In this document: one piece after another, positions 1-64,000 of the stretch
Numbering within the stretch: position 1 is the first letter of the stretch
How the letters are laid out: the number at the start of each line of letters is the position of its first letter
Origin: Azospirillum lipoferum 4B
GTDB taxonomy: Bacteria > Pseudomonadota > Alphaproteobacteria > Azospirillales > Azospirillaceae
Length of the DNA: 64,000 nucleotides
NCBI RefSeq assembly: GCF_000283655.1
Contig: NC_016586.1
Coordinates: forward strand, 263,001 to 327,000
Reading direction: 5' to 3'
Translations under genes and position numbers: made by a program
The notes under the pieces: model-generated
Databases searched by the model: none
What the model was told of the DNA's origin: nothing
The model's input: the letters and a program-made list of their open reading frames with translations, nothing else

Positions 1-65
1 CGGGCATTGCTGCGTCCGCTCCGCACGGCTTCGGCCTGAGCCATGGCGCGAAGGGGAAGGGTCAT
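1..65 (-). CDS. Partial CDS, 5' end only, unknown product
   Basis: An ATG at 63-65 on the minus strand overlaps the TGA of the upstream MFS gene as ATGA, and the frame stays open to the window edge. The visible start reads MTLPLRAMAQAEAVRS and matches no family I recognise. The overlap suggests translational coupling with the transporter. Only 21 codons are visible, so the reality of the gene rests on the overlap alone. Confidence 0.4.
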   Translation of the reverse strand, partial: MTLPLRAMAQAEAVRSGRSNA

Positions 66-1252
66 CGCTTGTCTCCGAGAAGGCTCAATCCCGCCAGTGC
101 CGCCAACAGCCCCACCACGAGATAGCCGGCGGCGAGGCTGCTGACCGCGGCGGCGGCGACCAGCAGGACCGGGCCGGCGATCAACCCGGCGAAGCCGCCG
201 ACCATCACCGCCCCCGTCGCCTCGCCGATGCGGCCCGCCGGCGCCAGCCGCGCCACCTCGGCCAGGAACACACCGTTCCAGCCGCTGGCGGTCAGCCCGA
301 ACAGGAAGGTCAGCGCCACCAGCACCGGGAAGGGCAGGGAGGCGCCGGCCAGCGCGACCAGCACCGACGCGGCGGCCATGCCCAGCCCGAGCAGACCGAC
401 CAGCAGGCGCGGCGAGACCCAGCGCGACGCGACCACGCCCCAGCCGAGCCGCCCGGCCAGCCCGCCGGCCTGTCCGGCCGCCAGCGCAACGCCGGCGGCG
501 ACATGCTCCAGCCCGAGTTCCGCCACGGCGAAGACCACGAAGAAGCCATTGAGCGTCAGCTGGCTCGCCGCATAGGGGGCGGAGACGAGAGACAGCCGCC
601 GCAACGCCGGATCGCTGCGCAGCAGCCGGATCGCCGTCACCAGCCCGAAGGCGGAGGTGGCGGACCGCGTCAGCGGATCGTAGGCCGTCCGCAGCCGTTC
701 GAAGGGCAGGACGCAGACCAGCGCCAGCGCGGCGATGGCGGCATAGCCGGCGCGCGGATCGGCGACGGTGGCCAGCAGCGGCAGGGCCAGCGAACCGGCC
801 ATGGCGCCGATCTGGTTGCCGGTCTGCCGGACGGAGAATACCATCGGCCGGTCGGCTTCGCGCACCAGCTGCCCGAGGATGGCGGCGCTGGCCGGCGTCT
901 CCGGCCCGCAGGCCAGCCCGATGGCGATCCCCGCCGCCAGCAGCGCCAGGGAGCCGCCCCCCGTCATCGCGCACAGCATGGCAGCGGCCACCGCCACCGC
1001 GCAGAAGCTCGCCACCCGGAAGGAGCCCAGCCGCCCGGCCAGCACGCCGCCGCCCAGCGATGCCACCATTCCCACGGCGAAGCCGGTGGTGGTGAACAGG
1101 CCGAGCCCCGCCGGGTCGATGCCCATGCGCGGCGCCAGCACGCCCGGCGCGAACAGGGCGAGAGCCACCAGGGCCTGCAGGCCGGTCATTCCCAGCAGTG
1201 CCGGCAGAAGCGGCGGCTGCGCTGGCGCGTCCGCCGCGGATTCGGCTACCAT
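62..1252 (-). CDS. MFS transporter
   Basis: This 396-residue protein is almost wholly hydrophobic, with about twelve predicted membrane helices and the alternating Gly/Ala-rich helices of major facilitator transporters. There is a break near residues 190-215, where a charged loop (ERLRTAYDPLTRS) separates the two six-helix halves. Length fits a 12-helix MFS exporter of the YfcJ/CynX kind. The substrate cannot be inferred. The start is ATG; the gene is divergent from the hydroxyisourate hydrolase-like gene with only 26 bp between the starts, so promoters must overlap. A further gene appears to follow on the same strand with an ATGA overlap. Confidence 0.85.
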   Translation of the reverse strand: MVAESAADAPAQPPLLPALLGMTGLQALVALALFAPGVLAPRMGIDPAGLGLFTTTGFAVGMVASLGGGVLAGRLGSFRVASFCAVAVAAAMLCAMTGGGSLALLAAGIAIGLACGPETPASAAILGQLVREADRPMVFSVRQTGNQIGAMAGSLALPLLATVADPRAGYAAIAALALVCVLPFERLRTAYDPLTRSATSAFGLVTAIRLLRSDPALRRLSLVSAPYAASQLTLNGFFVVFAVAELGLEHVAAGVALAAGQAGGLAGRLGWGVVASRWVSPRLLVGLLGLGMAAASVLVALAGASLPFPVLVALTFLFGLTASGWNGVFLAEVARLAPAGRIGEATGAVMVGGFAGLIAGPVLLVAAAAVSSLAAGYLVVGLLAALAGLSLLGDKR

Positions 1253-1278
1253 TGCGGAAACTCTGACCTGGAGGCGGC

Positions 1279-1632
1279 ATGGCCGGCGGTATTTCGATTC
1301 ACGGCGTGGACGTGGCGCGCGGCGTCGCCGCCGAAGGGCTGCGGGTGGAGCTTTACGCCCTGACGCCCGACCGCCGTCTGCTGGCCGACGGCCGTCTCGG
1401 CGCCAACGGGCAGCTCGACCACCCCACGGTGCGTGGCGAGGGCATTGCCCCCGGCCCGCACGAGGTGCTGTTCCATGTCGGCGACTGGCTGCGCGCGGCG
1501 GGATATCCGGAGGAGCAGACCCGCTTCCTCGACGTCATGCCATTCCGCTTCAAGGTGACCGACCTGGACCGCCATCTGCATCTGCCCTTCAAATTCACCC
1601 CCTTCGGGGTTTCTCTCTTTCTGGGTGTGTAG
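1279..1632 (+). CDS. Hydroxyisourate hydrolase/transthyretin-like protein, degenerate
   Basis: 117 residues, the usual length of 5-hydroxyisourate hydrolase, which opens the hydroxyisourate ring after uricase. The N-terminal ISIHGVDVARG matches the family SxHVLDxxxG strand, and HLHLPFKFTPFG near residue 100 matches HYHVPLLLSPYG. The C-terminal signature YRGS is replaced by LFLGV, and the conserved Arg of the TxxDGR segment is Gln (GANGQLD). A GGAGG ribosome site precedes the ATG. No other purine-catabolism gene is nearby. Because active-site residues differ, it may act on another substrate or be a transthyretin-like fold without hydrolase activity. Confidence 0.65.
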   Translation: MAGGISIHGVDVARGVAAEGLRVELYALTPDRRLLADGRLGANGQLDHPTVRGEGIAPGPHEVLFHVGDWLRAAGYPEEQTRFLDVMPFRFKVTDLDRHLHLPFKFTPFGVSLFLGV

Positions 1633-1638
1633 GGGGGA

Positions 1639-2451
1639 TCAGGTCAACCGCTTCGACAGGCCGGCGACGCGCTCCATCACCATCATCAGCGCGATGGTGG
1701 CGACGATCAGCACGCCCGACAGCGCCGCGACCGTCACGTCCAGCTTGCCTTCCAGATCCTGCCACATGCGGATCGGCAGCATGTCGGTCGCGGCGTCGCG
1801 CAGGAACAGCGACACCGGCACATTGTCGAAGGACGCCATGAAGGCGATGAATCCGCCGGCCATGATGCCCGGCCGGATCAGCGGCAGGGTGATGCGGCGG
1901 AAGGTGAACCAGCGGGTGGCGCCCAGGCTGGCCGAGGCCTCCAGCAGGGTCGGGTTCATCTGCGCCAGCGAGGCCACGGTGTTGCGCACCACGAAGGGCA
2001 CCGACACCACGGTGTGGCCGATGATGAGGGTCAGCGGCGACACCGGCACGCCGACCAGCGAGAAGAACATCAGCGACGACAGCCCGAAGGCCAGCGCCGG
2101 CAGCACCAGCGGCGACAGGAACAGGCTGTCCAGCACCCGCGCCGTCAGGCTGGCCGAGCGTGCGATGCCGAGCGAGGCGGCGACGCCCAGCAGGACCGAC
2201 AGCCCGGTCGCCCAGGCCGCCACCTTCAGGCTGTTCATCAGCGCGAACTGCAGCTGCCACGCGTTCCACAGCTCGACATACCAGCGCAGCGAATAGCCGG
2301 GTGGTGGGAATTTCAGCGAATAGCCGCTGGTGAAGGACACCCAGATCACCACGACCGTCGGCGCCGCCAGCAGCAGCAGGGCCAGCAGCGCCACCCCCGT
2401 CATGACGATGCGGAAGCTGAGCGCGTCGAAGTCGATACGGCGGTTGCCCAT
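1639..2451 (-). CDS. ABC transporter permease, PotC type
   Basis: 270 residues with about six membrane helices and the inner-membrane component loop around residues 165-195 (SLAQMNPTLLEASASLGATRWFTFRRITLPLIRPGI in two overlapping pieces), the EAA motif that contacts the ATPase. It fits the second permease of spermidine/putrescine-type importers. It is the last gene of a four-gene minus-strand operon (ATPase, binding protein, permease, permease). The start is ATG, 16 bp after the stop of the other permease, and it converges on the hydroxyisourate hydrolase-like gene with 6 bp between stops. Substrate unknown. Confidence 0.88.
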   Translation of the reverse strand: MGNRRIDFDALSFRIVMTGVALLALLLLAAPTVVVIWVSFTSGYSLKFPPPGYSLRWYVELWNAWQLQFALMNSLKVAAWATGLSVLLGVAASLGIARSASLTARVLDSLFLSPLVLPALAFGLSSLMFFSLVGVPVSPLTLIIGHTVVSVPFVVRNTVASLAQMNPTLLEASASLGATRWFTFRRITLPLIRPGIMAGGFIAFMASFDNVPVSLFLRDAATDMLPIRMWQDLEGKLDVTVAALSGVLIVATIALMMVMERVAGLSKRLT

Positions 2452-2467
2452 GGCGGCCTCCTCAAGG

Positions 2468-3325
2468 TCAGGCGTTGGTGTAGCCGCGCGACAGGCGGCC
2501 CAGCACGTTGAAGATCGACACCACCACCAGCACCGCGACCAGGAAGATGACGGAGATCGCGGCGGCGAAGGGCCAGTTCTGCAGGGTCGAGGCCTGCTGG
2601 TAGATGTACATCGGCATGAACAGCATCTGTCCGCCGCCGATCAGGCTCTGGGTGATGAAGGCGGTGATGGCGGCGGCATAGGTCAGCAGGCAGCCGGCGA
2701 TGATGCCCGGCAGCGACAGCGGCAGGATCACCTTGCGGAAGGTCCGCCAATGCCCGGCCCCCAGCACCGACGAGGCGTCGGCGAGGTTCGGATCGATCCG
2801 GCTCAGCGCCGTGATCAGCGGCAGCACCATCAGCGGCATCTGCACCTGCGCCAGCGCCATCACCACGCCGCCCTCGGTGTAGAGCAGCTTCAGCGGCGTA
2901 TCGATCAGCCCCAGCCCGAGCAGAGAGGCGTTGACGATCCCCTGCCGCCCAAGGATGACCACCCAGGCGAAGGTGCGCACCACCACGCTGGTCAGCAGCG
3001 GCAGCAGCACCAGCAGCATGATGACGCCCTTTGCCCAGCCGGGGGAGCGCTGGTGCAGCCACGCCACCGGATAGCCCAGCAGCAGCGTCAGCGCCGTGAC
3101 CTTCACCCCCAGCCACAGCGTCGATCCCAGCACCCCGAGGCTGAAACTGTCGCCGAGGAAGGTGACGTACTGGGTCAGCCCGAAATGTCCGCCCTGCGGA
3201 TCGGTCTGGAAGCTCAGCGCCAGCAGGATGACCAGCGGCGTGACGAAGAAGACGACGAACCCCGCCGCCAGCGGCGCCGCCAGTTTCAGGTCGTATGTGG
3301 TGACGTTGCGCAGCGTCGCGGCCAT
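2468..3325 (-). CDS. ABC transporter permease, PotB type
   Basis: 285 residues from the ATG at 3325, which has a good GAGG ribosome site just upstream. The frame is open further upstream, but that extension runs into an intergenic palindromic repeat and encodes low-complexity Arg/Pro sequence, so I reject it. About six membrane helices are visible. The EAA loop (LSRIDPNLADASSVLGAG, then FRKVILPLSLPG) lies around residues 185-220. It pairs with the following PotC-type permease to form the transmembrane channel of the importer. Confidence 0.88.
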   Translation of the reverse strand: MAATLRNVTTYDLKLAAPLAAGFVVFFVTPLVILLALSFQTDPQGGHFGLTQYVTFLGDSFSLGVLGSTLWLGVKVTALTLLLGYPVAWLHQRSPGWAKGVIMLLVLLPLLTSVVVRTFAWVVILGRQGIVNASLLGLGLIDTPLKLLYTEGGVVMALAQVQMPLMVLPLITALSRIDPNLADASSVLGAGHWRTFRKVILPLSLPGIIAGCLLTYAAAITAFITQSLIGGGQMLFMPMYIYQQASTLQNWPFAAAISVIFLVAVLVVVSIFNVLGRLSRGYTNA

Positions 3326-3346
3326 TGGGGGGCTCCTCTTGAGATG

Positions 3347-3500
3347 CCCTCTCCCGCCCCGGGAGAGGGAGGAGACCCGCCGAAGGCGGGGAGGGTGAGG
3401 GGCGATCCGAACATGGATTCTCACTCGATCCTTGGATCATCCCTCACCCTTCCCAAGCTTCACTTGGGCCCCTTCCCTCTCCCGGGGCGGGAGAGGGAGA
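3347..3500. repeat. Intergenic palindromic repeat, copy 1
   Basis: Two short hairpins (CCCTCTCCC with GGGAGAGGG arms) are arranged as the outer parts of a larger inverted repeat. The left half ends in GAGGGTGAGGGG and the right half begins with CCCTCACCCTTCCC. It lies between the binding-protein and PotB-type permease genes and can fold into a long hairpin in the transcript, which could set the ratio of binding protein to permease. Four similar copies occur elsewhere in the window. Confidence 0.8.
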
Positions 3501-3523
3501 GCTTCAGCGGGTCGTTCGCGTCA

Positions 3524-4570
3524 TCAAACCCTGATCTCGCGGTTGAAGCGTTCGATCCAGGCGCCGCGCTGCTCGTTGATCTTGGCCCAGTCCTGGAAGA
3601 CGAACTTCTTCGCGATCTCGGCATGGTCCTTGGCCAGCGTCTTGGCGAGTTCGCCCTTGATCGCGACCTTGGTGTTGGTCGGCACGATCAGGAACGGCTC
3701 CTCCATCAGCTTGGCCTGCACCTCCGGCGACAGGGCGGCCTCGATCAGCTTGAAGGCCAGTTCCTTGTTGGGAGAGTTCTTGACGATGTGGATGGTCGTC
3801 TTGAAGGCGATGGCGCCTTCCTTGGGGATGACGAACTCCACCGGGACGCCGCGCGCCTTCAGGATCTGGATGGCGTTGAAGTTGCCGGGGGAGATGTCGA
3901 TCTGGCCCTGCTGGAACAGGGTGGCGAGCTGGCCGGGGTTGGCGGCGACGGCGGCGAGGCTGGGGCGCAGCGCCTCCAGCGCCTTGAAGGCGGGGTCGAT
4001 GTTGGATTCCGACCCGCCATGCATCTTGGCCAGCTCCACCATGAACCCGGTGCCGAGCGTGGAGTTCAGGTTGGTGATGCCGACGCGGCCCTTGAATTCC
4101 GGCTTCCACAGATCGGCCCAGGAGGTCGGCGGCGTCTTCACCGTTTCCGGGTTGTAGGTGATGCCCACCACCTGGAAGAAGGGCGCCGGTCCTGTCGGCA
4201 TCTGTGCGGCCGGGATCAGGTCCTTGTAATGGGCGCTCTTTTCCACTGGATAGGGTTCGACCAGATCCTGCGCGATGGCCTGCAGCGCGGGCCCCGGATC
4301 GTGCAGCATGACGTCGATCGGCGGGTTGTTCTTCGCCGCGTTCACCTTGGCGATCTGGTCGACCGACAGCATGGGGTCGAGCACCATGTCGGCGTTGCCG
4401 GTCGCCTTGCGGAAGGCGGGGACGAGCACGGCCTTGTGCGCCTCCTCCCAGCTGCCGGTGAAGGTCGCGAAGACCAGCGGGCGCGCCTGCGCCCAGGTCA
4501 GGCCGGGGAAGGCGTGCATGGCACCCAGCGTCAGGGCCGTCTGCATCAGGGTGCGGCGGGTCAGCAGCAT
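3524..4570 (-). CDS. ABC transporter substrate-binding protein, PotD type
   Basis: 348 residues. The N-terminus has a twin Arg (LLTRRTLMQTALTLG) followed by a hydrophobic stretch and WAQA, consistent with an exported signal, possibly Tat. The mature part shows the extracellular solute-binding fold of iron/polyamine/opine binders (FATFTGSWEEAHK, later PTSWADLWKPEFKGRVGI, residues about 140-160). A CAGGAG site precedes the ATG. It sits between the ATPase and the two permeases, so it delivers the ligand in the periplasm. The ligand may be a polyamine or another small cation, but this is not shown by the sequence. Confidence 0.88.
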   Translation of the reverse strand: MLLTRRTLMQTALTLGAMHAFPGLTWAQARPLVFATFTGSWEEAHKAVLVPAFRKATGNADMVLDPMLSVDQIAKVNAAKNNPPIDVMLHDPGPALQAIAQDLVEPYPVEKSAHYKDLIPAAQMPTGPAPFFQVVGITYNPETVKTPPTSWADLWKPEFKGRVGITNLNSTLGTGFMVELAKMHGGSESNIDPAFKALEALRPSLAAVAANPGQLATLFQQGQIDISPGNFNAIQILKARGVPVEFVIPKEGAIAFKTTIHIVKNSPNKELAFKLIEAALSPEVQAKLMEEPFLIVPTNTKVAIKGELAKTLAKDHAEIAKKFVFQDWAKINEQRGAWIERFNREIRV

Positions 4571-4620
4571 GGATCACTCCTGTCGGGTGGGGGAGGCGAT
4601 AGGGGGCAGGGAAAGACGGA

Positions 4621-5739
4621 TCAGGCCGCGGCGAAGACCGAGGCGAGGCGGGGGGCGACCGGGGCGAGGCGCACCGGCGTGCCGGGGGCGAACAGCGCGG
4701 CGCGGTCGATGCGCGGTTCCGACACCTTCACGGCGGAACCGTCGGCGATGCGCACCTCATGGACGATTGTGGCGCCCAGCGGCAGCCCCATCTCCACCAC
4801 GCCGTTCAGCGTGTCGGCGCCGGCCGCCGCCTGATCGACGCGCAGATGCTCCGGCCGCAGGCAGACGGTGACGCGGCCGCCGGGGCGGACCTCGCCCTTG
4901 GGCGCGCGCGTCTCGATGGTGCCGCCGGCATCCAGCCGCACCGTGCCGCCGCTGCGGTCGGCATCGAGCAGAACGCCGCTCAGCAGGTTGGCGGAGCCGA
5001 CGAAGGTGTTGACGAACAGGCTGTCCGGCGCGTCATAGATCTCGGTCGGCGGGGAGAACTGCTCCAGCCGGCCCTGGCTCAGCACCGCGACGCGGTCGGC
5101 CATCGACAGCGCCTCCTCCTGGTCGTGGGTGACGAGGATGGTGGTGATGCCGGACAGGCGCTGGATGCGCTTCACCTCGATCTGCATGTCGAGGCGCAGG
5201 TTCTTGTCGAGTGCGGCGAAGGGTTCGTCGAGCAGCAGGATCGACGGGTTCACCGCCAGCGCGCGGGCCAGCGCGACGCGCTGCTGCTGCCCGCCGGACA
5301 GCTGGCGCGGCATGCGGTCGCCGAGATGGCCCAGCTTCACCAGATCCAGCATGCGCTGGGCCTCGCTGCGCTGGGTGGCGCGGTCGACGCCACGGGCGTC
5401 CAGCCCATAGGCGACATTCTCCGCCACCGTCATGTGCGGGAACAGCGCATAGTTCTGGAAGACGATGCCGACGGAGCGGCGGTTGGGCGGCAGCCCGTCG
5501 ATGGCCTCGCCGCCGACGATGACGTGGCCCTTCGTCTGGGCCATGAAGCCGGCGATGATCCGCAGCAGGGTCGTCTTGCCGCAGCCCGACGGTCCGAGCA
5601 GGGCCACCAGTTCGCCGCCCTTGATGTCGAGTGTCACGTCATCGACGGCCAGCGTGTTGCCGTAGCGCTGGGTGATCCCGTCGAGAAGAAGCGTCTGCCC
5701 ACGCTGGGCCGACTGGCTGCTTTGCGAGGCTCCGACCAT
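4621..5739 (-). CDS. ABC transporter ATP-binding protein, PotA type
   Basis: 372 residues. Walker A is GPSGCGKTT near residue 55, the Q-loop is QNYALFPHM, the signature is LSGGQQQRVALARAL, Walker B is LLLDEPFAALD, and the switch His is in VTHDQEEAL. The C-terminal part from about residue 260 is a TOBE regulatory domain, as in PotA/UgpC importers. It is the first gene of the minus-strand operon ATPase-binding protein-permease-permease. A palindromic operator candidate lies 27-51 bp upstream of its ATG. Confidence 0.92.
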   Translation of the reverse strand: MVGASQSSQSAQRGQTLLLDGITQRYGNTLAVDDVTLDIKGGELVALLGPSGCGKTTLLRIIAGFMAQTKGHVIVGGEAIDGLPPNRRSVGIVFQNYALFPHMTVAENVAYGLDARGVDRATQRSEAQRMLDLVKLGHLGDRMPRQLSGGQQQRVALARALAVNPSILLLDEPFAALDKNLRLDMQIEVKRIQRLSGITTILVTHDQEEALSMADRVAVLSQGRLEQFSPPTEIYDAPDSLFVNTFVGSANLLSGVLLDADRSGGTVRLDAGGTIETRAPKGEVRPGGRVTVCLRPEHLRVDQAAAGADTLNGVVEMGLPLGATIVHEVRIADGSAVKVSEPRIDRAALFAPGTPVRLAPVAPRLASVFAAA

Positions 5740-5765
5740 GGCTGCACCGTCCGTTTCGCGTTGTA

Positions 5766-5790
5766 CTTTGCAGATCGCTAGATAGCAAAG
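5766..5790. promoter_or_regulatory. Palindromic operator candidate before PotA-type operon
   Basis: The arms CTTTGC and GCAAAG are perfect inverted repeats separated by 13 bases, and inside lies a second small palindrome GCTA-GA-TAGC (5777-5786). The site is 27-51 bp upstream of the ATPase start codon, a usual position for a repressor site. No regulator gene is adjacent, so the binding protein is unknown. Confidence 0.4.
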
Positions 5791-5943
5791 CGCATGCCGT
5801 TTTCGGACTTATGCTGTTATATCAGATGTTTAAGGTAATTCCGGCTTTATGTGAGGAGCGGCTGTCGTTTCAGAGTGATGCCGATTTAAGCGGCAGGCGC
5901 AGGCAGTTGCCGCATTTGGCGCCAACGATGCTAAGCATTTGCT

Positions 5944-6049
5944 CCCACCCTAACCCTCCCCCGCTGGGCGGGGGAGGGGACTGCCGCCACCCTCCTGCAC
6001 AAGCACTTGCTCCCTCCCCTGCGAGAGCGGGGGAGGGTTGGGGTGGGGG
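5944..6049. repeat. Intergenic palindromic repeat, copy 2
   Basis: Same architecture as copy 1: CCCACCCTAACCCTCCCCC on the left and its near reverse complement GGGGGAGGGTTGGGGTGGG on the right, each flanking a smaller GC-rich hairpin. It lies directly after the stop codon of pxpC and could serve as a transcript end or mRNA stabiliser. Confidence 0.75.
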
Positions 6050-6068
6050 CAATGGAGTGGGGAGCCCC

Positions 6069-7151
6069 TCACACCAGCGGCAGGTCGCTGCCGCCATTGA
6101 CGATGTCCACCGTGCCGGAGATCAGGTTCTCCGCATACAGCGCCTCCAAATCTATGCCGCCGGCCGGACGCACCGGGCGGATGGCGCGGATCCAGCCCGC
6201 GATCGCCTGTTCCTGCCGACGGCGGATCGCTTCCGCCTCGTCCACCGTCACCGCCTGGAAGGACAGGCAGTCGCCGGGGCGCAGGCGGCCGGTGCGGGGC
6301 AAGTCGGCCGAGATCACGGTGGCGATCTTGGCATAGCCGCCGGCGGTCTGATGGTCGTTCAGCAGCAGGATCGGCTGCCCGTTGCCCGGCACCTGGATGG
6401 AGCCGGTGACCAGCCCGTCCGACGGAATGTCGGCCGACCCGCGATGCTTCAGCGCCGGCCCTTCCAGCCGCAGGCCCATGCGGTCGGCCTGCTTGCCGAC
6501 ATGGTAGGTGGCCGACAGAAAGGTCGCCAAAGCCTGCTCGGTGAAGCGGTCGTCCTGCGGCCCCAGCACGACGCGCAACGGCCCGCTGCCATAGTCCGGC
6601 GGCTGCGGCAGTTCCAATTCCTGTTCATCGGGCGGTCCATCTGGCGCGCCATCGCGGACAAGCGGCAGCCGGTCGTCCTGTCCCAGAGGACGCCCGCCGA
6701 GCGGACCGATGCCGGCCCGGACATAGGCGGAAAGGCTGCCCATCACCGGTGCCAGCGCAAAGCCGCCGGCCACCGCCAGATAGGCCACCGACGCACCATC
6801 CACCGCCCCCAGCCGCAGCAGGTCGCCCTGGCGCAGGCTATGGCTGCGGTGGGGTTCCAGCGGCCGGGTGGCCTCCCCCTCGCGCTCCAGCGTCATCGCC
6901 AGCGGGCCGACCGCGGCGATGCGGACGGAGGCGGCGTCCACCCGCAGGACGGGGCCGAGCAGGGCAATCTCCAGCCCCGCCATGCCCTGCGGATTGCCGA
7001 CCAGCGCATTGGCGAGCCGCAGCGCCACCGGGTCGAGCGCGCCGGCCACCGGCATGCCCAGCTCCTGGAAACCGAAGCGTCCCAGATCCTGGATCGTCGC
7101 GAACAGGCCCGGTCGCACCACCGTCAAAGCGGCCGTCAGATTGGCGCTCAT
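6069..7151 (-). CDS. pxpC: 5-oxoprolinase subunit C (biotin-dependent carboxylase family)
   Basis: 360 residues. It reads through the KipA/PxpC family: LTVVRPGLFATIQDLGRFG at the start, then PVAGALDPVALRLANALVGNP, the classic opening of this domain, and later SDGLVTGSIQVPGNGQPI and LLNDHQTAGGYAKIA. In the PxpABC enzyme it cooperates with PxpB and PxpA to open 5-oxoproline to glutamate using ATP. The ATG overlaps the pxpB stop as ATGA. PxpA (LamB/YcsF family), normally in the same operon, is absent from the window. Confidence 0.9.
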   Translation of the reverse strand: MSANLTAALTVVRPGLFATIQDLGRFGFQELGMPVAGALDPVALRLANALVGNPQGMAGLEIALLGPVLRVDAASVRIAAVGPLAMTLEREGEATRPLEPHRSHSLRQGDLLRLGAVDGASVAYLAVAGGFALAPVMGSLSAYVRAGIGPLGGRPLGQDDRLPLVRDGAPDGPPDEQELELPQPPDYGSGPLRVVLGPQDDRFTEQALATFLSATYHVGKQADRMGLRLEGPALKHRGSADIPSDGLVTGSIQVPGNGQPILLLNDHQTAGGYAKIATVISADLPRTGRLRPGDCLSFQAVTVDEAEAIRRRQEQAIAGWIRAIRPVRPAGGIDLEALYAENLISGTVDIVNGGSDLPLV

Positions 7152-7870
7152 GATGCGGCCCTCAGGCTGGCGGGGTCGAAGCGGCCGGCGGTCACCGCCT
7201 GCGCGATGCCGTCGAAAGCGGCGCGGTCCACCGCCTCGAAGCGCACCCGGTCACCGGCCGCCAGCAGGACGGGATCGGCCCGGCCGGCGTCGTAGAGCGG
7301 AATCGGACAGCGGCCGATCAGGTGCCAGCCGCCGGGGCTTTCCCACGGATAGACGGTGGTCAGCCGCCCGGCGACGGCGACGGAGCCGGCCGGCACCCGC
7401 ACTCGCGGCTCCGCCCGGCGCGGCCGCTCCAGCTCCGCCGGGAGGTCGCCCATGTAGCCGAAGCCCGGCATGAAGCCCAGCATGTAGACGAAATACTCGG
7501 TCGATCCGTGCAACTCCGCCACCCGCTCCACGGTAAGTCCCAGCCCGACGGCCAGTTCCGCCAGATCGGGGCCGAGGTCCGGGTCGTAGCAGACCGGCAG
7601 GCGCCACAGCCGCCCTTCGGACGCGGCGGCGTCGCAGCCGGCCAGCGCCGCCTCCACCGCCGCCTGCATCTCCCGCCGCCCGGTGGCGACGGGGTCGTAG
7701 ACCACCAGCAGCGAGCGGAAGGTCGGGACCGTCTCCACGAGCCCAGCCGGCGGTTCGGCTTTCAGCCGGGCGTGCAGGGCCATGACGCGGGCGTTGGTCG
7801 CCCGGTCGATGGCCTCGCCGAACTCGACATTGAAGGCGGTGTCGCCTGCGGTGGTGAAGCGGATCTCCAC
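7148..7870 (-). CDS. pxpB: 5-oxoprolinase subunit B (KipI family)
   Basis: 240 residues from the GTG at 7868-7870, which is preceded at 7 bases by AAGGAG. A longer reading frame starting at 7933 overlaps the TRAP permease remnant and is rejected. The family hallmarks EYFVYMLGFMPGFGYMGDLP and RVRVPAGSVAVAGRLTTVYPWESPGGWHLIGR are intact. PxpB pairs with PxpC in ATP-dependent 5-oxoprolinase. The gene begins only 11 bp after the stop of a truncated TRAP large-permease gene, so the original operon was probably a TRAP importer plus oxoprolinase. Confidence 0.88.
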   Translation of the reverse strand: MEIRFTTAGDTAFNVEFGEAIDRATNARVMALHARLKAEPPAGLVETVPTFRSLLVVYDPVATGRREMQAAVEAALAGCDAAASEGRLWRLPVCYDPDLGPDLAELAVGLGLTVERVAELHGSTEYFVYMLGFMPGFGYMGDLPAELERPRRAEPRVRVPAGSVAVAGRLTTVYPWESPGGWHLIGRCPIPLYDAGRADPVLLAAGDRVRFEAVDRAAFDGIAQAVTAGRFDPASLRAAS

Positions 7871-7881
7871 GCCCACGCTCC

Positions 7882-7998
7882 TTACCCGATCATCAACGAC
7901 GGCAGCCACGTCACCATGCCGGGGAACAGCCACAGCAGGGCCACCATCAGCACCATCAGCAGGAAATAGCCGCAGTTGTTCAGTTCCAGATGTTGATA
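7882..7998 (-). pseudogene. C-terminal remnant of TRAP transporter large permease (DctM)
   Basis: The minus strand encodes about 38 codons ending in a TAA at 7882-7884. They include FLLMVLMVALLWLFPGMV and end in TWLPSLMIG, which resembles the last membrane helix and C-terminus of DctM-type TRAP permeases. There is no matching start or remainder: upstream the sequence changes into the AT-richer gene ending at 8015. The stub is therefore best read as what is left of a TRAP operon that once preceded pxpB. The identification rests on about 30 residues only. Confidence 0.6.
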
Positions 7999-8014
7999 CG
8001 AACGAGGCGTATTC

Positions 8015-9034
8015 TTAGGTTGTCGGCGCGGGCGCGCAGGCTTTTTTGGTGGCTGGCGCATCGAGCCGGGCGATAGCCGTCATTTGCGCGTACAGATCCT
8101 TGTATCTCTTGGTGTCCGATCCATTCCTTACGAAATAGACCCAGCGGGGCTTTCTCTCGGCCATCTCGAAAACAATGACCTCAATGTCATCTGCAATGAT
8201 GAAGCCATAATTCCAATCAGTCAAGCTGAAGCCATTGTTTCGCATTATGGTTGACAAATCGGATTTCACAACATATCCGGGGGAGATGTTTTTCTCCTTA
8301 TGTGTCAATACAGTCGGCCAGATGCGTTCTGCTTCCTTGATGTCGTCGACAAGAAAGATGCGGCTGACATGGACGCCCCCGTCAGCCCGCCTCAGGTTGG
8401 TGAGTTCATGGACACCAGAGAACGTACCGGATTCGATAAAATCAGGTCCAATATAGTTTACGAATAGGAGGCTTTTTGTTGACCTTCCAATAATGGATGA
8501 CCATATGGACTTTAATGTTCCCTGGTCTTGCACATCGATCTTTCCTAGCGCTTTCATGTCAGCGTATTTCAGATCGCCGGACAAGGCATGCTGAAGACAA
8601 TTTACCTGCTGAGTGTTCTCCGCTATCGACCTCCGGAGATCTTCAAGCAAATCCAGGCCTCTATGCCGATGTGTCGCAAACATCGAGAACGACAAAATCG
8701 CAACTACCGCGATGTAAGACAAATATATAGAAATAATCTCATATATACTTATATCTCTTTTGAATGTGATCGTTATCGTGATTGCCAGAAAAATTGTTGC
8801 GACGATTATCGTAACAACCGCGATATCACTTTTGACACTTGATATTGCTGATTTGATCGCATCAATAAAATCGCTGTTAATATTACCTTTGATGTTTCCG
8901 GGCAATTCCTCAGGATTTCCCTCAGAATTATTGGAGCCTTTCAATTCTCTCTCTCCGCTTGTGAAAAACATCAGAGTGGGCGCCGATAGGCTATCATATC
9001 GCTGGCTGTAGGCAAGCTGAAGGTGACTAGCCAC
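8015..9034 (-). CDS. Two-helix membrane protein with a possible PLD-like C-terminal domain
   Basis: 339 residues from a GTG at 9034; an ATG at codon 22 (8971) is an alternative, and neither has a clear ribosome site. Two membrane helices lie at about 71-90 and 98-120. After a linker rich in charged residues, the C-terminal part carries LLFVNYIGPDFIESG, HVSRIFLVDD (222-231), SPGYVVKSDL (251-260) and NYGFIIADDIEVIVFE. This order of hydrophobic strands, with RIFLV followed by a GxxV segment and a final DD strand, resembles degenerate phospholipase-D-like sensor domains; this is inference. Base composition is clearly more AT-rich than the neighbours, so it was probably acquired by transfer. It truncates a TRAP operon. 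Confidence 0.7.
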   Translation of the reverse strand: MASHLQLAYSQRYDSLSAPTLMFFTSGERELKGSNNSEGNPEELPGNIKGNINSDFIDAIKSAISSVKSDIAVVTIIVATIFLAITITITFKRDISIYEIISIYLSYIAVVAILSFSMFATHRHRGLDLLEDLRRSIAENTQQVNCLQHALSGDLKYADMKALGKIDVQDQGTLKSIWSSIIGRSTKSLLFVNYIGPDFIESGTFSGVHELTNLRRADGGVHVSRIFLVDDIKEAERIWPTVLTHKEKNISPGYVVKSDLSTIMRNNGFSLTDWNYGFIIADDIEVIVFEMAERKPRWVYFVRNGSDTKRYKDLYAQMTAIARLDAPATKKACAPAPTT

Positions 9035-9209
9035 GCGTGCTTAAACTGATCGTTTTTACAGCTCAAATGGGAATGAGGTGCACAGGCTTATCGGCGAGAA
9101 TGACGGGCAGGCCCATGTGGTTAGCGCCAATCGCGACCGACACGCCAGATCGCAAAAGCCAAGTGGAACGTCTGGTGTCTCGAATGGCACTCGCGGCCAG
9201 CGGGCGCGA

Positions 9210-10232
9210 TCAGTAGATCAGCTCGTTCTCGCCGCTGCCCTCTGCCAGGACCAGTTCGCCGCGGGCGGCGAGGTCCTTGGCCAGCTGGACCATGTACATC
9301 TGCGCCTCGTCCACGTCGCGGACGCGCACCGGACCCATGGCGGCCATGTCCTCGCGCAGGATCTTGGCGGCGCGCTCGGACATGTTGGAGAAGAACAGGT
9401 CCTTCAGCGACTCCGACGCGCCCTTCAGCGCGGTGCCCAGCTTCTGCTTGTCCACCGTGCGCAGGACGGTCTGGACGCCGCCGGGGTCGAGCTTCGACAG
9501 ATCCTCGAAGGTGAACATCAGCGACTTGATGCGCTCGGCGCTGTCGCGGTTGCGCTCCTCCAGGGCCGCCATGAAGCGGTGCTCGGTGGTACGGTCCAGA
9601 CCGTTGAAGATCTCCGCCAGCATCTCGTGGCTGTCGCGGCGGCTGGTGCGGGCGAGATTGGTCATGAACTCCGTGCGCAGCGTGCGCTCGACGTCGTCCA
9701 GAACCTCCTTCTGCACCGCCTCCATGCGCAGCATGCGCATGATGACTTCCATCGCGAAGCTTTCCGGCAACTGAGCCAGGACACGGCCGGCATGGTCGGA
9801 GCGGATCTTGGACAGGACGACGGCGACGGTCTGCGGATACTCGTTCTTCAGGTAGTTGGACAGCACCGACTCGTTGACGTTGGTCAGCTTGTCCCACATC
9901 GTGCGGCCGGCCGGACCACGGATGTCCTCCATGATCTGGTCGACCTTGTCCTTCGGCAGGGTCTTCAGCAGCAGGCGCTCGGTCGAATCGAAGGAGCCGA
10001 CGACGGTGCCGCTCGACGACATCTGCTCGGCGAACTCGACGAACAGTCGCTCGATCAGGTTGGCCGAGACGGTGCCCAGGTTGGCCATCACCTGGGACAG
10101 CTCCTTGATCTCCTCGTCGTCCATCAGCGAGAACAGCTTGGACGAGTGCTCCTCACCCAGCGCGAGCATCATGATGGCGGCCTTTTCCGGGCCGGTGAGG
10201 GTCCGGTAGTCCTCACGAACCTTTTGAGCCAT
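9210..10232 (-). CDS. fliG: Flagellar motor switch protein FliG
   Basis: 340 residues, full length for FliG. The N-terminal domain ([21 protein letters not shown]), the middle domain with [20 protein letters not shown]-like sequence and the C-terminal torque domain ([19 protein letters not shown], then [21 protein letters not shown]) are all present, including the charged residues that meet the stator. FliG sits on the FliF ring of the basal body. The gene is alone here, 47 kb from fliF, while the fliF operon in this window lacks fliG at its normal position. The ATG is clear. CGGCAAA boxes lie upstream. Confidence 0.95.
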
Positions 10233-10276
10233 TGCTGCCCTTCATGCCTGCGCTGAATCCGAAACTGCCCGATCAT

Positions 10277-10345
10277 TGCGGCAAACATCGTTAACAAACG
10301 ATAAGGAAGCCCTTAGGGAGTTTCGAGAAGGACGGTTTTGCCGCA
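10277..10345. promoter_or_regulatory. Inverted CGGCAAA boxes and palindrome upstream of fliG
   Basis: TGCGGCAAA (10277-10285) and its exact reverse complement TTTGCCGCA (10337-10345) flank a 51-base spacer. Within the spacer ATCGTT-AACA-AACGAT (10287-10302) is a perfect palindrome. The core CGGCAAA is shared with the long palindrome upstream of fliF, and resembles the FlbD-binding elements known from Caulobacter class III genes. I could not find a convincing GG-N10-GC sigma54 promoter here. The 262-base gap up to the RpiR gene holds no coding sequence I can support. Confidence 0.4.
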
Positions 10346-10494
10346 GCAGCGCGTTGGCTCGATACGCCGTCCATGCCCTGGCATATGTTCGGACATACGC
10401 CACTATGTGAAAATGAATTTACAGGATTGTGGAAAAGCTGTAACTCTGTGCTCACGCAAGCCGCGCCTGGGCTTTCCGGAGGAGCATCGAGGGG

Positions 10495-11388
10495 ATGGAG
10501 CCACCCATTCAGACGGGATCGCTGCTGATCCGGATGCAGAACTGCCAGCAGCAGCTTCCGGCCGCCCTCGCCAAGGTGGGGGAATGGGCCCTGGCCTATC
10601 CCTTCCGCACCGCCACGTTGAAGATCGGCGAACTGGCGGCGGCGGCCGAGGTGTCAGTGGCATCCGTCAATCGCTATGCCCGCTTCCTCGGCTATGAGGG
10701 TTATCCGGAGTTCCGCGAGGATCTGCTGCGCGCCTTCGAATCCACCTTCGCGCCGGTGGAGAAGCTGCGCGTCGCCGTCCAGCGCGACACCTCGAATGCC
10801 GAGATCATGCGGGAATCGCTGGCCAGCGACGCCGGCAACATCACCCGCACCATGGAACTGCTGCAGCCCGAGCAGTGCGAGGCGGCGATCCGCCTGATCC
10901 GCGACTCCAATCGCATCGTGGCGCTCGGCCTCGGCGACAGCGCCTATCTCGCCCTGTTCCTGGCCGACGTGCTGGAGCCCTATGTCGACCATGTCCGCGA
11001 GGCCATCGAGTTCGCGGGCACCGAGCGCACCATCCGCCGGCTGATGACGGTGAAGCCCGGCGATCTGGTGATCGCCATCACCTCGCCACGCTATTCGCGC
11101 CGGACCATCGAGCATCTGCAGCTGTGCCGGGAACGCGGGGCGAAGGCCATCGCGCTGACCGACGCGCCGGACAGCCCGATCGTCCCGCTGGCCGACGTCA
11201 CCCTGCTGGCCGGGGCCGACCATGGCGTGCGCCACAGCTCTCCCACCGGGCTGATGGCGCTGATCGTGGCGCTGGGCACCGCGCTGTCCCGCTCCGGTCC
11301 CGACAGCGTCGGACAGGCGGCCGACGTCGCCGAACGCATCCTGCCCTACCTCCACGTCGTGCCGAAGACCAAGAGGCCGACCGAGTGA
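10495..11388 (+). CDS. MurR/RpiR family transcriptional regulator
   Basis: 297 residues. Residues 1-77 form the RpiR helix-turn-helix (LKIGELAAAAEVSVASVNRYARFLGYEGYP in two parts, ending in FREDLLRAF). Residues about 125-255 are a SIS sugar-phosphate-binding domain (VALGLGDSAYLALFLADV, PGDLVIAITSPRYSR, GAKAIALTDAPDSPIVPLADV). RpiR proteins sense phosphosugars or related metabolites. Being first in a plus-strand run of peptide-transport and D-amino-acid genes, it probably controls them, and MurR-like sensing would fit a peptidoglycan-fragment signal. A GGAGGA site lies upstream of the ATG. Confidence 0.9.
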   Translation: MEPPIQTGSLLIRMQNCQQQLPAALAKVGEWALAYPFRTATLKIGELAAAAEVSVASVNRYARFLGYEGYPEFREDLLRAFESTFAPVEKLRVAVQRDTSNAEIMRESLASDAGNITRTMELLQPEQCEAAIRLIRDSNRIVALGLGDSAYLALFLADVLEPYVDHVREAIEFAGTERTIRRLMTVKPGDLVIAITSPRYSRRTIEHLQLCRERGAKAIALTDAPDSPIVPLADVTLLAGADHGVRHSSPTGLMALIVALGTALSRSGPDSVGQAADVAERILPYLHVVPKTKRPTE

Positions 11389-11429
11389 GCCGGGCTTTCC
11401 TTTCCACGCGCCAAAGAAGCTGAAAAGCG

Positions 11430-12271
11430 ATGACGATCTCCTATTGGAACGGGCGTTACCTGCCGCTGGACGAGGTCCATGTGTCGCCGCTGGACCGCGG
11501 TTTCCTGTTCGCCGACGGCCTCTATGAGGTGACCGCCGCCTACAACGGCCGCCTGTTCGAGCCGGAGGCGCACATCGCCCGCCTGCAGCGCGGCATGGCC
11601 GAACTGCGCATCGACTGCGCCCTGTCGGCCGGCGACTGGATGGCCATCATGGAGCGGCTGGCGGCGGAGTCCGGCATCGACGGCGACCTGACCGTCTATC
11701 TCCAGGTCACCCGCGGCGCAGCATCCAGCCGTGGCCACGCCTTCCCGGCCGGGGTCACCCCGTCGGTGTTCGGCATGGCGAGCCCGCTGAAGCGCCCGCC
11801 GGCCTCCTGGCGCGACCAGGGCGTCGCCGCCATCACCATCCCCGACATCCGCTGGGGCCGCTGCGACCTGAAGACGGTGGCGCTGCTCGGCAGCGTGCTG
11901 GCGCAGCAGGCGGCGACCGACGCCGGGGTGGTCGATGCGTTGCAGCTGCGCGACGGTCTGGTAACCGAGGGGGCCGCCACCAACATCTTCGTGGTGAAGA
12001 ACGGCGTCATCGCCACCCCGCTCAACGACAACCGCATCCTGGAAGGCATCACCCGCACCGTCATCCTGCGGTTGGCCGCCGAGGCCGGCCTGCGGCTGGA
12101 GGAGCGCGACATCCCGGCGGCGGAACTGGAAACCGCCGACGAGATCTGGATCGCCAGCACCACCAAAGAGATCACCCCGGTCACCAGCCTGAACGGCAAG
12201 CCGGTCGGCACCGGCGCCCCCGGCATGGTGTGGCGCCGCATGTTCGCGCTGTTCGCCGAGAGGCTGGGACG

Positions 12272-12275
<4 letters not shown>
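11430..12275 (+). CDS. Class IV aminotransferase, D-amino-acid aminotransferase type
   Basis: 281 residues, the length of bacterial D-alanine aminotransferase. [16 protein letters not shown] opens the PLP fold; the catalytic Lys is K148 in [10 protein letters not shown]180 lies in [11 protein letters not shown], where the cofactor pyridine nitrogen is held. The enzyme moves the amino group of D-amino acids to a 2-oxo acid. Branched-chain and 4-amino-4-deoxychorismate enzymes share the fold, but the surrounding D-peptidase genes favour D-amino acids. It is followed by the ATPase gene with an ATGA overlap. Confidence 0.82.
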
Positions 12276-14185
<1,910 letters not shown>

Positions 14186-14207
14186 ATCAAGAAAAGGGAG
14201 ACATCAC

Positions 14208-15740
14208 GTGACGCGTTTCGCTCTTCCCCTGCTGGCCGGCCTGCTCGCCGGCACCGCGCTGGCCGGTCCGGCCTTCGCCGCCAAGAATCTGGTGGTCGGC
14301 ATCCCCGACAACATCACCACGCTGGACCCGGCCGACATCAACGACACCCTGTCGCAGTCGGCCAGCCGCACGATGATGCAGGGCCTGTTCGGCTTCGACA
14401 AGGAGATGAAGCTGGTCCCGCTGCTGGCGGAAAGCTTCACGGTCAACGACACGGCCACCGAATACACCTATCGCCTGCGCAAGGGCGTCACCTTCCATGA
14501 CGGCACGCCCTTCAACGCCCAGGCGGTGAAGACCAACTTCGACCGCCTGTCGAACCCGGCCAACCGGCTGAAGCGCCAGAGCCTGCTGGCGATGCTGGCC
14601 GAGACTGTGGTGGTCGACGATTACACCATCACGCTGAAGCTGTCGCAGCCCTTCGGCGCGCTGAACAACAACCTCGCCCATCCCGGCGCGATGATCCACA
14701 GCCCGAAGGCGCTGGAGACCTTCGGCAAGGAGATCGGCCGCCACCCGGTCGGCACCGGCCCCTACAAGTTCGTCAGCTGGGAAGCGGACACCCTCAAGGT
14801 CGAGAAGAACGCCAACTACTGGAAGCCGGGCCTGCCGAAGGTCGACAGCGTGACGCTGAAGAGCGTGCCGGAGAACGGCAGCCGCATCGCCATGCTGCAG
14901 ACCAACGAGGCGCAGTTCATCTATCCGCTGCCGCCGGAAATGGTGAAGATGGTGGAAGCCAACCAGGCGCTGGAGATCATCGACGCCCCGTCGATCATCG
15001 CCCGCTATGTGGCGATGAACACCATGAAGAAGCCGTTCAACGATCCGCGCGTCCGTCAGGCGTTGAACTACGCCGTCGACAAGAGCGCCTACGCCAAGGT
15101 GGTCTATCGCGGCCATGCCGGCCCGCTGGATTCGGCCATCCCGTCCAAGCTGGGCTTCCACGTCTCGCAGCCGAACCAGTACACCTACGACCTAGCCAAG
15201 GCGAAGGCTCTGCTGGCCGAGGCCGGCTACCCGAACGGCTTCGAAGCCGAGATGTTCGGCCGCAACAGCACCAACTTCATCCGCGGCATGCAGTTCGTGC
15301 AGCAGCAGCTGGCCCAGGTCGGCGTCAAGCTGACCGTCACCCCGCTGGAGGCCGGTGTCGAGACCGCCCGCGTCTGGGGTGTCGAGAAGCCGGAGGATGC
15401 GACCGTGCAGATGCAGTACAGCGGCTGGTCGGCCTCGACCGGCGATGCCGACTGGGGCCTGCGTCCGCTGCTGTGGGGCAAGGGCTTCCCGCCGAAGTTC
15501 TTCAACGTGGCGTATTATAAGAACGACACGGTGGACGCCGCCATCGAGACCGGCATCGGCACCGCCGACAACGCCAAGCGTGCCGAAGCCTACCGCGTCG
15601 CCCAGGAACAGATCTGGAAGGACGCGCCGTGGATCTTCCTCGGTGTCGAGAACCTGCTGGCCGGCAAGTCGAAGAAGCTGACCGGCTTCTACTATGTCGC
15701 CGACGGCGGCCTGCAGATGGAAGAGGCCGATCTGCAGTGA
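14208..15740 (+). CDS. Peptide ABC transporter substrate-binding protein (SBP family 5)
   Basis: 510 residues from the GTG at 14208, which follows AAGGGAG by 8 bases and begins a typical signal peptide ending in PAFA. An upstream in-frame extension overlaps the ATPase gene and is rejected. The family 5 marker is seen at YTYRLRKGVTFHDGTPFNA, near mature residue 70, with VGTGPYKFVSWE and FNDPRVRQALNYAVDK further on. It binds di- or oligopeptides, glutathione or similar in the periplasm. The peptidases downstream suggest a peptide ligand with D- or iso-linked residues. Confidence 0.92.
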   Translation: MTRFALPLLAGLLAGTALAGPAFAAKNLVVGIPDNITTLDPADINDTLSQSASRTMMQGLFGFDKEMKLVPLLAESFTVNDTATEYTYRLRKGVTFHDGTPFNAQAVKTNFDRLSNPANRLKRQSLLAMLAETVVVDDYTITLKLSQPFGALNNNLAHPGAMIHSPKALETFGKEIGRHPVGTGPYKFVSWEADTLKVEKNANYWKPGLPKVDSVTLKSVPENGSRIAMLQTNEAQFIYPLPPEMVKMVEANQALEIIDAPSIIARYVAMNTMKKPFNDPRVRQALNYAVDKSAYAKVVYRGHAGPLDSAIPSKLGFHVSQPNQYTYDLAKAKALLAEAGYPNGFEAEMFGRNSTNFIRGMQFVQQQLAQVGVKLTVTPLEAGVETARVWGVEKPEDATVQMQYSGWSASTGDADWGLRPLLWGKGFPPKFFNVAYYKNDTVDAAIETGIGTADNAKRAEAYRVAQEQIWKDAPWIFLGVENLLAGKSKKLTGFYYVADGGLQMEEADLQ

Positions 15741-15783
15741 TTTGAGTGTGGCGCCGGTCGTTATCGCGGCTGGCGCCGCGTTG

Positions 15784-15884
15784 CCCCCTCCCTAACCCTC
15801 CCCCTCTTCGAGGGAGAGGGAACTTAGCGCGAGAGCGGCGGAGTTCCCTCTCCTGCCGAAGGCGGGGGAGGGTTAGGGAGGGGG
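15784..15884. repeat. Intergenic palindromic repeat, copy 3
   Basis: CCCCCTCCCTAACCCTCCCC on the left matches the reverse complement of GGGGAGGGTTAGGGAGGGGG on the right. Two inner hairpins (CTTCGAGGGAGAGGGAA and TTCCCTCTCCTGCCG) are included. It lies between the binding-protein gene and the first permease gene, the same relative place as copy 1 in the PotABCD-type operon and copy 4 in the second peptide operon. Confidence 0.8.
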
Positions 15885-15921
15885 CATTCGAAGCCGACAT
15901 TTCCACCAGGACCTCTGCCCC

Positions 15922-16842
15922 ATGCTGAAATATCTCGTCGGCCGTGTCGCCGGCATCCTGCCGGTTCTGCTGGTGATTTCCGTCTTCGTCTTCGGCTTCG
16001 TCCATCTGCTGCCGGGCGATCCGGCGCGGCTGGTCGCCGGCCCGGATGCGACCCAGCGCGACGTCGAACTGGTGCGCCAGGATCTGGGCCTCGACCAGCC
16101 GCTGTGGGTGCAATACGGACGCTTCCTCGGCAATGCGGTGCAGGGCGAGTTCGGGCGCTCGATGAAGACCAAGCGGCCGGTGTCGCAGGAGATCGGCGAA
16201 CGCTTCATGCCGACCCTCTACCTCACCGTCGCCGCCATGGCGTGGGCGACGCTGGCAGGATTGCTGATCGGCGTGGCGTCGGCCACCAAGCGCGGGCGCT
16301 GGCAGGACCATGCCGGCATGATCGTCGCGGTGTCGGGCATCGCCTTCCCCTCCTTCTGGCTCGGCCTGCTGATGATCGACCTGTTCTCGGTCAAGCTCGG
16401 CTGGCTGCCGACCAGCGGTTACGGCACCTGGCAGCATTTCGTCATGCCGTCGCTGACTCTCGGCCTCGGCGTCGCCGCGGTGATGGCTCGCTTCACCCGA
16501 TCCGCCTTCATCGAGATCGCGCGCGAGGATTACGTCCGCACCGCGCGGGCCAAGGGCGTGCCGGCGCGGCTGGTGGTGTGGAAGCACACGCTGCGCAACG
16601 CGCTGATCCCGATCATCACCATGGTCGGCCTGCAGTTCGGTTTCCTGCTGGGCGGGTCCATCGTGGTGGAGACGGTGTTCTCCTGGCCGGGGCTGGGCCG
16701 GCTGCTGGTGGATAGCGTCAATTACCGCGACTACACCGTCATCCAGGCGGAGATCCTGCTGTTCTCGCTGGAGTTCATCATCATCAACCTGCTGGTCGAT
16801 GTGCTGTACGCCTTCGCCAACCCCGAGATTCGCTACTCATGA
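15922..16842 (+). CDS. Peptide ABC transporter permease, DppB type
   Basis: 306 residues. Starts with [20 protein letters not shown], the classic first helix of DppB/OppB permeases, followed by [15 protein letters not shown]. About six membrane helices are present. The EAA loop is [20 protein letters not shown] (about 195-215), then [19 protein letters not shown]. Together with the DppC-type permease it forms the channel. The ATGA overlap with the next gene indicates coupling. Confidence 0.93.
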
Positions 16843-17726
16843 CCACGACAGACGCAACCGGCGTGGCCGCCGCAACCCACGAAGCCGTCCGTTCGCCGCT
16901 GCGCGAGTTCTGGCGCAAGTTCCGGCGCAACCGCACCGCCATGGCCGCCGGCATCTGTCTGCTGGCGCTGGCTTTGGCGGCGGCGGCCGCTCCCTGGATC
17001 GCGCCCTTCGATCCGGCGGCCTTCGATTACGACCGCATCCTGGAAGGCCCGTCGGCCGACCATTGGGCCGGCACCGACGCCTATGGCCGCGACATCTTCA
17101 GCCGCATCCTGTGGGGTGCGCGCATCTCGCTGTCGGTCGGGCTGCTGTCGGTCATGCTCGGCGGGGTGGCCGGCGTGGCGCTGGGGCTGATCGCCGGCTT
17201 CCGCGGCGGCTGGATCGACAGCCTGATCATGCGCATCTGCGACGTGCTGCTGGCCTTCCCCGGCATCCTGCTGGCCATCGGCATCGTCGCCATCCTGGGG
17301 CCGGGCATCGAGAACGTCATCTATGCGGTGGCGATCTTCAGCATACCGGTCTTCGCCCGTCTGGTGCGCGGCAGCACGCTGTCGCTGAAGCGCGCGGTCT
17401 ATGTCGACGCCGCCCGCGCCATCGGCGTGCGCGACCGGTTGCTGATGGTCCGCCACATCCTGCCGGGCACGCTGCCCAGCGTGATCGTCTATGTCTCCAT
17501 GCGCATCGGCACCTCGATCCTGACGGCGGCGAGCCTCAGCTTCATCGGTCTCGGCGCCCAGCCGCCCAGCCCGGAATGGGGCGCCATGCTGGCCGACGGC
17601 CGCAGCTATATCGGCGTCGCCAGCCACGTCACCTTCTATCCCGGCCTCGCCATCTTCCTGACGGTGCTGGCCTTCAACCTGCTCGGCGACGGACTGCGCG
17701 ATGCCCTCGACCCGAAACTCCGTTGA
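16839..17726 (+). CDS. Peptide ABC transporter permease, DppC type
   Basis: 295 residues. An N-terminal cytosolic segment ends in [20 protein letters not shown], the OppC/DppC N-terminal motif; [20 protein letters not shown] is the periplasmic marker of this family. The EAA loop is [20 protein letters not shown] near residue 190. The ATG overlaps the DppB-type stop. The following peptidase gene starts 26 bases before the stop of this gene in another frame. Confidence 0.93.
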
Positions 17727-18780
17727 GCACGGCCAGCGTGCGCGGGCCTTCGGGCTCGCCTGCGGCCGGCTGACGCCGGGGCCGCGCAACGCCATCACGG
17801 ACGTTCCGGGCGTGCGCGTCGGCCATGTCACGCTGGATGAGGGCGCCATCCAGACTGGAGTCACCGCCATCCTGCCCCATGCCGGCAACCTCTACCGCGA
17901 CAAGCCGGTCGCCGCGGCAGAGGTGCTGAACGGTTTCGGCAAGAGCGTCGGCCTGATGCAGGTGGAGGAACTGGGGGCGCTGGAAACACCGATCCTGCTG
18001 ACCAACACCCTGTCGGTCGGCACCGCGTCCACCGCCCTGGTCCGCCACGCCATCGCCGGCAATCCCGACATCGGCCGCACCACCGCCACCGTCAATCCGG
18101 TGGTGATGGAGTGCAACGACGGCCCGCTGAACGACATCCAGGCGCTGGCTGTGACCGAGGCCCATGCCGCCGCTGCGCTCGCCGCCGCGCTGTCCGACGC
18201 GGATGGGGCGGAGGTCGCGGTCGGATCGGTCGGGGCCGGGCGCGGCATGTCCTGCTTCGGCTTCAAGGGCGGCATCGGCACCTCCTCGCGCCGGCTGAAG
18301 CTCGACGGCAAACGCCATCATCTGGGCGTGCTGGTGTTGGCGAATTTCGGCCGGCCGGGGGAGCTGCGTCTGCCCGATGGCCGCCGCATCGCCCCGCCGG
18401 CCAAGGACGACGCGCCGGAAAAGGGCTCCGTCATCGTCATCGCCGCCACCGACGTTCCGCTCGACCATCGCCAGCTGCGCCGGGTGATCCGCCGCGCCGG
18501 GGTCGGGCTGGCACGGGTGGGATCCTTCTGGGGCCATGGCAGCGGCGACATCGCGCTGGGCTTCACCACCGCCAACCGCATCGACCATGACGAGCGGGCA
18601 GACATCGTTTCCCTGCGCATGCTGAACGAGCGCCGCATCGACGCCTTGTTCGAGGCGATGGCCGACGCGACACAGGAAGCCGTTCTCGACGCGCTGGCCG
18701 CTGCCACACCGGTGGTCGGCCGCAACGGCGCCAGCCGGCCATGCCTGTCAGACTTGCTGAATTCCGGGAGCACTCCGTGA
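17701..18780 (+). CDS. P1 family peptidase (DmpA type)
   Basis: 359 residues. DmpA-type aminopeptidases cut themselves before a Ser that becomes the N-terminal nucleophile. Here the site is G242-S243 in [15 protein letters not shown], intact. Other family markers are [19 protein letters not shown] (28-46), [12 protein letters not shown] (106-117) and [20 protein letters not shown]. DmpA hydrolyses N-terminal residues of peptides and can act on D-alanyl amides and esters. The ATG overlaps the permease by 26 bases, and the stop overlaps the next gene as GTGA, so it is an integral operon member. Confidence 0.88.
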
Positions 18781-19610
18781 AGATCTACATCTCCGCCGAT
18801 ATCGAAGGGGTGGCCGGCGTCGTCTCCCAGCAGCAGGTGACGCCGGGCAACGCTGAATACGAGCGCGCCCGCCGCCTGATGACCGCCGAGGTCAATGCCG
18901 CCATCGAAGGCGCGCTGGAAGCCGGTGCGACCGAAATCCTGGTCAACGACAGCCATGGCCCGATGGTCAACCTGCTGCCGGATGAGCTTCACCCGGCCGC
19001 CGAACTGATCCTCGGCCGCCCCAAGCCCATCGGCATGTTCGCCGGGCTGGAGCCGGACGCCGCCGGGGTGATGTGCGTCGGCTTCCACACCTCGGCGCGC
19101 CAGTACGGCATCCTCGCCCACACCACCAACAGCTTCGCCTTCGGCCGGGTGCGGGTGAACGGGCTGGAACTGGGCGAGGCCGGCAATTACGGTGCCTATG
19201 CCGGCGAGATCGGCGTGCCGGTGATCCTGCTGAGCGGCGACGACCGCTTCGCCGCCGAGATGGCCCCGCTGTTCCCGGACGCCGAGCAGGTGGTTGTCAA
19301 GCAGGCGCTGGGCCAGCGCGCCGCCCGCTCCGTCGCCCCGTCGGTCGCCCGTGGCCGCATCCGCGAGGCCGCGACCCGCGCCGTCCGCCGCGCCGGAACC
19401 ATTCCGCCTTTCCGCGTTCCGCCCCAAGCCGACGGTGCGCCCTACCGGCTGGAGATCGAGATGAACAGCCCGGCGCTGGCCGATCTGGCGTCACTGATTC
19501 CGGTTGCCGAACGATCCGATCCCGTGACAATCAGCCTCCCCGCCGACAGCATGGCCGCAGTGCTCGGCTGGATCAACACCCTGTCCGCCATGTCGGCCAC
19601 CCTGCGTTGA
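18777..19610 (+). CDS. M55 D-aminopeptidase (DppA family)
   Basis: 277 residues from the GTG overlapping the preceding stop; GGGAG precedes it. The metal ligands known from Bacillus subtilis DppA are in place: D8 and E10 (ISADIEGVAGV), H60 (LVNDSHGPMVNL), H104 (VGFHTSAR), and a Glu at 131-134 (LELGEAGN). This family removes N-terminal D-Ala or D-residues, including from D-Ala-D-Ala. Note that B. subtilis dppA is also the first gene of a dipeptide ABC operon. Its place beside a D-amino-acid aminotransferase suggests that released D-residues are deaminated. Confidence 0.92.
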   Translation: MKIYISADIEGVAGVVSQQQVTPGNAEYERARRLMTAEVNAAIEGALEAGATEILVNDSHGPMVNLLPDELHPAAELILGRPKPIGMFAGLEPDAAGVMCVGFHTSARQYGILAHTTNSFAFGRVRVNGLELGEAGNYGAYAGEIGVPVILLSGDDRFAAEMAPLFPDAEQVVVKQALGQRAARSVAPSVARGRIREAATRAVRRAGTIPPFRVPPQADGAPYRLEIEMNSPALADLASLIPVAERSDPVTISLPADSMAAVLGWINTLSAMSATLR

Positions 19611-19621
19611 GACCCACCCCC

Positions 19622-20581
19622 ATGACCCTTTCGCACCCGCAGCCCTTCGCCCTTGCCATCCATGGCGGCGCCGGCACCATCAAGCGCAGCGCCCTGACCC
19701 CGGCGCTGACCGAGGGCTACCACGCCGGCCTGCGCCGGGCGCTCGCCGCCGGGCATGAGGTGCTGGCCGACGGCGGCAGCGCGCTCGACGCCGTCACCGC
19801 CGCCGTGATGGCGCTGGAGGACGAGCCGCTGTTCAACGCCGGCCGCGGCGCCGTCTTCACCGCAGAGGGCGTGCAGGAGATGGACGCCGCCATCATGGAC
19901 GGCCGCGACCGCGCCGCCGGTGCGGTGGCCGGGTTGTTCGGCCCGCGCAACCCCATCCTGGCCGCCCGCGCGGTGATGGAGCAGACCGAGCATGTGTTGC
20001 TGATCGGCGAGGGCGCGCTGGATCTCTGCCGCCGCCAGGGTCTGGCGATGGAGGAGGCCGCCTATTTCTTCACCCAGCCGCGCTGGGACGCCCTCCAGGC
20101 CGAGCTTGAGCGCCGCCGCTCCGGCACCCCCGACGACGGCGACGAGCAGCGCCGCCACGGCACGGTGGGCGCCGTCGCCCGCGACCGCGACGGCAACCTC
20201 GCCGCCGCCACCTCGACCGGCGGCATGACCGCCAAGGCCAAGGGCCGCGTCGGCGACAGCCCGGTGATCGGCGCCGGCACCTTCGCCGACAACCTCACCT
20301 GCGCCGTCTCCGCCACCGGCCATGGCGAGCATTTCATCCGCCGCTGCGCCGCCCATGAGATCGACGCCCGCATGCGCTGGGCCGGCCAGACCCTGGAGCG
20401 CGCCGCGGGCGACGTGGTGGACGAGTTGGGCGTGATCGGCGGCTCCGGCGGCTTGATCGCCATCGACCGCGACGGCCGGGTGGCGCTGCCCTTCAACTGC
20501 TCCGGCATGTACCGCGGCGCCATCGGGCCGGAGGGGTTGCCGATGACGGCGATCCACCGCGAGGAGTTCCGCATCGGCTGA
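19622..20581 (+). CDS. Isoaspartyl peptidase/L-asparaginase (plant type)
   Basis: 319 residues, starting at the ATG 11 bases after the previous stop; a much longer frame upstream is antisense-like noise. FALAIHGGAGTI (9-20) and FNAGRGAVFTAEG (71-83) are Ntn-hydrolase asparaginase motifs. The nucleophile is T181 in HGTVGAVARD, exposed by self-cleavage of GT. The family hydrolyses beta-aspartyl dipeptides and asparagine. It is the last gene of the plus-strand peptide module and widens its peptidase set to iso-linked bonds. Confidence 0.9.
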   Translation: MTLSHPQPFALAIHGGAGTIKRSALTPALTEGYHAGLRRALAAGHEVLADGGSALDAVTAAVMALEDEPLFNAGRGAVFTAEGVQEMDAAIMDGRDRAAGAVAGLFGPRNPILAARAVMEQTEHVLLIGEGALDLCRRQGLAMEEAAYFFTQPRWDALQAELERRRSGTPDDGDEQRRHGTVGAVARDRDGNLAAATSTGGMTAKAKGRVGDSPVIGAGTFADNLTCAVSATGHGEHFIRRCAAHEIDARMRWAGQTLERAAGDVVDELGVIGGSGGLIAIDRDGRVALPFNCSGMYRGAIGPEGLPMTAIHREEFRIG

Positions 20582-20681
20582 CCCTCCGACTGGAAGTCCC
20601 CTCTCTCCCGCTGGAAAGACGGCGGCAGGCTTCCCACGTTGCTGCTTCTTCAGTGCAAGACCCGAGAGGGAGGATGGCAGC

Positions 20682-21632
20682 ATGCGTGCGATGGTGATTT
20701 CGCGGTTCGGCGGTCCCGACGTGTTCGAACTTCAGGACCGGCCGCGTCCGGTGGCGGGGCCGGGCGAGCTGCTGGTGCGGGTGGTCGCGTCGGGGACCAA
20801 CCCGGTGGACGCCAAGATCCGCCATTCCGGCAGCTGGGCCGGCATCCCCTTCCCGGCGGTCCTCGGCTATGACGTGTCGGGCGTGGTGGTGGAGGTCGGC
20901 CCCGGCGTGGCCGGCTTCAAGCCCGGCGACGAGGTGTTCTACACCCCGGAGATCTTCGGCAATCCCAACGGCAGCTATGCCGAATACACCGTCGCCGCCG
21001 CGTCCATCGTCGCGCACAAGCCGGCCGGCCTCAGCCATGTCGAGGCGGCGGGCATCCCGCTGGCCGGCGGCACGGCGTGGGAGGCCATCGTGCGGCGTCT
21101 GGCGGTGCGGCCGGGCGAGACGGTGCTGATCCATGGCGGGGCCGGCGGCGTCGGCAGCTTCGCCATCCAGTTCGCCAAGGCGGCCGGCGCCCGCGTGCTC
21201 GCCACCGCCAGCAAGGCCAACCACGAGGCGATGCGCGATCTCGGCGCCGACGTGACGCTCGATTACCGCGATACCGACGTGGTGGACCGGATTCTGCGCG
21301 CGGCGGGCGGGGCAGGGGTGGACGCCGCCTTCGACACCGCCGGCGGCAATGTGCCGATGAGCACCCAGGTGACCCGCCCCTTCGGCCGCATCGCCACCAT
21401 CCTGCCGCCGACCGGCGACCTGAATGCGCTCTATGTGAAGAACCAGACCCTCTACGGCACCTTCCTGACCCGCGAGGGCGCCCGCCTGCGCGAGATGGCG
21501 CCGCTGTTCGAACGCGGGCAGGCCAGGGTGATCGTCGATGCCGTCCTGCCGCTGGAACAGGTCGGCAAGGCGCATGAACGGCTCGATTCCGGCCACGGCC
21601 GCGGTAAGATCATCCTCCAAGTGGGTGCCTGA
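20682..21632 (+). CDS. NADPH:quinone reductase-like zinc-independent oxidoreductase (MDR family)
   Basis: 316 residues. The N-terminal GroES-like fold (RAMVISRFGGPDVFELQDRP) is followed by the cofactor-binding fold with VLIHGGAGGVGSFAIQFAK at about 152-170 and VLATASKANHEAM, where the Ala/Ser pocket suits NADPH. No structural zinc Cys cluster is visible, as in the quinone reductase subgroup. GAGGGAGGA lies ahead of the ATG. Function in the region is unknown; it may be an independent detoxifying reductase. Confidence 0.85.
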   Translation: MRAMVISRFGGPDVFELQDRPRPVAGPGELLVRVVASGTNPVDAKIRHSGSWAGIPFPAVLGYDVSGVVVEVGPGVAGFKPGDEVFYTPEIFGNPNGSYAEYTVAAASIVAHKPAGLSHVEAAGIPLAGGTAWEAIVRRLAVRPGETVLIHGGAGGVGSFAIQFAKAAGARVLATASKANHEAMRDLGADVTLDYRDTDVVDRILRAAGGAGVDAAFDTAGGNVPMSTQVTRPFGRIATILPPTGDLNALYVKNQTLYGTFLTREGARLREMAPLFERGQARVIVDAVLPLEQVGKAHERLDSGHGRGKIILQVGA

Positions 21633-21661
21633 CGCCCGAACAAGGCTCTTGAGGGACGGTC

Positions 21662-22099
21662 GTGGAGTATATCTGGCTCATCGGGCTGCACGTTGCCGCG
21701 GTGACGGTGTGGATCGCGGGGATGTCCGTCGCCGCCATTCTGCTCAGCGCCCTGGACTCCACGACCGCCGCCGAGGAGGGACCGGCCCGCATCCTGCGCG
21801 CGGCATCGCGCTGGGACCGCCGCGTGACCTCCCCGGCGATGGGGCTGGCCTGGATTCTCGGCCTGACGCTGGTGCTGTGGGGCGGCTGGGGCCTGGAGCC
21901 GTGGCTGGTGGCGAAGGTCGTCATCGTTACCGCCCTGTCCGCCCTGCACGGCACGCTCGCCGCCGGGCTGCGCCGGCTGGCCGAGCCGGCTCCCGCGTCG
22001 GGTGTCCGCCCGGTCTCGCCGCTGCTGCGCCTCTCCCCCCTGGCGGTGATCGCCGGGGCCATCGCCATCGTGACGCTGGTGGTGGTGAAGCCCTATTGA
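21662..22099 (+). CDS. Small integral membrane protein, CopD/HupE-like topology
   Basis: 145 residues from a GTG. Four hydrophobic helices are visible (about 3-28, 60-80, 84-105 and 122-143). The first contains WLIGLHVAAVTVWIAGMSVA, which resembles the CopD-like membrane family with a His in helix one, and a second His lies in SALHGTLAAGL. Those positions could bind haem or metal, but this is inference. No obvious partner gene. Confidence 0.6.
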   Translation: MEYIWLIGLHVAAVTVWIAGMSVAAILLSALDSTTAAEEGPARILRAASRWDRRVTSPAMGLAWILGLTLVLWGGWGLEPWLVAKVVIVTALSALHGTLAAGLRRLAEPAPASGVRPVSPLLRLSPLAVIAGAIAIVTLVVVKPY

Positions 22100-22148
22100 A
22101 CACGGTATGGTGTTGGACCGGTCCGGTTACCGCGCGAAAGGACACGCC

Positions 22149-22667
22149 ATGGCCGTCGCCAAGACCACGATCTGCCTCTGGTTCGACAAGGACGCCGAGT
22201 CCGCCGCCCGCTTCTACGCCGAGACCTTCCCCGACAGCGCCGTGCACGCCGTCCACCGCGCCCCCGCCGACTATCCGTCCGGCAAGGCGGGCGACGTTCT
22301 GACGGTCGAGTTCACCGTCGCTGGCATCCCCTGCCTCGGCCTGAACGGCGGCCCGGCCTTCCCCCACAGCGAGGCCTTCTCGTTCCAGATCGCCACCGAC
22401 GACCAGGAGGAGACCGACCGCTATTGGACCGCCATCACCGGCAACGGCGGCCAGGAGAGCGCCTGCGGCTGGTGCAAGGACCGCTGGGGGATCTCCTGGC
22501 AGATCACGCCGCGCGTGCTGACGGACGCGCTGGCGGCGGGTGGCGAGGAGGCCAAGCGGGCGTTCGAGGCGATGATGGGGATGACGAAGATCGACGTGGC
22601 GGCGATTGAGGCGGCGCGTAGGGGGACTGTTATTCTCTCTGACTTTGGGCGATCAAAACAAAATTAG
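22149..22667 (+). CDS. VOC family protein (PhnB-like)
   Basis: 172 residues from the ATG at 22149. KTTICLWFDKDAESAARFYAETFPDS is the standard start of the PhnB/3-demethylubiquinone methyltransferase-like glyoxalase fold, followed by the CGWCKDRWGISWQITPRVL motif. The last 17 or so residues (RGTVILSDFGRSKQN and nearby) do not look like the family, and the DNA turns AT-rich within them. The 3' end was probably replaced when the adjacent nuclease-ATPase island arrived. Enzymatic role unknown. Confidence 0.8.
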   Translation: MAVAKTTICLWFDKDAESAARFYAETFPDSAVHAVHRAPADYPSGKAGDVLTVEFTVAGIPCLGLNGGPAFPHSEAFSFQIATDDQEETDRYWTAITGNGGQESACGWCKDRWGISWQITPRVLTDALAAGGEEAKRAFEAMMGMTKIDVAAIEAARRGTVILSDFGRSKQN

Positions 22668-22786
22668 CAAAAAATGATGATTTAGTGCGAGCTTTTTCCT
22701 ATCGCTCTAGCTGTTGACCTGCTCGGTCTTCAAGCCGTCTTCGCATGCAGTTGCAGCCATAAAGCGCATTACAGTAGCGGCGCGGC

Positions 22787-25294
22787 GTGATTTCGGGTAC
22801 CGTGCCTATATTAAGCAACCCTAAAGAGACGGTGACAAAGTTGAATAAAACTAACGGCCGTTTTGCTCAATTGCGCGCTGTTCAGGATAAGCAGCGCCGT
22901 GGATACGTGTTTGAACAATATATTCGCGAAGACCTCCCTTGGGGATTCCGGCCTCCATTGTCTGTTGGCACTGATTCAGAGCAAATTGATGCTTTCTTTG
23001 AGTTTAATGGATGGCATTTTCTTGTTGAATGCAAAGCAAAATCTGAAAATATCACCCCGGGATCTCATGATTGGGAAGATTTTGAACTTAAAATCCGGAG
23101 GCGGGGCGGCCAATGCATAGGCTTATTTTGTTCATTGTGGCCGTTGTCTGAGGGGGTATATTCTGCCGCAGACAACTTGAATAGAGCAAATCATACAGTG
23201 ATTATTATTGCTGGTCAACAATGGGATGAGATGGAATTTTCAGGTTTGACATATAGCGATCTTTTGCGATTTCTCGTTAGTGAAGCGCGCGCACGAAGCC
23301 GTACTGTCTCGCCTCCAATTGTTGAAATTCAGAAACAACTTGCTAATGCCTCCGAGAACGAGAAGCATGCTCGCTCGGTACTTCGCTCTGCCTCTACAGT
23401 GTTTTTAAGACGGCATCGTTCTCCAAGACACGATCAATTATATGTTGAGCGTGCTCTTGACCGGGAAATACGTGATCTTCTTACTCCGCTTACACCTTCA
23501 AAATTGGGGACTCATTCTCGGACTACGCAGCGCGGTGTTTCTCATGGGCGTGCGCGGCCAATACAATTGGCAATTATACGAGATAACTCTGGGGCAGGGA
23601 AAACAACGCTTTCTGCCAACCTGGCAGAAAGTTCAACTCACCTTGGGGTTGTGAAAGCTGCACTGGAGCCGGATATTGATGGAATCAGAGAGGTTTTGCA
23701 GAGACTTAGTCGTGATGATGGGCTTACAACATTGAATGTTATAAATAAGCCCATGTTGTATGTGCTTGACTCATTAGATGAAGCTTCAATATACCCTCAA
23801 AAAAACACGGAACTGAGAGGTCTATTCAATGCCCTTAAAGACCTTAACGATTTAGCAGAGAGTCGGGGTTTGATATGCTATCCAATTCTAATATTACTTA
23901 CGATCCGCCACGAATATTGGCGTGATTGGGAAAGTCAGCTTGAAGGCAGAAAATCTCGCATATTCACCAAAAGATTTAGCAGATTTTCTGAAAACGAGCT
24001 TTCGATTGCAATTAAGAAGTACGAAGATTCTTACAAGTATAGCATTGAAAACAGAAATGCTGATCTATTAGATGCGCTATCTCATCCTTTTACATTGCAA
24101 GTCTATTCTGAAGCTAATGAATATGCGGGGCCAGTGGATGCGAGAGAGCATTTTGGCTCAAGTGTTCTTCATTTATTCTTCGAAAGAAAAAAAGAAGATA
24201 TTCTGAAAAGACCGGTTCAGGGATTTGACGGTGAAACAATGCTTAAAATCTGCACGGCAGTGGCTGTCGAAATGGTTTGCTTGCGATCTAATGAAATGTC
24301 AGAGGAAGACGCCAAAAGAGTAATATCTAAATCCGATATAACTCTCAAAGCTCGTTCCAGCGCTATTATCAGAATTCTAAAGTCTGAACAGATATTTTCT
24401 CCAGAAAGCTCTGAGGGTGAATATATACGTTTTCGCCATAGTCGATTTCTAGAGTATCTACTTGCTATCGAGATTAAAGAATTATTCAAATCCGATAGGA
24501 TAAGGCCAAGCGAGGGCAGCTCCTCAATTACCAAATATGCGTATTTGCCTGAATACAGTATTTCTGGCGCAAATAACACCAATATTATGTATAAAAACTT
24601 AATCAAAAAATATGATAACGCAAATTATAATCATTCTGGACTTGGTAACAGTATCGGAGAGATATATACGATAGTTAGTGCGACGAAATTTGCTTCGCCA
24701 TACGTGGTATTCGACTACCTTAAATCAATATGTTCCAGCGACGAAAGGCTTTTGAAGAAAGTATCTATGGCTCTTGCCAATTCGTCAAAATACATGGATG
24801 CATTTCTTCTGCAGAAAAGATTGGAATTGGGTAGGGGAAATGGCCTAAAGTCAGAAGAAGTGCGAGCAATCAAACTAGGAATGGCAGACAAGAATCCAGA
24901 AATTTGCTGGAATGGCTTTTTTGTGCTTGCGGCAGCGATTAGCGAGCAAAATAATAAGTCAATTATTCAAGCGTTCGAACTCGCATGGGATACAAACGTT
25001 AATCGGTCAGATCTGTATAAAATAATACCGAAGCTGAAAAAGCATGGTTTGTTATTCGATGAAGAATTTCTTCGTCGCTTAAGAAAATCGTACGATTGTC
25101 AATGCTGGCTGTCTTTTCTCGATCAAATCGATGTACAGCTTGCTAAGGATTTTCCAGACATCTGGAACCATATGGGAGGCGCCAGTTTGGAACAGGAAAT
25201 CAAAACTAGGCCAGGAACTGAATGGAATCACGTATTAAAATTGCTTAATTACGTTACTCACGGCGAGCCATTCCCTCTAGGTGGCGTTTTATGA
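22787..25294 (+). CDS. PD-(D/E)xK nuclease fused to NACHT/STAND-like NTPase
   Basis: 835 residues from a GTG; a TTG at 22841 is an alternative and there is no in-frame ATG near the start. Residues 38-90 look like a restriction-type nuclease: RGYVFEQYIRE, then D68 in EQIDAFFEF and E81-x-K83 in FLVECKAK, giving the D-x12-ExK core. Residues about 255-420 are an NTPase: IIRDNSGAGKTTLS (Walker A, K272) and MLYVLDSLDEAS (Walker B, D328, D331-E332), the NACHT/STAND form. The C-terminal 400 residues are mostly helical with no repeat I can name. Composition is strongly AT-rich against the flanks. Known anti-phage Avs proteins join the same two modules, so defence is the leading hypothesis; sequence alone does not prove it. 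Confidence 0.72.
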   Translation: MISGTVPILSNPKETVTKLNKTNGRFAQLRAVQDKQRRGYVFEQYIREDLPWGFRPPLSVGTDSEQIDAFFEFNGWHFLVECKAKSENITPGSHDWEDFELKIRRRGGQCIGLFCSLWPLSEGVYSAADNLNRANHTVIIIAGQQWDEMEFSGLTYSDLLRFLVSEARARSRTVSPPIVEIQKQLANASENEKHARSVLRSASTVFLRRHRSPRHDQLYVERALDREIRDLLTPLTPSKLGTHSRTTQRGVSHGRARPIQLAIIRDNSGAGKTTLSANLAESSTHLGVVKAALEPDIDGIREVLQRLSRDDGLTTLNVINKPMLYVLDSLDEASIYPQKNTELRGLFNALKDLNDLAESRGLICYPILILLTIRHEYWRDWESQLEGRKSRIFTKRFSRFSENELSIAIKKYEDSYKYSIENRNADLLDALSHPFTLQVYSEANEYAGPVDAREHFGSSVLHLFFERKKEDILKRPVQGFDGETMLKICTAVAVEMVCLRSNEMSEEDAKRVISKSDITLKARSSAIIRILKSEQIFSPESSEGEYIRFRHSRFLEYLLAIEIKELFKSDRIRPSEGSSSITKYAYLPEYSISGANNTNIMYKNLIKKYDNANYNHSGLGNSIGEIYTIVSATKFASPYVVFDYLKSICSSDERLLKKVSMALANSSKYMDAFLLQKRLELGRGNGLKSEEVRAIKLGMADKNPEICWNGFFVLAAAISEQNNKSIIQAFELAWDTNVNRSDLYKIIPKLKKHGLLFDEEFLRRLRKSYDCQCWLSFLDQIDVQLAKDFPDIWNHMGGASLEQEIKTRPGTEWNHVLKLLNYVTHGEPFPLGGVL

Positions 25295-25327
25295 TGGCCG
25301 CGCCCGATGCCACCGATCCAATTCCCC

Positions 25328-26325
25328 TCACCCCACCCCCACATCATCCCGAATGCAAGCCACCGAATGCCCCGGCGCCACCTCGCGCAGCGCCCGGGCC
25401 TCCGGCTCCGCACAAGCCGGCAGCGCGAACGGGCACCGCGTCCGGAAGACGCAGCCGGATGGCGGGTTCATCGGGCTCGGCACGTCGCCGTCCAGCAGCA
25501 TGCGGGTCTTCGGCGCGTCGGGGTCCGGGTCGGGGGCGGCGGACAGCAGGGCCATGGTGTAGGGGTGGTGCGGGCGCTCGTAGAGGGAATCGCTCGGCGC
25601 GATCTCCATCAGGCGGCCGAGATACATCACCGCAACCCGGTCGCTGATGTAGCGCACCACCGCCAGATCATGGGCGATGAACAGCACCGCCAGCCCCAGC
25701 TCGCGCTGCAAATCGCCCAGCAAATTCACCACCTGCGCCTGCACCGAGACGTCGAGCGCCGACACCGGCTCGTCCGCGACGATGAAGTCGGGTTCCACCG
25801 CCAGGGCGCGGGCGATGCCGATGCGCTGGCGCTGGCCGCCGGAGAATTCGTGCGGGAAGCGGTCCATGGCGTCGGCGCTCAGGCCCACCTTCTCCAGCAA
25901 TGCCGCCACCCGGTCGCGGCGGTCGGGGCGGGTGCCGATGTTGTGGATCGTCAGGGCCTCGCCGATCACGTCGCGCACGCGCTGGCGCGGGTCGAGGCTG
26001 GCATAGGGGTCCTGGAAGACGATCTGCATGCGGCGGCGCTGCGCCCGCATCTCGGCGGTGCCCAAGCCGGTGATCTCCTGCCCGTTGAAGCGGATGGAGC
26101 CGGCGGTCGGCTCGATCAGCCGCAGGATGCTGCGCCCGGCGGTGGTCTTGCCCGATCCCGATTCGCCGACCAGCCCCAGCACCTCGCCGCGGTTCAGGTC
26201 GAAGGACAGGTCGTCCACCGCCTTCACCCAGCCGACCGGCCGTTGCAGCAGCCCGCCGCGCACGGCAAAGCGCTTCTCCAGATTGCGAACGCTCAGCAGG
26301 GGCTGTTCGGTAACGGTATCGATGC

Positions 26326-26329
<4 letters not shown>
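25328..26329 (-). CDS. Peptide ABC transporter ATP-binding protein, DppF type
   Basis: 333 residues with Walker [11 protein letters not shown]-loop [14 protein letters not shown], signature [15 protein letters not shown] and Walker [13 protein letters not shown]. The oligopeptide/dipeptide C-terminal region ([12 protein letters not shown], then [12 protein letters not shown] with Cys residues) is complete. The ATG overlaps the stop of the DppD-type gene. It is the last gene of the minus-strand peptide operon and stops 33 bp from the end of the AT-rich island gene, with which it converges. Confidence 0.92.
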
Positions 26330-27330
<1,001 letters not shown>

Positions 27331-27351
27331 GACGGGATCCCGGATTTGGAG

Positions 27352-28410
27352 TCAGCGGGTGCAGCCGCGCGCCGGCACCGGCCAGTCGCCGACGACCTCG
27401 CCGTTGCGGCTGACCGCCATGCGGTCGTGCAGGTTGGTCACCACGCAGACATGGTTGGGCAGGATGCGCACGCGGTCGCCGATCTCCGGCTTCGCCCCGC
27501 TCTTGCTGAGGTCGACCACCGCATGTTCCTCGTTGACGCGGACGATCACCGCGTCGGGGTAATCGAGGATCAGGCCGTAACCCTCGCCCACCGACGGGGC
27601 GACGCGGTCGCTCGACAGGGTCTTGCTGCCGCAATCCAGAACGGCGCGGTCGGGGGTGGGGCGGCTGACCACGGTGGCCTGTACTTGCACGGCGCACTCG
27701 TCCAGCGTCGCCACCCCGGCGCCCACGGTGGCGCGGTCGTGATAGATGTAGGTGCCGACGCGCAGCTCGGTCACGCCGGGAAGCTCATGGGTGTCCCAGC
27801 AGCCGGGGGTGCCGCCGACCGACACGGTTTCCACCGCGATGCCGGCGCCGTCCAGAAGGGCGCGGGTCTCGGTGACGAAGGGCACGGTGCGGGGGCCGCG
27901 CGGGTAGGTCATCAGGCCGCGGAAGCGGGTCAAGCCATTGCCGGCGGCGCGGCGGGCCAGCGCCAGCACCTCGTCCGGGGTCTGCACGCCGCAGCGGCCG
28001 TCGCCGCTGTCGAACTCCACCAGGATGCCGATCTCGACGCCGGCTTCGGCCGCGGCGGCGGCAACCGTATCAAGGGCGACGGCGTTGTCCAGCGCCACCG
28101 TCAGCTTGGTCTTGCCGGCCAGCTCGGCCAGCGGCGACACCTTGGCAACGCCGACGATGGGGTAGGTCAGCAGGATGTCGGCGCAGCCGGCCTCGGCCAT
28201 CACCATCGCCTCGCCGATTTTCTGGCAGGTGATGCCGACAGCGCCCAGCTCGATCTGGCGCAGCGCGAATTGTGGAAGCTTGTGGGTCTTGATGTGCGGG
28301 CGCAGCGCCAACCCGTGCCGGTCGCAGTATTCCTGCATCTTGGTCAGGTTATGCTCGACCCGGTCGAGGTCGATGACGGGGACGGGGGTGTCGAGATCGT
28401 CGACGCGCAT
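27352..28410 (-). CDS. D-threonine aldolase/D-serine dehydratase-like PLP enzyme
   Basis: 352 residues with the alanine-racemase-like N-terminal barrel: TPVPVIDLDRVEHNL, then RPHIKTHKLPQ, whose Lys (about residue 42) is the PLP site of the DSD1 family. The C-terminal metal-binding His and Cys are visible in PNHVCVVTNLHDRMAV. Members are either D-threonine aldolases or D-serine dehydratases. The adjacent RidA, which clears enamine products of dehydratases, favours the latter by inference. It lies between the transporter ATPases and RidA. Confidence 0.85.
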   Translation of the reverse strand: MRVDDLDTPVPVIDLDRVEHNLTKMQEYCDRHGLALRPHIKTHKLPQFALRQIELGAVGITCQKIGEAMVMAEAGCADILLTYPIVGVAKVSPLAELAGKTKLTVALDNAVALDTVAAAAAEAGVEIGILVEFDSGDGRCGVQTPDEVLALARRAAGNGLTRFRGLMTYPRGPRTVPFVTETRALLDGAGIAVETVSVGGTPGCWDTHELPGVTELRVGTYIYHDRATVGAGVATLDECAVQVQATVVSRPTPDRAVLDCGSKTLSSDRVAPSVGEGYGLILDYPDAVIVRVNEEHAVVDLSKSGAKPEIGDRVRILPNHVCVVTNLHDRMAVSRNGEVVGDWPVPARGCTR

Positions 28411-28442
28411 GGGACCGCTCCGGAACGCAGATTCAGGGAAGG

Positions 28443-28476
28443 GGCCGATCCCGGCGGCAATGCCATGGGATCGGCC
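28443..28476. terminator. Strong intergenic hairpin downstream of ridA
   Basis: GGCCGATCCC and GGGATCGGCC are a perfect 10-bp inverted repeat around a 14-base loop that can add GGC-GCC pairs. It starts 15 bases after the ridA stop and 33 bases before the start of the D-threonine-aldolase-like gene. There is no T run, so it may be an attenuating or mRNA-protecting hairpin rather than a full terminator. Confidence 0.5.
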
Positions 28477-28490
28477 ATAGGCACGAGATG

Positions 28491-28874
28491 TTACGCCGTC
28501 GGCAGGACCGCGATGCAGTCGATTTCGACCTGGATGTTGTTCAGCTGGCAGCCGATGGTGGTGCGGGCCGGCGGCTCGGTCGGGAAGAACTCCGAATAGA
28601 GCGCGTTGTATTCCTGGAAGCGGCCGAGGTCGCTGAGGTAGCTGTTGACCTTCACCACATGGGCAAGGTCGGTACCGGCGGCCTTCAGGATGATTTCCAG
28701 GTTGCGCAGGGTCTGGCGCACCTCGCCGGCGAAATCCTCGGGCAGAGCGCCGGTCTCCGGATGGTGCGGCCCCTGGCCCGACACATAGACGAAGCCGTTC
28801 GCGACGATGGCGTGGCTGTACTGGCCGGCGGGCGGCACCGCCTTTTCGGCGAAGATCGGCTTGCGGTTGGTCAT
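28491..28874 (-). CDS. RidA family enamine/imine deaminase
   Basis: 127 residues from the ATG at 28874, with GAGGA upstream. YSHAIVANGFVYVSGQGPHHPETG is the RidA opening; the substrate-binding Arg is in ARTTIGCQLNNIQVEIDCIA near residue 105. RidA releases ammonia from 2-aminoacrylate-type intermediates formed by PLP dehydratases, so it fits beside the D-serine-dehydratase-like enzyme. The frame is open much further upstream, but that stretch is antisense-like reading of the aminoacylase gene. Confidence 0.9.
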   Translation of the reverse strand: MTNRKPIFAEKAVPPAGQYSHAIVANGFVYVSGQGPHHPETGALPEDFAGEVRQTLRNLEIILKAAGTDLAHVVKVNSYLSDLGRFQEYNALYSEFFPTEPPARTTIGCQLNNIQVEIDCIAVLPTA

Positions 28875-30511
28875 TCGGTCCTCACTGGTATGGAAACTTT
28901 GAAATGGGTCAGACGCGGGCCAGGGCCTTGCCCGGACGCGCGCCGGTGTGCCCGCCGTCGCAGGACGAACTGTCCGGCGACGAGCACGTCGGTGATGCCG
29001 TGGGGCGGGCGCGTCGGGTCCTGGAAGGTCGCGCGGTCCGCCACGTCGGCGGTGAACAGGGTCAGGTCGGCCACCATGCCCGGCCGGATCAGCCCGCGGT
29101 CGGTCAGGCCGAAACGCTGCGCCGGCACGGCGGTCATATGGCGCACGGCATCCTCCAGCCCCAGCTTCCCCTCGCCCGTGATGGCGCGGGCGAGATAGCG
29201 CGGGAAGCTGCCGAAGGCGCGGGGGTGCGGCTTGCCGGTCTCGCGCGGCAGCCCGTCCGATCCCAGCATGTGCAGCGGGTGCGACAGCGCGGTTTCCAGA
29301 TCGGCTTCGGCCAGCTGGAACATGACGATGTTGGTGCGGCCTCGGTCGATGGCGATCAGCCGGACCAGCGTGTCGAAGGGTTGCTCCCACCGCGTCTCTG
29401 CGATTTCCGCCAGCGACATCCCCTCCAACGCGCGCAGATCGTCCGCCGAGACGCCGCCGATGCGGACATTCTCCCAGCCGATCAGGCGGATCTTGGATTC
29501 CCAGCCTGCATCGTCGGGCGCCTCGCCGTCCTCCACCGCGCGGCGCAGAGCCGCCAGCCCGTCGGCATCGGCCATGCGCGCCAGCAGTGCGTCCACCCCG
29601 CCCGCCAGCGCCGAGGGCGGCAGCAATTGCAGGATGGTGCTGGAGCCGGCCGGGTAGGGATACATGTCGAAACTGACGTCGGTGCCCCCCTTGCGCGCGA
29701 TCTCCAGCCGTTCCACCGCCCGCGGCAGGCTGCCCCAATAGGGCTTTCCGGCGGCTTGCAGGTGGGACAGCAGGCCGCTCGCCCCACCGGCCTTCAGCAG
29801 GTCGAGGAACTCGTCCACCGAGGCGATCAGCCCGCCCTCATAGGAACGCACATGGGCGGTTAGCAGGGCGCCATGGTCAGCCACCACCTCGGCCAGCCGC
29901 ACCAGCTCGGCGCGGTCGGCCCAGGCGCTGGGCGGGTAGACGAGGCCGAGCGACAGGCCGTGCGCGCCCTGGCGAAGCTGTTCGGCCAGCAGGGTCGCCA
30001 TCGCCTCGCGCTCCTCGGCCGTGGCGGCGCGGTTCTGCCATCCCATGACGGCGAGCCGCAGCGCCGCGTGCCCGACCAGCGAGACGAGGTTGATGGCGGT
30101 GCCGCGCCCGTCGAGCGCCGCGCGGTAGCCGTCGAAATCGGCGAAGGTCTCCTGATCCGAAACATTGCCCAGCAGGTTGCCGAAATGCTCGCGCAAGGGC
30201 GCACTGCTCTCGGCATTCTGTGGGTAGAGGCCGAAGGAGCAGTTGCCGACCACCACGGTGGTGACGCCCTGCGCCACCTTCTCCGGCCGGCCGGGCTGGC
30301 GCAGCTGGATCAAATCGTCGTGGCAATGGGCGTCGATGAAGCCGGGAGCCAGGAAACGGCCCTGCGCCTCCACAGGTTCGGCGTCCGGCGCGTCCAGCAT
30401 CGGGCCGATTGCGGCGATGCGTCCGCGCTCCACCAGCACATCCGCCGGGAACCAGGGGGCGCCGGTGCCGTCGATGACGCGGGCGCCCTTGATGAGGAGG
30501 GATGCGCTCAT
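28871..30511 (-). CDS. N-acyl-D-amino-acid deacylase (D-aminoacylase)
   Basis: 546 residues as read. The amidohydrolase barrel is clear: IKGARVIDGTGAPWFPADV, FLAPGFIDAHCHDD (metal His pair near residue 62), VVVGNCSFGLYP with a metal-binding Cys typical of D-aminoacylase, and GMVADLTLFT near the end. It frees D-amino acids from N-acylated forms. The last 35 residues are unlike the family, while another frame from about 28963 reads DGGHTGARPGKALARV and stops at 28909, exactly the expected C-terminus. A frameshift or sequencing error near 28957-28964 is therefore likely. The stop as read overlaps the ridA start. Confidence 0.87.
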   Translation of the reverse strand: MSASLLIKGARVIDGTGAPWFPADVLVERGRIAAIGPMLDAPDAEPVEAQGRFLAPGFIDAHCHDDLIQLRQPGRPEKVAQGVTTVVVGNCSFGLYPQNAESSAPLREHFGNLLGNVSDQETFADFDGYRAALDGRGTAINLVSLVGHAALRLAVMGWQNRAATAEEREAMATLLAEQLRQGAHGLSLGLVYPPSAWADRAELVRLAEVVADHGALLTAHVRSYEGGLIASVDEFLDLLKAGGASGLLSHLQAAGKPYWGSLPRAVERLEIARKGGTDVSFDMYPYPAGSSTILQLLPPSALAGGVDALLARMADADGLAALRRAVEDGEAPDDAGWESKIRLIGWENVRIGGVSADDLRALEGMSLAEIAETRWEQPFDTLVRLIAIDRGRTNIVMFQLAEADLETALSHPLHMLGSDGLPRETGKPHPRAFGSFPRYLARAITGEGKLGLEDAVRHMTAVPAQRFGLTDRGLIRPGMVADLTLFTADVADRATFQDPTRPPHGITDVLVAGQFVLRRRAHRRASGQGPGPRLTHFKVSIPVRTE

Positions 30512-30512
30512 C

Positions 30513-31433
30513 TCACTTCGCCTTCTGCAGCCGGGGGTCGAGCGCGTCGCGCAGCCCGTCGCCGACGATCTGCAGCGACAGCACGGTCAGGACGATGGCG
30601 CAGCCGGGGAACAGGATCAGCCAGTCGGCCTGCTGGAAATACTGCTGGGCGCCGGCGATCATGTTGCCCCAGGTCGGGGTGGTCGGCGGCACCCCGACGC
30701 CGAGGAAGGACAGCGCCGCCTCCGTCAGGATGGCGTAAGCGAAGATGAAGGTGGCCTGCACCAGGATCGGCGAGATCAGGTTGGGCAGGATGTGCAGGAA
30801 GACGATGCGCGGGGTGGAAGCGCCGAGCGCCGTCGCCGCCTCGATGAAGGGCATCTCGCGCACCACGAGGCAGGCGGCGCGCACCACGCGGGCGACGCGC
30901 GGCGTGTAGACGATGCCGAGCGCCAGCACGACATTGTAGAGCGACGGCCCCAGCGCCGCCATGAAGGCGATGGCGAGCAGGATGTCGGGGAAGGCCATCA
31001 GCGCGTCGGTCAGCCGCATCAGCACGCCGTCCAGCGGCCGGATATAGCCGGCGGCCAGCCCCAGCAGCGTGCCCATCAGCGTCGCCACCACCACCACCAG
31101 CAGGCCGACCAGCAGCGACAGCCGGGCGCCCAGCATCACGCGGGACAGCACGTCGCGGCCATACTCGTCGGTGCCGAACCAGTGGGCGGCGGATGGCGCC
31201 TTCAGCCGGCCGAGGATGTCCATCTTCATCGGATTGAAGGGCGTGATCCACGGCGCCAGCAGCGCCACCGCCAAAATCGCTGCCATGATCAGGAAGGACA
31301 GCACCACCAGCCGGCGCCGGAACAGCTGGCGCATCAGCAGGGCGGCCGGCGAGCGGCTGCGCTGCGGCCCATTGGAGGAGGGGGCCGGGGAGGGACGGGG
31401 AACGGCGCCGTGACCGGCGGGGACGCTTGCCAT
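30513..31433 (-). CDS. Peptide ABC transporter permease, DppC type
   Basis: 306 residues from the ATG at 31433 with GAGGGAGGG upstream; a TTG 18 bases further up is rejected. The family marker FGTDEYGRDVLSRVMLGARL and the EAA loop (FIEAATALGASTPRIVFLH, then ILPNLISPILVQ) are present among about six membrane helices. The stop lies one base before the D-aminoacylase start, so the two are tightly linked. Confidence 0.92.
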   Translation of the reverse strand: MASVPAGHGAVPRPSPAPSSNGPQRSRSPAALLMRQLFRRRLVVLSFLIMAAILAVALLAPWITPFNPMKMDILGRLKAPSAAHWFGTDEYGRDVLSRVMLGARLSLLVGLLVVVVATLMGTLLGLAAGYIRPLDGVLMRLTDALMAFPDILLAIAFMAALGPSLYNVVLALGIVYTPRVARVVRAACLVVREMPFIEAATALGASTPRIVFLHILPNLISPILVQATFIFAYAILTEAALSFLGVGVPPTTPTWGNMIAGAQQYFQQADWLILFPGCAIVLTVLSLQIVGDGLRDALDPRLQKAK

Positions 31434-31447
31434 GGAAACCCTCCCTC

Positions 31448-32389
31448 TCAATAACGGACCCGCGGATCGACCACGGCATAGAGCAGGTCGACCGTCAGGT
31501 TGATCAGCACATAGATGGCGGACACCACCAGCAGGGCGCCCTGGATCACCGGATAGTCGCGGCGCAGCACGGCCGAGACGATCAGGTTGCCGACTCCGGG
31601 CAGGCCGAACACGGTCTCCGTCACGATGGCGCCGGCGATCATCACCGCGGTGGTCAGGCCGATCACCGTCAGGATCGGGATCATCGCGTTGCGCAGCGCA
31701 TGCTTCAGCACGACGACCAGCGGCGGCAACCCCTTGGCCCGCGCCGTGCGGACGTAATCGTTGCTCATCACGTCCAGCATGCTGGTGCGGGTGAAGCGCA
31801 GGATCAGCGCTGAGTTCGGAATGCCCAGCGCGATGGCCGGCAGCACCAGATGGCGCATGCGTTCCATCAGATCGGCTTCGGGCGGGCCATAGCCGGCGAC
31901 CGGGAACCAGGCATGGTCGACCGCCAGATACTTGATCAGCGTCAGCCCGATCCAGAAGCTGGGAATGCTCGCCGCCAGCATGGCCAGCCCGACCGCGGTC
32001 TGGTCAATCAGCCCGCCGCGCTTGGCCGCCGACAGGATGCCGATGGGCAAGCCGATCAGCATGGCGATCCCCACCGACATCATCGTCAGGAGAGCCGTCA
32101 GCTCCGACCGTTCGGCCAGCGCCTGCGCCACCGGGCGGTTGAGGAAGATGGACTCGCCAAGGTCGAAGCGGATGATCTGCCCGAGATAGAGCAGGAACTG
32201 CGTCAGCAGCGGCTCGTCGAGCCCCAGCCGGCCGCGCAGCGCCGCGATGTCCTCCGGCGTGGCGGAGGATCCCAGCATGACGGCGGCGGGATCGCCCGGC
32301 ACCACGCGGGCGATCACGAAGACCACCATGGCGACGAGCAGCATGACGACCATCATGCCGGCGAACCGGCGGACGATGTAAACGAGCAT
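31448..32389 (-). CDS. Peptide ABC transporter permease, DppB type
   Basis: 313 residues. VYIVRRFAGMMVVMLLVAMV is the first helix; VVPGDPAAVMLGSSATPEDI follows. The EAA loop is [20 protein letters not shown], then LKHALRNAMIPILTVIGL. It is the first permease after the binding-protein gene and is separated from it by palindromic repeat copy 4. Confidence 0.93.
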   Translation of the reverse strand: MLVYIVRRFAGMMVVMLLVAMVVFVIARVVPGDPAAVMLGSSATPEDIAALRGRLGLDEPLLTQFLLYLGQIIRFDLGESIFLNRPVAQALAERSELTALLTMMSVGIAMLIGLPIGILSAAKRGGLIDQTAVGLAMLAASIPSFWIGLTLIKYLAVDHAWFPVAGYGPPEADLMERMRHLVLPAIALGIPNSALILRFTRTSMLDVMSNDYVRTARAKGLPPLVVVLKHALRNAMIPILTVIGLTTAVMIAGAIVTETVFGLPGVGNLIVSAVLRRDYPVIQGALLVVSAIYVLINLTVDLLYAVVDPRVRY

Positions 32390-32446
32390 GGTTGCGGTCC
32401 TGGACCGAGGAGGATGGGGCGGGTCTTTTTTGCGTCAGGAAACAGG

Positions 32447-32571
32447 TAGCCCCTCTCCCCTTGTGGGAGAGGGGTTGGGGTGAGGGGTTGCGAACCGGTT
32501 GCCATCCCGGCCTTCGGCCGCCCCCTCATCCCAACCCTTCTCCCGCAATGGGGAGAAGGGCTTTGCGAGTC
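32447..32571. repeat. Intergenic palindromic repeat, copy 4
   Basis: Left half GGTAGCCCCTCTCCCC with a small hairpin and GGTTGGGGTGAGGGG; right half CCCTCATCCCAACCCTTCTCCC with GGGAGAAGGGCTTTGC. Both halves are almost identical to copy 5 at 37.1 kb, whereas the central spacer differs. It lies between the binding-protein and DppB-type permease genes. Confidence 0.85.
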
Positions 32572-32580
32572 CAACCCCCC

Positions 32581-34155
32581 TCAGCCCTTCAGGTCGGTGT
32601 TCCAGAAGAAGGGCCAGGGCGTCGGCGTGTAGCCGGTCAGCTTGTCGCTGCTGGCGGCGAGGTTGTAGAACTCGCCGACCTTCACGCTGGGCACCTCGCT
32701 GTAGAACAGCGTCTGCAGCGTCACCCATTTCGCCTTGCGGGCCGCCGGGTCCATCTCGCGGTTGAAGGCGGCGAGCGCCTCCCGCTTGGCCTGGCTGTCC
32801 CACCAGCCGGGATAGCTGGGGTTCAGTACCGTGATCAGCGACGGCTCCGGCACGAAGGTGTGATAGGTGAAGAAGGCGTCCCACCCCTTGTCGTCGCCGC
32901 GGCGCTGCAGCAGGGTCGCCCAGTCCAGCACCTGCAGGTCGACCTTGAAGCCGGCCATTTCGAGCTGGGCCTGCGCCACCATGCTCATCTTATAGAGGAA
33001 CTCGTACTGCACCGAGGTCATGATGCGGATCGGCTCGCCCTTGTAGCCGGCCGCCTTCAGCAGGTCCGCCGCCTTGCCGGCGGCATGGTCGGCATAAGCC
33101 TTGGCGCTGGCCGCGTCGTAATAGGGCGTGCCCTGGGCGTAGATCGACCCCTCCGCCTGGACGAAGGCGGGATCGCCGAGCCCGGCCAGCAGCATGTCGT
33201 TCGGCTCCAGCGCCGCCAGAACCGCCTGACGCACCTTCTGGTTCGCCATCACGCCGGTCCTGGTGTTCATGATCATCAGCGGGAAGCCGAAGGGCTTGAC
33301 GATCACCGGCTTGACGCCGGCGGCGTCCTTGATGCGCGGCAGGGTTTCCGCCGGCAGGCTGTCGGCGAACTGGTACTGGCCGGCCAGCACGCCCGAAACG
33401 CGGGTGGCGGCGTTCGGCACCGGGACGAAGCGCACCTCGCCGATGACCGCCTTGCGGCTGCCGGCATAGCCGCTGGGCGTGCCGGCGGGGGAGGCGTAGC
33501 CGTCGTGGCGGACCAGCCGGATATACTGGTCGGGCTTGTGTTCCAGCAGCTTGTAGGGGCCGGTGCCGATCAGCGACTTCAAGGCGCCCGGCCCGTCGAT
33601 GACCGATTTCGGCACGATGGCGGCGGCCCCGTTGTTCATCGCCAAGAGCGCGGTCAGCGGCGCGAAGGGCTCCTTCAGCGCGATGACGACGGCATCGGTG
33701 CCCTTGGCGGCGATGCTCTCCACCAGCGGGGCGACGGTCTTGCCGCGCGGCGAGGCCTTGGTCCAATGGTCGAGCGAGGCGACCACGTCGTCCACCGTGA
33801 CGGTGCTGCCGTCATGGAAGGTGACGCCGCTGCGCAGCGGGATGGTGTAGGTTTTGCCGTCCGCCGACACCTGCGGCAGGGCCGACGCCACCAGCGGGGC
33901 CAGCTTCCAGTCGCCGTCGAAGGTGAACAGCGTCTCGAACATGTGCTGGGTGATGATGCTGACGAGGTCGGATGTGGTGCCGACCGGGTCCAGCGTCGGC
34001 GGCTCGCCGATGGTGGCGACGGTGACGACCGAGGCGCCGCCCTGCTGGGCCTGCGCAGGGGTGGTCCAGGTCCCCAGAATACCGGTGGAAAGTCCCCCGA
34101 CAGCGACTGCCGAACCGAGGGCGGTGTTGAACAGACGTCGCGTGATCCCAGTCAT
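32581..34155 (-). CDS. Peptide ABC transporter substrate-binding protein (SBP family 5)
   Basis: 524 residues from the ATG at 34155, which has GGGGAGG 6 bases upstream; 26 extra codons further up overlap the operator region and are rejected. The signal begins TGITRRLFNTALG with a twin Arg, so Tat export is possible, and ends in PAQA. TYTIPLRSGVTFHDGSTVTV and IGTGPYKLLEHKPDQYIRLV are family 5 motifs. It binds the ligand of this operon, expected to be a peptide or N-acyl D-amino acid. It is the first gene of the leftward operon and is divergent from the IclR gene. Confidence 0.92.
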   Translation of the reverse strand: MTGITRRLFNTALGSAVAVGGLSTGILGTWTTPAQAQQGGASVVTVATIGEPPTLDPVGTTSDLVSIITQHMFETLFTFDGDWKLAPLVASALPQVSADGKTYTIPLRSGVTFHDGSTVTVDDVVASLDHWTKASPRGKTVAPLVESIAAKGTDAVVIALKEPFAPLTALLAMNNGAAAIVPKSVIDGPGALKSLIGTGPYKLLEHKPDQYIRLVRHDGYASPAGTPSGYAGSRKAVIGEVRFVPVPNAATRVSGVLAGQYQFADSLPAETLPRIKDAAGVKPVIVKPFGFPLMIMNTRTGVMANQKVRQAVLAALEPNDMLLAGLGDPAFVQAEGSIYAQGTPYYDAASAKAYADHAAGKAADLLKAAGYKGEPIRIMTSVQYEFLYKMSMVAQAQLEMAGFKVDLQVLDWATLLQRRGDDKGWDAFFTYHTFVPEPSLITVLNPSYPGWWDSQAKREALAAFNREMDPAARKAKWVTLQTLFYSEVPSVKVGEFYNLAASSDKLTGYTPTPWPFFWNTDLKG

Positions 34156-34172
34156 TTCTGCCTCCCCGACCG

Positions 34173-34234
34173 TTTGTCCGAAATATCGGACATCGGTCTT
34201 GTATTCCAGACAAGCGAACGGTATATCGGACAAA
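34173..34234. promoter_or_regulatory. Operator cluster between binding-protein gene and IclR gene
   Basis: TGTCCGA-AATA-TCGGACA (34175-34192) is a perfect palindrome with 7-base arms. A third copy of the half-site, TCGGACAAA, lies at 34226-34234, and CTTGT-N7-ACAAG (34198-34214) is a further palindrome between them. The sites begin 20 bases before the binding-protein ATG and end 65 bases before the IclR ATG, so they are the natural binding site of the divergent IclR regulator. Confidence 0.6.
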
Positions 34235-34298
34235 CATCGCTGGCAAGCCGAAAATCCGCGTGCTAATCGGTGGTGGAAAGAGCGGGAGCGCGGATCAG

Positions 34299-35084
34299 AT
34301 GAAGAGCAACGGCGTGGCGGAGAAGCAGGTGGAAGAGAAGTCGACGGGCCGTGCCCGCGGCATCGACCGCGTCATCGCTCTGATGGAGCATCTGCACAGC
34401 CGGCGCGCGCCCACGCGCATCGCCGACATCGCGCGCGACACCGGCACCCCGCGCTCCACCATGTACGAGCTGGTCAATACGCTGGTGGAGGCGCGCTGGC
34501 TGGAACTGCGCGACGGCGAGGGCACGGTCTATTTCGGGCCGGCAATGCATTATTACGGCAGCGATTACCTCGACAGCGTCGACCTGATCCGCAAGGCGCG
34601 GGTGGAGGTCGCCCACATCGCCGAGACGGTGGGGGAGACGGCGCAGTTCTGCACGCTGGAAGGCGACAAGTATCTGGTCGTGCTGAATGAACCCGGCCGG
34701 CGCATGTTCCGCATCAGCTCCGAGATCGGCATCAAGGTGCCGATCCCCTGGACGGCGTCCGGCCGGCTGCTGGTCGATCATTTGGCCGCCGACGAAATCC
34801 TGCGTTTCATCCCTTCGGCGGATTTCGTCCTGCCCGACGGCCGTCGCATCGCCGAGGACGAGTTTCTGGAGGACATCCGCCGCGCCCGCACCCAGGGCTA
34901 TGTCCGCACCACCGCGCTGGTCGACCGCTTCACCACCTGCCTTGCCGCACCGGTCCGCGATCCGGCCGGCCGCTGCATCGCCACCATCTGCTTCGTCGTC
35001 CCGGCCGACACGACGGAAGAGGCGCAGCAGGCGATGATCGATACGCTGAAGGCGAGTGCCGAACGGCTGTCGCCGGGACGCTGA
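34299..35084 (+). CDS. IclR family transcriptional regulator
   Basis: 261 residues from the ATG at 34299; a GTG at 34260 is possible. The N-terminal winged helix (GRARGIDRVIALMEHLHSRR, then TRIADIARDTGTPRSTMYELVNTL) covers residues about 20-90. The effector domain follows (LVVLNEPGRRMFRISSEIG, VPIPWTASGRLLVDHLA, AAPVRDPAGRCIATICFVVP), which binds a small acid or amine. Divergent placement and shared operator sites indicate control of the D-aminoacylase/peptide operon and of itself. Confidence 0.9.
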   Translation: MKSNGVAEKQVEEKSTGRARGIDRVIALMEHLHSRRAPTRIADIARDTGTPRSTMYELVNTLVEARWLELRDGEGTVYFGPAMHYYGSDYLDSVDLIRKARVEVAHIAETVGETAQFCTLEGDKYLVVLNEPGRRMFRISSEIGIKVPIPWTASGRLLVDHLAADEILRFIPSADFVLPDGRRIAEDEFLEDIRRARTQGYVRTTALVDRFTTCLAAPVRDPAGRCIATICFVVPADTTEEAQQAMIDTLKASAERLSPGR

Positions 35085-35401
35085 CGGCGGCTGCGCCAAT
35101 TCGGCGCATCGGCCGTTGCCATTGACACAACCCGACCCACATGTCTTTAATCTGGACAGACAGCAGCCAGTAATAGCGCTGCGAAATCCCCGATAAAGCC
35201 CTGTAGAGCGCTGCGAACGGCGCGGAGACCCCAAGAAAAACTCCGTATGACGTCTTTCACAGCGCTATGCTGCGATGCAAAATGACGAGTACAGGGATGT
35301 CATGTCTCCGCTTTTGCGGCGGCGTGATTGTGCCAATATCTTCCTCAACAGGCCGCTGCATCGGCCCCGGAACTCCAAACCGACATTGAAGGAAGATCGT
35401 C
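35085..35401. other. Intergenic region with promoter and short direct repeats
   Basis: 317 bases without a supported gene. A promoter candidate lies at 35122-35151. Further on, GCGCTGCGAA occurs twice (about 35177 and 35208), and a related GCGCTATGCTGCGA occurs near 35262. The roughly 250-base stretch between the promoter and the small protein gene at 35402 could be a structured leader or a small RNA; I see no known RNA family. Confidence 0.4.
35122..35151 (+). promoter_or_regulatory. Sigma70-type promoter candidate
   Basis: TTGACA (35122-35127) is followed after 18 bases by TTTAAT (35146-35151). The -35 box is perfect and the -10 box differs at one or two positions from the consensus. It points toward the small protein gene at 35402. 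Confidence 0.45.
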
Positions 35402-35620
35402 ATGATCTCGTATGAAGCCGAATTCGCCGCCGCCAACGCCGAATATGCCGCCAAGTTCGCCGTCGTCCGCTTCGTCATCGGCGCCCTGCTGTTCGCCGCC
35501 GTCGCCGCCATCGCCAACGTGAACACGCCCGCCGTCCTGGCCGCCGACGAAGTCCGCGCCGCTGTCGCCCTGGAAATGGTGCGGACCATGCCGGTGACCG
35601 TGGCCGACGCCGCCAACTGA
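35402..35620 (+). CDS. Small single-helix protein, unknown
   Basis: 72 residues starting MISYEAEFAAANAEYAAKFA. One hydrophobic helix at about 22-40 (VVRFVIGALLFAAVAAIAN) is followed by a short extracytoplasmic tail. GAAGGAAGA lies at a good distance before the ATG, and codon use is that of the genome. No family recognised. It may be a membrane-anchored or secreted small protein. Confidence 0.6.
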   Translation: MISYEAEFAAANAEYAAKFAVVRFVIGALLFAAVAAIANVNTPAVLAADEVRAAVALEMVRTMPVTVADAAN

Positions 35621-35722
35621 TGTGCGCGGAGGAGCGGGTTTCCTTCGACCGCTCCTCCGTTTCGTGATCTTGCAGGCCAACTCCTGTTTCCTGGGAAATC
35701 CCCGGCGATCCAGGAGGAACCG

Positions 35723-35899
35723 ATGCCCCGCAAGCCCGAAGGCTCCGACGACAGTGACGACCGCAAGTCCGGTCAGGACCAGGTGCCGAAACCTCCCTCC
35801 CGCGCGGAGGTCGAGGAGATCAGCCGCTCCCAGGACTATCTGACCGACGACTGGACCGGCGAGGGCGGCAAACCGGACGAGAACCGCCAGCCCGGCTGA
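35723..35899 (+). CDS. Small hydrophilic protein, unknown
   Basis: 58 residues, MPRKPEGSDDSDDRKS and onward, ending in PDENRQPG. It is highly charged, rich in Asp, Glu, Lys, Pro, without a hydrophobic core at the ends; EVEEISRSQDYLTDDWTG forms a possible short folded segment. AGGAGGA stands 5 bases before the ATG, the best ribosome site in the region. Too small to assign; likely disordered. Confidence 0.55.
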   Translation: MPRKPEGSDDSDDRKSGQDQVPKPPSRAEVEEISRSQDYLTDDWTGEGGKPDENRQPG

Positions 35900-36152
35900 C
35901 GCCGCCGGCATTTTCCCTACAAGACCCATTGTGCCGATCGGGCTGGAAGCCGGAGGGATCCGAAGGCTTGCCGGCCCGCATCCGTGTGCCCGAACCCGAT
36001 ACCGGAAGCCGCCGGATGACCCATTCGGGAAGCCGCTGGATTACACCGGCCGCCCTCAGGCTTAAGCCATCGGAGAGGTGGACGAATCACGGAACTTACG
36101 ATCCGCCCCTCCTGTCGAAGGAAGTCCCCTTCCCCAGACCGGAGAGACCGGG

Positions 36153-37067
36153 ATGCGCCACTCCCTCCTCGCCCTGCTGTTTGCGACCGTCCTGGCTCCC
36201 GTCGGTGCAGGCGCCCAGGCAGCCGGTCAGGAAACCGGTGCCGACATCGGTGCTCTCATCGATGGAGGATTTCAGGCCGACCGGCCGGTCTGCCGGCCCG
36301 GCGACAACGGCTGCGCCCGCTTCGTCGGCGATTCCAAGGCGGTCGTGCCGAAGCGGGGCGGGGCGAAGCAGCCGGTGGTCATCGGCTCCTCGGTCTACAT
36401 GCTGACCCCCTGGCAGGCGGAGCGCGAGCGCCGCTGCCTCGCGCTGGCCGGCTGGGCGGAAGCGCGGGGCGAGGGTGCCGACGCCATGGCCGCCGTCATG
36501 TGGGTGGTCGCCAACCGGGCCGCATCGGCGTTGCATCCGTCGCTGCCCTGCCGCGTCGTCGTCGCCGCCGGCCAGTTCGAACCCTTCTCCCCGCCGACGC
36601 AGGTTGAGCCGCAGAAGCGCCGCAAGCCGGCCAAGTCGGCGAAATCCCGCGGGAAGCAGGCGGAGTCCCAACAGGTGGCGGCGGACCCCCGCGCCGCCAA
36701 CCGGGCCGAGGCCCGGCGCATCCTGGCGGAGATTGGCCGTCAGGCGCAGGTGATCCGGGCGGGCGGCATGCCGTCCTGGCCGAAGCCACGCACGGCGCCC
36801 GACCAGGAGGCGTTGCGCATTGCCCGCGGCCTCGCCTGGAGTCTGAACGACGACGAGATGCCCGATCCCACCGCGCGCGCCTTGCTGTTCTACAGCCCGC
36901 CGACCCAGGCGGCGCTCGGGCGCCAGAAGCCCAACTGGGCGGAGGCGCGGCTGCGTACCGCCTCCATCGGCGACCATTCCTTCTACCGCTATCCCACTCC
37001 GGCCGAGCGGACCAGCCCGGCCGAGACCCAAGTGGCTGAGACCCAAGTGGCCGAAGTCGGCGAGTAA
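36153..37067 (+). CDS. Cell wall hydrolase (SleB-like, Hydrolase_2 family)
   Basis: 304 residues from the ATG at 36153, which begins a signal peptide (RHSLLALLFATVLAPVGAGA). The catalytic fold begins at CLALAGWAEARGEGADAM, the family Glu-Ala-Arg-Gly motif, followed by AAVMWVVANRA and a late AGQFEPFS. A Lys/Arg-rich insert (QKRRKPAKSAKSRGKQ) interrupts the domain. The C-terminus has a direct repeat AETQV. It would act on peptidoglycan in the periplasm. The 253-base gap upstream shows no gene. Confidence 0.8.
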   Translation: MRHSLLALLFATVLAPVGAGAQAAGQETGADIGALIDGGFQADRPVCRPGDNGCARFVGDSKAVVPKRGGAKQPVVIGSSVYMLTPWQAERERRCLALAGWAEARGEGADAMAAVMWVVANRAASALHPSLPCRVVVAAGQFEPFSPPTQVEPQKRRKPAKSAKSRGKQAESQQVAADPRAANRAEARRILAEIGRQAQVIRAGGMPSWPKPRTAPDQEALRIARGLAWSLNDDEMPDPTARALLFYSPPTQAALGRQKPNWAEARLRTASIGDHSFYRYPTPAERTSPAETQVAETQVAEVGE

Positions 37068-37089
37068 CACTCTGCCAATCTGGTTGCAG

Positions 37090-37234
37090 GTAGCCCCTCT
37101 CCCCTCGCGGGAGAGGGGTTGGGGTGAGGGGGGAATCACGGCCGGACGGCCGGAAAAGAGGCCTGCATTGCGTGTTCGCCTGCGGCGAATACCCCTCATC
37201 CCAACCCTTCTCCCACAAGGGGAGAAGGGCTTTG
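37090..37234. repeat. Intergenic palindromic repeat, copy 5
   Basis: GGTAGCCCCTCTCCCC, GAGAGGGGTTGGGGTGAGG on the left and CCCCTCATCCCAACCCTTCTCCC (in part) with GGGAGAAGGGCTTTGC on the right. Near-identical to copy 4 in both halves, with a different centre. It lies between the convergent cell-wall hydrolase and FixJ-type genes and could terminate both. Confidence 0.85.
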
Positions 37235-37279
37235 CACCAAAACTCTCCGGGCTTGGCAGCGTAGGACTATGGCGTCCGG

Positions 37280-37900
37280 CTACTCCCGCCGCCCGCCCAG
37301 CAGCATCTGCATCCGTGCCAGTTCCGGGGCGTTGCGCGCCTCCATCTTCTCCAGCACGCGGGCGCGGTGGGTCTCCACCGTGCGGATGCCGATGGAAAGC
37401 CGCTGGGCAATCGTCTTGTTCGGCAACCCCTCGGCCACCAGCTGCATCACCTCCAGCTCGCGCGGGCTGAGCAGGGCGAGCCGGCGGCGGATCTCCCCGG
37501 CCTCCACATCGGCGCGGCGGGCGGCGAGGTCGCGCTCGAAGGCTTCCTGCACCCGTTCGATCAGCAGATCCTCGTCGAAGGGTTTCTGCAGGAAATCCAC
37601 GGCTCCCGCTCGGAAGGCGCGGACCGCGGCGGTCACGTCGCCATGGCCGGTGATGATGATGACGGGAAGGGTCAGCCCGCGGCGGACCATCTCCTGCTGC
37701 AAATCCAGCCCATCCATCCCCGGCATGCGGATGTCGAGGATCGCGCAGCCGGGCTGGTCGGGCGACGCGGCATCCAGGAATTCCGCTGCCGAGGCGCAGC
37801 AGCGCACCGACAGCCCGGCCAGATCCAGGTGAAGTGCCAGGGCGTCGCGCACCGCCTCGTCGTCGTCCACCACGAAGGCGACGGGCTTCTCGGTCGTCAT
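37280..37900 (-). CDS. FixJ-type response regulator
   Basis: 206 residues. The receiver domain (VAFVVDDDEAVRDAL, phosphate site D56 in CAILDIRMPGMDG, Lys in FLQKPFDEDLL) is joined by a helix to a LuxR-type DNA-binding domain (LSPRELEVMQLVAEGLPNK, then TIAQRLSIGIRTVETHRARV). The ATG overlaps the stop of the sensor kinase gene as ATGA, so they form a two-component pair. Such FixJ proteins often control respiratory or alcohol-oxidation genes; the target here is unknown. Confidence 0.93.
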   Translation of the reverse strand: MTTEKPVAFVVDDDEAVRDALALHLDLAGLSVRCCASAAEFLDAASPDQPGCAILDIRMPGMDGLDLQQEMVRRGLTLPVIIITGHGDVTAAVRAFRAGAVDFLQKPFDEDLLIERVQEAFERDLAARRADVEAGEIRRRLALLSPRELEVMQLVAEGLPNKTIAQRLSIGIRTVETHRARVLEKMEARNAPELARMQMLLGGRRE

Positions 37901-39546
37901 GCTGGCTCTCCTTCCCTGTCCTTCGCGTGCACGGGAATGGTGAACTGGAACACGGTTCCCCCTTCTGCGCCAGTCGCGGCGCCACCGCCACTCCCGCTGC
38001 GCGCGGTCAGAGTGCCGCCATGGGACTCGACGATGGTGCGTACGATGGACAGCCCCAACCCCATGCCGGTCGGCTTGGTGGTGACGAAGGGCGCGAACAG
38101 GTTGCGCTCCACCACCTCGGCAAGGCCGGGTCCGGTGTCGCGCACGCCGATGGCGACGAAGCCGGGCTCGGCGGCGGGGCAGGCGAAGATCACGATGCGG
38201 CGCCGGCCCAGTGCTTCTTCCGGCCGGGTGGCGTCGGGCGTCATCGCCTCCGCCGCATTGCGGACGAGGTTCAGGATCGCCTGCTGCAATTGGACCGCAT
38301 CGCCTGCGATGGCCGGCAGGGCTGGTGCGACCTCCGCGGCGATCTCCACCGCATGGCGGCTGGCGAGCGGGCCGGCCAGGGTCAGGCAGTCGGCGATCAG
38401 CGTGGCGACCGGCAGCGGCGTCCGGTCGCGCGCACCCTTGCGCACGAAGTCGCGCAGGCTGCGGATCACGCGGTCGGCGCGTTCCGCCTGGGTGACCGTC
38501 TTGTCGAGGATTTCGGCCAGGCGGGGGGACGCCTCCTCCATCCGAGCGATCTTGCGGGCGGCGCGGGCGTAGCCCATGGTCGCCGCCAGCGGCTGGTTCA
38601 GTTCATGGGCCAGCGCCGCCGCCATTTCCCCCGCCTCGATCAGGCGGGAGGCGTGGGCGAGGTCGGATTGCCGCACCCGCAGTCTGTCCTCCACCCGGCG
38701 GCGTTCGCTGACCACGGCGCCCAGCAGCAGGATGGTGATGGCGAGCGTCAGCATCAGAAGCTGGAAATGCGCCATGCGCGCGGTGTCGACGCCGGTCGCC
38801 TGGATGGCGGCGATCAGGCCGGCCTGGGTGGCGGCCGAGGCCAGCACCGCCCCGCCCCGCCCGTGCCGCACCGCGACCGCGATGGCCGGCAGGAACAGCA
38901 GGTAGAAATGCTCGTACTGCGACGAGCCCAGCGGACCGAAATCCAGCCACAGGGTGAAGCCGATCAGCGCGCCGTGGGCCAGACTCTCCGCCGCTCCACT
39001 CCAGGACCAGCGCAGCGCCGGCATGCGCCGTGCCATCAGCACCATCGGGGTCAGGACGGCGATGCCGATGATCTCGCCGGTCCAGAAGCGCAGCAGCACC
39101 TCTGGAAAGCGCGCCCAATCGAACAGCCCGGCCGCCGTGTGGACGGCGATGAAGCCCAGCCCGATGACCAGAACCGCTGCCGCGCTGCCGCCGAGCAGCA
39201 GGACGATGTCCCGCAGGCTGGACAGCCCCGGATCGATCATCTTGCGCAGCATCCCACCCGCCGCCCCATAGCCCAGGGCGACGATTCCGTTGGCCAGCAG
39301 CGCCGTTCCCAGACCGACCGGGAGGTCGCGGACCACGATGTCGGCGGCGGTCAGCCCCAGCCAGACCAGCGGCACCGCGCGCAGGCCCAGCAGCACCGAC
39401 AGCCCCATCATCAGGCCGGCCGGCGGATTCCACGGCGTGATGTTGATCGACGACACCGCATGGATGAAGCTGATCCAATCCAGGAACAGTTGGGCGGCCA
39501 GATAGGCCGGAATGAACATCCATCGGCGGCGGACAGTCTGTGGCAT
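37897..39546 (-). CDS. MASE1-domain sensor histidine kinase
   Basis: 549 residues from the ATG at 39546; the open frame extends to 39663 but that part looks non-coding. The N-terminal 290 residues have about eight to nine membrane helices with the MASE1 pattern (NITPWNPPAGLMMGLSVLLG, WLGLTAADIVVRDLPVGLG). The kinase core has the phospho-His in ALAHELNQPLAATMGYARAA, then N-box NLVRNAAEAM and GMGLGLSIVRTIVESHGG. It hands phosphate to the overlapping FixJ-type regulator. The MASE1 ligand is unknown. Confidence 0.9.
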   Translation of the reverse strand: MPQTVRRRWMFIPAYLAAQLFLDWISFIHAVSSINITPWNPPAGLMMGLSVLLGLRAVPLVWLGLTAADIVVRDLPVGLGTALLANGIVALGYGAAGGMLRKMIDPGLSSLRDIVLLLGGSAAAVLVIGLGFIAVHTAAGLFDWARFPEVLLRFWTGEIIGIAVLTPMVLMARRMPALRWSWSGAAESLAHGALIGFTLWLDFGPLGSSQYEHFYLLFLPAIAVAVRHGRGGAVLASAATQAGLIAAIQATGVDTARMAHFQLLMLTLAITILLLGAVVSERRRVEDRLRVRQSDLAHASRLIEAGEMAAALAHELNQPLAATMGYARAARKIARMEEASPRLAEILDKTVTQAERADRVIRSLRDFVRKGARDRTPLPVATLIADCLTLAGPLASRHAVEIAAEVAPALPAIAGDAVQLQQAILNLVRNAAEAMTPDATRPEEALGRRRIVIFACPAAEPGFVAIGVRDTGPGLAEVVERNLFAPFVTTKPTGMGLGLSIVRTIVESHGGTLTARSGSGGGAATGAEGGTVFQFTIPVHAKDREGEPA

Positions 39547-39599
39547 GGACCGATGGTAACGCCAACCGGCGTCCACTGCATCAGGTGAAATGATCCACC

Positions 39600-39613
39600 C
39601 CGTATTACTACGG
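39600..39613. promoter_or_regulatory. Palindrome between kinase and universal stress gene
   Basis: CCGTA-TTAC-TACGG is a perfect palindrome 54 bases upstream of the kinase ATG and 112 bases upstream of the stress-protein ATG. Its position between divergent genes and the presence of a FixJ regulator in the operon make it a candidate operator; the motif includes GTAGTAA on the reverse strand, similar to FixJ-family half-sites. Confidence 0.4.
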
Positions 39614-39724
39614 ACATTCGGTAGGGTGTCACGCGACCCTTTCCGGTCCGTATTTCCCGGCATGGACAGACTGCGGCCGATTTCCGATCATCAAGGGGTC
39701 CCTGCATATGATTCGAAAGTCACG

Positions 39725-40636
39725 ATGGCGAGCCTTCGGCGCATTCTGCTGGCAACCGACCTGGAACCGAAATCGGATCGCGCCCTGGAGCGCGCCGTCC
39801 AGCTCGCCCGCCGGTTCGATGCGGAGCTGACGGCGCTGCATGTCGTCGACGGCACCGGCGGTCCCTATGGCTGCCTGCCGCTGCACCATGTGGAAGCGGA
39901 ACTCCAGCGCCATATCCTGGCCGTGCCGGGCGGGGCGGACATCCGATCCCAGGCGGTCGCGGTGCGCGGCGAGGCCGTCGAACACCGGGTCGCCGGCTAT
40001 GCCGGGCTGTGGCTTCCCGACCTCATCGTGGTGGGGCTGCACCAGCGCGACCGGGTGGCGGACCTGTTCCTGGCCTCCACCGTCGAGCGCATCGCCATCG
40101 CCGATGGGACGCCGATGCTGATCGTGCGCGACAAGCCGCTCCAGCCCTATCTGCGGGCGCTGGTGCCGGTCGACTTCTCCGAACGCTCGCGCCCGTCGGT
40201 GGACTGTGTGCGGATGCTGATGCGGGAGGGAAGCATCCACCTGCTGCATGTCGTCGATCTGCCGGGGATGGCGGGCCGATCCAGTTCTCCCCTGGACACG
40301 GGGCAGGCCGCGCACGATTTCCGGAAAGTGCTGGGCAGCCCGTCCGCAGAATCGGATCAGGAACCGGCGGTCGAGACGATCCTGCTCACCGGCTCTCCGG
40401 GGCGGCGGATCGTCGATCTCGCGCGGGACGGACGGTACGATCTGGTCGCCCTGGGCTCCGCCCGGCGCAGCGGCGTTTCCCGTGCCCTGCTGGGCAGCAC
40501 GGCCTCCGACGTGATCGAGGCGCTGCCCTGTGACGTGCTGATCGGCGGTACGGCCGGCATCCGGTCCCCGGCGACCGTCCCGACCTTTGGCCTTAATGGA
40601 GAATCAGATGGCGGAGAACCAGATGGCCATCACTGA
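39725..40636 (+). CDS. Tandem universal stress protein
   Basis: 303 residues from the ATG at 39725; the open frame upstream is not convincing. Two UspA domains: residues 1-140 (RRILLATDLEPKSDRALERA, ending in LFLASTVERIAIADGTPMLIV) and 150-290 (LRALVPVDFSERSRPSVDC, ending in SRALLGSTASDVIEALPCDVLI). Both halves keep the nucleotide-site GS at the end, but the usual GxxGxxG spacing is altered. It precedes ptsN and the Mrp operon with overlap, suggesting stress or envelope-related control of the antiporter. Confidence 0.87.
   Translation: MASLRRILLATDLEPKSDRALERAVQLARRFDAELTALHVVDGTGGPYGCLPLHHVEAELQRHILAVPGGADIRSQAVAVRGEAVEHRVAGYAGLWLPDLIVVGLHQRDRVADLFLASTVERIAIADGTPMLIVRDKPLQPYLRALVPVDFSERSRPSVDCVRMLMREGSIHLLHVVDLPGMAGRSSSPLDTGQAAHDFRKVLGSPSAESDQEPAVETILLTGSPGRRIVDLARDGRYDLVALGSARRSGVSRALLGSTASDVIEALPCDVLIGGTAGIRSPATVPTFGLNGESDGGEPDGHH
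40598..40627 (+). repeat. Tandem duplicated ribosome site and start of ptsN
   Basis: A 15-base unit, GGAGAATCAGATGGC then GGAGAACCAGATGGC, is repeated with a single change. Each copy has GGAG 6 bases before an in-frame ATG, so translation of ptsN could start at 40608 or 40623. In protein the repeat reads ENQMA twice. Confidence 0.7.
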
Positions 40637-41132
40637 GCTTTTTTCCGCGGCCGACGTCATCCTCGACGCCGCTCCCGCCGACAAGCCGGCCCTGCTCGAC
40701 CGGCTGGCGGCGGAGGCGGCGACCCGCAGCGGCCGGCCTGCGCCGGAAATCCTGGGCGCCCTGCTGGCGCGGGAGAAGATCGGCTCCACCGCGCTGGGCA
40801 AGGGCGTGGCCTTTCCGCATACGGAACTGGCCGATCTCGCGGAGCCGGTCGTCCTGTTCGCCCGGCTCCAGCGCGCGGTCGACTTCGACGCGCGCGACGA
40901 CGAACCGGTCGACCTCGTCTTCCTGGCTCTGTGGCCTGCATCGAACCGCAAGGGGCTGCTGACCGCCATGTCGGAGATCTGCGGGGCGTTGCGCGATCCG
41001 CAATCGGTTCGCCGGCTGCGCGGTGCGCAGACGCCCGAAGACGCCGCCCGGCTCCTCCTCCAGGCCGTCGCCCGCGATGCGGAGGATTCCGACCTCGTCA
41101 AGGACCCGGACGGCCTGCTGCCCGGCCTCTGA
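40623..41132 (+). CDS. ptsN: PTS IIA-like nitrogen regulatory protein
   Basis: 169 residues from the ATG at 40623 (174 from 40608). The EIIA-Ntr fold shows AITELFSAADVILDAAPADK at the start and the phospho-His in LGKGVAFPHTELADL. Then FLALWPASNRKGLLTAMSEICGALRDP corresponds to the standard active-site helix. In Proteobacteria, PtsN controls potassium transporters and nitrogen responses by its phosphorylation state. This copy is placed directly before the Mrp antiporter and overlaps the stress-protein gene, so I infer a role in ion homeostasis. A second ptsN near rpoN would be expected elsewhere. Confidence 0.82.
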   Translation: MAITELFSAADVILDAAPADKPALLDRLAAEAATRSGRPAPEILGALLAREKIGSTALGKGVAFPHTELADLAEPVVLFARLQRAVDFDARDDEPVDLVFLALWPASNRKGLLTAMSEICGALRDPQSVRRLRGAQTPEDAARLLLQAVARDAEDSDLVKDPDGLLPGL

Positions 41133-41171
41133 CCCCGCCTGTTCCCGCCGCCTCTTCGACCGTAGGACTTC

Positions 41172-44123
41172 ATGCCCGACGCACTGCTGCTCCTGATCGC
41201 CGTTGGCTTCCCGTTCGCCGGCGCGCTCGTCGCCGGGATGTTGCCGACGCACGCGCGCAACGCGGCGGCGTGGCTGGCCGGCGGCGTGGCGCTGGTCGGG
41301 CTGGCGATGGTGTGGTCGGCCTATCCGACGGTGTCGGCGGGCGGCGTGGTCCGCCATTCGGCAGACTGGATGCCGATGCTGGGGCTGGACTTCTCCTTGC
41401 GCATGGACGGCTTCGCCTGGCTGTTCGCCGGGCTGGTGTTCTGCGTCGGTGCGCTGGTGGTGGTCTATGCCCGCTATTACATGGCGGCCGAGGATCCGGT
41501 GCCGCGCTTCTTCGCCTTCCTTCTCGCCTTCATGGGGTCGATGACGGGGGTGGTGCTGTCGGGCAACCTGATCCAGCTCGCCTTCTTCTGGGAGCTGACC
41601 AGCCTCTTCTCCTTCCTGCTGATCGGCTATTGGCACCACACCGCCGCCGCGCGCGACGGCGCGCGCATGGCGCTGACCGTCACGGCGACCGGCGGCCTCT
41701 GCCTGTTCGCGGGCGTGCTGATCCTCGGCCACATCGTCGGCAGCTACGATCTGGACGCCGTGCTGGCGGCGGGCGACCGCATCCGCGCGCATCCGCTCTA
41801 TCTGCCGGCGCTGGTGCTGATCCTGCTCGGTGCCCTGACCAAGAGCGCGCAGTTCCCCTTCCATTTCTGGCTGCCGCACGCCATGGCGGCGCCGACCCCG
41901 GTGTCGGCCTATCTGCATTCGGCGACGCTGGTGAAGGCCGGCGTCTTCCTGATGGCGCGGCTGTGGCCGGTGCTGGCGGGGACGGAGGCGTGGTTCTGGA
42001 TCGTCGGCACGGCGGGGCTCGCCACCCTGCTGCTCGGCGCCTACATCGCCATCTTCCAGCATGACCTGAAGGGGCTGCTCGCCTATTCGACCATTAGCCA
42101 TCTCGGCCTGATCACCCTGCTGCTGGGGCTGAACAGCGAGCTGGCGATGGTGGCGGCGATCTTCCACGTCATCAACCACGCGACCTTCAAGGCCTCGCTG
42201 TTCATGGCCGCCGGCATCATCGACCACGAGACGGGGACGCGCGACATCCGGCGCCTGTCCGGCCTGAACCGCTTCATGCCCTTCACCGCCCGCCTCGCCC
42301 TGATCGCCGCGGGCGCCATGGCGGGCGTGCCGCTGCTGAACGGTTTCCTGTCCAAGGAGATGTTCTTCGCCGAGGCGCTGTCGGCCAAGGAGCCGCTGCC
42401 GATCTTCTTCGACGTGCTGCCGGTCGCCGCGATGGTGGCGAGCGCCTTCAGCGTCGCCTATTCGCTGCGCTTCATCCATGGCGCCTTCTTCGGGCCGGAT
42501 CCGGTGGATTTGCCGAAGAAGCCGCACGAGCCGCCGGCCTGGATGCGCTTCCCGGTGGAAATCCTGGTGCTGGCCTGCATCGTCATCGGCATCCTGCCGG
42601 CCGCCACCGTGGGACCCTACCTCGACATGGCCGCCCGCGCGGCGCTGGGGGCGGCGACGCCCGAATACAGCCTCGCGGTCTGGCACGGCTTCAACCGCCC
42701 GCTGCTGATGAGCATGATCGCCTTCGCCGCCGGGCTCGGCCTCTACCGTCTGCTCCAAGGTCATCTCGCCAAGGGGATCGAGGGGCCGCCGCTGATCCGC
42801 GCGTTCGAAGGCCGGCGCATGTTCGAACGGACGATGGTGTTCCTGTCCTGGCGCCTCGCCCGCACGGCCGAGGGGCTGGTCGGCACCCGCCGCTTGCAGC
42901 CGCAGCTGAGGCTGGTGGTGTGCGCGGCGGTGCTGGCCGCCGGCGCGGCGGTCTGGCTGCGCGGTCTGGCTCCGGGCAACCTGCTGCCGGCGGGCATCGA
43001 CCCGGTGCTGGCGCTGATCTGGGGGCTGGGCGCCGCCTTCGCGCTGGGGGCCGCCTGGCAGGCGAAGTTCCACCGGCTGGCGGCGCTGATCCTGCTGGGC
43101 GGCGCCGGGCTGGTCGTCTGCGTCACCTTCGTCTGGTTCTCCGCCCCCGACCTCGCGCTCACCCAGCTGCTGGTGGAGGTCGTCACCACCATCCTGCTGC
43201 TGCTGGGGCTGCGCTGGCTGCCCAAGCGGCTGGACGTTCCCGGCACCCGCGGGTCGGAGGCGGTCACCCTGGGCCGCCGCCTGCGCGACCTCGGCATCGC
43301 CATCGCCGCCGGGGCGGGCATGGCGGGGCTGTCCTTCGGCGTGATGACCCGCCTGCCGCCGGAGCTTCTGGCCCAGCATTTCCTGGAACTCGCCTACAGC
43401 GAGGGCGGCGGCACCAACGTAGTCAACGTCATCCTGGTCGATTTCCGCGGCTTCGACACCATGGGGGAGATCACCGTGCTGGGGGCGGTGGCGCTGACCG
43501 CCTATGCCCTGCTGCGCCGTTTCCGCCCGGCGCCGGACAGCGTCGACGTGCCCGAACAGCAGCGCGACCAGAGCGCCTTCGACGCCTCCCGGCCCGACCG
43601 CAAGGACGGCGACACGGCGGCGGAGTGGCTGTTCATCCCGTCGCTGATCGCGCGGCTGCTGTTCCCGGTGATCCTGCTGGTGGCGTTGTTCCTGCTGCTG
43701 CGCGGCCACGACCTGCCGGGCGGCGGCTTCGCGGCCGGGCTGACCGTGGCCATCGCCATGATCCTGCAATACATGTTCGGCGGTACCCAGTGGGTGGAGG
43801 CGCGGCTGCGCATCCTGCCGATGCGCTGGATGGGGATCGGCATTCTGCTGGCCGGCGGCACCGGGCTCGGCGCCTGGATCTTCGGCCGGGCCTTCCTGAC
43901 CAGCTATTTCGCCTACGCCGAGCTGCCGGTCCTGGGGAAGATTCCGGTGGCGAGCGCCCTGCTGTTCGACATCGGCGTCTTCGCCCTGGTGGTGGGCGCC
44001 ACCATCCTGATCCTGATCGCGCTGGCCCGCCAGTCGCTGCGCGGCCACCGTGCCGCGGCCCCGCGCCCGGCAGAGATGCCGGCCATTCCCGATCGCGTGC
44101 CGTCCGCCGTGGGAGACGACTGA
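41172..44123 (+). CDS. mrpA: Na+/H+ antiporter Mrp subunit A, fused A/B
   Basis: 983 residues. The N-terminal 500 residues resemble the NuoL-type proton-pumping subunit (FFWELTSLFSFLLIGYW, SAQFPFHFWLPHAMAAPTPV, AYLHSATLVKAGVFLM, with conserved Lys and His). The C-terminal part carries the MrpA-specific domain and, from about residue 830, an MrpB module (LFLLLRGHDLPGGGFAAGLT). Fusion of A and B is common in Gram-negative group 2 systems. It starts 39 bases after ptsN and is followed by mrpC. Confidence 0.95.
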   Translation: MPDALLLLIAVGFPFAGALVAGMLPTHARNAAAWLAGGVALVGLAMVWSAYPTVSAGGVVRHSADWMPMLGLDFSLRMDGFAWLFAGLVFCVGALVVVYARYYMAAEDPVPRFFAFLLAFMGSMTGVVLSGNLIQLAFFWELTSLFSFLLIGYWHHTAAARDGARMALTVTATGGLCLFAGVLILGHIVGSYDLDAVLAAGDRIRAHPLYLPALVLILLGALTKSAQFPFHFWLPHAMAAPTPVSAYLHSATLVKAGVFLMARLWPVLAGTEAWFWIVGTAGLATLLLGAYIAIFQHDLKGLLAYSTISHLGLITLLLGLNSELAMVAAIFHVINHATFKASLFMAAGIIDHETGTRDIRRLSGLNRFMPFTARLALIAAGAMAGVPLLNGFLSKEMFFAEALSAKEPLPIFFDVLPVAAMVASAFSVAYSLRFIHGAFFGPDPVDLPKKPHEPPAWMRFPVEILVLACIVIGILPAATVGPYLDMAARAALGAATPEYSLAVWHGFNRPLLMSMIAFAAGLGLYRLLQGHLAKGIEGPPLIRAFEGRRMFERTMVFLSWRLARTAEGLVGTRRLQPQLRLVVCAAVLAAGAAVWLRGLAPGNLLPAGIDPVLALIWGLGAAFALGAAWQAKFHRLAALILLGGAGLVVCVTFVWFSAPDLALTQLLVEVVTTILLLLGLRWLPKRLDVPGTRGSEAVTLGRRLRDLGIAIAAGAGMAGLSFGVMTRLPPELLAQHFLELAYSEGGGTNVVNVILVDFRGFDTMGEITVLGAVALTAYALLRRFRPAPDSVDVPEQQRDQSAFDASRPDRKDGDTAAEWLFIPSLIARLLFPVILLVALFLLLRGHDLPGGGFAAGLTVAIAMILQYMFGGTQWVEARLRILPMRWMGIGILLAGGTGLGAWIFGRAFLTSYFAYAELPVLGKIPVASALLFDIGVFALVVGATILILIALARQSLRGHRAAAPRPAEMPAIPDRVPSAVGDD

Positions 44124-44124
44124 C

Positions 44125-44469
44125 ATGGAACTGATCCTTTCGCTCGGCATCGGCGTGCTGACCGGCTCCGGCGTGTGGCTGCTGCTGCGGCCCCGCACCT
44201 TCCAGGTGATCGTCGGCCTGTCGCTGCTGTCCTATGCCGTCAACCTGTTCATCTTCTCCACCGGCGGCCTGCGCACCGGCGCCGAACCGATCCTGGAGGG
44301 CGGCCGGGCCGGCAACCTCGCCATGCATGCCGACCCGGTGCCGCAGGCGCTGGTGCTGACCGCCATCGTCATCGGCTTCGCCACCACCGCCCTGTTCCTC
44401 GTCCTGCTGCTCGCGACCCGCGGCCTGACCGGGACCGACCATGTCGACGGAAAGGAGAAGAGCCGGTGA
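44125..44469 (+). CDS. mrpC: Na+/H+ antiporter Mrp subunit C
   Basis: 114 residues from the ATG right after the mrpA stop. NuoK-like, three helices: LILSLGIGVLTGSGVWLLL, FQVIVGLSLLSYAVNLFIF, then DPVPQALVLTAIVIGFATTA, the conserved segment. The stop overlaps the mrpD GTG start. Confidence 0.94.
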   Translation: MELILSLGIGVLTGSGVWLLLRPRTFQVIVGLSLLSYAVNLFIFSTGGLRTGAEPILEGGRAGNLAMHADPVPQALVLTAIVIGFATTALFLVLLLATRGLTGTDHVDGKEKSR

Positions 44470-46076
44470 CCGGCTGGATGGATCACCTGACCATCGCGCC
44501 CATCGTTCTGCCCATGCTGGCCGGTGCGCTGATGATGCCGATCGACGAGCGGCGGCGCACGCTGAAGGCCGTGATCGGCATGGCGTCGGCGCTGGCATTG
44601 CTGGGGCTGGCCATCCTGGCGATGACGGTCGCGGACCAGGGCGCGGCCGGCGTCCGCGTCTACCGGCTGGGCGACTGGCCGGCCAATTTCGGCATCGTGC
44701 TGGTTCTGGACCGCTTCGCCGCGCTGATGCTGGTGCTGACCGGCATCCTGGGGGTGGCGGCCCTGCTGTTCGCGCTGCCGCGCTGGCAGAAGGCGGGCGC
44801 GCATTTCCATTCGCTGTTCCAGTTCCAGCTGATGGGGCTGAACGGCGCCTTCCTGACCGGCGACCTGTTCAACCTGTTCGTCTTCTTCGAGATCATGCTG
44901 GCCGCCTCCTACGGGCTGGCCCTGCACGGCTCGGGCATTGCGCGGGTGCGGGCGGGGCTGCACTACATCGCCATCAACCTGTCGGCCTCGCTGCTGTTCC
45001 TGATCGGGGTCAGCATGATCTACGGCATCTCCGGCACCCTCAACATGGCCGATCTGGCCGGACGCGTCGCCGGGCTGGCGGCGGAGGACCGCGGACTGCT
45101 GGAGGCCGGGGCGGCCATTCTGGGCGTCGCCTTCCTGATCAAGGCAGGGATGTGGCCGCTGGGCTTCTGGCTGCCCAACACCTATTCCACCCTGGGTGCT
45201 GCCTCTGCCGCCATCGTCTCCATCCTCAGCAAGGTCGGCGTCTATGCCGTGCTGCGGCTGTGGCTGCTGGTGTTCGGCGACGGGGCCGGCGCCTCCTCCG
45301 GCTTCGGCGGCACTGTCCTGCTGGTCGGCGGGCTGCTGACCATCGGCTTCGGGTCCATCGCCGTGCTGGCGACGCAGAACATGGCGCGGCTGGCCGGGGC
45401 CAGCGTGCTGGTGTCGTCCGGCACGCTGCTTGCCGCCATCGGCGCCGGGCAGCTGTCGGTGACCGGCGGCGCCCTGTTCTATCTCGCCAGTTCGGTTCTG
45501 GCGGTCGCCGGCTTCTTCCTGGTGGTGGAGCTGGTGGAGCGCGGACGCGCCGTCGGTGCCGACGTGCTGGCGGTGACCCGCGAGGCGTACGGAGAGGGCG
45601 ATGACGAGGACTCCGACGATGGCGGGGCCGGCGTCGCCATTCCGGCGACGATGGCGATCCTCGGCATCGGCTTCATGTCCAGCGCGTTGCTGCTCGCCGG
45701 CCTGCCGCCGCTGTCGGGCTTTCTCGCCAAATTCGCCATCCTGTCGCCGCTGCTGGCCGCCGGCCCGGACGTGCCGGTCACCACCTGGGTGCTGATGGCG
45801 GCGCTGGTCCTGTCCGGGCTGGCGACGGTGGTGGCGATGACACGCGCCGGTATCGACGCCTTTTGGGCCTCCTCCTCCGATGAGGCGCCGCGCGTGCGGG
45901 TGGCGGAGCTCGCGCCGGTCCTGCTTCTGCTCGCCCTCAATGTGGCGCTGACGGTCCAGGCCGGGCCGGCGATGCGCTACATGGAGGACACCGCAAGGTC
46001 GCTGCATGCGCCGCGCGACTACACCGGTGCGGTGATGTCCGTGACCCGCGCTCCGGGGATGGGAGGCAAGGAATGA
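44466..46076 (+). CDS. mrpD: Na+/H+ antiporter Mrp subunit D
   Basis: 536 residues from the GTG at 44466, overlapping mrpC and preceded by AAGGAG. NuoN-like antiporter subunit: DLFNLFVFFEIMLAASYGL with the essential Glu, FLIKAGMWPLGFWLPNTYST with the essential Lys, and AGLPPLSGFLAKFAIL. A charged loop near residues 375-395 (EGDDEDSDDGG) is unusual but lies between helices. Confidence 0.95.
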   Translation: MTGWMDHLTIAPIVLPMLAGALMMPIDERRRTLKAVIGMASALALLGLAILAMTVADQGAAGVRVYRLGDWPANFGIVLVLDRFAALMLVLTGILGVAALLFALPRWQKAGAHFHSLFQFQLMGLNGAFLTGDLFNLFVFFEIMLAASYGLALHGSGIARVRAGLHYIAINLSASLLFLIGVSMIYGISGTLNMADLAGRVAGLAAEDRGLLEAGAAILGVAFLIKAGMWPLGFWLPNTYSTLGAASAAIVSILSKVGVYAVLRLWLLVFGDGAGASSGFGGTVLLVGGLLTIGFGSIAVLATQNMARLAGASVLVSSGTLLAAIGAGQLSVTGGALFYLASSVLAVAGFFLVVELVERGRAVGADVLAVTREAYGEGDDEDSDDGGAGVAIPATMAILGIGFMSSALLLAGLPPLSGFLAKFAILSPLLAAGPDVPVTTWVLMAALVLSGLATVVAMTRAGIDAFWASSSDEAPRVRVAELAPVLLLLALNVALTVQAGPAMRYMEDTARSLHAPRDYTGAVMSVTRAPGMGGKE

Positions 46077-46573
46077 GAGCGACGGTCAAGAGATGGCTTC
46101 CCTACCCCATGATGGCGGCGACCCTGCTGGGGGTCTGGCTGCTGCTGAACGAAAGCGTGGCGCCGGGCACGGTCATCCTGGGCGGTGTGCTGTCGCTGGC
46201 GACGGGGGCGACGCTGAGCACGCTGGACCTGCCGGCCGGGCGGTTCCGCCGGCCGCGGGCCGCGCTGTCGCTGCTGCTGCTGGTGCTGGTGGATATCGTC
46301 CGCTCCAACATCGCCGTCGCGAAGATCATCCTGCGGCCGGGCAAGGGAGAGCGGGTGTCGGGTTTCCTGCGCATCCCGCTCGAACTCAAGGCGCCCTACG
46401 GGCTGGCGACGCTGGCCTGCATCCTGACCGCCACCCCCGGCACGGTGTGGGTCGCCTATGACCGGTCGCGCAACACCATCCTGCTGCACATCCTCGACCT
46501 TGTGGACGAGCAGGAGTGGATCGACCTCATCAAGGGGCGGTACGAGACGCGGTTGATGGAGCTGTTCGAATGA
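46073..46573 (+). CDS. mrpE: Na+/H+ antiporter Mrp subunit E
   Basis: 166 residues. Two N-terminal helices, then LVDIVRSNIAVAKIIL and a soluble part with LATLACILTATPGTVWVAYD and ILLHILDLVDEQEWI, the MrpE pattern. ATGA overlap with mrpD and with mrpF. Confidence 0.94.
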   Translation: MRATVKRWLPYPMMAATLLGVWLLLNESVAPGTVILGGVLSLATGATLSTLDLPAGRFRRPRAALSLLLLVLVDIVRSNIAVAKIILRPGKGERVSGFLRIPLELKAPYGLATLACILTATPGTVWVAYDRSRNTILLHILDLVDEQEWIDLIKGRYETRLMELFE

Positions 46574-46851
46574 TCGTCAAATTGCTGATTGGAACGATCT
46601 TCCTGACCCAGATTCTGCTGGTCGCCGCCATGGCCTTCGCGGCCTTCCGGGTGCTGCGCGGACCGCGGGCGCAGGACCGCGTGCTGGGAATGGACGCCCT
46701 CTATGTCACGGCGACCATGCTGCTGCTGACCTTCGGCATCCGCACCGGCAGCATCCTGTATTTCGAGGCGGCGCTGATCATCGCCCTGCTGGGATTCGTG
46801 TCGACGGCGGCGCTGGCGAAGTTCCTGATGCGCGGGGAGGTGATCGAATGA
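46570..46851 (+). CDS. mrpF: Na+/H+ antiporter Mrp subunit F
   Basis: 93 residues from the ATG overlapping mrpE. Three helices with RVLRGPRAQDRVLGMDAL, the MrpF loop, and FEAALIIALLGFVSTAALAKFL. Open sequence upstream belongs to the mrpE region in another frame. Confidence 0.94.
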   Translation: MIVKLLIGTIFLTQILLVAAMAFAAFRVLRGPRAQDRVLGMDALYVTATMLLLTFGIRTGSILYFEAALIIALLGFVSTAALAKFLMRGEVIE

Positions 46852-47198
46852 CCCATCTGGCCGAAATTCCCGCCTGGGCGGCGGTCCTGACCGCCCTGCT
46901 GCTGCTGACCGGCGCCGTCCTGACGCTGATCGGAACGGTCGGCCTGCTGCGCTTCGACAGCTTCTACCAGCGGGTCCACGCCCCGACGCTGGGCGCGACA
47001 CTTGGCATCGGCTGCATCCTGCTGGCCTCGATGCTGTTCTTCTCAGTGCTCGAATCGCGGGCGATCATCCACGAGCTGCTGATCACCGCCCTGATGGTGG
47101 TCACCACCCCGATCACCCTGATGCTGCTGGCCCGCGCCGCCCTCTACCGCGACCGCATCGAGGGAAGCGACGAGGTGCCGCCGCCGCCTTCGGAATGA
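46848..47198 (+). CDS. mrpG: Na+/H+ antiporter Mrp subunit G
   Basis: 116 residues with three helices; TGAVLTLIGTVGLLRFDSFY, then QRVHAPTLGATLGIG is the MrpG signature. It is the last gene of the plus-strand Mrp operon and converges on the flagellar operon with 9 bp between stops. Confidence 0.94.
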   Translation: MTHLAEIPAWAAVLTALLLLTGAVLTLIGTVGLLRFDSFYQRVHAPTLGATLGIGCILLASMLFFSVLESRAIIHELLITALMVVTTPITLMLLARAALYRDRIEGSDEVPPPPSE

Positions 47199-47207
47199 GA
47201 GTTCCCC

Positions 47208-47561
47208 TCAAATCCGTTGCAGCCGCCCCATCAGCTGCGGATTGTCCCAATTCGGCTGCCGGTCCTCGATCGCCACGCGGTGGGGCAGGGGGGTGTCGCG
47301 TTCCAGCACCACCTCGACCCAGCGCGGCACCAGCTCGTTGTTGAGGTCGTCCAAAATGGCGAGCGCCAGCGCCTCCAGCCCGTCCGCGAAGCCGGCGAAC
47401 TCCGCCAGATAGGCGGCGACGGAGGCCGGGTCCGCCACCAGCCGGTCGGGCACCAGACGCAGGGTCAGGCGCGTGCCGGCCATCGGCTCGCCGTGCAGCT
47501 CCACCAGATAATCGTGGCGGGCGTCGGGGGAGGGGCGGGTGGTCAGGCGCTCTCGCCTCAT
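47208..47561 (-). CDS. Hypothetical protein, possible QueF-like T-fold
   Basis: 117 residues from the ATG at 47561, which overlaps the stop of the FliK-like gene as ATGA. The part ALAILDDLNNELVPRWVEVVLERD resembles the end of the T-fold of 7-cyano-7-deazaguanine reductase, and RHDYLVELHGEPM resembles its first strand. No catalytic Cys or NADPH segment is visible, so it is at most a non-enzymatic relative. It is the last gene of the flagellar operon, so a motility role is possible. I do not recognise the family with certainty. Confidence 0.6.
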   Translation of the reverse strand: MRRERLTTRPSPDARHDYLVELHGEPMAGTRLTLRLVPDRLVADPASVAAYLAEFAGFADGLEALALAILDDLNNELVPRWVEVVLERDTPLPHRVAIEDRQPNWDNPQLMGRLQRI

Positions 47562-49405
47562 GCCGAAACTCCGAGCCCGGCCTGCCCGGCGCGGGTCAGC
47601 TTCACCCAACTGCGGGCGCCCGACTGGAAGGACAGCCCGCCGCTGTAGCCCACCGCCCGCACGCTGTCGGCGAAGACCTGGATCAATTCCACCCGCAGCT
47701 CCGGCGGCAGGGCGGCGTGGCTGCGCAGGATCAGGTCGAAATGGTTCGGCCGCACCAGCCCGTCCAGCTGCATCGGCCCGAAGCGGCTGAGGTCCAAGTC
47801 GATGAGGAACCGGCTTCCGGGCTTGCCGCGCGGTTTGCCCTCGCCCTCCTCGTCCTCCTTCAGGGGATGGACATGCAGCTTGATCGGCTTCGGGCCGCTC
47901 GAATCCATCAGCGGGATGGTGTAGCTGCGCCAGTCGCCCGGCAGCGGTTCCGCGGCCTCGCGGCGCAGCCCTTCGAAATCCTTCTCCAGCCGGTCCAGCA
48001 GGTCGCGCCGCCCGGCCTTGTCGAGCGCGGATGAGGCATCGTCGCCGAGCCAGCCGCGGGCATCGCCGCCGCGCATCGCCGCCAGGAAGAAGCCCAGCGC
48101 CGCGGTCAGCTTGCGGTTCGGCTGCGGCATGGTCGCCAGCATCGACTTCGCCAGCGCCGGGTCCGACGCCGCCAGCGTTGCCATCAGCTGCCGCATCGCC
48201 GGCCAGTCGCGCTCGCCGAGCGGACCCGGCGGGCCGGGCAGGGTGGGGGCCGCCGCCTGGGTCGCCAGGGCGAGGTCGGTGAGCGCCGCGGTGACCTTGG
48301 CCCCCGGCGGCAGGCTGGCCGACACGTTGAGGGCCAGCATGCCCTGCCTGGTCGCCAGGATCGGCTGACCCTGCGGCGTGCTGCCGGCGACCGTGCCGCG
48401 CAGGACGGGGGTGTCAGGCGGGACTGCGGGGTCCGTGCCTTCCGGGAGCGGCGGCTGGCTGCCGGTCTGGCTTCCGCCCTGGCCGCCCCGTCCGCCGGCT
48501 TCGGGGTCGCCGGGCGGGCGCGGCTGTTGCGGAGGCGGGGTGACGGTCAGGATCTTCAACGCCACCGTGGCGCCGCGCGGCAGGTCGGGCGGCTCGGCGG
48601 GGGTGCCGGCGGTTGTGCCGGACGGCTGTTCCGGTGTCGCCGGAGATCCCGCGCCGGGATGTGCCGCATCGCCGCCCAGCTGGACCGGTGTGCCGAAGGT
48701 TGCGCTGCCACCGGCCATCGGCGGCGCCGGCATTGACGGCCCGGCGGGTGCCGACGTGGCGGGTGCCCCGGCCTCGGGCTTGGCAGGCCCGGCCGGGTTG
48801 GTGCCGGCTGGGGAGGGGGCTGGCGGTTGGGGCGCGGCGCCGCCGGACGGTGCGGCCGGAGTTGGCTTGGCGCCCGATCCGCCGGCGATCACCAGCGCCG
48901 GCACCACCGTGCCGGGCAGCAGCGGTGGCAGCGCGGGCGTCGTTGTCGGGGCGGGGGTGGGCAGCAGGACGGCGGGGGTCGCGGCATTTCCGGGTGCCGG
49001 GCTGCCCGACGGCGTGGCTGCGGCCGTCCCGCCCGCCGCCGTTCCGGCCGGGGTGCCCAGCGCCTGCAGCAGGATCAGCGCGGTGGGCTTGGCCGGGACC
49101 GTCGCCGCTGTGCTGGGCGTCGATGTGCCGGCGCCGGGCGTGATCTGGACGGTGACCGGCTTGTCGGGCGGCAGTTCCGCCTTGCTGTCGAGCAGCAGTT
49201 CGCCCGCCGCCGTGCGCACGCGGGTCAGACCTTCCGGCGTCTGGCCGGCGACGGTGCCGGTCAGCACCACCGGGCGGGTCACCTCCGGCAGCCGCTCGGG
49301 CAGCCGGACGACCGTGGCCTCGGCCGTGACGGGGGCGGGCGTGGCGGGGGCCGCCACGGCGGTGGCGGCAGCGGGCGTGACCGATGGTGGGAGCGCCCCG
49401 CCCAT
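47558..49405 (-). CDS. FliK-like flagellar hook-length control protein
   Basis: 615 residues. The first 330 are Pro/Ala/Gly-rich and low in complexity, like the flexible ruler part of FliK. The C-terminal 200 residues are ordered: RDWPAMRQLMATLAASDPA, FFLAAMRGGDARGWLG, and FLIDLDLSRFGPMQLDGL followed by FDLILRS and LPPELRVELIQVFADSV, which resembles the C-terminal FliK domain that signals export switching. It lies 8 bp after flhG. Annotation as FliK is likely but not certain, because length and middle part are atypical. Confidence 0.65.
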   Translation of the reverse strand: MGGALPPSVTPAAATAVAAPATPAPVTAEATVVRLPERLPEVTRPVVLTGTVAGQTPEGLTRVRTAAGELLLDSKAELPPDKPVTVQITPGAGTSTPSTAATVPAKPTALILLQALGTPAGTAAGGTAAATPSGSPAPGNAATPAVLLPTPAPTTTPALPPLLPGTVVPALVIAGGSGAKPTPAAPSGGAAPQPPAPSPAGTNPAGPAKPEAGAPATSAPAGPSMPAPPMAGGSATFGTPVQLGGDAAHPGAGSPATPEQPSGTTAGTPAEPPDLPRGATVALKILTVTPPPQQPRPPGDPEAGGRGGQGGSQTGSQPPLPEGTDPAVPPDTPVLRGTVAGSTPQGQPILATRQGMLALNVSASLPPGAKVTAALTDLALATQAAAPTLPGPPGPLGERDWPAMRQLMATLAASDPALAKSMLATMPQPNRKLTAALGFFLAAMRGGDARGWLGDDASSALDKAGRRDLLDRLEKDFEGLRREAAEPLPGDWRSYTIPLMDSSGPKPIKLHVHPLKEDEEGEGKPRGKPGSRFLIDLDLSRFGPMQLDGLVRPNHFDLILRSHAALPPELRVELIQVFADSVRAVGYSGGLSFQSGARSWVKLTRAGQAGLGVSA

Positions 49406-49413
49406 CGGTTCCG

Positions 49414-50211
49414 CTACTTGGAGCCGGCCAGCAGCCGCTGCACGATCGCCTCGACGTCGCGCGCCGCGTCGCAGGCGGGCGAGCGGGTCAGCAGCGGGGT
49501 CTGGTTGCGGATGGCGTCGCGCACCTTCAGGTCGCGGCGGATGATGCCCGCCAGCGCCGGCTTGTATTTCAGGAAGTTCTGGCAGGCCTTCAGGATGGTG
49601 CCGTAGGTGCGTTCGCCGTCCTTCACGCTCTGCGCCATGTTCACCACGATCCGCAGGTCGGCCGACGGGTTGGTGGCATGGGTCAGCTTGATGAAGGCAT
49701 AGGCGTCGGTCAGCGAGGTCGGCTCGTCCGTCGTCACCACCAGCGTGGTGCCGGCCGGCCCCGACAGGGTGCGCACCGTGCGGTCGACGCCGGCGCCCAT
49801 GTCCATCACCACCCGGTCATAGCTCCTGGCCAGTTCCAGCAGGTCGTTGCGCAGGCCCGACAGGCGCTGGCTGGGCAACTGCGCCAGCGTGCCCGAGCCC
49901 GACCGGCCGGCGATGATGTCGAACCCGGTGTCGGGGAAGTGCTGCGCCGCCTTGGCCAGCGTCACTTCGCCGTTGATGACGGCGCCCAGATCGTTCTTGG
50001 GCGAAAAGCCCAGCTGGATATCGACGTTGGCGAGGCCGAGGTCGCCGTCGAACAGCAGGGTGTTCATTCCCGCCTTGGTCAGGGCGTGGCTGAGCGTGAT
50101 GGAGAACCACGTCTTGCCGACGCCGCCCTTCCCGCTGGCCACGGCGATGACGTTGGCGCCGCGCAGCGGGCGAACGTTCTTGAGGGCGGCCGGGAACACC
50201 GGATCGGTCAT
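49414..50211 (-). CDS. flhG: MinD-like ATPase FlhG
   Basis: 265 residues. The deviant Walker A is IAVASGKGGVGKTWFS; Walker B-like LLFDGDLGLANVDIQLG; later VVMDMGAGVDRTVRTL. FlhG limits flagellar number and works with FlhF at the pole. The ATG overlaps the flhF stop. The C-terminal helix (EAIVQRLLAG) could bind membrane, as in MinD. Confidence 0.92.
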   Translation of the reverse strand: MTDPVFPAALKNVRPLRGANVIAVASGKGGVGKTWFSITLSHALTKAGMNTLLFDGDLGLANVDIQLGFSPKNDLGAVINGEVTLAKAAQHFPDTGFDIIAGRSGSGTLAQLPSQRLSGLRNDLLELARSYDRVVMDMGAGVDRTVRTLSGPAGTTLVVTTDEPTSLTDAYAFIKLTHATNPSADLRIVVNMAQSVKDGERTYGTILKACQNFLKYKPALAGIIRRDLKVRDAIRNQTPLLTRSPACDAARDVEAIVQRLLAGSK

Positions 50212-51473
50212 GGCAGGGTCCTCGACGAGGGGGAACTGGAGGCTTTTGCCTTGGTTGCGGATTTTGCGGTTGCGGGTTTCGTTGGCTTTGCGGCGGTGGA
50301 CCTGCGTGGCGGCGGGGGTGGCGGCGCCGGCTCGATCTCCGGCTCGTCGTCCTCCGGCTCATAGCCCCGCCCGAAGGTCGGCTTGCGCATGGGCGTATGG
50401 TCCGGCTCATGATCCGGCTGCCCGTCGTCTTCCTCGTCCCAGTCCGCGGTGCGGGCGGTGCGGCGCGGTGCCGACTCCTTGGCGGCGGGCGCCTTCTCCT
50501 CGGCCGGGATCATCAGGCGGGCGAGCGCCAGCGGGTTCAGGGCGGTCAACCCCTCCGCCACCTTGGACGATACGCTGGCGTCGCAGAAGGACAGCCGGGC
50601 GCGGGCGGCGATCGCCAGCAGGCTGCCCAGCCGGCGGGTCATGTCCAGCCGGGTGACCAGCATCCGCCGCACGCCCACCGCCTTGAAGGCCAGCGCCATG
50701 TCGGCGGCCTCCAGCGCGTCCAGCCCGGCGGGCAGCACCAGCACCGGCTCCACCTCCCCGGCGCCGAGCAGGGAGCGGAGATCCTGCATGTCCTCGGCGT
50801 CGAAAGGGTTGCGCCCGGCGGTGTCCACCAGCACGAGGTCGGTGCGGCGGTGCACCTCGAAAGCGCCGGCCAGCGCGTCGGGATCCTCCACCGTCGCCAG
50901 CTTCAGCTTCATCAGCCGGGTGAAGGCGGCCAGCTGGTCGACGCCGCCGGCCCGCACCGTGTCGGTGGTGATGACGCCGACCGAGCATTGCCTGAAGACG
51001 GCGCGGGCCGCCAGCTTGGCCGCGACCAGCGTCTTGCCCGATCCCGGCGGGCCGACCAGCGCCAGCGGTTTCACCGGGTTGCGCCCGTCCGGCAGCGGAT
51101 TGAAGGTGAAATAGGAATCGAGCGCCGAGCCCAGCGCCAGCCGCGGATCCTCGGTGTCGAGGCCCGACGCGGCATCGATCAGCTGTTCGGCCAGGGTGGC
51201 GGGAACGCCGTGGCGCTGCAGGGCGTCGGCCACCACCTCGCCCACGTCGATCTCGGGTTCGACCGGCTTCGGCGGGGCCTTGGCCCGGCCGCCGCGCGCA
51301 GTGCCGGAAACGGGGGTGGCCGGCAGGTCGTCCTCTTCCACCGCCGCCGTGACGCGCACGCCGCCGCCTTCCTCCTCGCGCGTCGCGACGATGATGGCGT
51401 CGTCGCCCAGCGACTGGCGCACCATCCGCATGGCGTCGGACATGGTCTTGGCGTGGAAGGACTTCAGCCGCAT
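50208..51473 (-). CDS. flhF: SRP-type GTPase FlhF
   Basis: 421 residues. The basic N-terminus (MRLKSFHAKTMSDAMRMVRQ) is followed by a linker, an N-domain, and the G-domain: G1 LVGPPGSGKTLVAAKLA, G2/G3 ITTDTVRAGGVDQL and LVLVDTAGRNPFD. G4 is VTRLDMTRRLG where the usual TKxD is TRLD. The C-terminal extension of about 110 residues is Pro/Lys-rich and unusual. FlhF places the flagellum at the cell pole, so this operon encodes the polar flagellum. Confidence 0.92.
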   Translation of the reverse strand: MRLKSFHAKTMSDAMRMVRQSLGDDAIIVATREEEGGGVRVTAAVEEDDLPATPVSGTARGGRAKAPPKPVEPEIDVGEVVADALQRHGVPATLAEQLIDAASGLDTEDPRLALGSALDSYFTFNPLPDGRNPVKPLALVGPPGSGKTLVAAKLAARAVFRQCSVGVITTDTVRAGGVDQLAAFTRLMKLKLATVEDPDALAGAFEVHRRTDLVLVDTAGRNPFDAEDMQDLRSLLGAGEVEPVLVLPAGLDALEAADMALAFKAVGVRRMLVTRLDMTRRLGSLLAIAARARLSFCDASVSSKVAEGLTALNPLALARLMIPAEEKAPAAKESAPRRTARTADWDEEDDGQPDHEPDHTPMRKPTFGRGYEPEDDEPEIEPAPPPPPPRRSTAAKPTKPATAKSATKAKASSSPSSRTLP

Positions 51474-51519
51474 CGGCGGTGCCTTCCGTCAGGCAAGGGG
51501 GGGAGAACGGCGCGCATCA

Positions 51520-53700
51520 TCAGATCTGCCCCAGGGTCTTGATGCGGGCCTTCGGGTGGATCTCGTTCTGGGACATGACCACGGTCGCCGGCCGGAACCG
51601 CTCCACGATGGAGCGGACGAACGGCCGGATCAGCGGGCTGGTCAACAGAACGGGGCTCTCGCCCATCATGGCATGTCGCTCGAAGGTTTGGCGGACGGAG
51701 GTGATGAACTGCTGCAGGCGGGACGGGGCCATCGTCAGCTGCCGGTCGTCGCCGTCGCCCACCAGGGACTCGGCGAACGCCTGCTCCCATTCGGGCGACA
51801 GGGTGACGAGCGGGATGAAGCCCATCTCGTTCGTGTTCGCGTCGCAGATCTGCCGGGCAAGGCGGGACCGCACATGCTCGGTGATCTGGGTGATGCTGCG
51901 GGTCTGGCTGGTCGCTTCGGATACCCCTTCCAATATCGTGGGAAGATCCCGGATCGAGACGCGTTCGGCAAGGAGATTCTGCAACACCCGTTGCAATCCG
52001 CCCACAGTGATCTGATTCGGCACCACATCGGCGATCAGCTTCTGGTGTTCCTTGTCGGTCTCGTCCAGCAGCTTCTGCGTCTCGGTGAAGGACAGCAGCT
52101 CCTGCATGTTGTCCTTGATCAGCTCGGTCAGATGGGTGGTGACGACGGTCGACGGGTCGACCACGGTGTAGCCCTTGAACAGCGCCTCCTCGCGATAGCC
52201 GGGCTCGATCCAGATGGCGGGCAGGCCGAAGGTCGGCTCCACCGTCTGTTCGCCGGGCAGGCTCATGGCGTCGCCGCGCGGGTCCATCACCAGCAGCATG
52301 TTGGGCCGGATGTCGCCGCGTCCGGCCTCGATCTCCTTCACGCGGATGATGTAGGTGTTGGGCGGAAGCTGCAGGTTGTCCTGGATGCGCACGGCGGGCA
52401 TGACGAAGCCGACTTCGCCGGCGATCTGCCGGCGCAGGCCCTTGATCTGGTCGGTCAGCCGGTGGCTCCCCGCCTGCGGCTGGTTGATCAGCGACAGCAG
52501 GCCATAGCCCAGCTCCAGCCGGATCAGGTCGATGGCGAGCGCGGTGGAGATCGGCTCGTCCGGTGCCGGTCCGGCTCCGGGCATGCCGCCCGGCCCGGCG
52601 CCCGCCGCGGCCTCCTCCGCCGCGGCGGCCTCCTCCGCCTCCTTCTTCGCGCGCAGGCGCGGCATGTACCAGGCGGCGGCACCCACGATCCCGATGACCG
52701 GGGCCAGCGTCAGGATCGGCATGCCCGGCAGCAGGGCCAGCACGCCGATGGCGCCGGCCGACAGGGCCAGCGCCTGGCTGTGGCCGGTCAGCTGCCCCAC
52801 CACGGCCTTGTCGGTGGAGCCGCCCATGCCGGCCTTCGACACCAGGAAGCCGGCGGAGATCGAGATGACCAGTGCCGGGATCTGGGAGACGAGGCCGTCG
52901 CCGATGGTCAGCTTGGTGAAGGTGTCCAGCGCCTGCATCACCGGCATGTCGTGGCGCAGGACCGCGATGGTCACGCCGCCGATGATGTTGATGAACATGA
53001 TCATCAGGCCGGCGACCGCGTCGCCCTTCACGAACTTCGACGCACCGTCCATCGAGCCGAAGAAGGCGCTTTCGTCCTCAAGCTCCTTGCGCCGCGCCCG
53101 CGCGGTGGTTTCGTCGATCATGCCGGCTGACAGGTCGGCGTCGATGGCCATCTGCTTGCCGGGCATGGCGTCGAGGGTGAAGCGCGCCGCCACCTCGGCG
53201 ATGCGGCCCGAGCCGGCGGTGATGACCTTGAAGTTCACGATGGTCAGGATGGCGTAGATGATCACGCCGATGACGAAATCGCCGCCCATGACGAGGTTGG
53301 CGAAGGCCTCGATGACATGGCCGGCGGCCGAGGTGCCCTCATGCCCCTGCGTCAGGATCAGGCGCGTGGAGGCCATGTTCAAGGACAGGCGCAGCAGCGT
53401 GGTGATCAGCAGGATCGTCGGGTAGGAGGACAGCTCCAGCGGCTTCTCGATGAACAGCACCACCATCAGGATCAGGATGGAGACGGTGATGTTCAGCCCC
53501 AGCATCATGTCGAGCATGACGCTGGGCAGCGGCATGATCAGCCCGACCACGACGATCAGGATGCCGATGGCCATCGCCACGTCGCCGCGCTTCAGCGACG
53601 ATTTGGCGACCGCCCACATCTCGCCGAAGGCGGCCATGTTGCCGGGACCGCCGCCCCCGCCGCCGCCCCCACCCCCGCCATTCTGTTCCGTCAGCGCCAT
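51520..53700 (-). CDS. flhA: Flagellar export apparatus protein FlhA
   Basis: 726 residues. After a Gly stretch (about 11 consecutive Gly at residues 8-18) come eight membrane helices with LPSVMLDMMLGLNITVSILI and the conserved cytosolic loop GSMDGASKFVKGDAVAGLM. The C-terminal cytosolic domain (VEPTFGLPAIWIEP, VVDPSTVVTTHLTELI, LQRVLQNLLAERVSIRDL) forms the export ring. The gene is in the expected place after flbD. The Gly run is encoded by a GC-rich simple repeat at 53645-53680 that could be length-unstable. Confidence 0.96.
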   Translation of the reverse strand: MALTEQNGGGGGGGGGGGPGNMAAFGEMWAVAKSSLKRGDVAMAIGILIVVVGLIMPLPSVMLDMMLGLNITVSILILMVVLFIEKPLELSSYPTILLITTLLRLSLNMASTRLILTQGHEGTSAAGHVIEAFANLVMGGDFVIGVIIYAILTIVNFKVITAGSGRIAEVAARFTLDAMPGKQMAIDADLSAGMIDETTARARRKELEDESAFFGSMDGASKFVKGDAVAGLMIMFINIIGGVTIAVLRHDMPVMQALDTFTKLTIGDGLVSQIPALVISISAGFLVSKAGMGGSTDKAVVGQLTGHSQALALSAGAIGVLALLPGMPILTLAPVIGIVGAAAWYMPRLRAKKEAEEAAAAEEAAAGAGPGGMPGAGPAPDEPISTALAIDLIRLELGYGLLSLINQPQAGSHRLTDQIKGLRRQIAGEVGFVMPAVRIQDNLQLPPNTYIIRVKEIEAGRGDIRPNMLLVMDPRGDAMSLPGEQTVEPTFGLPAIWIEPGYREEALFKGYTVVDPSTVVTTHLTELIKDNMQELLSFTETQKLLDETDKEHQKLIADVVPNQITVGGLQRVLQNLLAERVSIRDLPTILEGVSEATSQTRSITQITEHVRSRLARQICDANTNEMGFIPLVTLSPEWEQAFAESLVGDGDDRQLTMAPSRLQQFITSVRQTFERHAMMGESPVLLTSPLIRPFVRSIVERFRPATVVMSQNEIHPKARIKTLGQI

Positions 53701-53740
53701 GGATGCTCCCGCCGCTCAGGGCCCGGTCCCGGACCGGCCG

Positions 53741-55309
<1,569 letters not shown>

Positions 55310-55313
55310 AGCC

Positions 55314-56210
55314 TTACGCTCCCACTCTCGGGGCTTCCCGGTCGAAATACTGGATCCGCTTTCCAGGCGGCAGGACGGCGTTCAGGAGCATCTCCAGACG
55401 CCGCGGATTCTCCTGGCGCGCGATGGATACGGCGCCGATGGTAAAGAGGGTCTTGACCAGCGCGTCCTCCTCCGCCGACCGCTCCACCTTGGCGGCGAGC
55501 GGGGAGAGGACGACGTTGCCGAGCACGGCCCCGTAGAAGGTCGTCAGCAAGGCCAGCGCCATCGCCGGCCCGATGGCCGACGGGTCGCTCAGGCTGCCCA
55601 GCATCTGCACGAGGCCGACCAGCGTGCCGATCAGCCCCATGGCCGGCGCCACTTCCGACGCGCGGCGCAGGACACCGGCGCTCTTGCCCAGGGCGCCCGC
55701 GGTCGCCTCGACCTCGCCGGTCAGCATCTGCTCGATGGTGTCGGGCGGATGGCCTTCGGTGATCAGGGTGACGCTGCGGTGCAGGAAGGGCTCGCCGCGC
55801 AGTTCCGGCAGGACGTTGCGCAGAGTCTCCGGTCCGGCCCGCCGGGCGGCTTCGGCCAGCAGGATCACCTGCCGGGCCACGCCCTTGGGGTCCAGCGTCT
55901 GGTGGACCAGAACCGCAGCGGCGCTCCGCCACGCCACCGCCACGTCGCCCAGCGAGAAGGAGGCGGTGGTGACCGCCAGCGTCCCTCCCAGCACGATCAG
56001 CAGCGACGGCGGGTCGAGGAAGGCGCGCGCCGAGCCGCCGGTGGTGATCGCCAGCAGGATCACCGCGCCGGCTGCGGCAAGCCCGACCAGGGTCGCCACG
56101 TCCAGCCCGCCGCGCAGCCGCACGCCCCGACCCGGCGCGGCGGCGGGCGCCGCCGGCTGCGGCTGGGCCGCCTTGGCGCGGGATGCGGCGTTTTCGGACG
56201 AAATCGCCAT
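55314..56210 (-). CDS. MotA/PomA-like flagellar stator proton-channel protein
   Basis: 298 residues from the ATG that overlaps the fliN stop by one base. After an Ala/Pro-rich N-terminus come membrane helices at about 36-58 and 66-86 ([20 protein letters not shown]) and two more at about 190-250 ([18 protein letters not shown], then [19 protein letters not shown]), the MotA/TolQ signature. It lacks a MotB partner next to it. A stator gene between fliN and flbD departs from the Caulobacter order. The cytosolic loop charges expected to meet FliG are present (REGxPxxR-like [11 protein letters not shown]). Confidence 0.87.
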
Positions 56211-56527
56211 CAGCCCCGGTCCGACTTGATGATTTCCGTCATGGTCACGCCCAGCCGGTCCTCCACCGCCACCACCTCGCCGCGGGCGACCAGGCGGTTG
56301 TTGACGTAGATGTCGATGGCTTCGCCGACCTTGCGGTCCAGCTCCACCACGGCGCCGCGGCCCAGCTTCAGCAGCTGCGCCACCTGCATGGTCGACTTGC
56401 CCAGCACCGCGGAGATCTGGACGGGGATGTCGTATACCGCCTCCAGATCCTTGGCGATTCCGGGGCTGGCATAATCGTCGCCATCGCCACCGTGCAGGTC
56501 GTTCAGCGAGAAATTGTCGCTCGGCAT
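56210..56527 (-). CDS. fliN: Flagellar motor switch protein FliN
   Basis: 105 residues with a short N-terminal tail and the SpoA domain: AVYDIPVQISAVLGKSTMQV, LLKLGRGAVVELDRKVGEAI and YVNNRLVARGEVVAVEDRLGV. It forms the C-ring bottom. FliM is not in the window. Confidence 0.95.
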   Translation of the reverse strand: MPSDNFSLNDLHGGDGDDYASPGIAKDLEAVYDIPVQISAVLGKSTMQVAQLLKLGRGAVVELDRKVGEAIDIYVNNRLVARGEVVAVEDRLGVTMTEIIKSDRG

Positions 56528-56561
56528 GTCGGTCTCGGACCTCCTTCAATCCGGTCACCCC

Positions 56562-57335
56562 TTAGACGGGGGCCGGAGCCTCCAGCATGTGCGCGGCACG
56601 GCGCTCGATCTCGGCAAGCAGCTGGGCGGTGTCCCGCTCCATGCCGCCTTCGGCCCATTCGATGCGGCAGCCGCCGGGCGCGATCGACGGATCGCCGACC
56701 ACCATCAGCTTGGCGCCGAAGCCGCGCGACCCGACCGCCTCGTCCAGATGGTCGCGCACCAGTCCCATCGTGTCCTCCGCCACCCGGATGACCAGCCGCG
56801 GCTCGTCGATCAGGTCGGTCAGGCAGGTGCGGACCATCGCCTCCACCTCGGCCATCCCGCCGCGCCGTGCCCATTCGGGCAACAGCTTGCGGACGATGGC
56901 CAGCGCCAGATGGACCGGCTGTTCCGTGCGGGCGGCGTTGCCCGCCTCGCGCTCCGCCAGCAGGCGGGACACCCCGTCGGCGATCTGGGCGAGCGCGTTG
57001 GCGATGCGGTTGTTCACCGTCGCCTCGACCTCGGCCTTGCCGCGCTCGTAGCCGGTGTTCTGCCCGGAGGCCATGCCGTCGGTGAAGCCCTTGCCGTATC
57101 CGGCGGCCGTGCCTTCCGACTTGCCGGCGGCCAGACCCTCCGCGTAGCCCTGGGCGCGGGCGGCGGCCAGTTCCTCCTCGCCGAAGGTCGGCGCGGGCGG
57201 TGGCGGCGGCTCCTCCGGCTCCGGTGGCGGGGCAAACTCGTCCTCCGGCAGCAGGTCGTCGTCCTCCACATGGGTCATGCGGGGCACGGCATCCACGTCG
57301 AAGGATTCGTCGAAGAGGAATTTGCGCACGCTCAT
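56562..57335 (-). CDS. fliH: FliH-like flagellar assembly protein
   Basis: 257 residues. The acidic Pro-rich N-terminus (DEFAPPPEPEEPPPPPAP) is followed by an Ala/Gly-rich repeat of GxxxG type (GYAEGLAAGKSEGTAAG, YGKGFTDGMASGQNTG), the FliH hallmark that packs helices, and a C-terminal FliH/YscL domain. It would regulate FliI. FliI itself is not in the window. The gene follows fliF by 50 bp with no fliG between. Confidence 0.88.
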   Translation of the reverse strand: MSVRKFLFDESFDVDAVPRMTHVEDDDLLPEDEFAPPPEPEEPPPPPAPTFGEEELAAARAQGYAEGLAAGKSEGTAAGYGKGFTDGMASGQNTGYERGKAEVEATVNNRIANALAQIADGVSRLLAEREAGNAARTEQPVHLALAIVRKLLPEWARRGGMAEVEAMVRTCLTDLIDEPRLVIRVAEDTMGLVRDHLDEAVGSRGFGAKLMVVGDPSIAPGGCRIEWAEGGMERDTAQLLAEIERRAAHMLEAPAPV

Positions 57336-57385
57336 CGCCGCGGCCCTCCCTCGAAAGACGGTATGTCAACGGAGGCCGGCATGGC

Positions 57386-59047
57386 TCAGCTCTCCTGGTA
57401 CAGCCAGTTGCGCAGGATGGAGACCGCTTCTTCCGGATGCTTGTCGACGATCTCGCCGACCTTGCGCAGGGACGACGCGCGGACGCGGCCTTCCACCCGG
57501 TTGATGTCGATCATCTGTTCCAGCTCCTCGTCGGCCTGCGCCGCTTCCAGCGCCAGATCCTGGGCCAGCGCGCCGGTGGGGGCGGCGAGCGCGGCCGGCA
57601 TGCCGGCCTGATCGGTCAGCAGGCGGTCCATCTCGTCCTCCTCCTGCATCTCGGCCTTCTCGAAGGCGCGGGAAATCAGGGGGCGGATGACCAGCAGGAT
57701 GATCAGGACGGCGACGATGCCCAGGACCACCATCTCCGCGATGCGGAACAGGTCGTCCTTGGTCATGCCCAAGAACAGCTCTTCCGGCTTCTGGATGTCG
57801 TCCTCGGGCGACCAGAAGCGCATGTTGATCACCTCCAGCGAGTCGCCGCGCACGGCGTCCAGCCCCACGGCGGACCGCACCAGCGCCTTGATGCTCTCGA
57901 TCTCCTGCTCGCTGCGGGGCTGGTAGGCCGGCGGAGCGTCCTTGGAGTTCTGGTAGGTGCCGTCCACCAGCACGGCGACCGACAGGCGGCGGACGGTGCC
58001 GGCCTCGCGCACATGCGACTTGGTGGTCTTGGTGATCTCGTAGTTGATCGTTTCTTCGTTGCGGTTCGACTTGTTCGACGACAGCGGGCTGGCGCTGCTG
58101 CTGGCCTGGGATGTGGGCAGATTCTGGTCCACCGTGACCGGGGCCAGAGGGTCGCGGTCGCTGCTCTCGTTCGATTCGGTCACCGTCTGGGTGGAGCGGA
58201 CGACCTGGCTTTCCGGATCGAAGATTTCCGACTGCGTCGTGATGCGGTCGAAGTCGAGGTCGGCCGACACCTCCGCCCGGACCTTGCCGTAGCCGAGCGT
58301 GCGGCCCAGCAGATCCTCGATGGTGCGGGCCAGCCGGCCCTCATAGGCCTGCTTCTTCTCCTCGGCGCTCGCCATCATCGCCTCGGCGGTGTCGCTGCCG
58401 GTGCCGCGGGCGAGCAGCTTGCCCTTGTCGTCGACGATGGAGATGCGGTTGGGGTCGAGGTTGGGGACCGAGGCGGCGATCAGCTGCTGGATCGCCTGGA
58501 TGTTCTCGCGGCTCAGTTGGGCGCCCGGGCGCAGCTTCAGGAAGACGCTGGCGGTGGCCGGGTTCTGCTGGCGGGCGAACAGCTCGCGCTTGGGCAGCAC
58601 CAGATGGACGCGGGCCTGCTGGACGCCGTTCAGCGTCTGCACCGTGCGCGCCATCTCGCCTTCCAGCGCGCGCAGGTGGTTGATGTTCTGCATGAAGCTG
58701 GTGGCGCCGAAGCCTTCGCCCTTGTCGAACAGCTCGTAACCCACCGAGCCGCCGGACGGCAGCCCCTGCGCCGCCATGCGCATGCGCATCGGCCCGACCT
58801 GATCGGCCGGGACCATGATCTTGGTGCCCGTCTTGTCGACGGTGAAGGGGACCTTCGCCTCCTCCAGCTTCTTGGCGATCGCCGCGGCTTCCGTCTGCTG
58901 GAGTTCGGCGTAGAGCAGCTCCATCTCCGGCGTGGACAGGCGGGTCGTCAGGTAGACGAAGAATCCGATCAGCAACAGCCCGACGCCGCCGATCGCCGCG
59001 AGGCGGGCGGGCCCGAGATTGCGCAAGGTCTGCAGCAGGTTGTTCAC
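57386..59047 (-). CDS. fliF: Flagellar MS-ring protein FliF
   Basis: 553 residues from the GTG at 59047; a TTG further upstream overlaps the sigma54-type promoter and is rejected. Membrane helices lie near residues 16-38 and 425-447. YscJ-like ring motifs are present: ELLYAELQQTEAAAIAKKLE, VHLVLPKRELFARQQNPAT, ASVFLKLRPGAQLSRE. The C-terminal tail (MIDINRVEGRVRASSLRKVG, HPEEAVSILRNWLYQE) is the FliG-binding end. First gene of the flagellar operon. Confidence 0.95.
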   Translation of the reverse strand: MNNLLQTLRNLGPARLAAIGGVGLLLIGFFVYLTTRLSTPEMELLYAELQQTEAAAIAKKLEEAKVPFTVDKTGTKIMVPADQVGPMRMRMAAQGLPSGGSVGYELFDKGEGFGATSFMQNINHLRALEGEMARTVQTLNGVQQARVHLVLPKRELFARQQNPATASVFLKLRPGAQLSRENIQAIQQLIAASVPNLDPNRISIVDDKGKLLARGTGSDTAEAMMASAEEKKQAYEGRLARTIEDLLGRTLGYGKVRAEVSADLDFDRITTQSEIFDPESQVVRSTQTVTESNESSDRDPLAPVTVDQNLPTSQASSSASPLSSNKSNRNEETINYEITKTTKSHVREAGTVRRLSVAVLVDGTYQNSKDAPPAYQPRSEQEIESIKALVRSAVGLDAVRGDSLEVINMRFWSPEDDIQKPEELFLGMTKDDLFRIAEMVVLGIVAVLIILLVIRPLISRAFEKAEMQEEDEMDRLLTDQAGMPAALAAPTGALAQDLALEAAQADEELEQMIDINRVEGRVRASSLRKVGEIVDKHPEEAVSILRNWLYQES

Positions 59048-59117
59048 GCGCGGTCCCCGATCGGAAGTCTCCCCGGCACTCTCTTGGCATCGGCCGCTTC
59101 GCTGATGCAAAACGGTT

Positions 59118-59134
59118 TTTGCAAGTTCCGCGCC
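59118..59134 (-). promoter_or_regulatory. Sigma54 promoter of the fliF operon
   Basis: On the minus strand CGGCGCGGAACTTGCA has the sigma54 layout: GG at -24, ten bases, GC at -12 (bases 59133 to 59120). The TTGC is perfect, and the start site would lie about 60 bases upstream of the fliF GTG. The FlbD gene inside the operon supplies the activator type required. Confidence 0.65.
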
Positions 59135-59197
59135 GGGCTTGCCTACGTTGAGGCATGCTGCGGCGTCTTGATGAAGAGAGGGTTAATCGGCGGCAGT

Positions 59198-59219
59198 TTT
59201 TGCCGGGCGCCCGGCAAAA
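59198..59219. promoter_or_regulatory. 22-bp palindrome, likely FlbD enhancer of fliF
   Basis: TTTTGCCGGGC is followed directly by its exact reverse complement. It lies about 65 bases upstream of the -24 box of the sigma54-type promoter, the usual enhancer distance. The half-site GCCCGGCAAAA matches the CGGCAAAA core of the flagellar ftr elements bound by FlbD in Caulobacter. Confidence 0.6.
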
Positions 59220-59459
59220 TATGCCTAGTGCCCCGCAAATGTTGCAGCCCTGCGACGGTATCGTTCGGCAACCCTGGGTCACGATGCCGCATTGGAATTG
59301 CGCCGCATGGAATCACCGGCCCAAGCGTTGCCGGACGGCCGCTGCGACCATGGGTAGGGCGATACCATTCCCTGCACGAAAAGAGTGTGCTGACATGTTG
59401 TGCCATACGATTCCCGCGAATGGCTGACTGTCCAAAAGAGGTATTCGGCCGAGCGGCGG

Positions 59460-59488
59460 TTGACATCGGCAAGTGCCGGTCATAGTTG
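59460..59488 (+). promoter_or_regulatory. Promoter and operator candidate of the XRE gene
   Basis: TTGACA (59460-59465), 17 bases, then TAGTTG (59483-59488). Between them lies CGGCA-AG-TGCCG (59467-59478), a perfect palindrome in the position of a repressor site, which would suit self-control by the XRE protein. Confidence 0.4.
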
Positions 59489-59654
59489 AGTTGCATTCCA
59501 TGCCCGCAACCGGCCGATTCGTCCTGCCTGCCGACGTCTTTCCAGCATCGACGCCGCCTGCGACGTCTTCCGGTTCGAAGGGCCAACCGGTGTCCCGGTT
59601 GAGTGTCGACATGGTCGGCGGTCGGGACCTGTACAGGATCGAAGGGGAAGAGCC

Positions 59655-60155
59655 ATGAAACGGCGTGGCCGCGAAAAGAAGGAAGGCCTGAACGAGGTCG
59701 ATGTGTTCGTTGGCCAGCGCCTTCGGGAGCTGCGCATGCTGGCCGGCCTCAGCCAGAGCGACGTCGCCTCGGCCCTCGGGCTGACCTTCCAGCAGTTGCA
59801 GAAGTACGAGCGTGGCTTCAACCGCGTGTCCTCCAGCCGCCTGTTCAAGCTGGGCCAGTTCTTCCGCGTCCCCGTCTCCGTCTTCTTCGAAGGGCTGGAG
59901 AACCGCCAGCCGGCGGGCGAAGGCGGCGAGATGCCGGCGGCCGGCGGGGAGGAGCAGGAGAACACCCTGCAGTCGCGCGAGGCGCTGATGCTGGCCCGCT
60001 ATTTCCAGAGCATCCGTGACCCGCAGATCCGCGCCGCCATCCGCGAACTGGCGGAGCGCTGTGCCGAGCAGCGGACAGAGGGGGGCGAGGCGGGCGCGGA
60101 GCCGGCCGCCAAGCGCGGCCGTACCCGCCGGGCGGAGCAGGGCGGCCACGCCTGA
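59655..60155 (+). CDS. XRE-family helix-turn-helix regulator
   Basis: 166 residues. Residues 18-75 are a Cro/C1-type fold (VGQRLRELRMLAGLSQSDVA, SALGLTFQQLQKYERGFNRV). The rest is an acidic Gly-rich linker and a helical segment (REALMLARYFQSIRDPQIR, AAIRELAERCAEQ). This form is common in Rhodospirillales. Targets unknown; the position divergent from the flagellar operon permits a role there. GGGGAAGAG precedes the ATG. Confidence 0.88.
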   Translation: MKRRGREKKEGLNEVDVFVGQRLRELRMLAGLSQSDVASALGLTFQQLQKYERGFNRVSSSRLFKLGQFFRVPVSVFFEGLENRQPAGEGGEMPAAGGEEQENTLQSREALMLARYFQSIRDPQIRAAIRELAERCAEQRTEGGEAGAEPAAKRGRTRRAEQGGHA

Positions 60156-60163
60156 ACCCGCTT

Positions 60164-60211
60164 GCCGGCCTCGGGGCCACAGGATTCCGGGGTCTGTGGC
60201 TTCAGGCCGGC
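60164..60211. terminator. Two-part hairpin between convergent genes
   Basis: GCCGGCCT...AGGCCGGC (60164-60171, 60204-60211) encloses GCCACAG...CTGTGGC (60176-60182, 60194-60200), giving a 48-base bipartite stem. It begins 9 bases after the XRE stop and overlaps the end of the HD-domain gene that comes from the other side, so it may end both transcripts. No T run. Confidence 0.5.
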
Positions 60212-60810
60212 CGCAGGCGCCGGTAATGCGCGAGGAAGTCGGCCAGCGCCTCTTCCGGGCCGAGCGGTACGATGGGGGTTTCGTCCGGCGCCGGCAGGTC
60301 GCGCCAGTTGACGCGGTGCGGCGCGCAGAGGTCGCGCAGTTCCGTCGCCAGCGCCCGCTGGTCGGCCAGCTTTACCGCCTTGGGCTCCGGATGGCGGAAG
60401 CCGAAGCGCAGGGCGAGCGCGCTCTTGATCGGCTCCACCGCCTGCCGGATGGCGTCGCGGCCGATCCGCACCTTCCACGGCGTCGGCCAGTCTCCGGTGA
60501 AGGCCTCCTCGCAATCATGCATCAGCGCGTCGTAGGCATAGCCCTCCGGCGCCAGCCGGCTGGCCAGGACACAGTGCTGGGCCACGCTGAAGAAGGCTTG
60601 CGTGTTGCCGACGAAGCGGCACTGGTAGGCCAGCGGGCGGGCGATGTCCTCGATGTCGAACGGACCGAAGTCCGGCCGCTCCAGGTCCACCGTGCGGCCC
60701 GAATAGGTGATCATGACCGCGGTCGGCTCGGGCACGTCCAGCAGATCGAACTGGTCCGGATGGGTGATGCGGGGCGACCCGCTGCGCCGTTTCGGCGTGG
60801 CTTTCTTCAT
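60202..60810 (-). CDS. HD-domain phosphohydrolase
   Basis: 202 residues. Metal-binding His and Asp lie in VAQHCVLASRL (about residue 78) and ALMHDCEEAFTGDWPTPWK (about 95-113), the HD pattern of YfbR/phage-type nucleotidases. The N-terminus (TYSGRTVDLERPDFGPFDIEDIA in part) matches a group of phage- and host-encoded HD hydrolases that act on nucleotides. Substrate unknown. Independent of its neighbours. Confidence 0.8.
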   Translation of the reverse strand: MKKATPKRRSGSPRITHPDQFDLLDVPEPTAVMITYSGRTVDLERPDFGPFDIEDIARPLAYQCRFVGNTQAFFSVAQHCVLASRLAPEGYAYDALMHDCEEAFTGDWPTPWKVRIGRDAIRQAVEPIKSALALRFGFRHPEPKAVKLADQRALATELRDLCAPHRVNWRDLPAPDETPIVPLGPEEALADFLAHYRRLRPA

Positions 60811-60866
60811 GTCCGGATCTCTAGCAGATCGGCCGCCGGCCGCTCAACCGCGCGTCCGTACGCCCC

Positions 60867-63026
60867 TCAATCGTTACTGCCCGCGGGCTCGCGGACCAGG
60901 GTGCTGGTGGCGCTGACGGTGGTCTCCAGCAGGGGAAGCAGGGCGGCGACCTTGTCGGTGTCGCCCGGGTTGTCGTTGATGGCGCGGGCGATGGCGGCCA
61001 TGCGCGGCGCGCCGAAATTGGCAGCCAGCCCGGCCAGGGTGTGGGCGGCCTGCCTCAGCTCCTTCGGGCGTCCGTCCTGCAGTGCGGAGCGGATGGCCGT
61101 CAGTTCGCGCAGCGCCGTTTCCGGCAGGAGCTGGAGCATGCCGTCCAGCGCCTCGCCGCCCAGCGCCAGCCGCAGCTCCGCCAGCTTCACCCGGTCGAGC
61201 AGCGGAAAGGCCATGAAGTGGCCGCCCTCCAGAGCCGGACGGCTGGGGATCGGCACCACGCGCCCATCCTCCGGCCGGGTCGCCAGATCCACCAGCACGG
61301 CGTTCAACTGCTCCCAGTCGATTGGTTTGGTCAGGTAGGCGTCGAGGCCGGCGGCCATGTGGCCGTCGCGATGTTCCGGCAGGGCATCGGCGGACAGGCC
61401 GACGATGGGGATGCGCGCCACCGCGCCATCCATCCGCCGGATCGCCCGTGCCGTCGACCGCCCGTCCAGCACCGGCATCTCCATGTCGAGAATCAGCACG
61501 TCGTAATCGGTCGCCTTGATCGCGTCCAGAACCGCCCGCCCGTCATTGACCGCGTCGATGCGGTGGCCGATCCGGGTCATCATGGCGATGATCAGCATAC
61601 GGTTGATGTCGTTGTCCTCGGCCAGCAGAAGCCTGAGGGCGACGGGGCTCTGCTGCGGCTCCTCCGCCTGCGTGGGCAGCAGGCCGCGGGTGCCGAGATC
61701 GCCGACCGGCTGGGCTTCCGCCATGCGCGTCCTGATCGAGAAGCGGAAGGTGGAACCGCGTCCGGGCGCGCTGGCGACGGTGATCTCGCCGCCCATCGCC
61801 TCCACCAGCCGTTTGCAGATCGCCAGACCCAGCCCGGTGCCGCCATATTTGCGGCTGGTCGAGGCGTCGGCCTGGACGAAGGCGTCGAACAGCCGCCCGC
61901 GCTGCTCCGCCGTCATGCCGATCCCGCTGTCCTGCACCTCGAACCGCAGCGTGACCGGCGCGGTTGCGCCGCCCTCCCCGGCCCGGCCGGCGGAGGGCGT
62001 CACGGGCGGATCGGGCGACCATACCGCGATCTCGATGGCGCCGCGTTCGGTGAACTTGATGGCGTTGGACACCAGGTTGAACAGCACCTGCCGCAGCCGT
62101 GTCGGGTCGCCGCGGATGTGGCGCGGCGTGTCGTCGGCGATGGAGGCGGACAGGGCCAGCCCCTTCGCCGCCGCGCGCACCAGGAACAGCTGCACCACGT
62201 CGTCGACCAGCCGGGGCAGGGAGAAGTCGATCTCCTCCAGCATCAGCTGTCCGGCCTCGATCTTGGAGAAGTCGAGCACGTCGTTCAGGATGGTCATCAG
62301 CGTGTCCGCCGAAGACCGCAGGGTCCGCACGAAGGATTTCTGCTGGTCCGACAGGCCGGTTCCCATCAGAAGGTCGCCCATGCCGATCACCGCGGTCATC
62401 GGCGTGCGCAGTTCGTGGCTCATCATCGCCAGGAAGCGCGACTTGGCGCGGCTGGCATTTTCCGCCGCCATCTGGGCGGCTTCCGCCTCCTCCCGCGCGC
62501 CGTCCAGCTTCTCGGCCAGGGCGAAGGTCTCCGCCGCCAGCTGGGTCAGCTGCTCCTCGGCGGCGCGCAGCTCCTGTTCCGACCGGCGGCTGCGGGTGAC
62601 GTCGACGCAGGACGCGGTGATCCAGCGCGGCCGGCCGCCGGACCCTTCCCCTTTCCCTTCCCCGTCCTTCGGCTCCGGCACCGGGCGCAGGGTCAGTGCA
62701 TTCCAGAAGGCGCTGCCGTCCTTGCGGTAGTTCAGGACCTCCACCGACAGCGGGCGCGCCTCCGCCATGGCGGAGCGGATCGTCGCGGCGGTCTCCGGAT
62801 CGGTGTCCGGCCCCTGCAGGAACGAGGCGTCCCGGCCGATCGCCTCTTCCGCCCGGTAGCCGACGATCTCCAGGAAGGCGCGGTTGCAATAGACGATCGG
62901 CTGGCCTGGGCGCGTCGCGTCGTGCACCACGATCCCGGCGCCGCTGGCCTCGACCACGGCGGCGAGCATCGCCGCATCGGGCGAGGCGCCGAAGGGCGGG
63001 GTGGGGACGGCGGGCGGTGCGGTCAC
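60867..63026 (-). CDS. Hybrid histidine kinase with cysteine-less LOV-like PAS, REC and Hpt
   Basis: 719 residues from the GTG at 63026. The frame is open to 63839, but that part is antisense to the receiver gene and is rejected. Domains: LOV-like PAS at 20-145 (IVYCNRAFLEIVGYRAEEAI, GRDASFLQGPDTD, LNYRKDGSAFWNALTLRPV), coiled coil 146-195, kinase with H204 (MMSHELRTPMTAVIG), ATP domain with GGTGLGLAICKRLVE, receiver with D514 (LILDMEMPVLDG), and Hpt with H662 (AAHTLAGLAANFG). The LOV Cys in GRNCRFLQG is Ala67, so a normal flavin-Cys adduct cannot form. No membrane helices. The divergent receiver may be a phosphate partner. Confidence 0.9.
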   Translation of the reverse strand: MTAPPAVPTPPFGASPDAAMLAAVVEASGAGIVVHDATRPGQPIVYCNRAFLEIVGYRAEEAIGRDASFLQGPDTDPETAATIRSAMAEARPLSVEVLNYRKDGSAFWNALTLRPVPEPKDGEGKGEGSGGRPRWITASCVDVTRSRRSEQELRAAEEQLTQLAAETFALAEKLDGAREEAEAAQMAAENASRAKSRFLAMMSHELRTPMTAVIGMGDLLMGTGLSDQQKSFVRTLRSSADTLMTILNDVLDFSKIEAGQLMLEEIDFSLPRLVDDVVQLFLVRAAAKGLALSASIADDTPRHIRGDPTRLRQVLFNLVSNAIKFTERGAIEIAVWSPDPPVTPSAGRAGEGGATAPVTLRFEVQDSGIGMTAEQRGRLFDAFVQADASTSRKYGGTGLGLAICKRLVEAMGGEITVASAPGRGSTFRFSIRTRMAEAQPVGDLGTRGLLPTQAEEPQQSPVALRLLLAEDNDINRMLIIAMMTRIGHRIDAVNDGRAVLDAIKATDYDVLILDMEMPVLDGRSTARAIRRMDGAVARIPIVGLSADALPEHRDGHMAAGLDAYLTKPIDWEQLNAVLVDLATRPEDGRVVPIPSRPALEGGHFMAFPLLDRVKLAELRLALGGEALDGMLQLLPETALRELTAIRSALQDGRPKELRQAAHTLAGLAANFGAPRMAAIARAINDNPGDTDKVAALLPLLETTVSATSTLVREPAGSND

Positions 63027-63124
63027 GGGGTGGGCGGTCCTTCTCCGGGGGCGGGTTGCAAGGATAAGGTGTCGCGCAGCCGATTGCCATTCCTCACCGG
63101 CAGGATTTGCTTCGCCGGGGCCGT

Positions 63125-63144
63125 TTAACGCAATTTTGTTAACG
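63125..63144. promoter_or_regulatory. TTAACG direct repeat in divergent promoter region
   Basis: TTAACG occurs at 63125-63130 and 63139-63144, 14 bases apart, in the otherwise GC-rich 201-base gap between the divergent hybrid kinase and receiver genes. The repeated TTAAC recalls CtrA half-sites, but the spacing (10 bases between TTAA units) differs from the 7 known for CtrA. Confidence 0.25.
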
Positions 63145-63227
63145 ACTGCGCAACGGTGCATTACAAAAACTGTGAGGAATGGTGGCCGGCCGAGCGCCGG
63201 AGGCAAACAGGCCAAGCGGAGAACGTC

Positions 63228-63662
63228 ATGGTGGTGGAGGCAGGCAGCGGCACGCGTCGGATCCGGACGATCCACGATCTGGGGGTGCTGCTGGTTGAGG
63301 ACGACGATTTTACCCGAAAGCTGATCTCGCGCCTGCTGCACGACATCAAGGTGCGTGCGGTGTTCGAGGCGGCGGACGGCATCCAGGCGCTCGACATCCT
63401 GCGCAAGAACGGCGGGGACGTTGATGCGGTGATCTGCGACCTGGAGATGCCGCGCATGGGCGGGCTGGATCTTCTGCACGCGCTGCGCACGGCCACCGGC
63501 AACCCGCTTGCCGACCTGCCGGTCCTGGTCCTCACCGGCCATCGCGAGGCGGAGATGGTGAAGCGCGCCATCGCCTACGGCATCTCCGGCTATCTGGTGA
63601 AGCCGGTGTCGAAGGCCGACCTGACCAAGCGGCTGAGCTTTGCCATCCAGAAGAAGCAATAG
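63228..63662 (+). CDS. Single-domain response regulator
   Basis: 144 residues from the ATG at 63228, with GGAG 7 bases upstream. Receiver fold only: VLLVEDDDFTRKLISRLLHD, phosphate site D71 in VICDLEMPRMGGLD, Thr in LVLTGHREAEMV, Lys in YLVKPVSKADL. There is no output domain, so it acts by protein contact as CheY or Spo0F does. Divergent from the hybrid kinase, with which it may share phosphate. Confidence 0.92.
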   Translation: MVVEAGSGTRRIRTIHDLGVLLVEDDDFTRKLISRLLHDIKVRAVFEAADGIQALDILRKNGGDVDAVICDLEMPRMGGLDLLHALRTATGNPLADLPVLVLTGHREAEMVKRAIAYGISGYLVKPVSKADLTKRLSFAIQKKQ

Positions 63663-63831
63663 GCCGTTCGTCGGGCCGGACCGATCCTTTGTGCGGGTCA
63701 CCCCGTGCTGGCGCTTTGGCCGCCCTTCCTGTAGAAGGAAGATCGATGCCGCCGTGACGCGAAAGGTCCATGGGTTCCTGCCATCCTTCGCCCGGTCCGC
63801 TCCGATCCCGTTTCCGGCATCGGGGAGAGCC

Positions 63832-64000
63832 GTGAGCAAAGACCGACCTCCCGGGTCGTCCCCCAGGTCGAACGACGCCCGTCCCCCCGGTGCGGACAGG
63901 GCTTGTGCGCGCGTTTCCGACCTGTTGGACGACTTCCTGGTCCGTGGTGACGAGGCTCCCTCCGGTCGCGCCTCCCACTCCTCTTCCGGCTCCGCCTCCG
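63832..64000 (+). CDS. Partial CDS, 5' end only, unknown product
   Basis: A GTG at 63832 follows CGGGGAGAGCC and opens a frame that runs to the window edge: MSKDRPPGSSPRSNDARPP, then CARVSDLLDDFLVRGDE and a Ser-rich stretch. The charged, Pro/Ser-rich start looks disordered and matches no family I recognise. The 169 bases before it show no other gene. Confidence 0.5.
   Translation, partial: MSKDRPPGSSPRSNDARPPGADRACARVSDLLDDFLVRGDEAPSGRASHSSSGSAS

Follow-up and report, generated by a model that had tools for sequence, protein, structure and literature searches.

A lone gene in the window (the whole stretch of 64,000 nucleotides that was analyzed) probably encodes a single-protein nuclease-STAND switch against phages or plasmids and sits in an exchange slot flanked by two convergent genes; the probability of this reading is estimated at roughly three in four. 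Judged from the sequence, the best reading of the protein is a stand-alone, horizontally acquired combination of a nuclease and a STAND-type ATPase. By analogy, it is best read as a stand-alone anti-phage sensor that would work like bNACHT25 or Avs4; both its defense activity and its sensor role are inferred. An earlier note on this DNA had proposed a nuclease-STAND defense protein, and the analysis supports this proposal with a predicted nuclease fold, STAND motifs whose profile matches stay below threshold, and a variable slot that holds defense genes.

A base-composition scan of the window showed that the GC content falls from approximately 0.70 to 0.38-0.47 between about 22,700 and about 25,250. 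The ends of flank homology to sister records delimit an AT-rich insert of 2698 bp (22626..25323, GC 0.42), which is slightly wider than the single-gene island at 22640..25294 recognized in the earlier note. A single ORF fills 2508 of these 2698 bp, and on this ground a prophage or an island with its own integrase was rejected. The left flank ceases to match B510 and A. oryzae alike at 22625, and right-flank homology begins at 25324 (B510) or 25328 (A. brasilense MTCC4039). With 91-93% identity to Azospirillum plasmids, including B510 pAB510a, A. oryzae KACC 14407 and A. ramasamyi, the flanks assign the window to Azospirillum. The GC3 value of the nuclease-STAND ORF is 0.36, in contrast to 0.94 for the VOC gene and 0.91 for the ABC gene on its two sides. 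The insert is placed between the stop codons of these convergent genes. On the left lies a VOC/PhnB-type gene (22107..22667, plus strand; PF06983, E 4e-49), whose homology stops at 22625; its native stop codon is gone at the junction and the window VOC frame extends to 22667. On the right, the stop codon of an oligopeptide ABC-transporter ATPase gene (25328..26329, minus strand; assigned by Pfam) abuts the insert. ARAGORN detected no tRNA in the 64-kb window. A 19-nt inverted repeat (89%; 25261-25279 and 25581-25599) extends from the end of the nuclease-STAND gene to the ABC gene and may be due to chance. A second AT-rich single-gene island is present at 8015-9034 (minus strand, GC 0.42-0.52) and encodes a 339-aa protein that by eye seems to have membrane helices and for which no Pfam match exceeded its cut-off. 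It adjoins a carboxyltransferase-domain (CT_C_D) gene on one side and fliG on the other; these two sides matched different records among the six plasmid records listed, and the island may mark another junction.

The nuclease-STAND ORF (22787..25294, plus strand) encodes 835 amino acids, with a start codon that is ambiguous between GTG 22787, GTG 22832 and TTG 22841, among others. Alignments, AlphaFold and PDB fold matches identified a PD-(D/E)xK nuclease domain in residues 20-185 (22844..23341, plus strand). Structure prediction, which the earlier note had suggested for residues 1-170, yielded a nuclease fold with AlphaFold block means of 83-96 over residues 61-170, and its fold matches in the PDB were FokI-type and Can2/Card1 nucleases. 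The nuclease core D68-x12-E81-x-K83 reported earlier was verified: the residues are in place (D68 at 22988-22990 and E81-x-K83 at 23027-23035, plus strand, with E43 upstream) and the PD-(D/E)xK fold is predicted. D68 and E81 are conserved in six relatives that were retrieved without a motif filter. A search for nuclease relatives found 96, of which 80 were kept; two identical-fragment pairs reduced these to 78 references, 76 of which were aligned with the window nuclease domain and 60 with the whole protein. All 76 relatives in the domain alignment contain E81 (76/76) and a K or R at position 83 (76/76), and several other near-invariant positions are altered in the window protein. Residues 1-198 matched no Pfam family at E<=5, so that there is no direct match to Mrr_cat.

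A mostly helical linker (residues 186-255; 23342..23551, plus strand), seen in the secondary structure of a model whose confidence is below 50 from residue 231, leads into a region with the motifs of a STAND/NACHT-type NTPase and winged-helix part (residues 256-560; 23552..24466, plus strand). Walker A DNSGAGKTT (residues 266-274; 23582..23608), Walker B LYVLDSLDE (324-332; 23756..23782), LTIR (371-374, with the TxR motif), HPF (433-435) and the FxHxxFxEYxxA motif FRHSRFLEYLLA (549-560; 24431..24466), all on the plus strand, stand in STAND order. FxHxxFxEY is a signature of NACHT/STAND proteins. The GAGKTT reported earlier is found at residues 269-274, but the P-loop is not canonical, as D266 replaces the first glycine of GxxxxGK[ST] and the strict pattern does not match. 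The Walker B motif VLDSLDE was recovered within the longer LYVLDSLDE. The combination of GxGK[ST], Walker B and FxHxxFxEY in the same order and spacing was obtained in 0 of 20,000 protein shuffles, for patterns that were picked post hoc. In Pfam, nSTAND3 (E 0.0066, 16.6 bits vs a cut-off of 27.2) and nSTAND_NTPase4 (14.4 vs 27 bits) were sub-threshold matches, and no STAND profile exceeded its curated cut-off. Assignment to nSTAND3 was rejected as too weak, with hhalign against five nSTAND3 proteins giving 27% probability and E 7e-4 over residues 261-386. PF20720, used as a genome query, matched 81/81 genomes and all 14 controls and did not discriminate at that threshold. PADLOC gave no match to any family, including Avs, even with E values of up to 10, and a PDB sequence search gave no match. 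AlphaFold models of the ATPase region, both in the full-length context and alone, were of low confidence and no fold was assigned. The C-terminus (residues 561-835; 24467..25291, plus strand) is the presumed sensor, for which no relatives were found. STAND NTPases are coupled to superstructure-forming repeats, as described in the available excerpt of PMC8195603, and for this part of the window protein helices are predicted at low model confidence. For residues 250-430 and 430-835, for which profile searches and structure prediction had been suggested, the motifs in STAND order stand in favor of the assignment, but profiles stayed below their cut-offs and no confident model was obtained.

Searches at the level of the order (82 genomes), the class (385) and the phylum (398; overlapping samples) found no full-length relative of the protein. 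Tblastn searches of plasmids and phages likewise detected no full-length relative; with residues 195-835 alone, neither the plasmids nor the phages gave a match at E<=10, and viral contigs gave none. Scans of the genome and viral collections with peptide patterns found no full-length relative, an absence that carries little weight as these scans are insensitive. A scan of viral contigs with the nuclease alignment produced three loci. Besides nuclease-domain matches, the searches for full-length relatives gave only L071, a 94-residue P-loop match that was discarded, being by eye a biotin-synthesis enzyme. Among the 80 nuclease relatives, 77 ORFs end within 84 residues of the nuclease match, and in none (0/80) is this match preceded or followed by a canonical GxxxxGK[ST] P-loop. 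As far as can be read from these sequences, the nuclease branch appears in the window protein in a P-loop fusion not seen among the 80 relatives.

Part of this evidence would also suit a modification- or structure-dependent restriction enzyme of the Mrr/McrBC type, in which the ATPase would act as a motor or as a switch gated by DNA, the C-terminus would read DNA, and foreign DNA would be cut directly with no phage protein being sensed. The nuclease relative L002 matches Mrr_cat (E 1.1e-6), the fold-match list of the nuclease domain also includes McrBC, AspBHI and MspJI, and several weak plasmid matches of this domain are annotated as restriction endonuclease. The Walker B pattern of McrB, however, differs from that of STAND proteins, and the window protein combines DSLDE with a following FxHxxFxEY, which is the STAND pattern. 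In addition, no DNA-reading domain was present among the Pfam matches and the nuclease lies at the N-terminus, its position in bNACHT25 as well. A restriction enzyme is thus considered unlikely. Even less probable is a broken or dormant gene, that is, an immune-type protein with a defunct nuclease or ATPase that is kept by chance. The aspartate at the first glycine of the P-loop, the changes at several near-invariant nuclease positions and the lack of a clear ribosome-binding site before GTG 22787 (by eye) point in this direction, but the frame of 835 codons contains no stops and D68, E81, K83, Walker B and the other STAND motifs are retained.

The seam between the VOC and ABC genes is a one-slot defense hotspot of Azospirillum, with conserved flanks and a variable content rich in defense genes. 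The slot was surveyed in 45 genomes of the genus. Among the matches listed, the VOC gene was present in 36/45 genomes, and both flanks were found on one contig in convergent order in 10/45. All ten of these contiguous loci are occupied (10/10) by inserts of 1211-3911 bp with a GC content of 0.36-0.52, and none is empty. This count excludes G015, which is compatible with a slot split across two contigs, and G025, G026 and G035, where the right-flank-like stretch is only 50-68 bp long. An all-against-all tblastx comparison of 15 inserts gave no pair at E<=1e-3. PADLOC analysis of the ten occupants yielded four strong matches, one weak match and five occupants without a match; the insert scans covered ORFs of at least 120 aa that are not GC-rich, and L060 (G015) was searched by Pfam only. 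The B510 occupant is a 600-aa reverse transcriptase of a UG13a DRT system (PADLOC RT_UG13a, E 9.3e-216). A fused PARIS AriAB (E 9.7e-56) occupies the slot of G023 (L053, 1680-3383, plus strand), a DUF2971/PDC-S31 protein (E 1.2e-24) that of G046, and beta (4e-42), cll (6e-55) and three smaller ORFs that of G001. The A. oryzae occupant combines a GHKL ATPase (HATPase_c_3, E 6e-27) with a C-terminal nuclease-like part; SduA_C was matched below cut-off (E 3e-4), and PADLOC REase_II (E 5e-18) covers the ATPase part. G021 carries an AAA/SMC-type ATPase with weak PtuA/AriA similarity (E 8e-8), G038 a DUF4427 protein and G032 a GHKL ATPase, and the occupants of G034, G042 and G031 have no family.

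The inserts L053, L054 (B510), L055 and L056 thus hold the fused PARIS AriAB, UG13a DRT, PDC-S31 and beta/cll genes, which are known or candidate defense genes. Because these make up four of the ten occupants, the window gene and the occupants without a PADLOC match (L049, L050, L051, L057 and L058) are promising as candidates for new systems. The earlier note had set a variable defense island against homologues that are all housekeeping genes at conserved loci; what was found is a slot that varies across sister strains and contains known defense genes. In 21 control genomes the ABC gene does not come after VOC; there, the most GC-poor 200-bp bin within 2 kb past VOC had a GC content of approximately 0.50 and most were above 0.6. 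Thirteen loci with the ABC gene and no VOC gene showed no bin below 0.53 GC in the retrieved stretches. Two of these 21, L165 and L166, contain GC-poor stretches (0.51-0.62 and 0.38-0.52) that start about 2.4 kb past VOC, a gene that lies elsewhere in both genomes. Beside the intact ABC ATPase gene, three loci (L052, L057 and L059) contain a 3' fragment of this gene that measures 339-477 bp and shows 79-89% identity to the window; an HxlR/SDR pair (by eye) separates the two, indicating an older rearrangement at the slot. In G021 and G042, where such a fragment and the HxlR/SDR pair precede the intact ABC gene, the insert was measured to the fragment. Among the matches listed in literature searches on Azospirillum defense and on defense hotspots at convergent genes, no title concerned this locus. 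The genes of G035 and G026, by eye TetR/reductase and SDR/HxlR, count against a pure defense reading of the slot. A host regulator or stress-response ATPase unrelated to phages would find support in two sister genomes with regulator-like genes beside the same left flank, and in the fact that STAND ATPases include regulators, but it is very improbable given the nuclease domain, the foreign composition, the lack of a full-length match among the 82 genomes searched within the order and the known defense genes in the slot.

Blastn comparison of the inserts (E<=0.05) detected seven matches, all with L063, each within about 56 bp of the same end and in the same orientation. A common element of approximately 25 bp was scored against the ends of L063: p<=0.006 was reached at the left end in 7/15 inserts and p<=0.008 at the right end in 5/15, with L063 counted in both. 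The element-bearing ends belong to L049, L051, L053, L054, L055, L061, L063 and L065, and by eye the element is an imperfect palindrome. The window insert is without it (p 0.97 left, 0.61 right). A dispersed repeat was rejected, as the left element occurs 0-4 times per genome vs 0-2 times for the reversed control (five genomes). Direct repetition of left and right copies was unsupported in the four loci that have both (shuffle p 0.13-0.61); in L055, the two end copies score as an inverted repeat (p 0.006). The element may be a vestige either of the ancestral spacer or of a site used for integration. Homologous recombination in the flanks is proposed for the cDHS loci in the excerpted text of PMC10250203, and by analogy exchange through recombination in the conserved flanks would be the simplest account of the slot. 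A wider interpretation, possible but rather doubtful, takes the seam as an immune exchange locus with a single slot, where compact immune genes land and are swapped, usually one at a time, and where the shared end elements could trace a specific integration or exchange mechanism in place of plain flank recombination. On this view, the window gene and the occupants without a family would be new immune systems, and the window protein would represent a STAND class whose nuclease branch had not been seen in a fusion and whose sensor is unrelated.

For the nuclease-STAND switch, a mechanism can be proposed by analogy. The gene would have arrived alone in the exchange slot between the two convergent genes. 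At rest, the STAND ATPase (residues 256-560) and the C-terminus (561-835) would hold the protein off until the C-terminus binds either a product of the phage or a host protein that infection has altered. Oligomerization would follow once nucleotide is exchanged at the P-loop, and the oligomer would bring the N-terminal PD-(D/E)xK nuclease domains together. DNA would be cut with a metal held by D68, E81 and K83, and infection would be halted, probably at the cost of the cell. The chain from sensing through oligomerization and nuclease activation to DNA damage is put forward because of the analogy with bNACHT25, and we infer the activity in phage defense and the turnover of the slot by flank homology in a similar manner. 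Through this protein, the STAND immune proteins of bacteria, a class related to the NLRs of animals and plants, would gain a nuclease branch and a sensor for which no relatives were found. The slot itself offers a discovery tool, since ten Azospirillum genomes and the window have a different occupant each between the same two flanking genes, and its small size without recognized mobility genes makes the swapping of immune genes testable.

Among known systems, the domain plan of the window protein comes closest to that of bNACHT25 and bNACHT32. Its compactness relative to Avs, which the earlier note had linked to a possible new subtype, is not by itself a sign of one, given the similar plan of bNACHT25/32 (PMC12169576, in the excerpt available) and the lengths of bNACHT proteins. 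According to this excerpt, these clade 6 proteins consist of an N-terminal PD-(D/E)XK DNase, a STAND-type ATPase and a helical NCH1 C-terminus, and bNACHT25 requires its nuclease activity for protection and degrades DNA on infection (PMC12169576). They represent the nearest published plan, to which the window protein is likened by description (nuclease, ATPase, helical C-terminus). It differs from them in its ATPase, which leans weakly towards nSTAND3, and in having no Pfam NACHT or NCH1 match at E<=1. Pfam contains an NCH1 model. Avs4 has a chain of 1534 residues, whereas the window protein has approximately 275 residues after the ATPase motifs, no Avs profile match in PADLOC and a fold match near background. 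The closest sequence relatives of residues 20-185 are stand-alone Mrr-like nucleases of about 300 aa, which have no canonical P-loop beside the nuclease match and in 77/80 cases end no more than 84 residues past the nuclease match. The CRISPR ancillary nucleases Can2, Card1 and Cdn1 are gated by a CARF domain, for which the window protein has no Pfam match. The slot resembles cDHS1 and cDHS2 of Pseudomonas aeruginosa, as excerpted from PMC10250203, in its conserved flanking genes, variable defense content and lower GC. In the same excerpt, cDHS1 extends over 1-224 kb (median 26 kb) and 71% carry a detectable mobile gene (PMC10250203). The Azospirillum slot, in contrast, has no transposase or integrase among the scanned ORFs and usually holds one main gene in 1.2-2.7 kb, with its borders at both stop codons.
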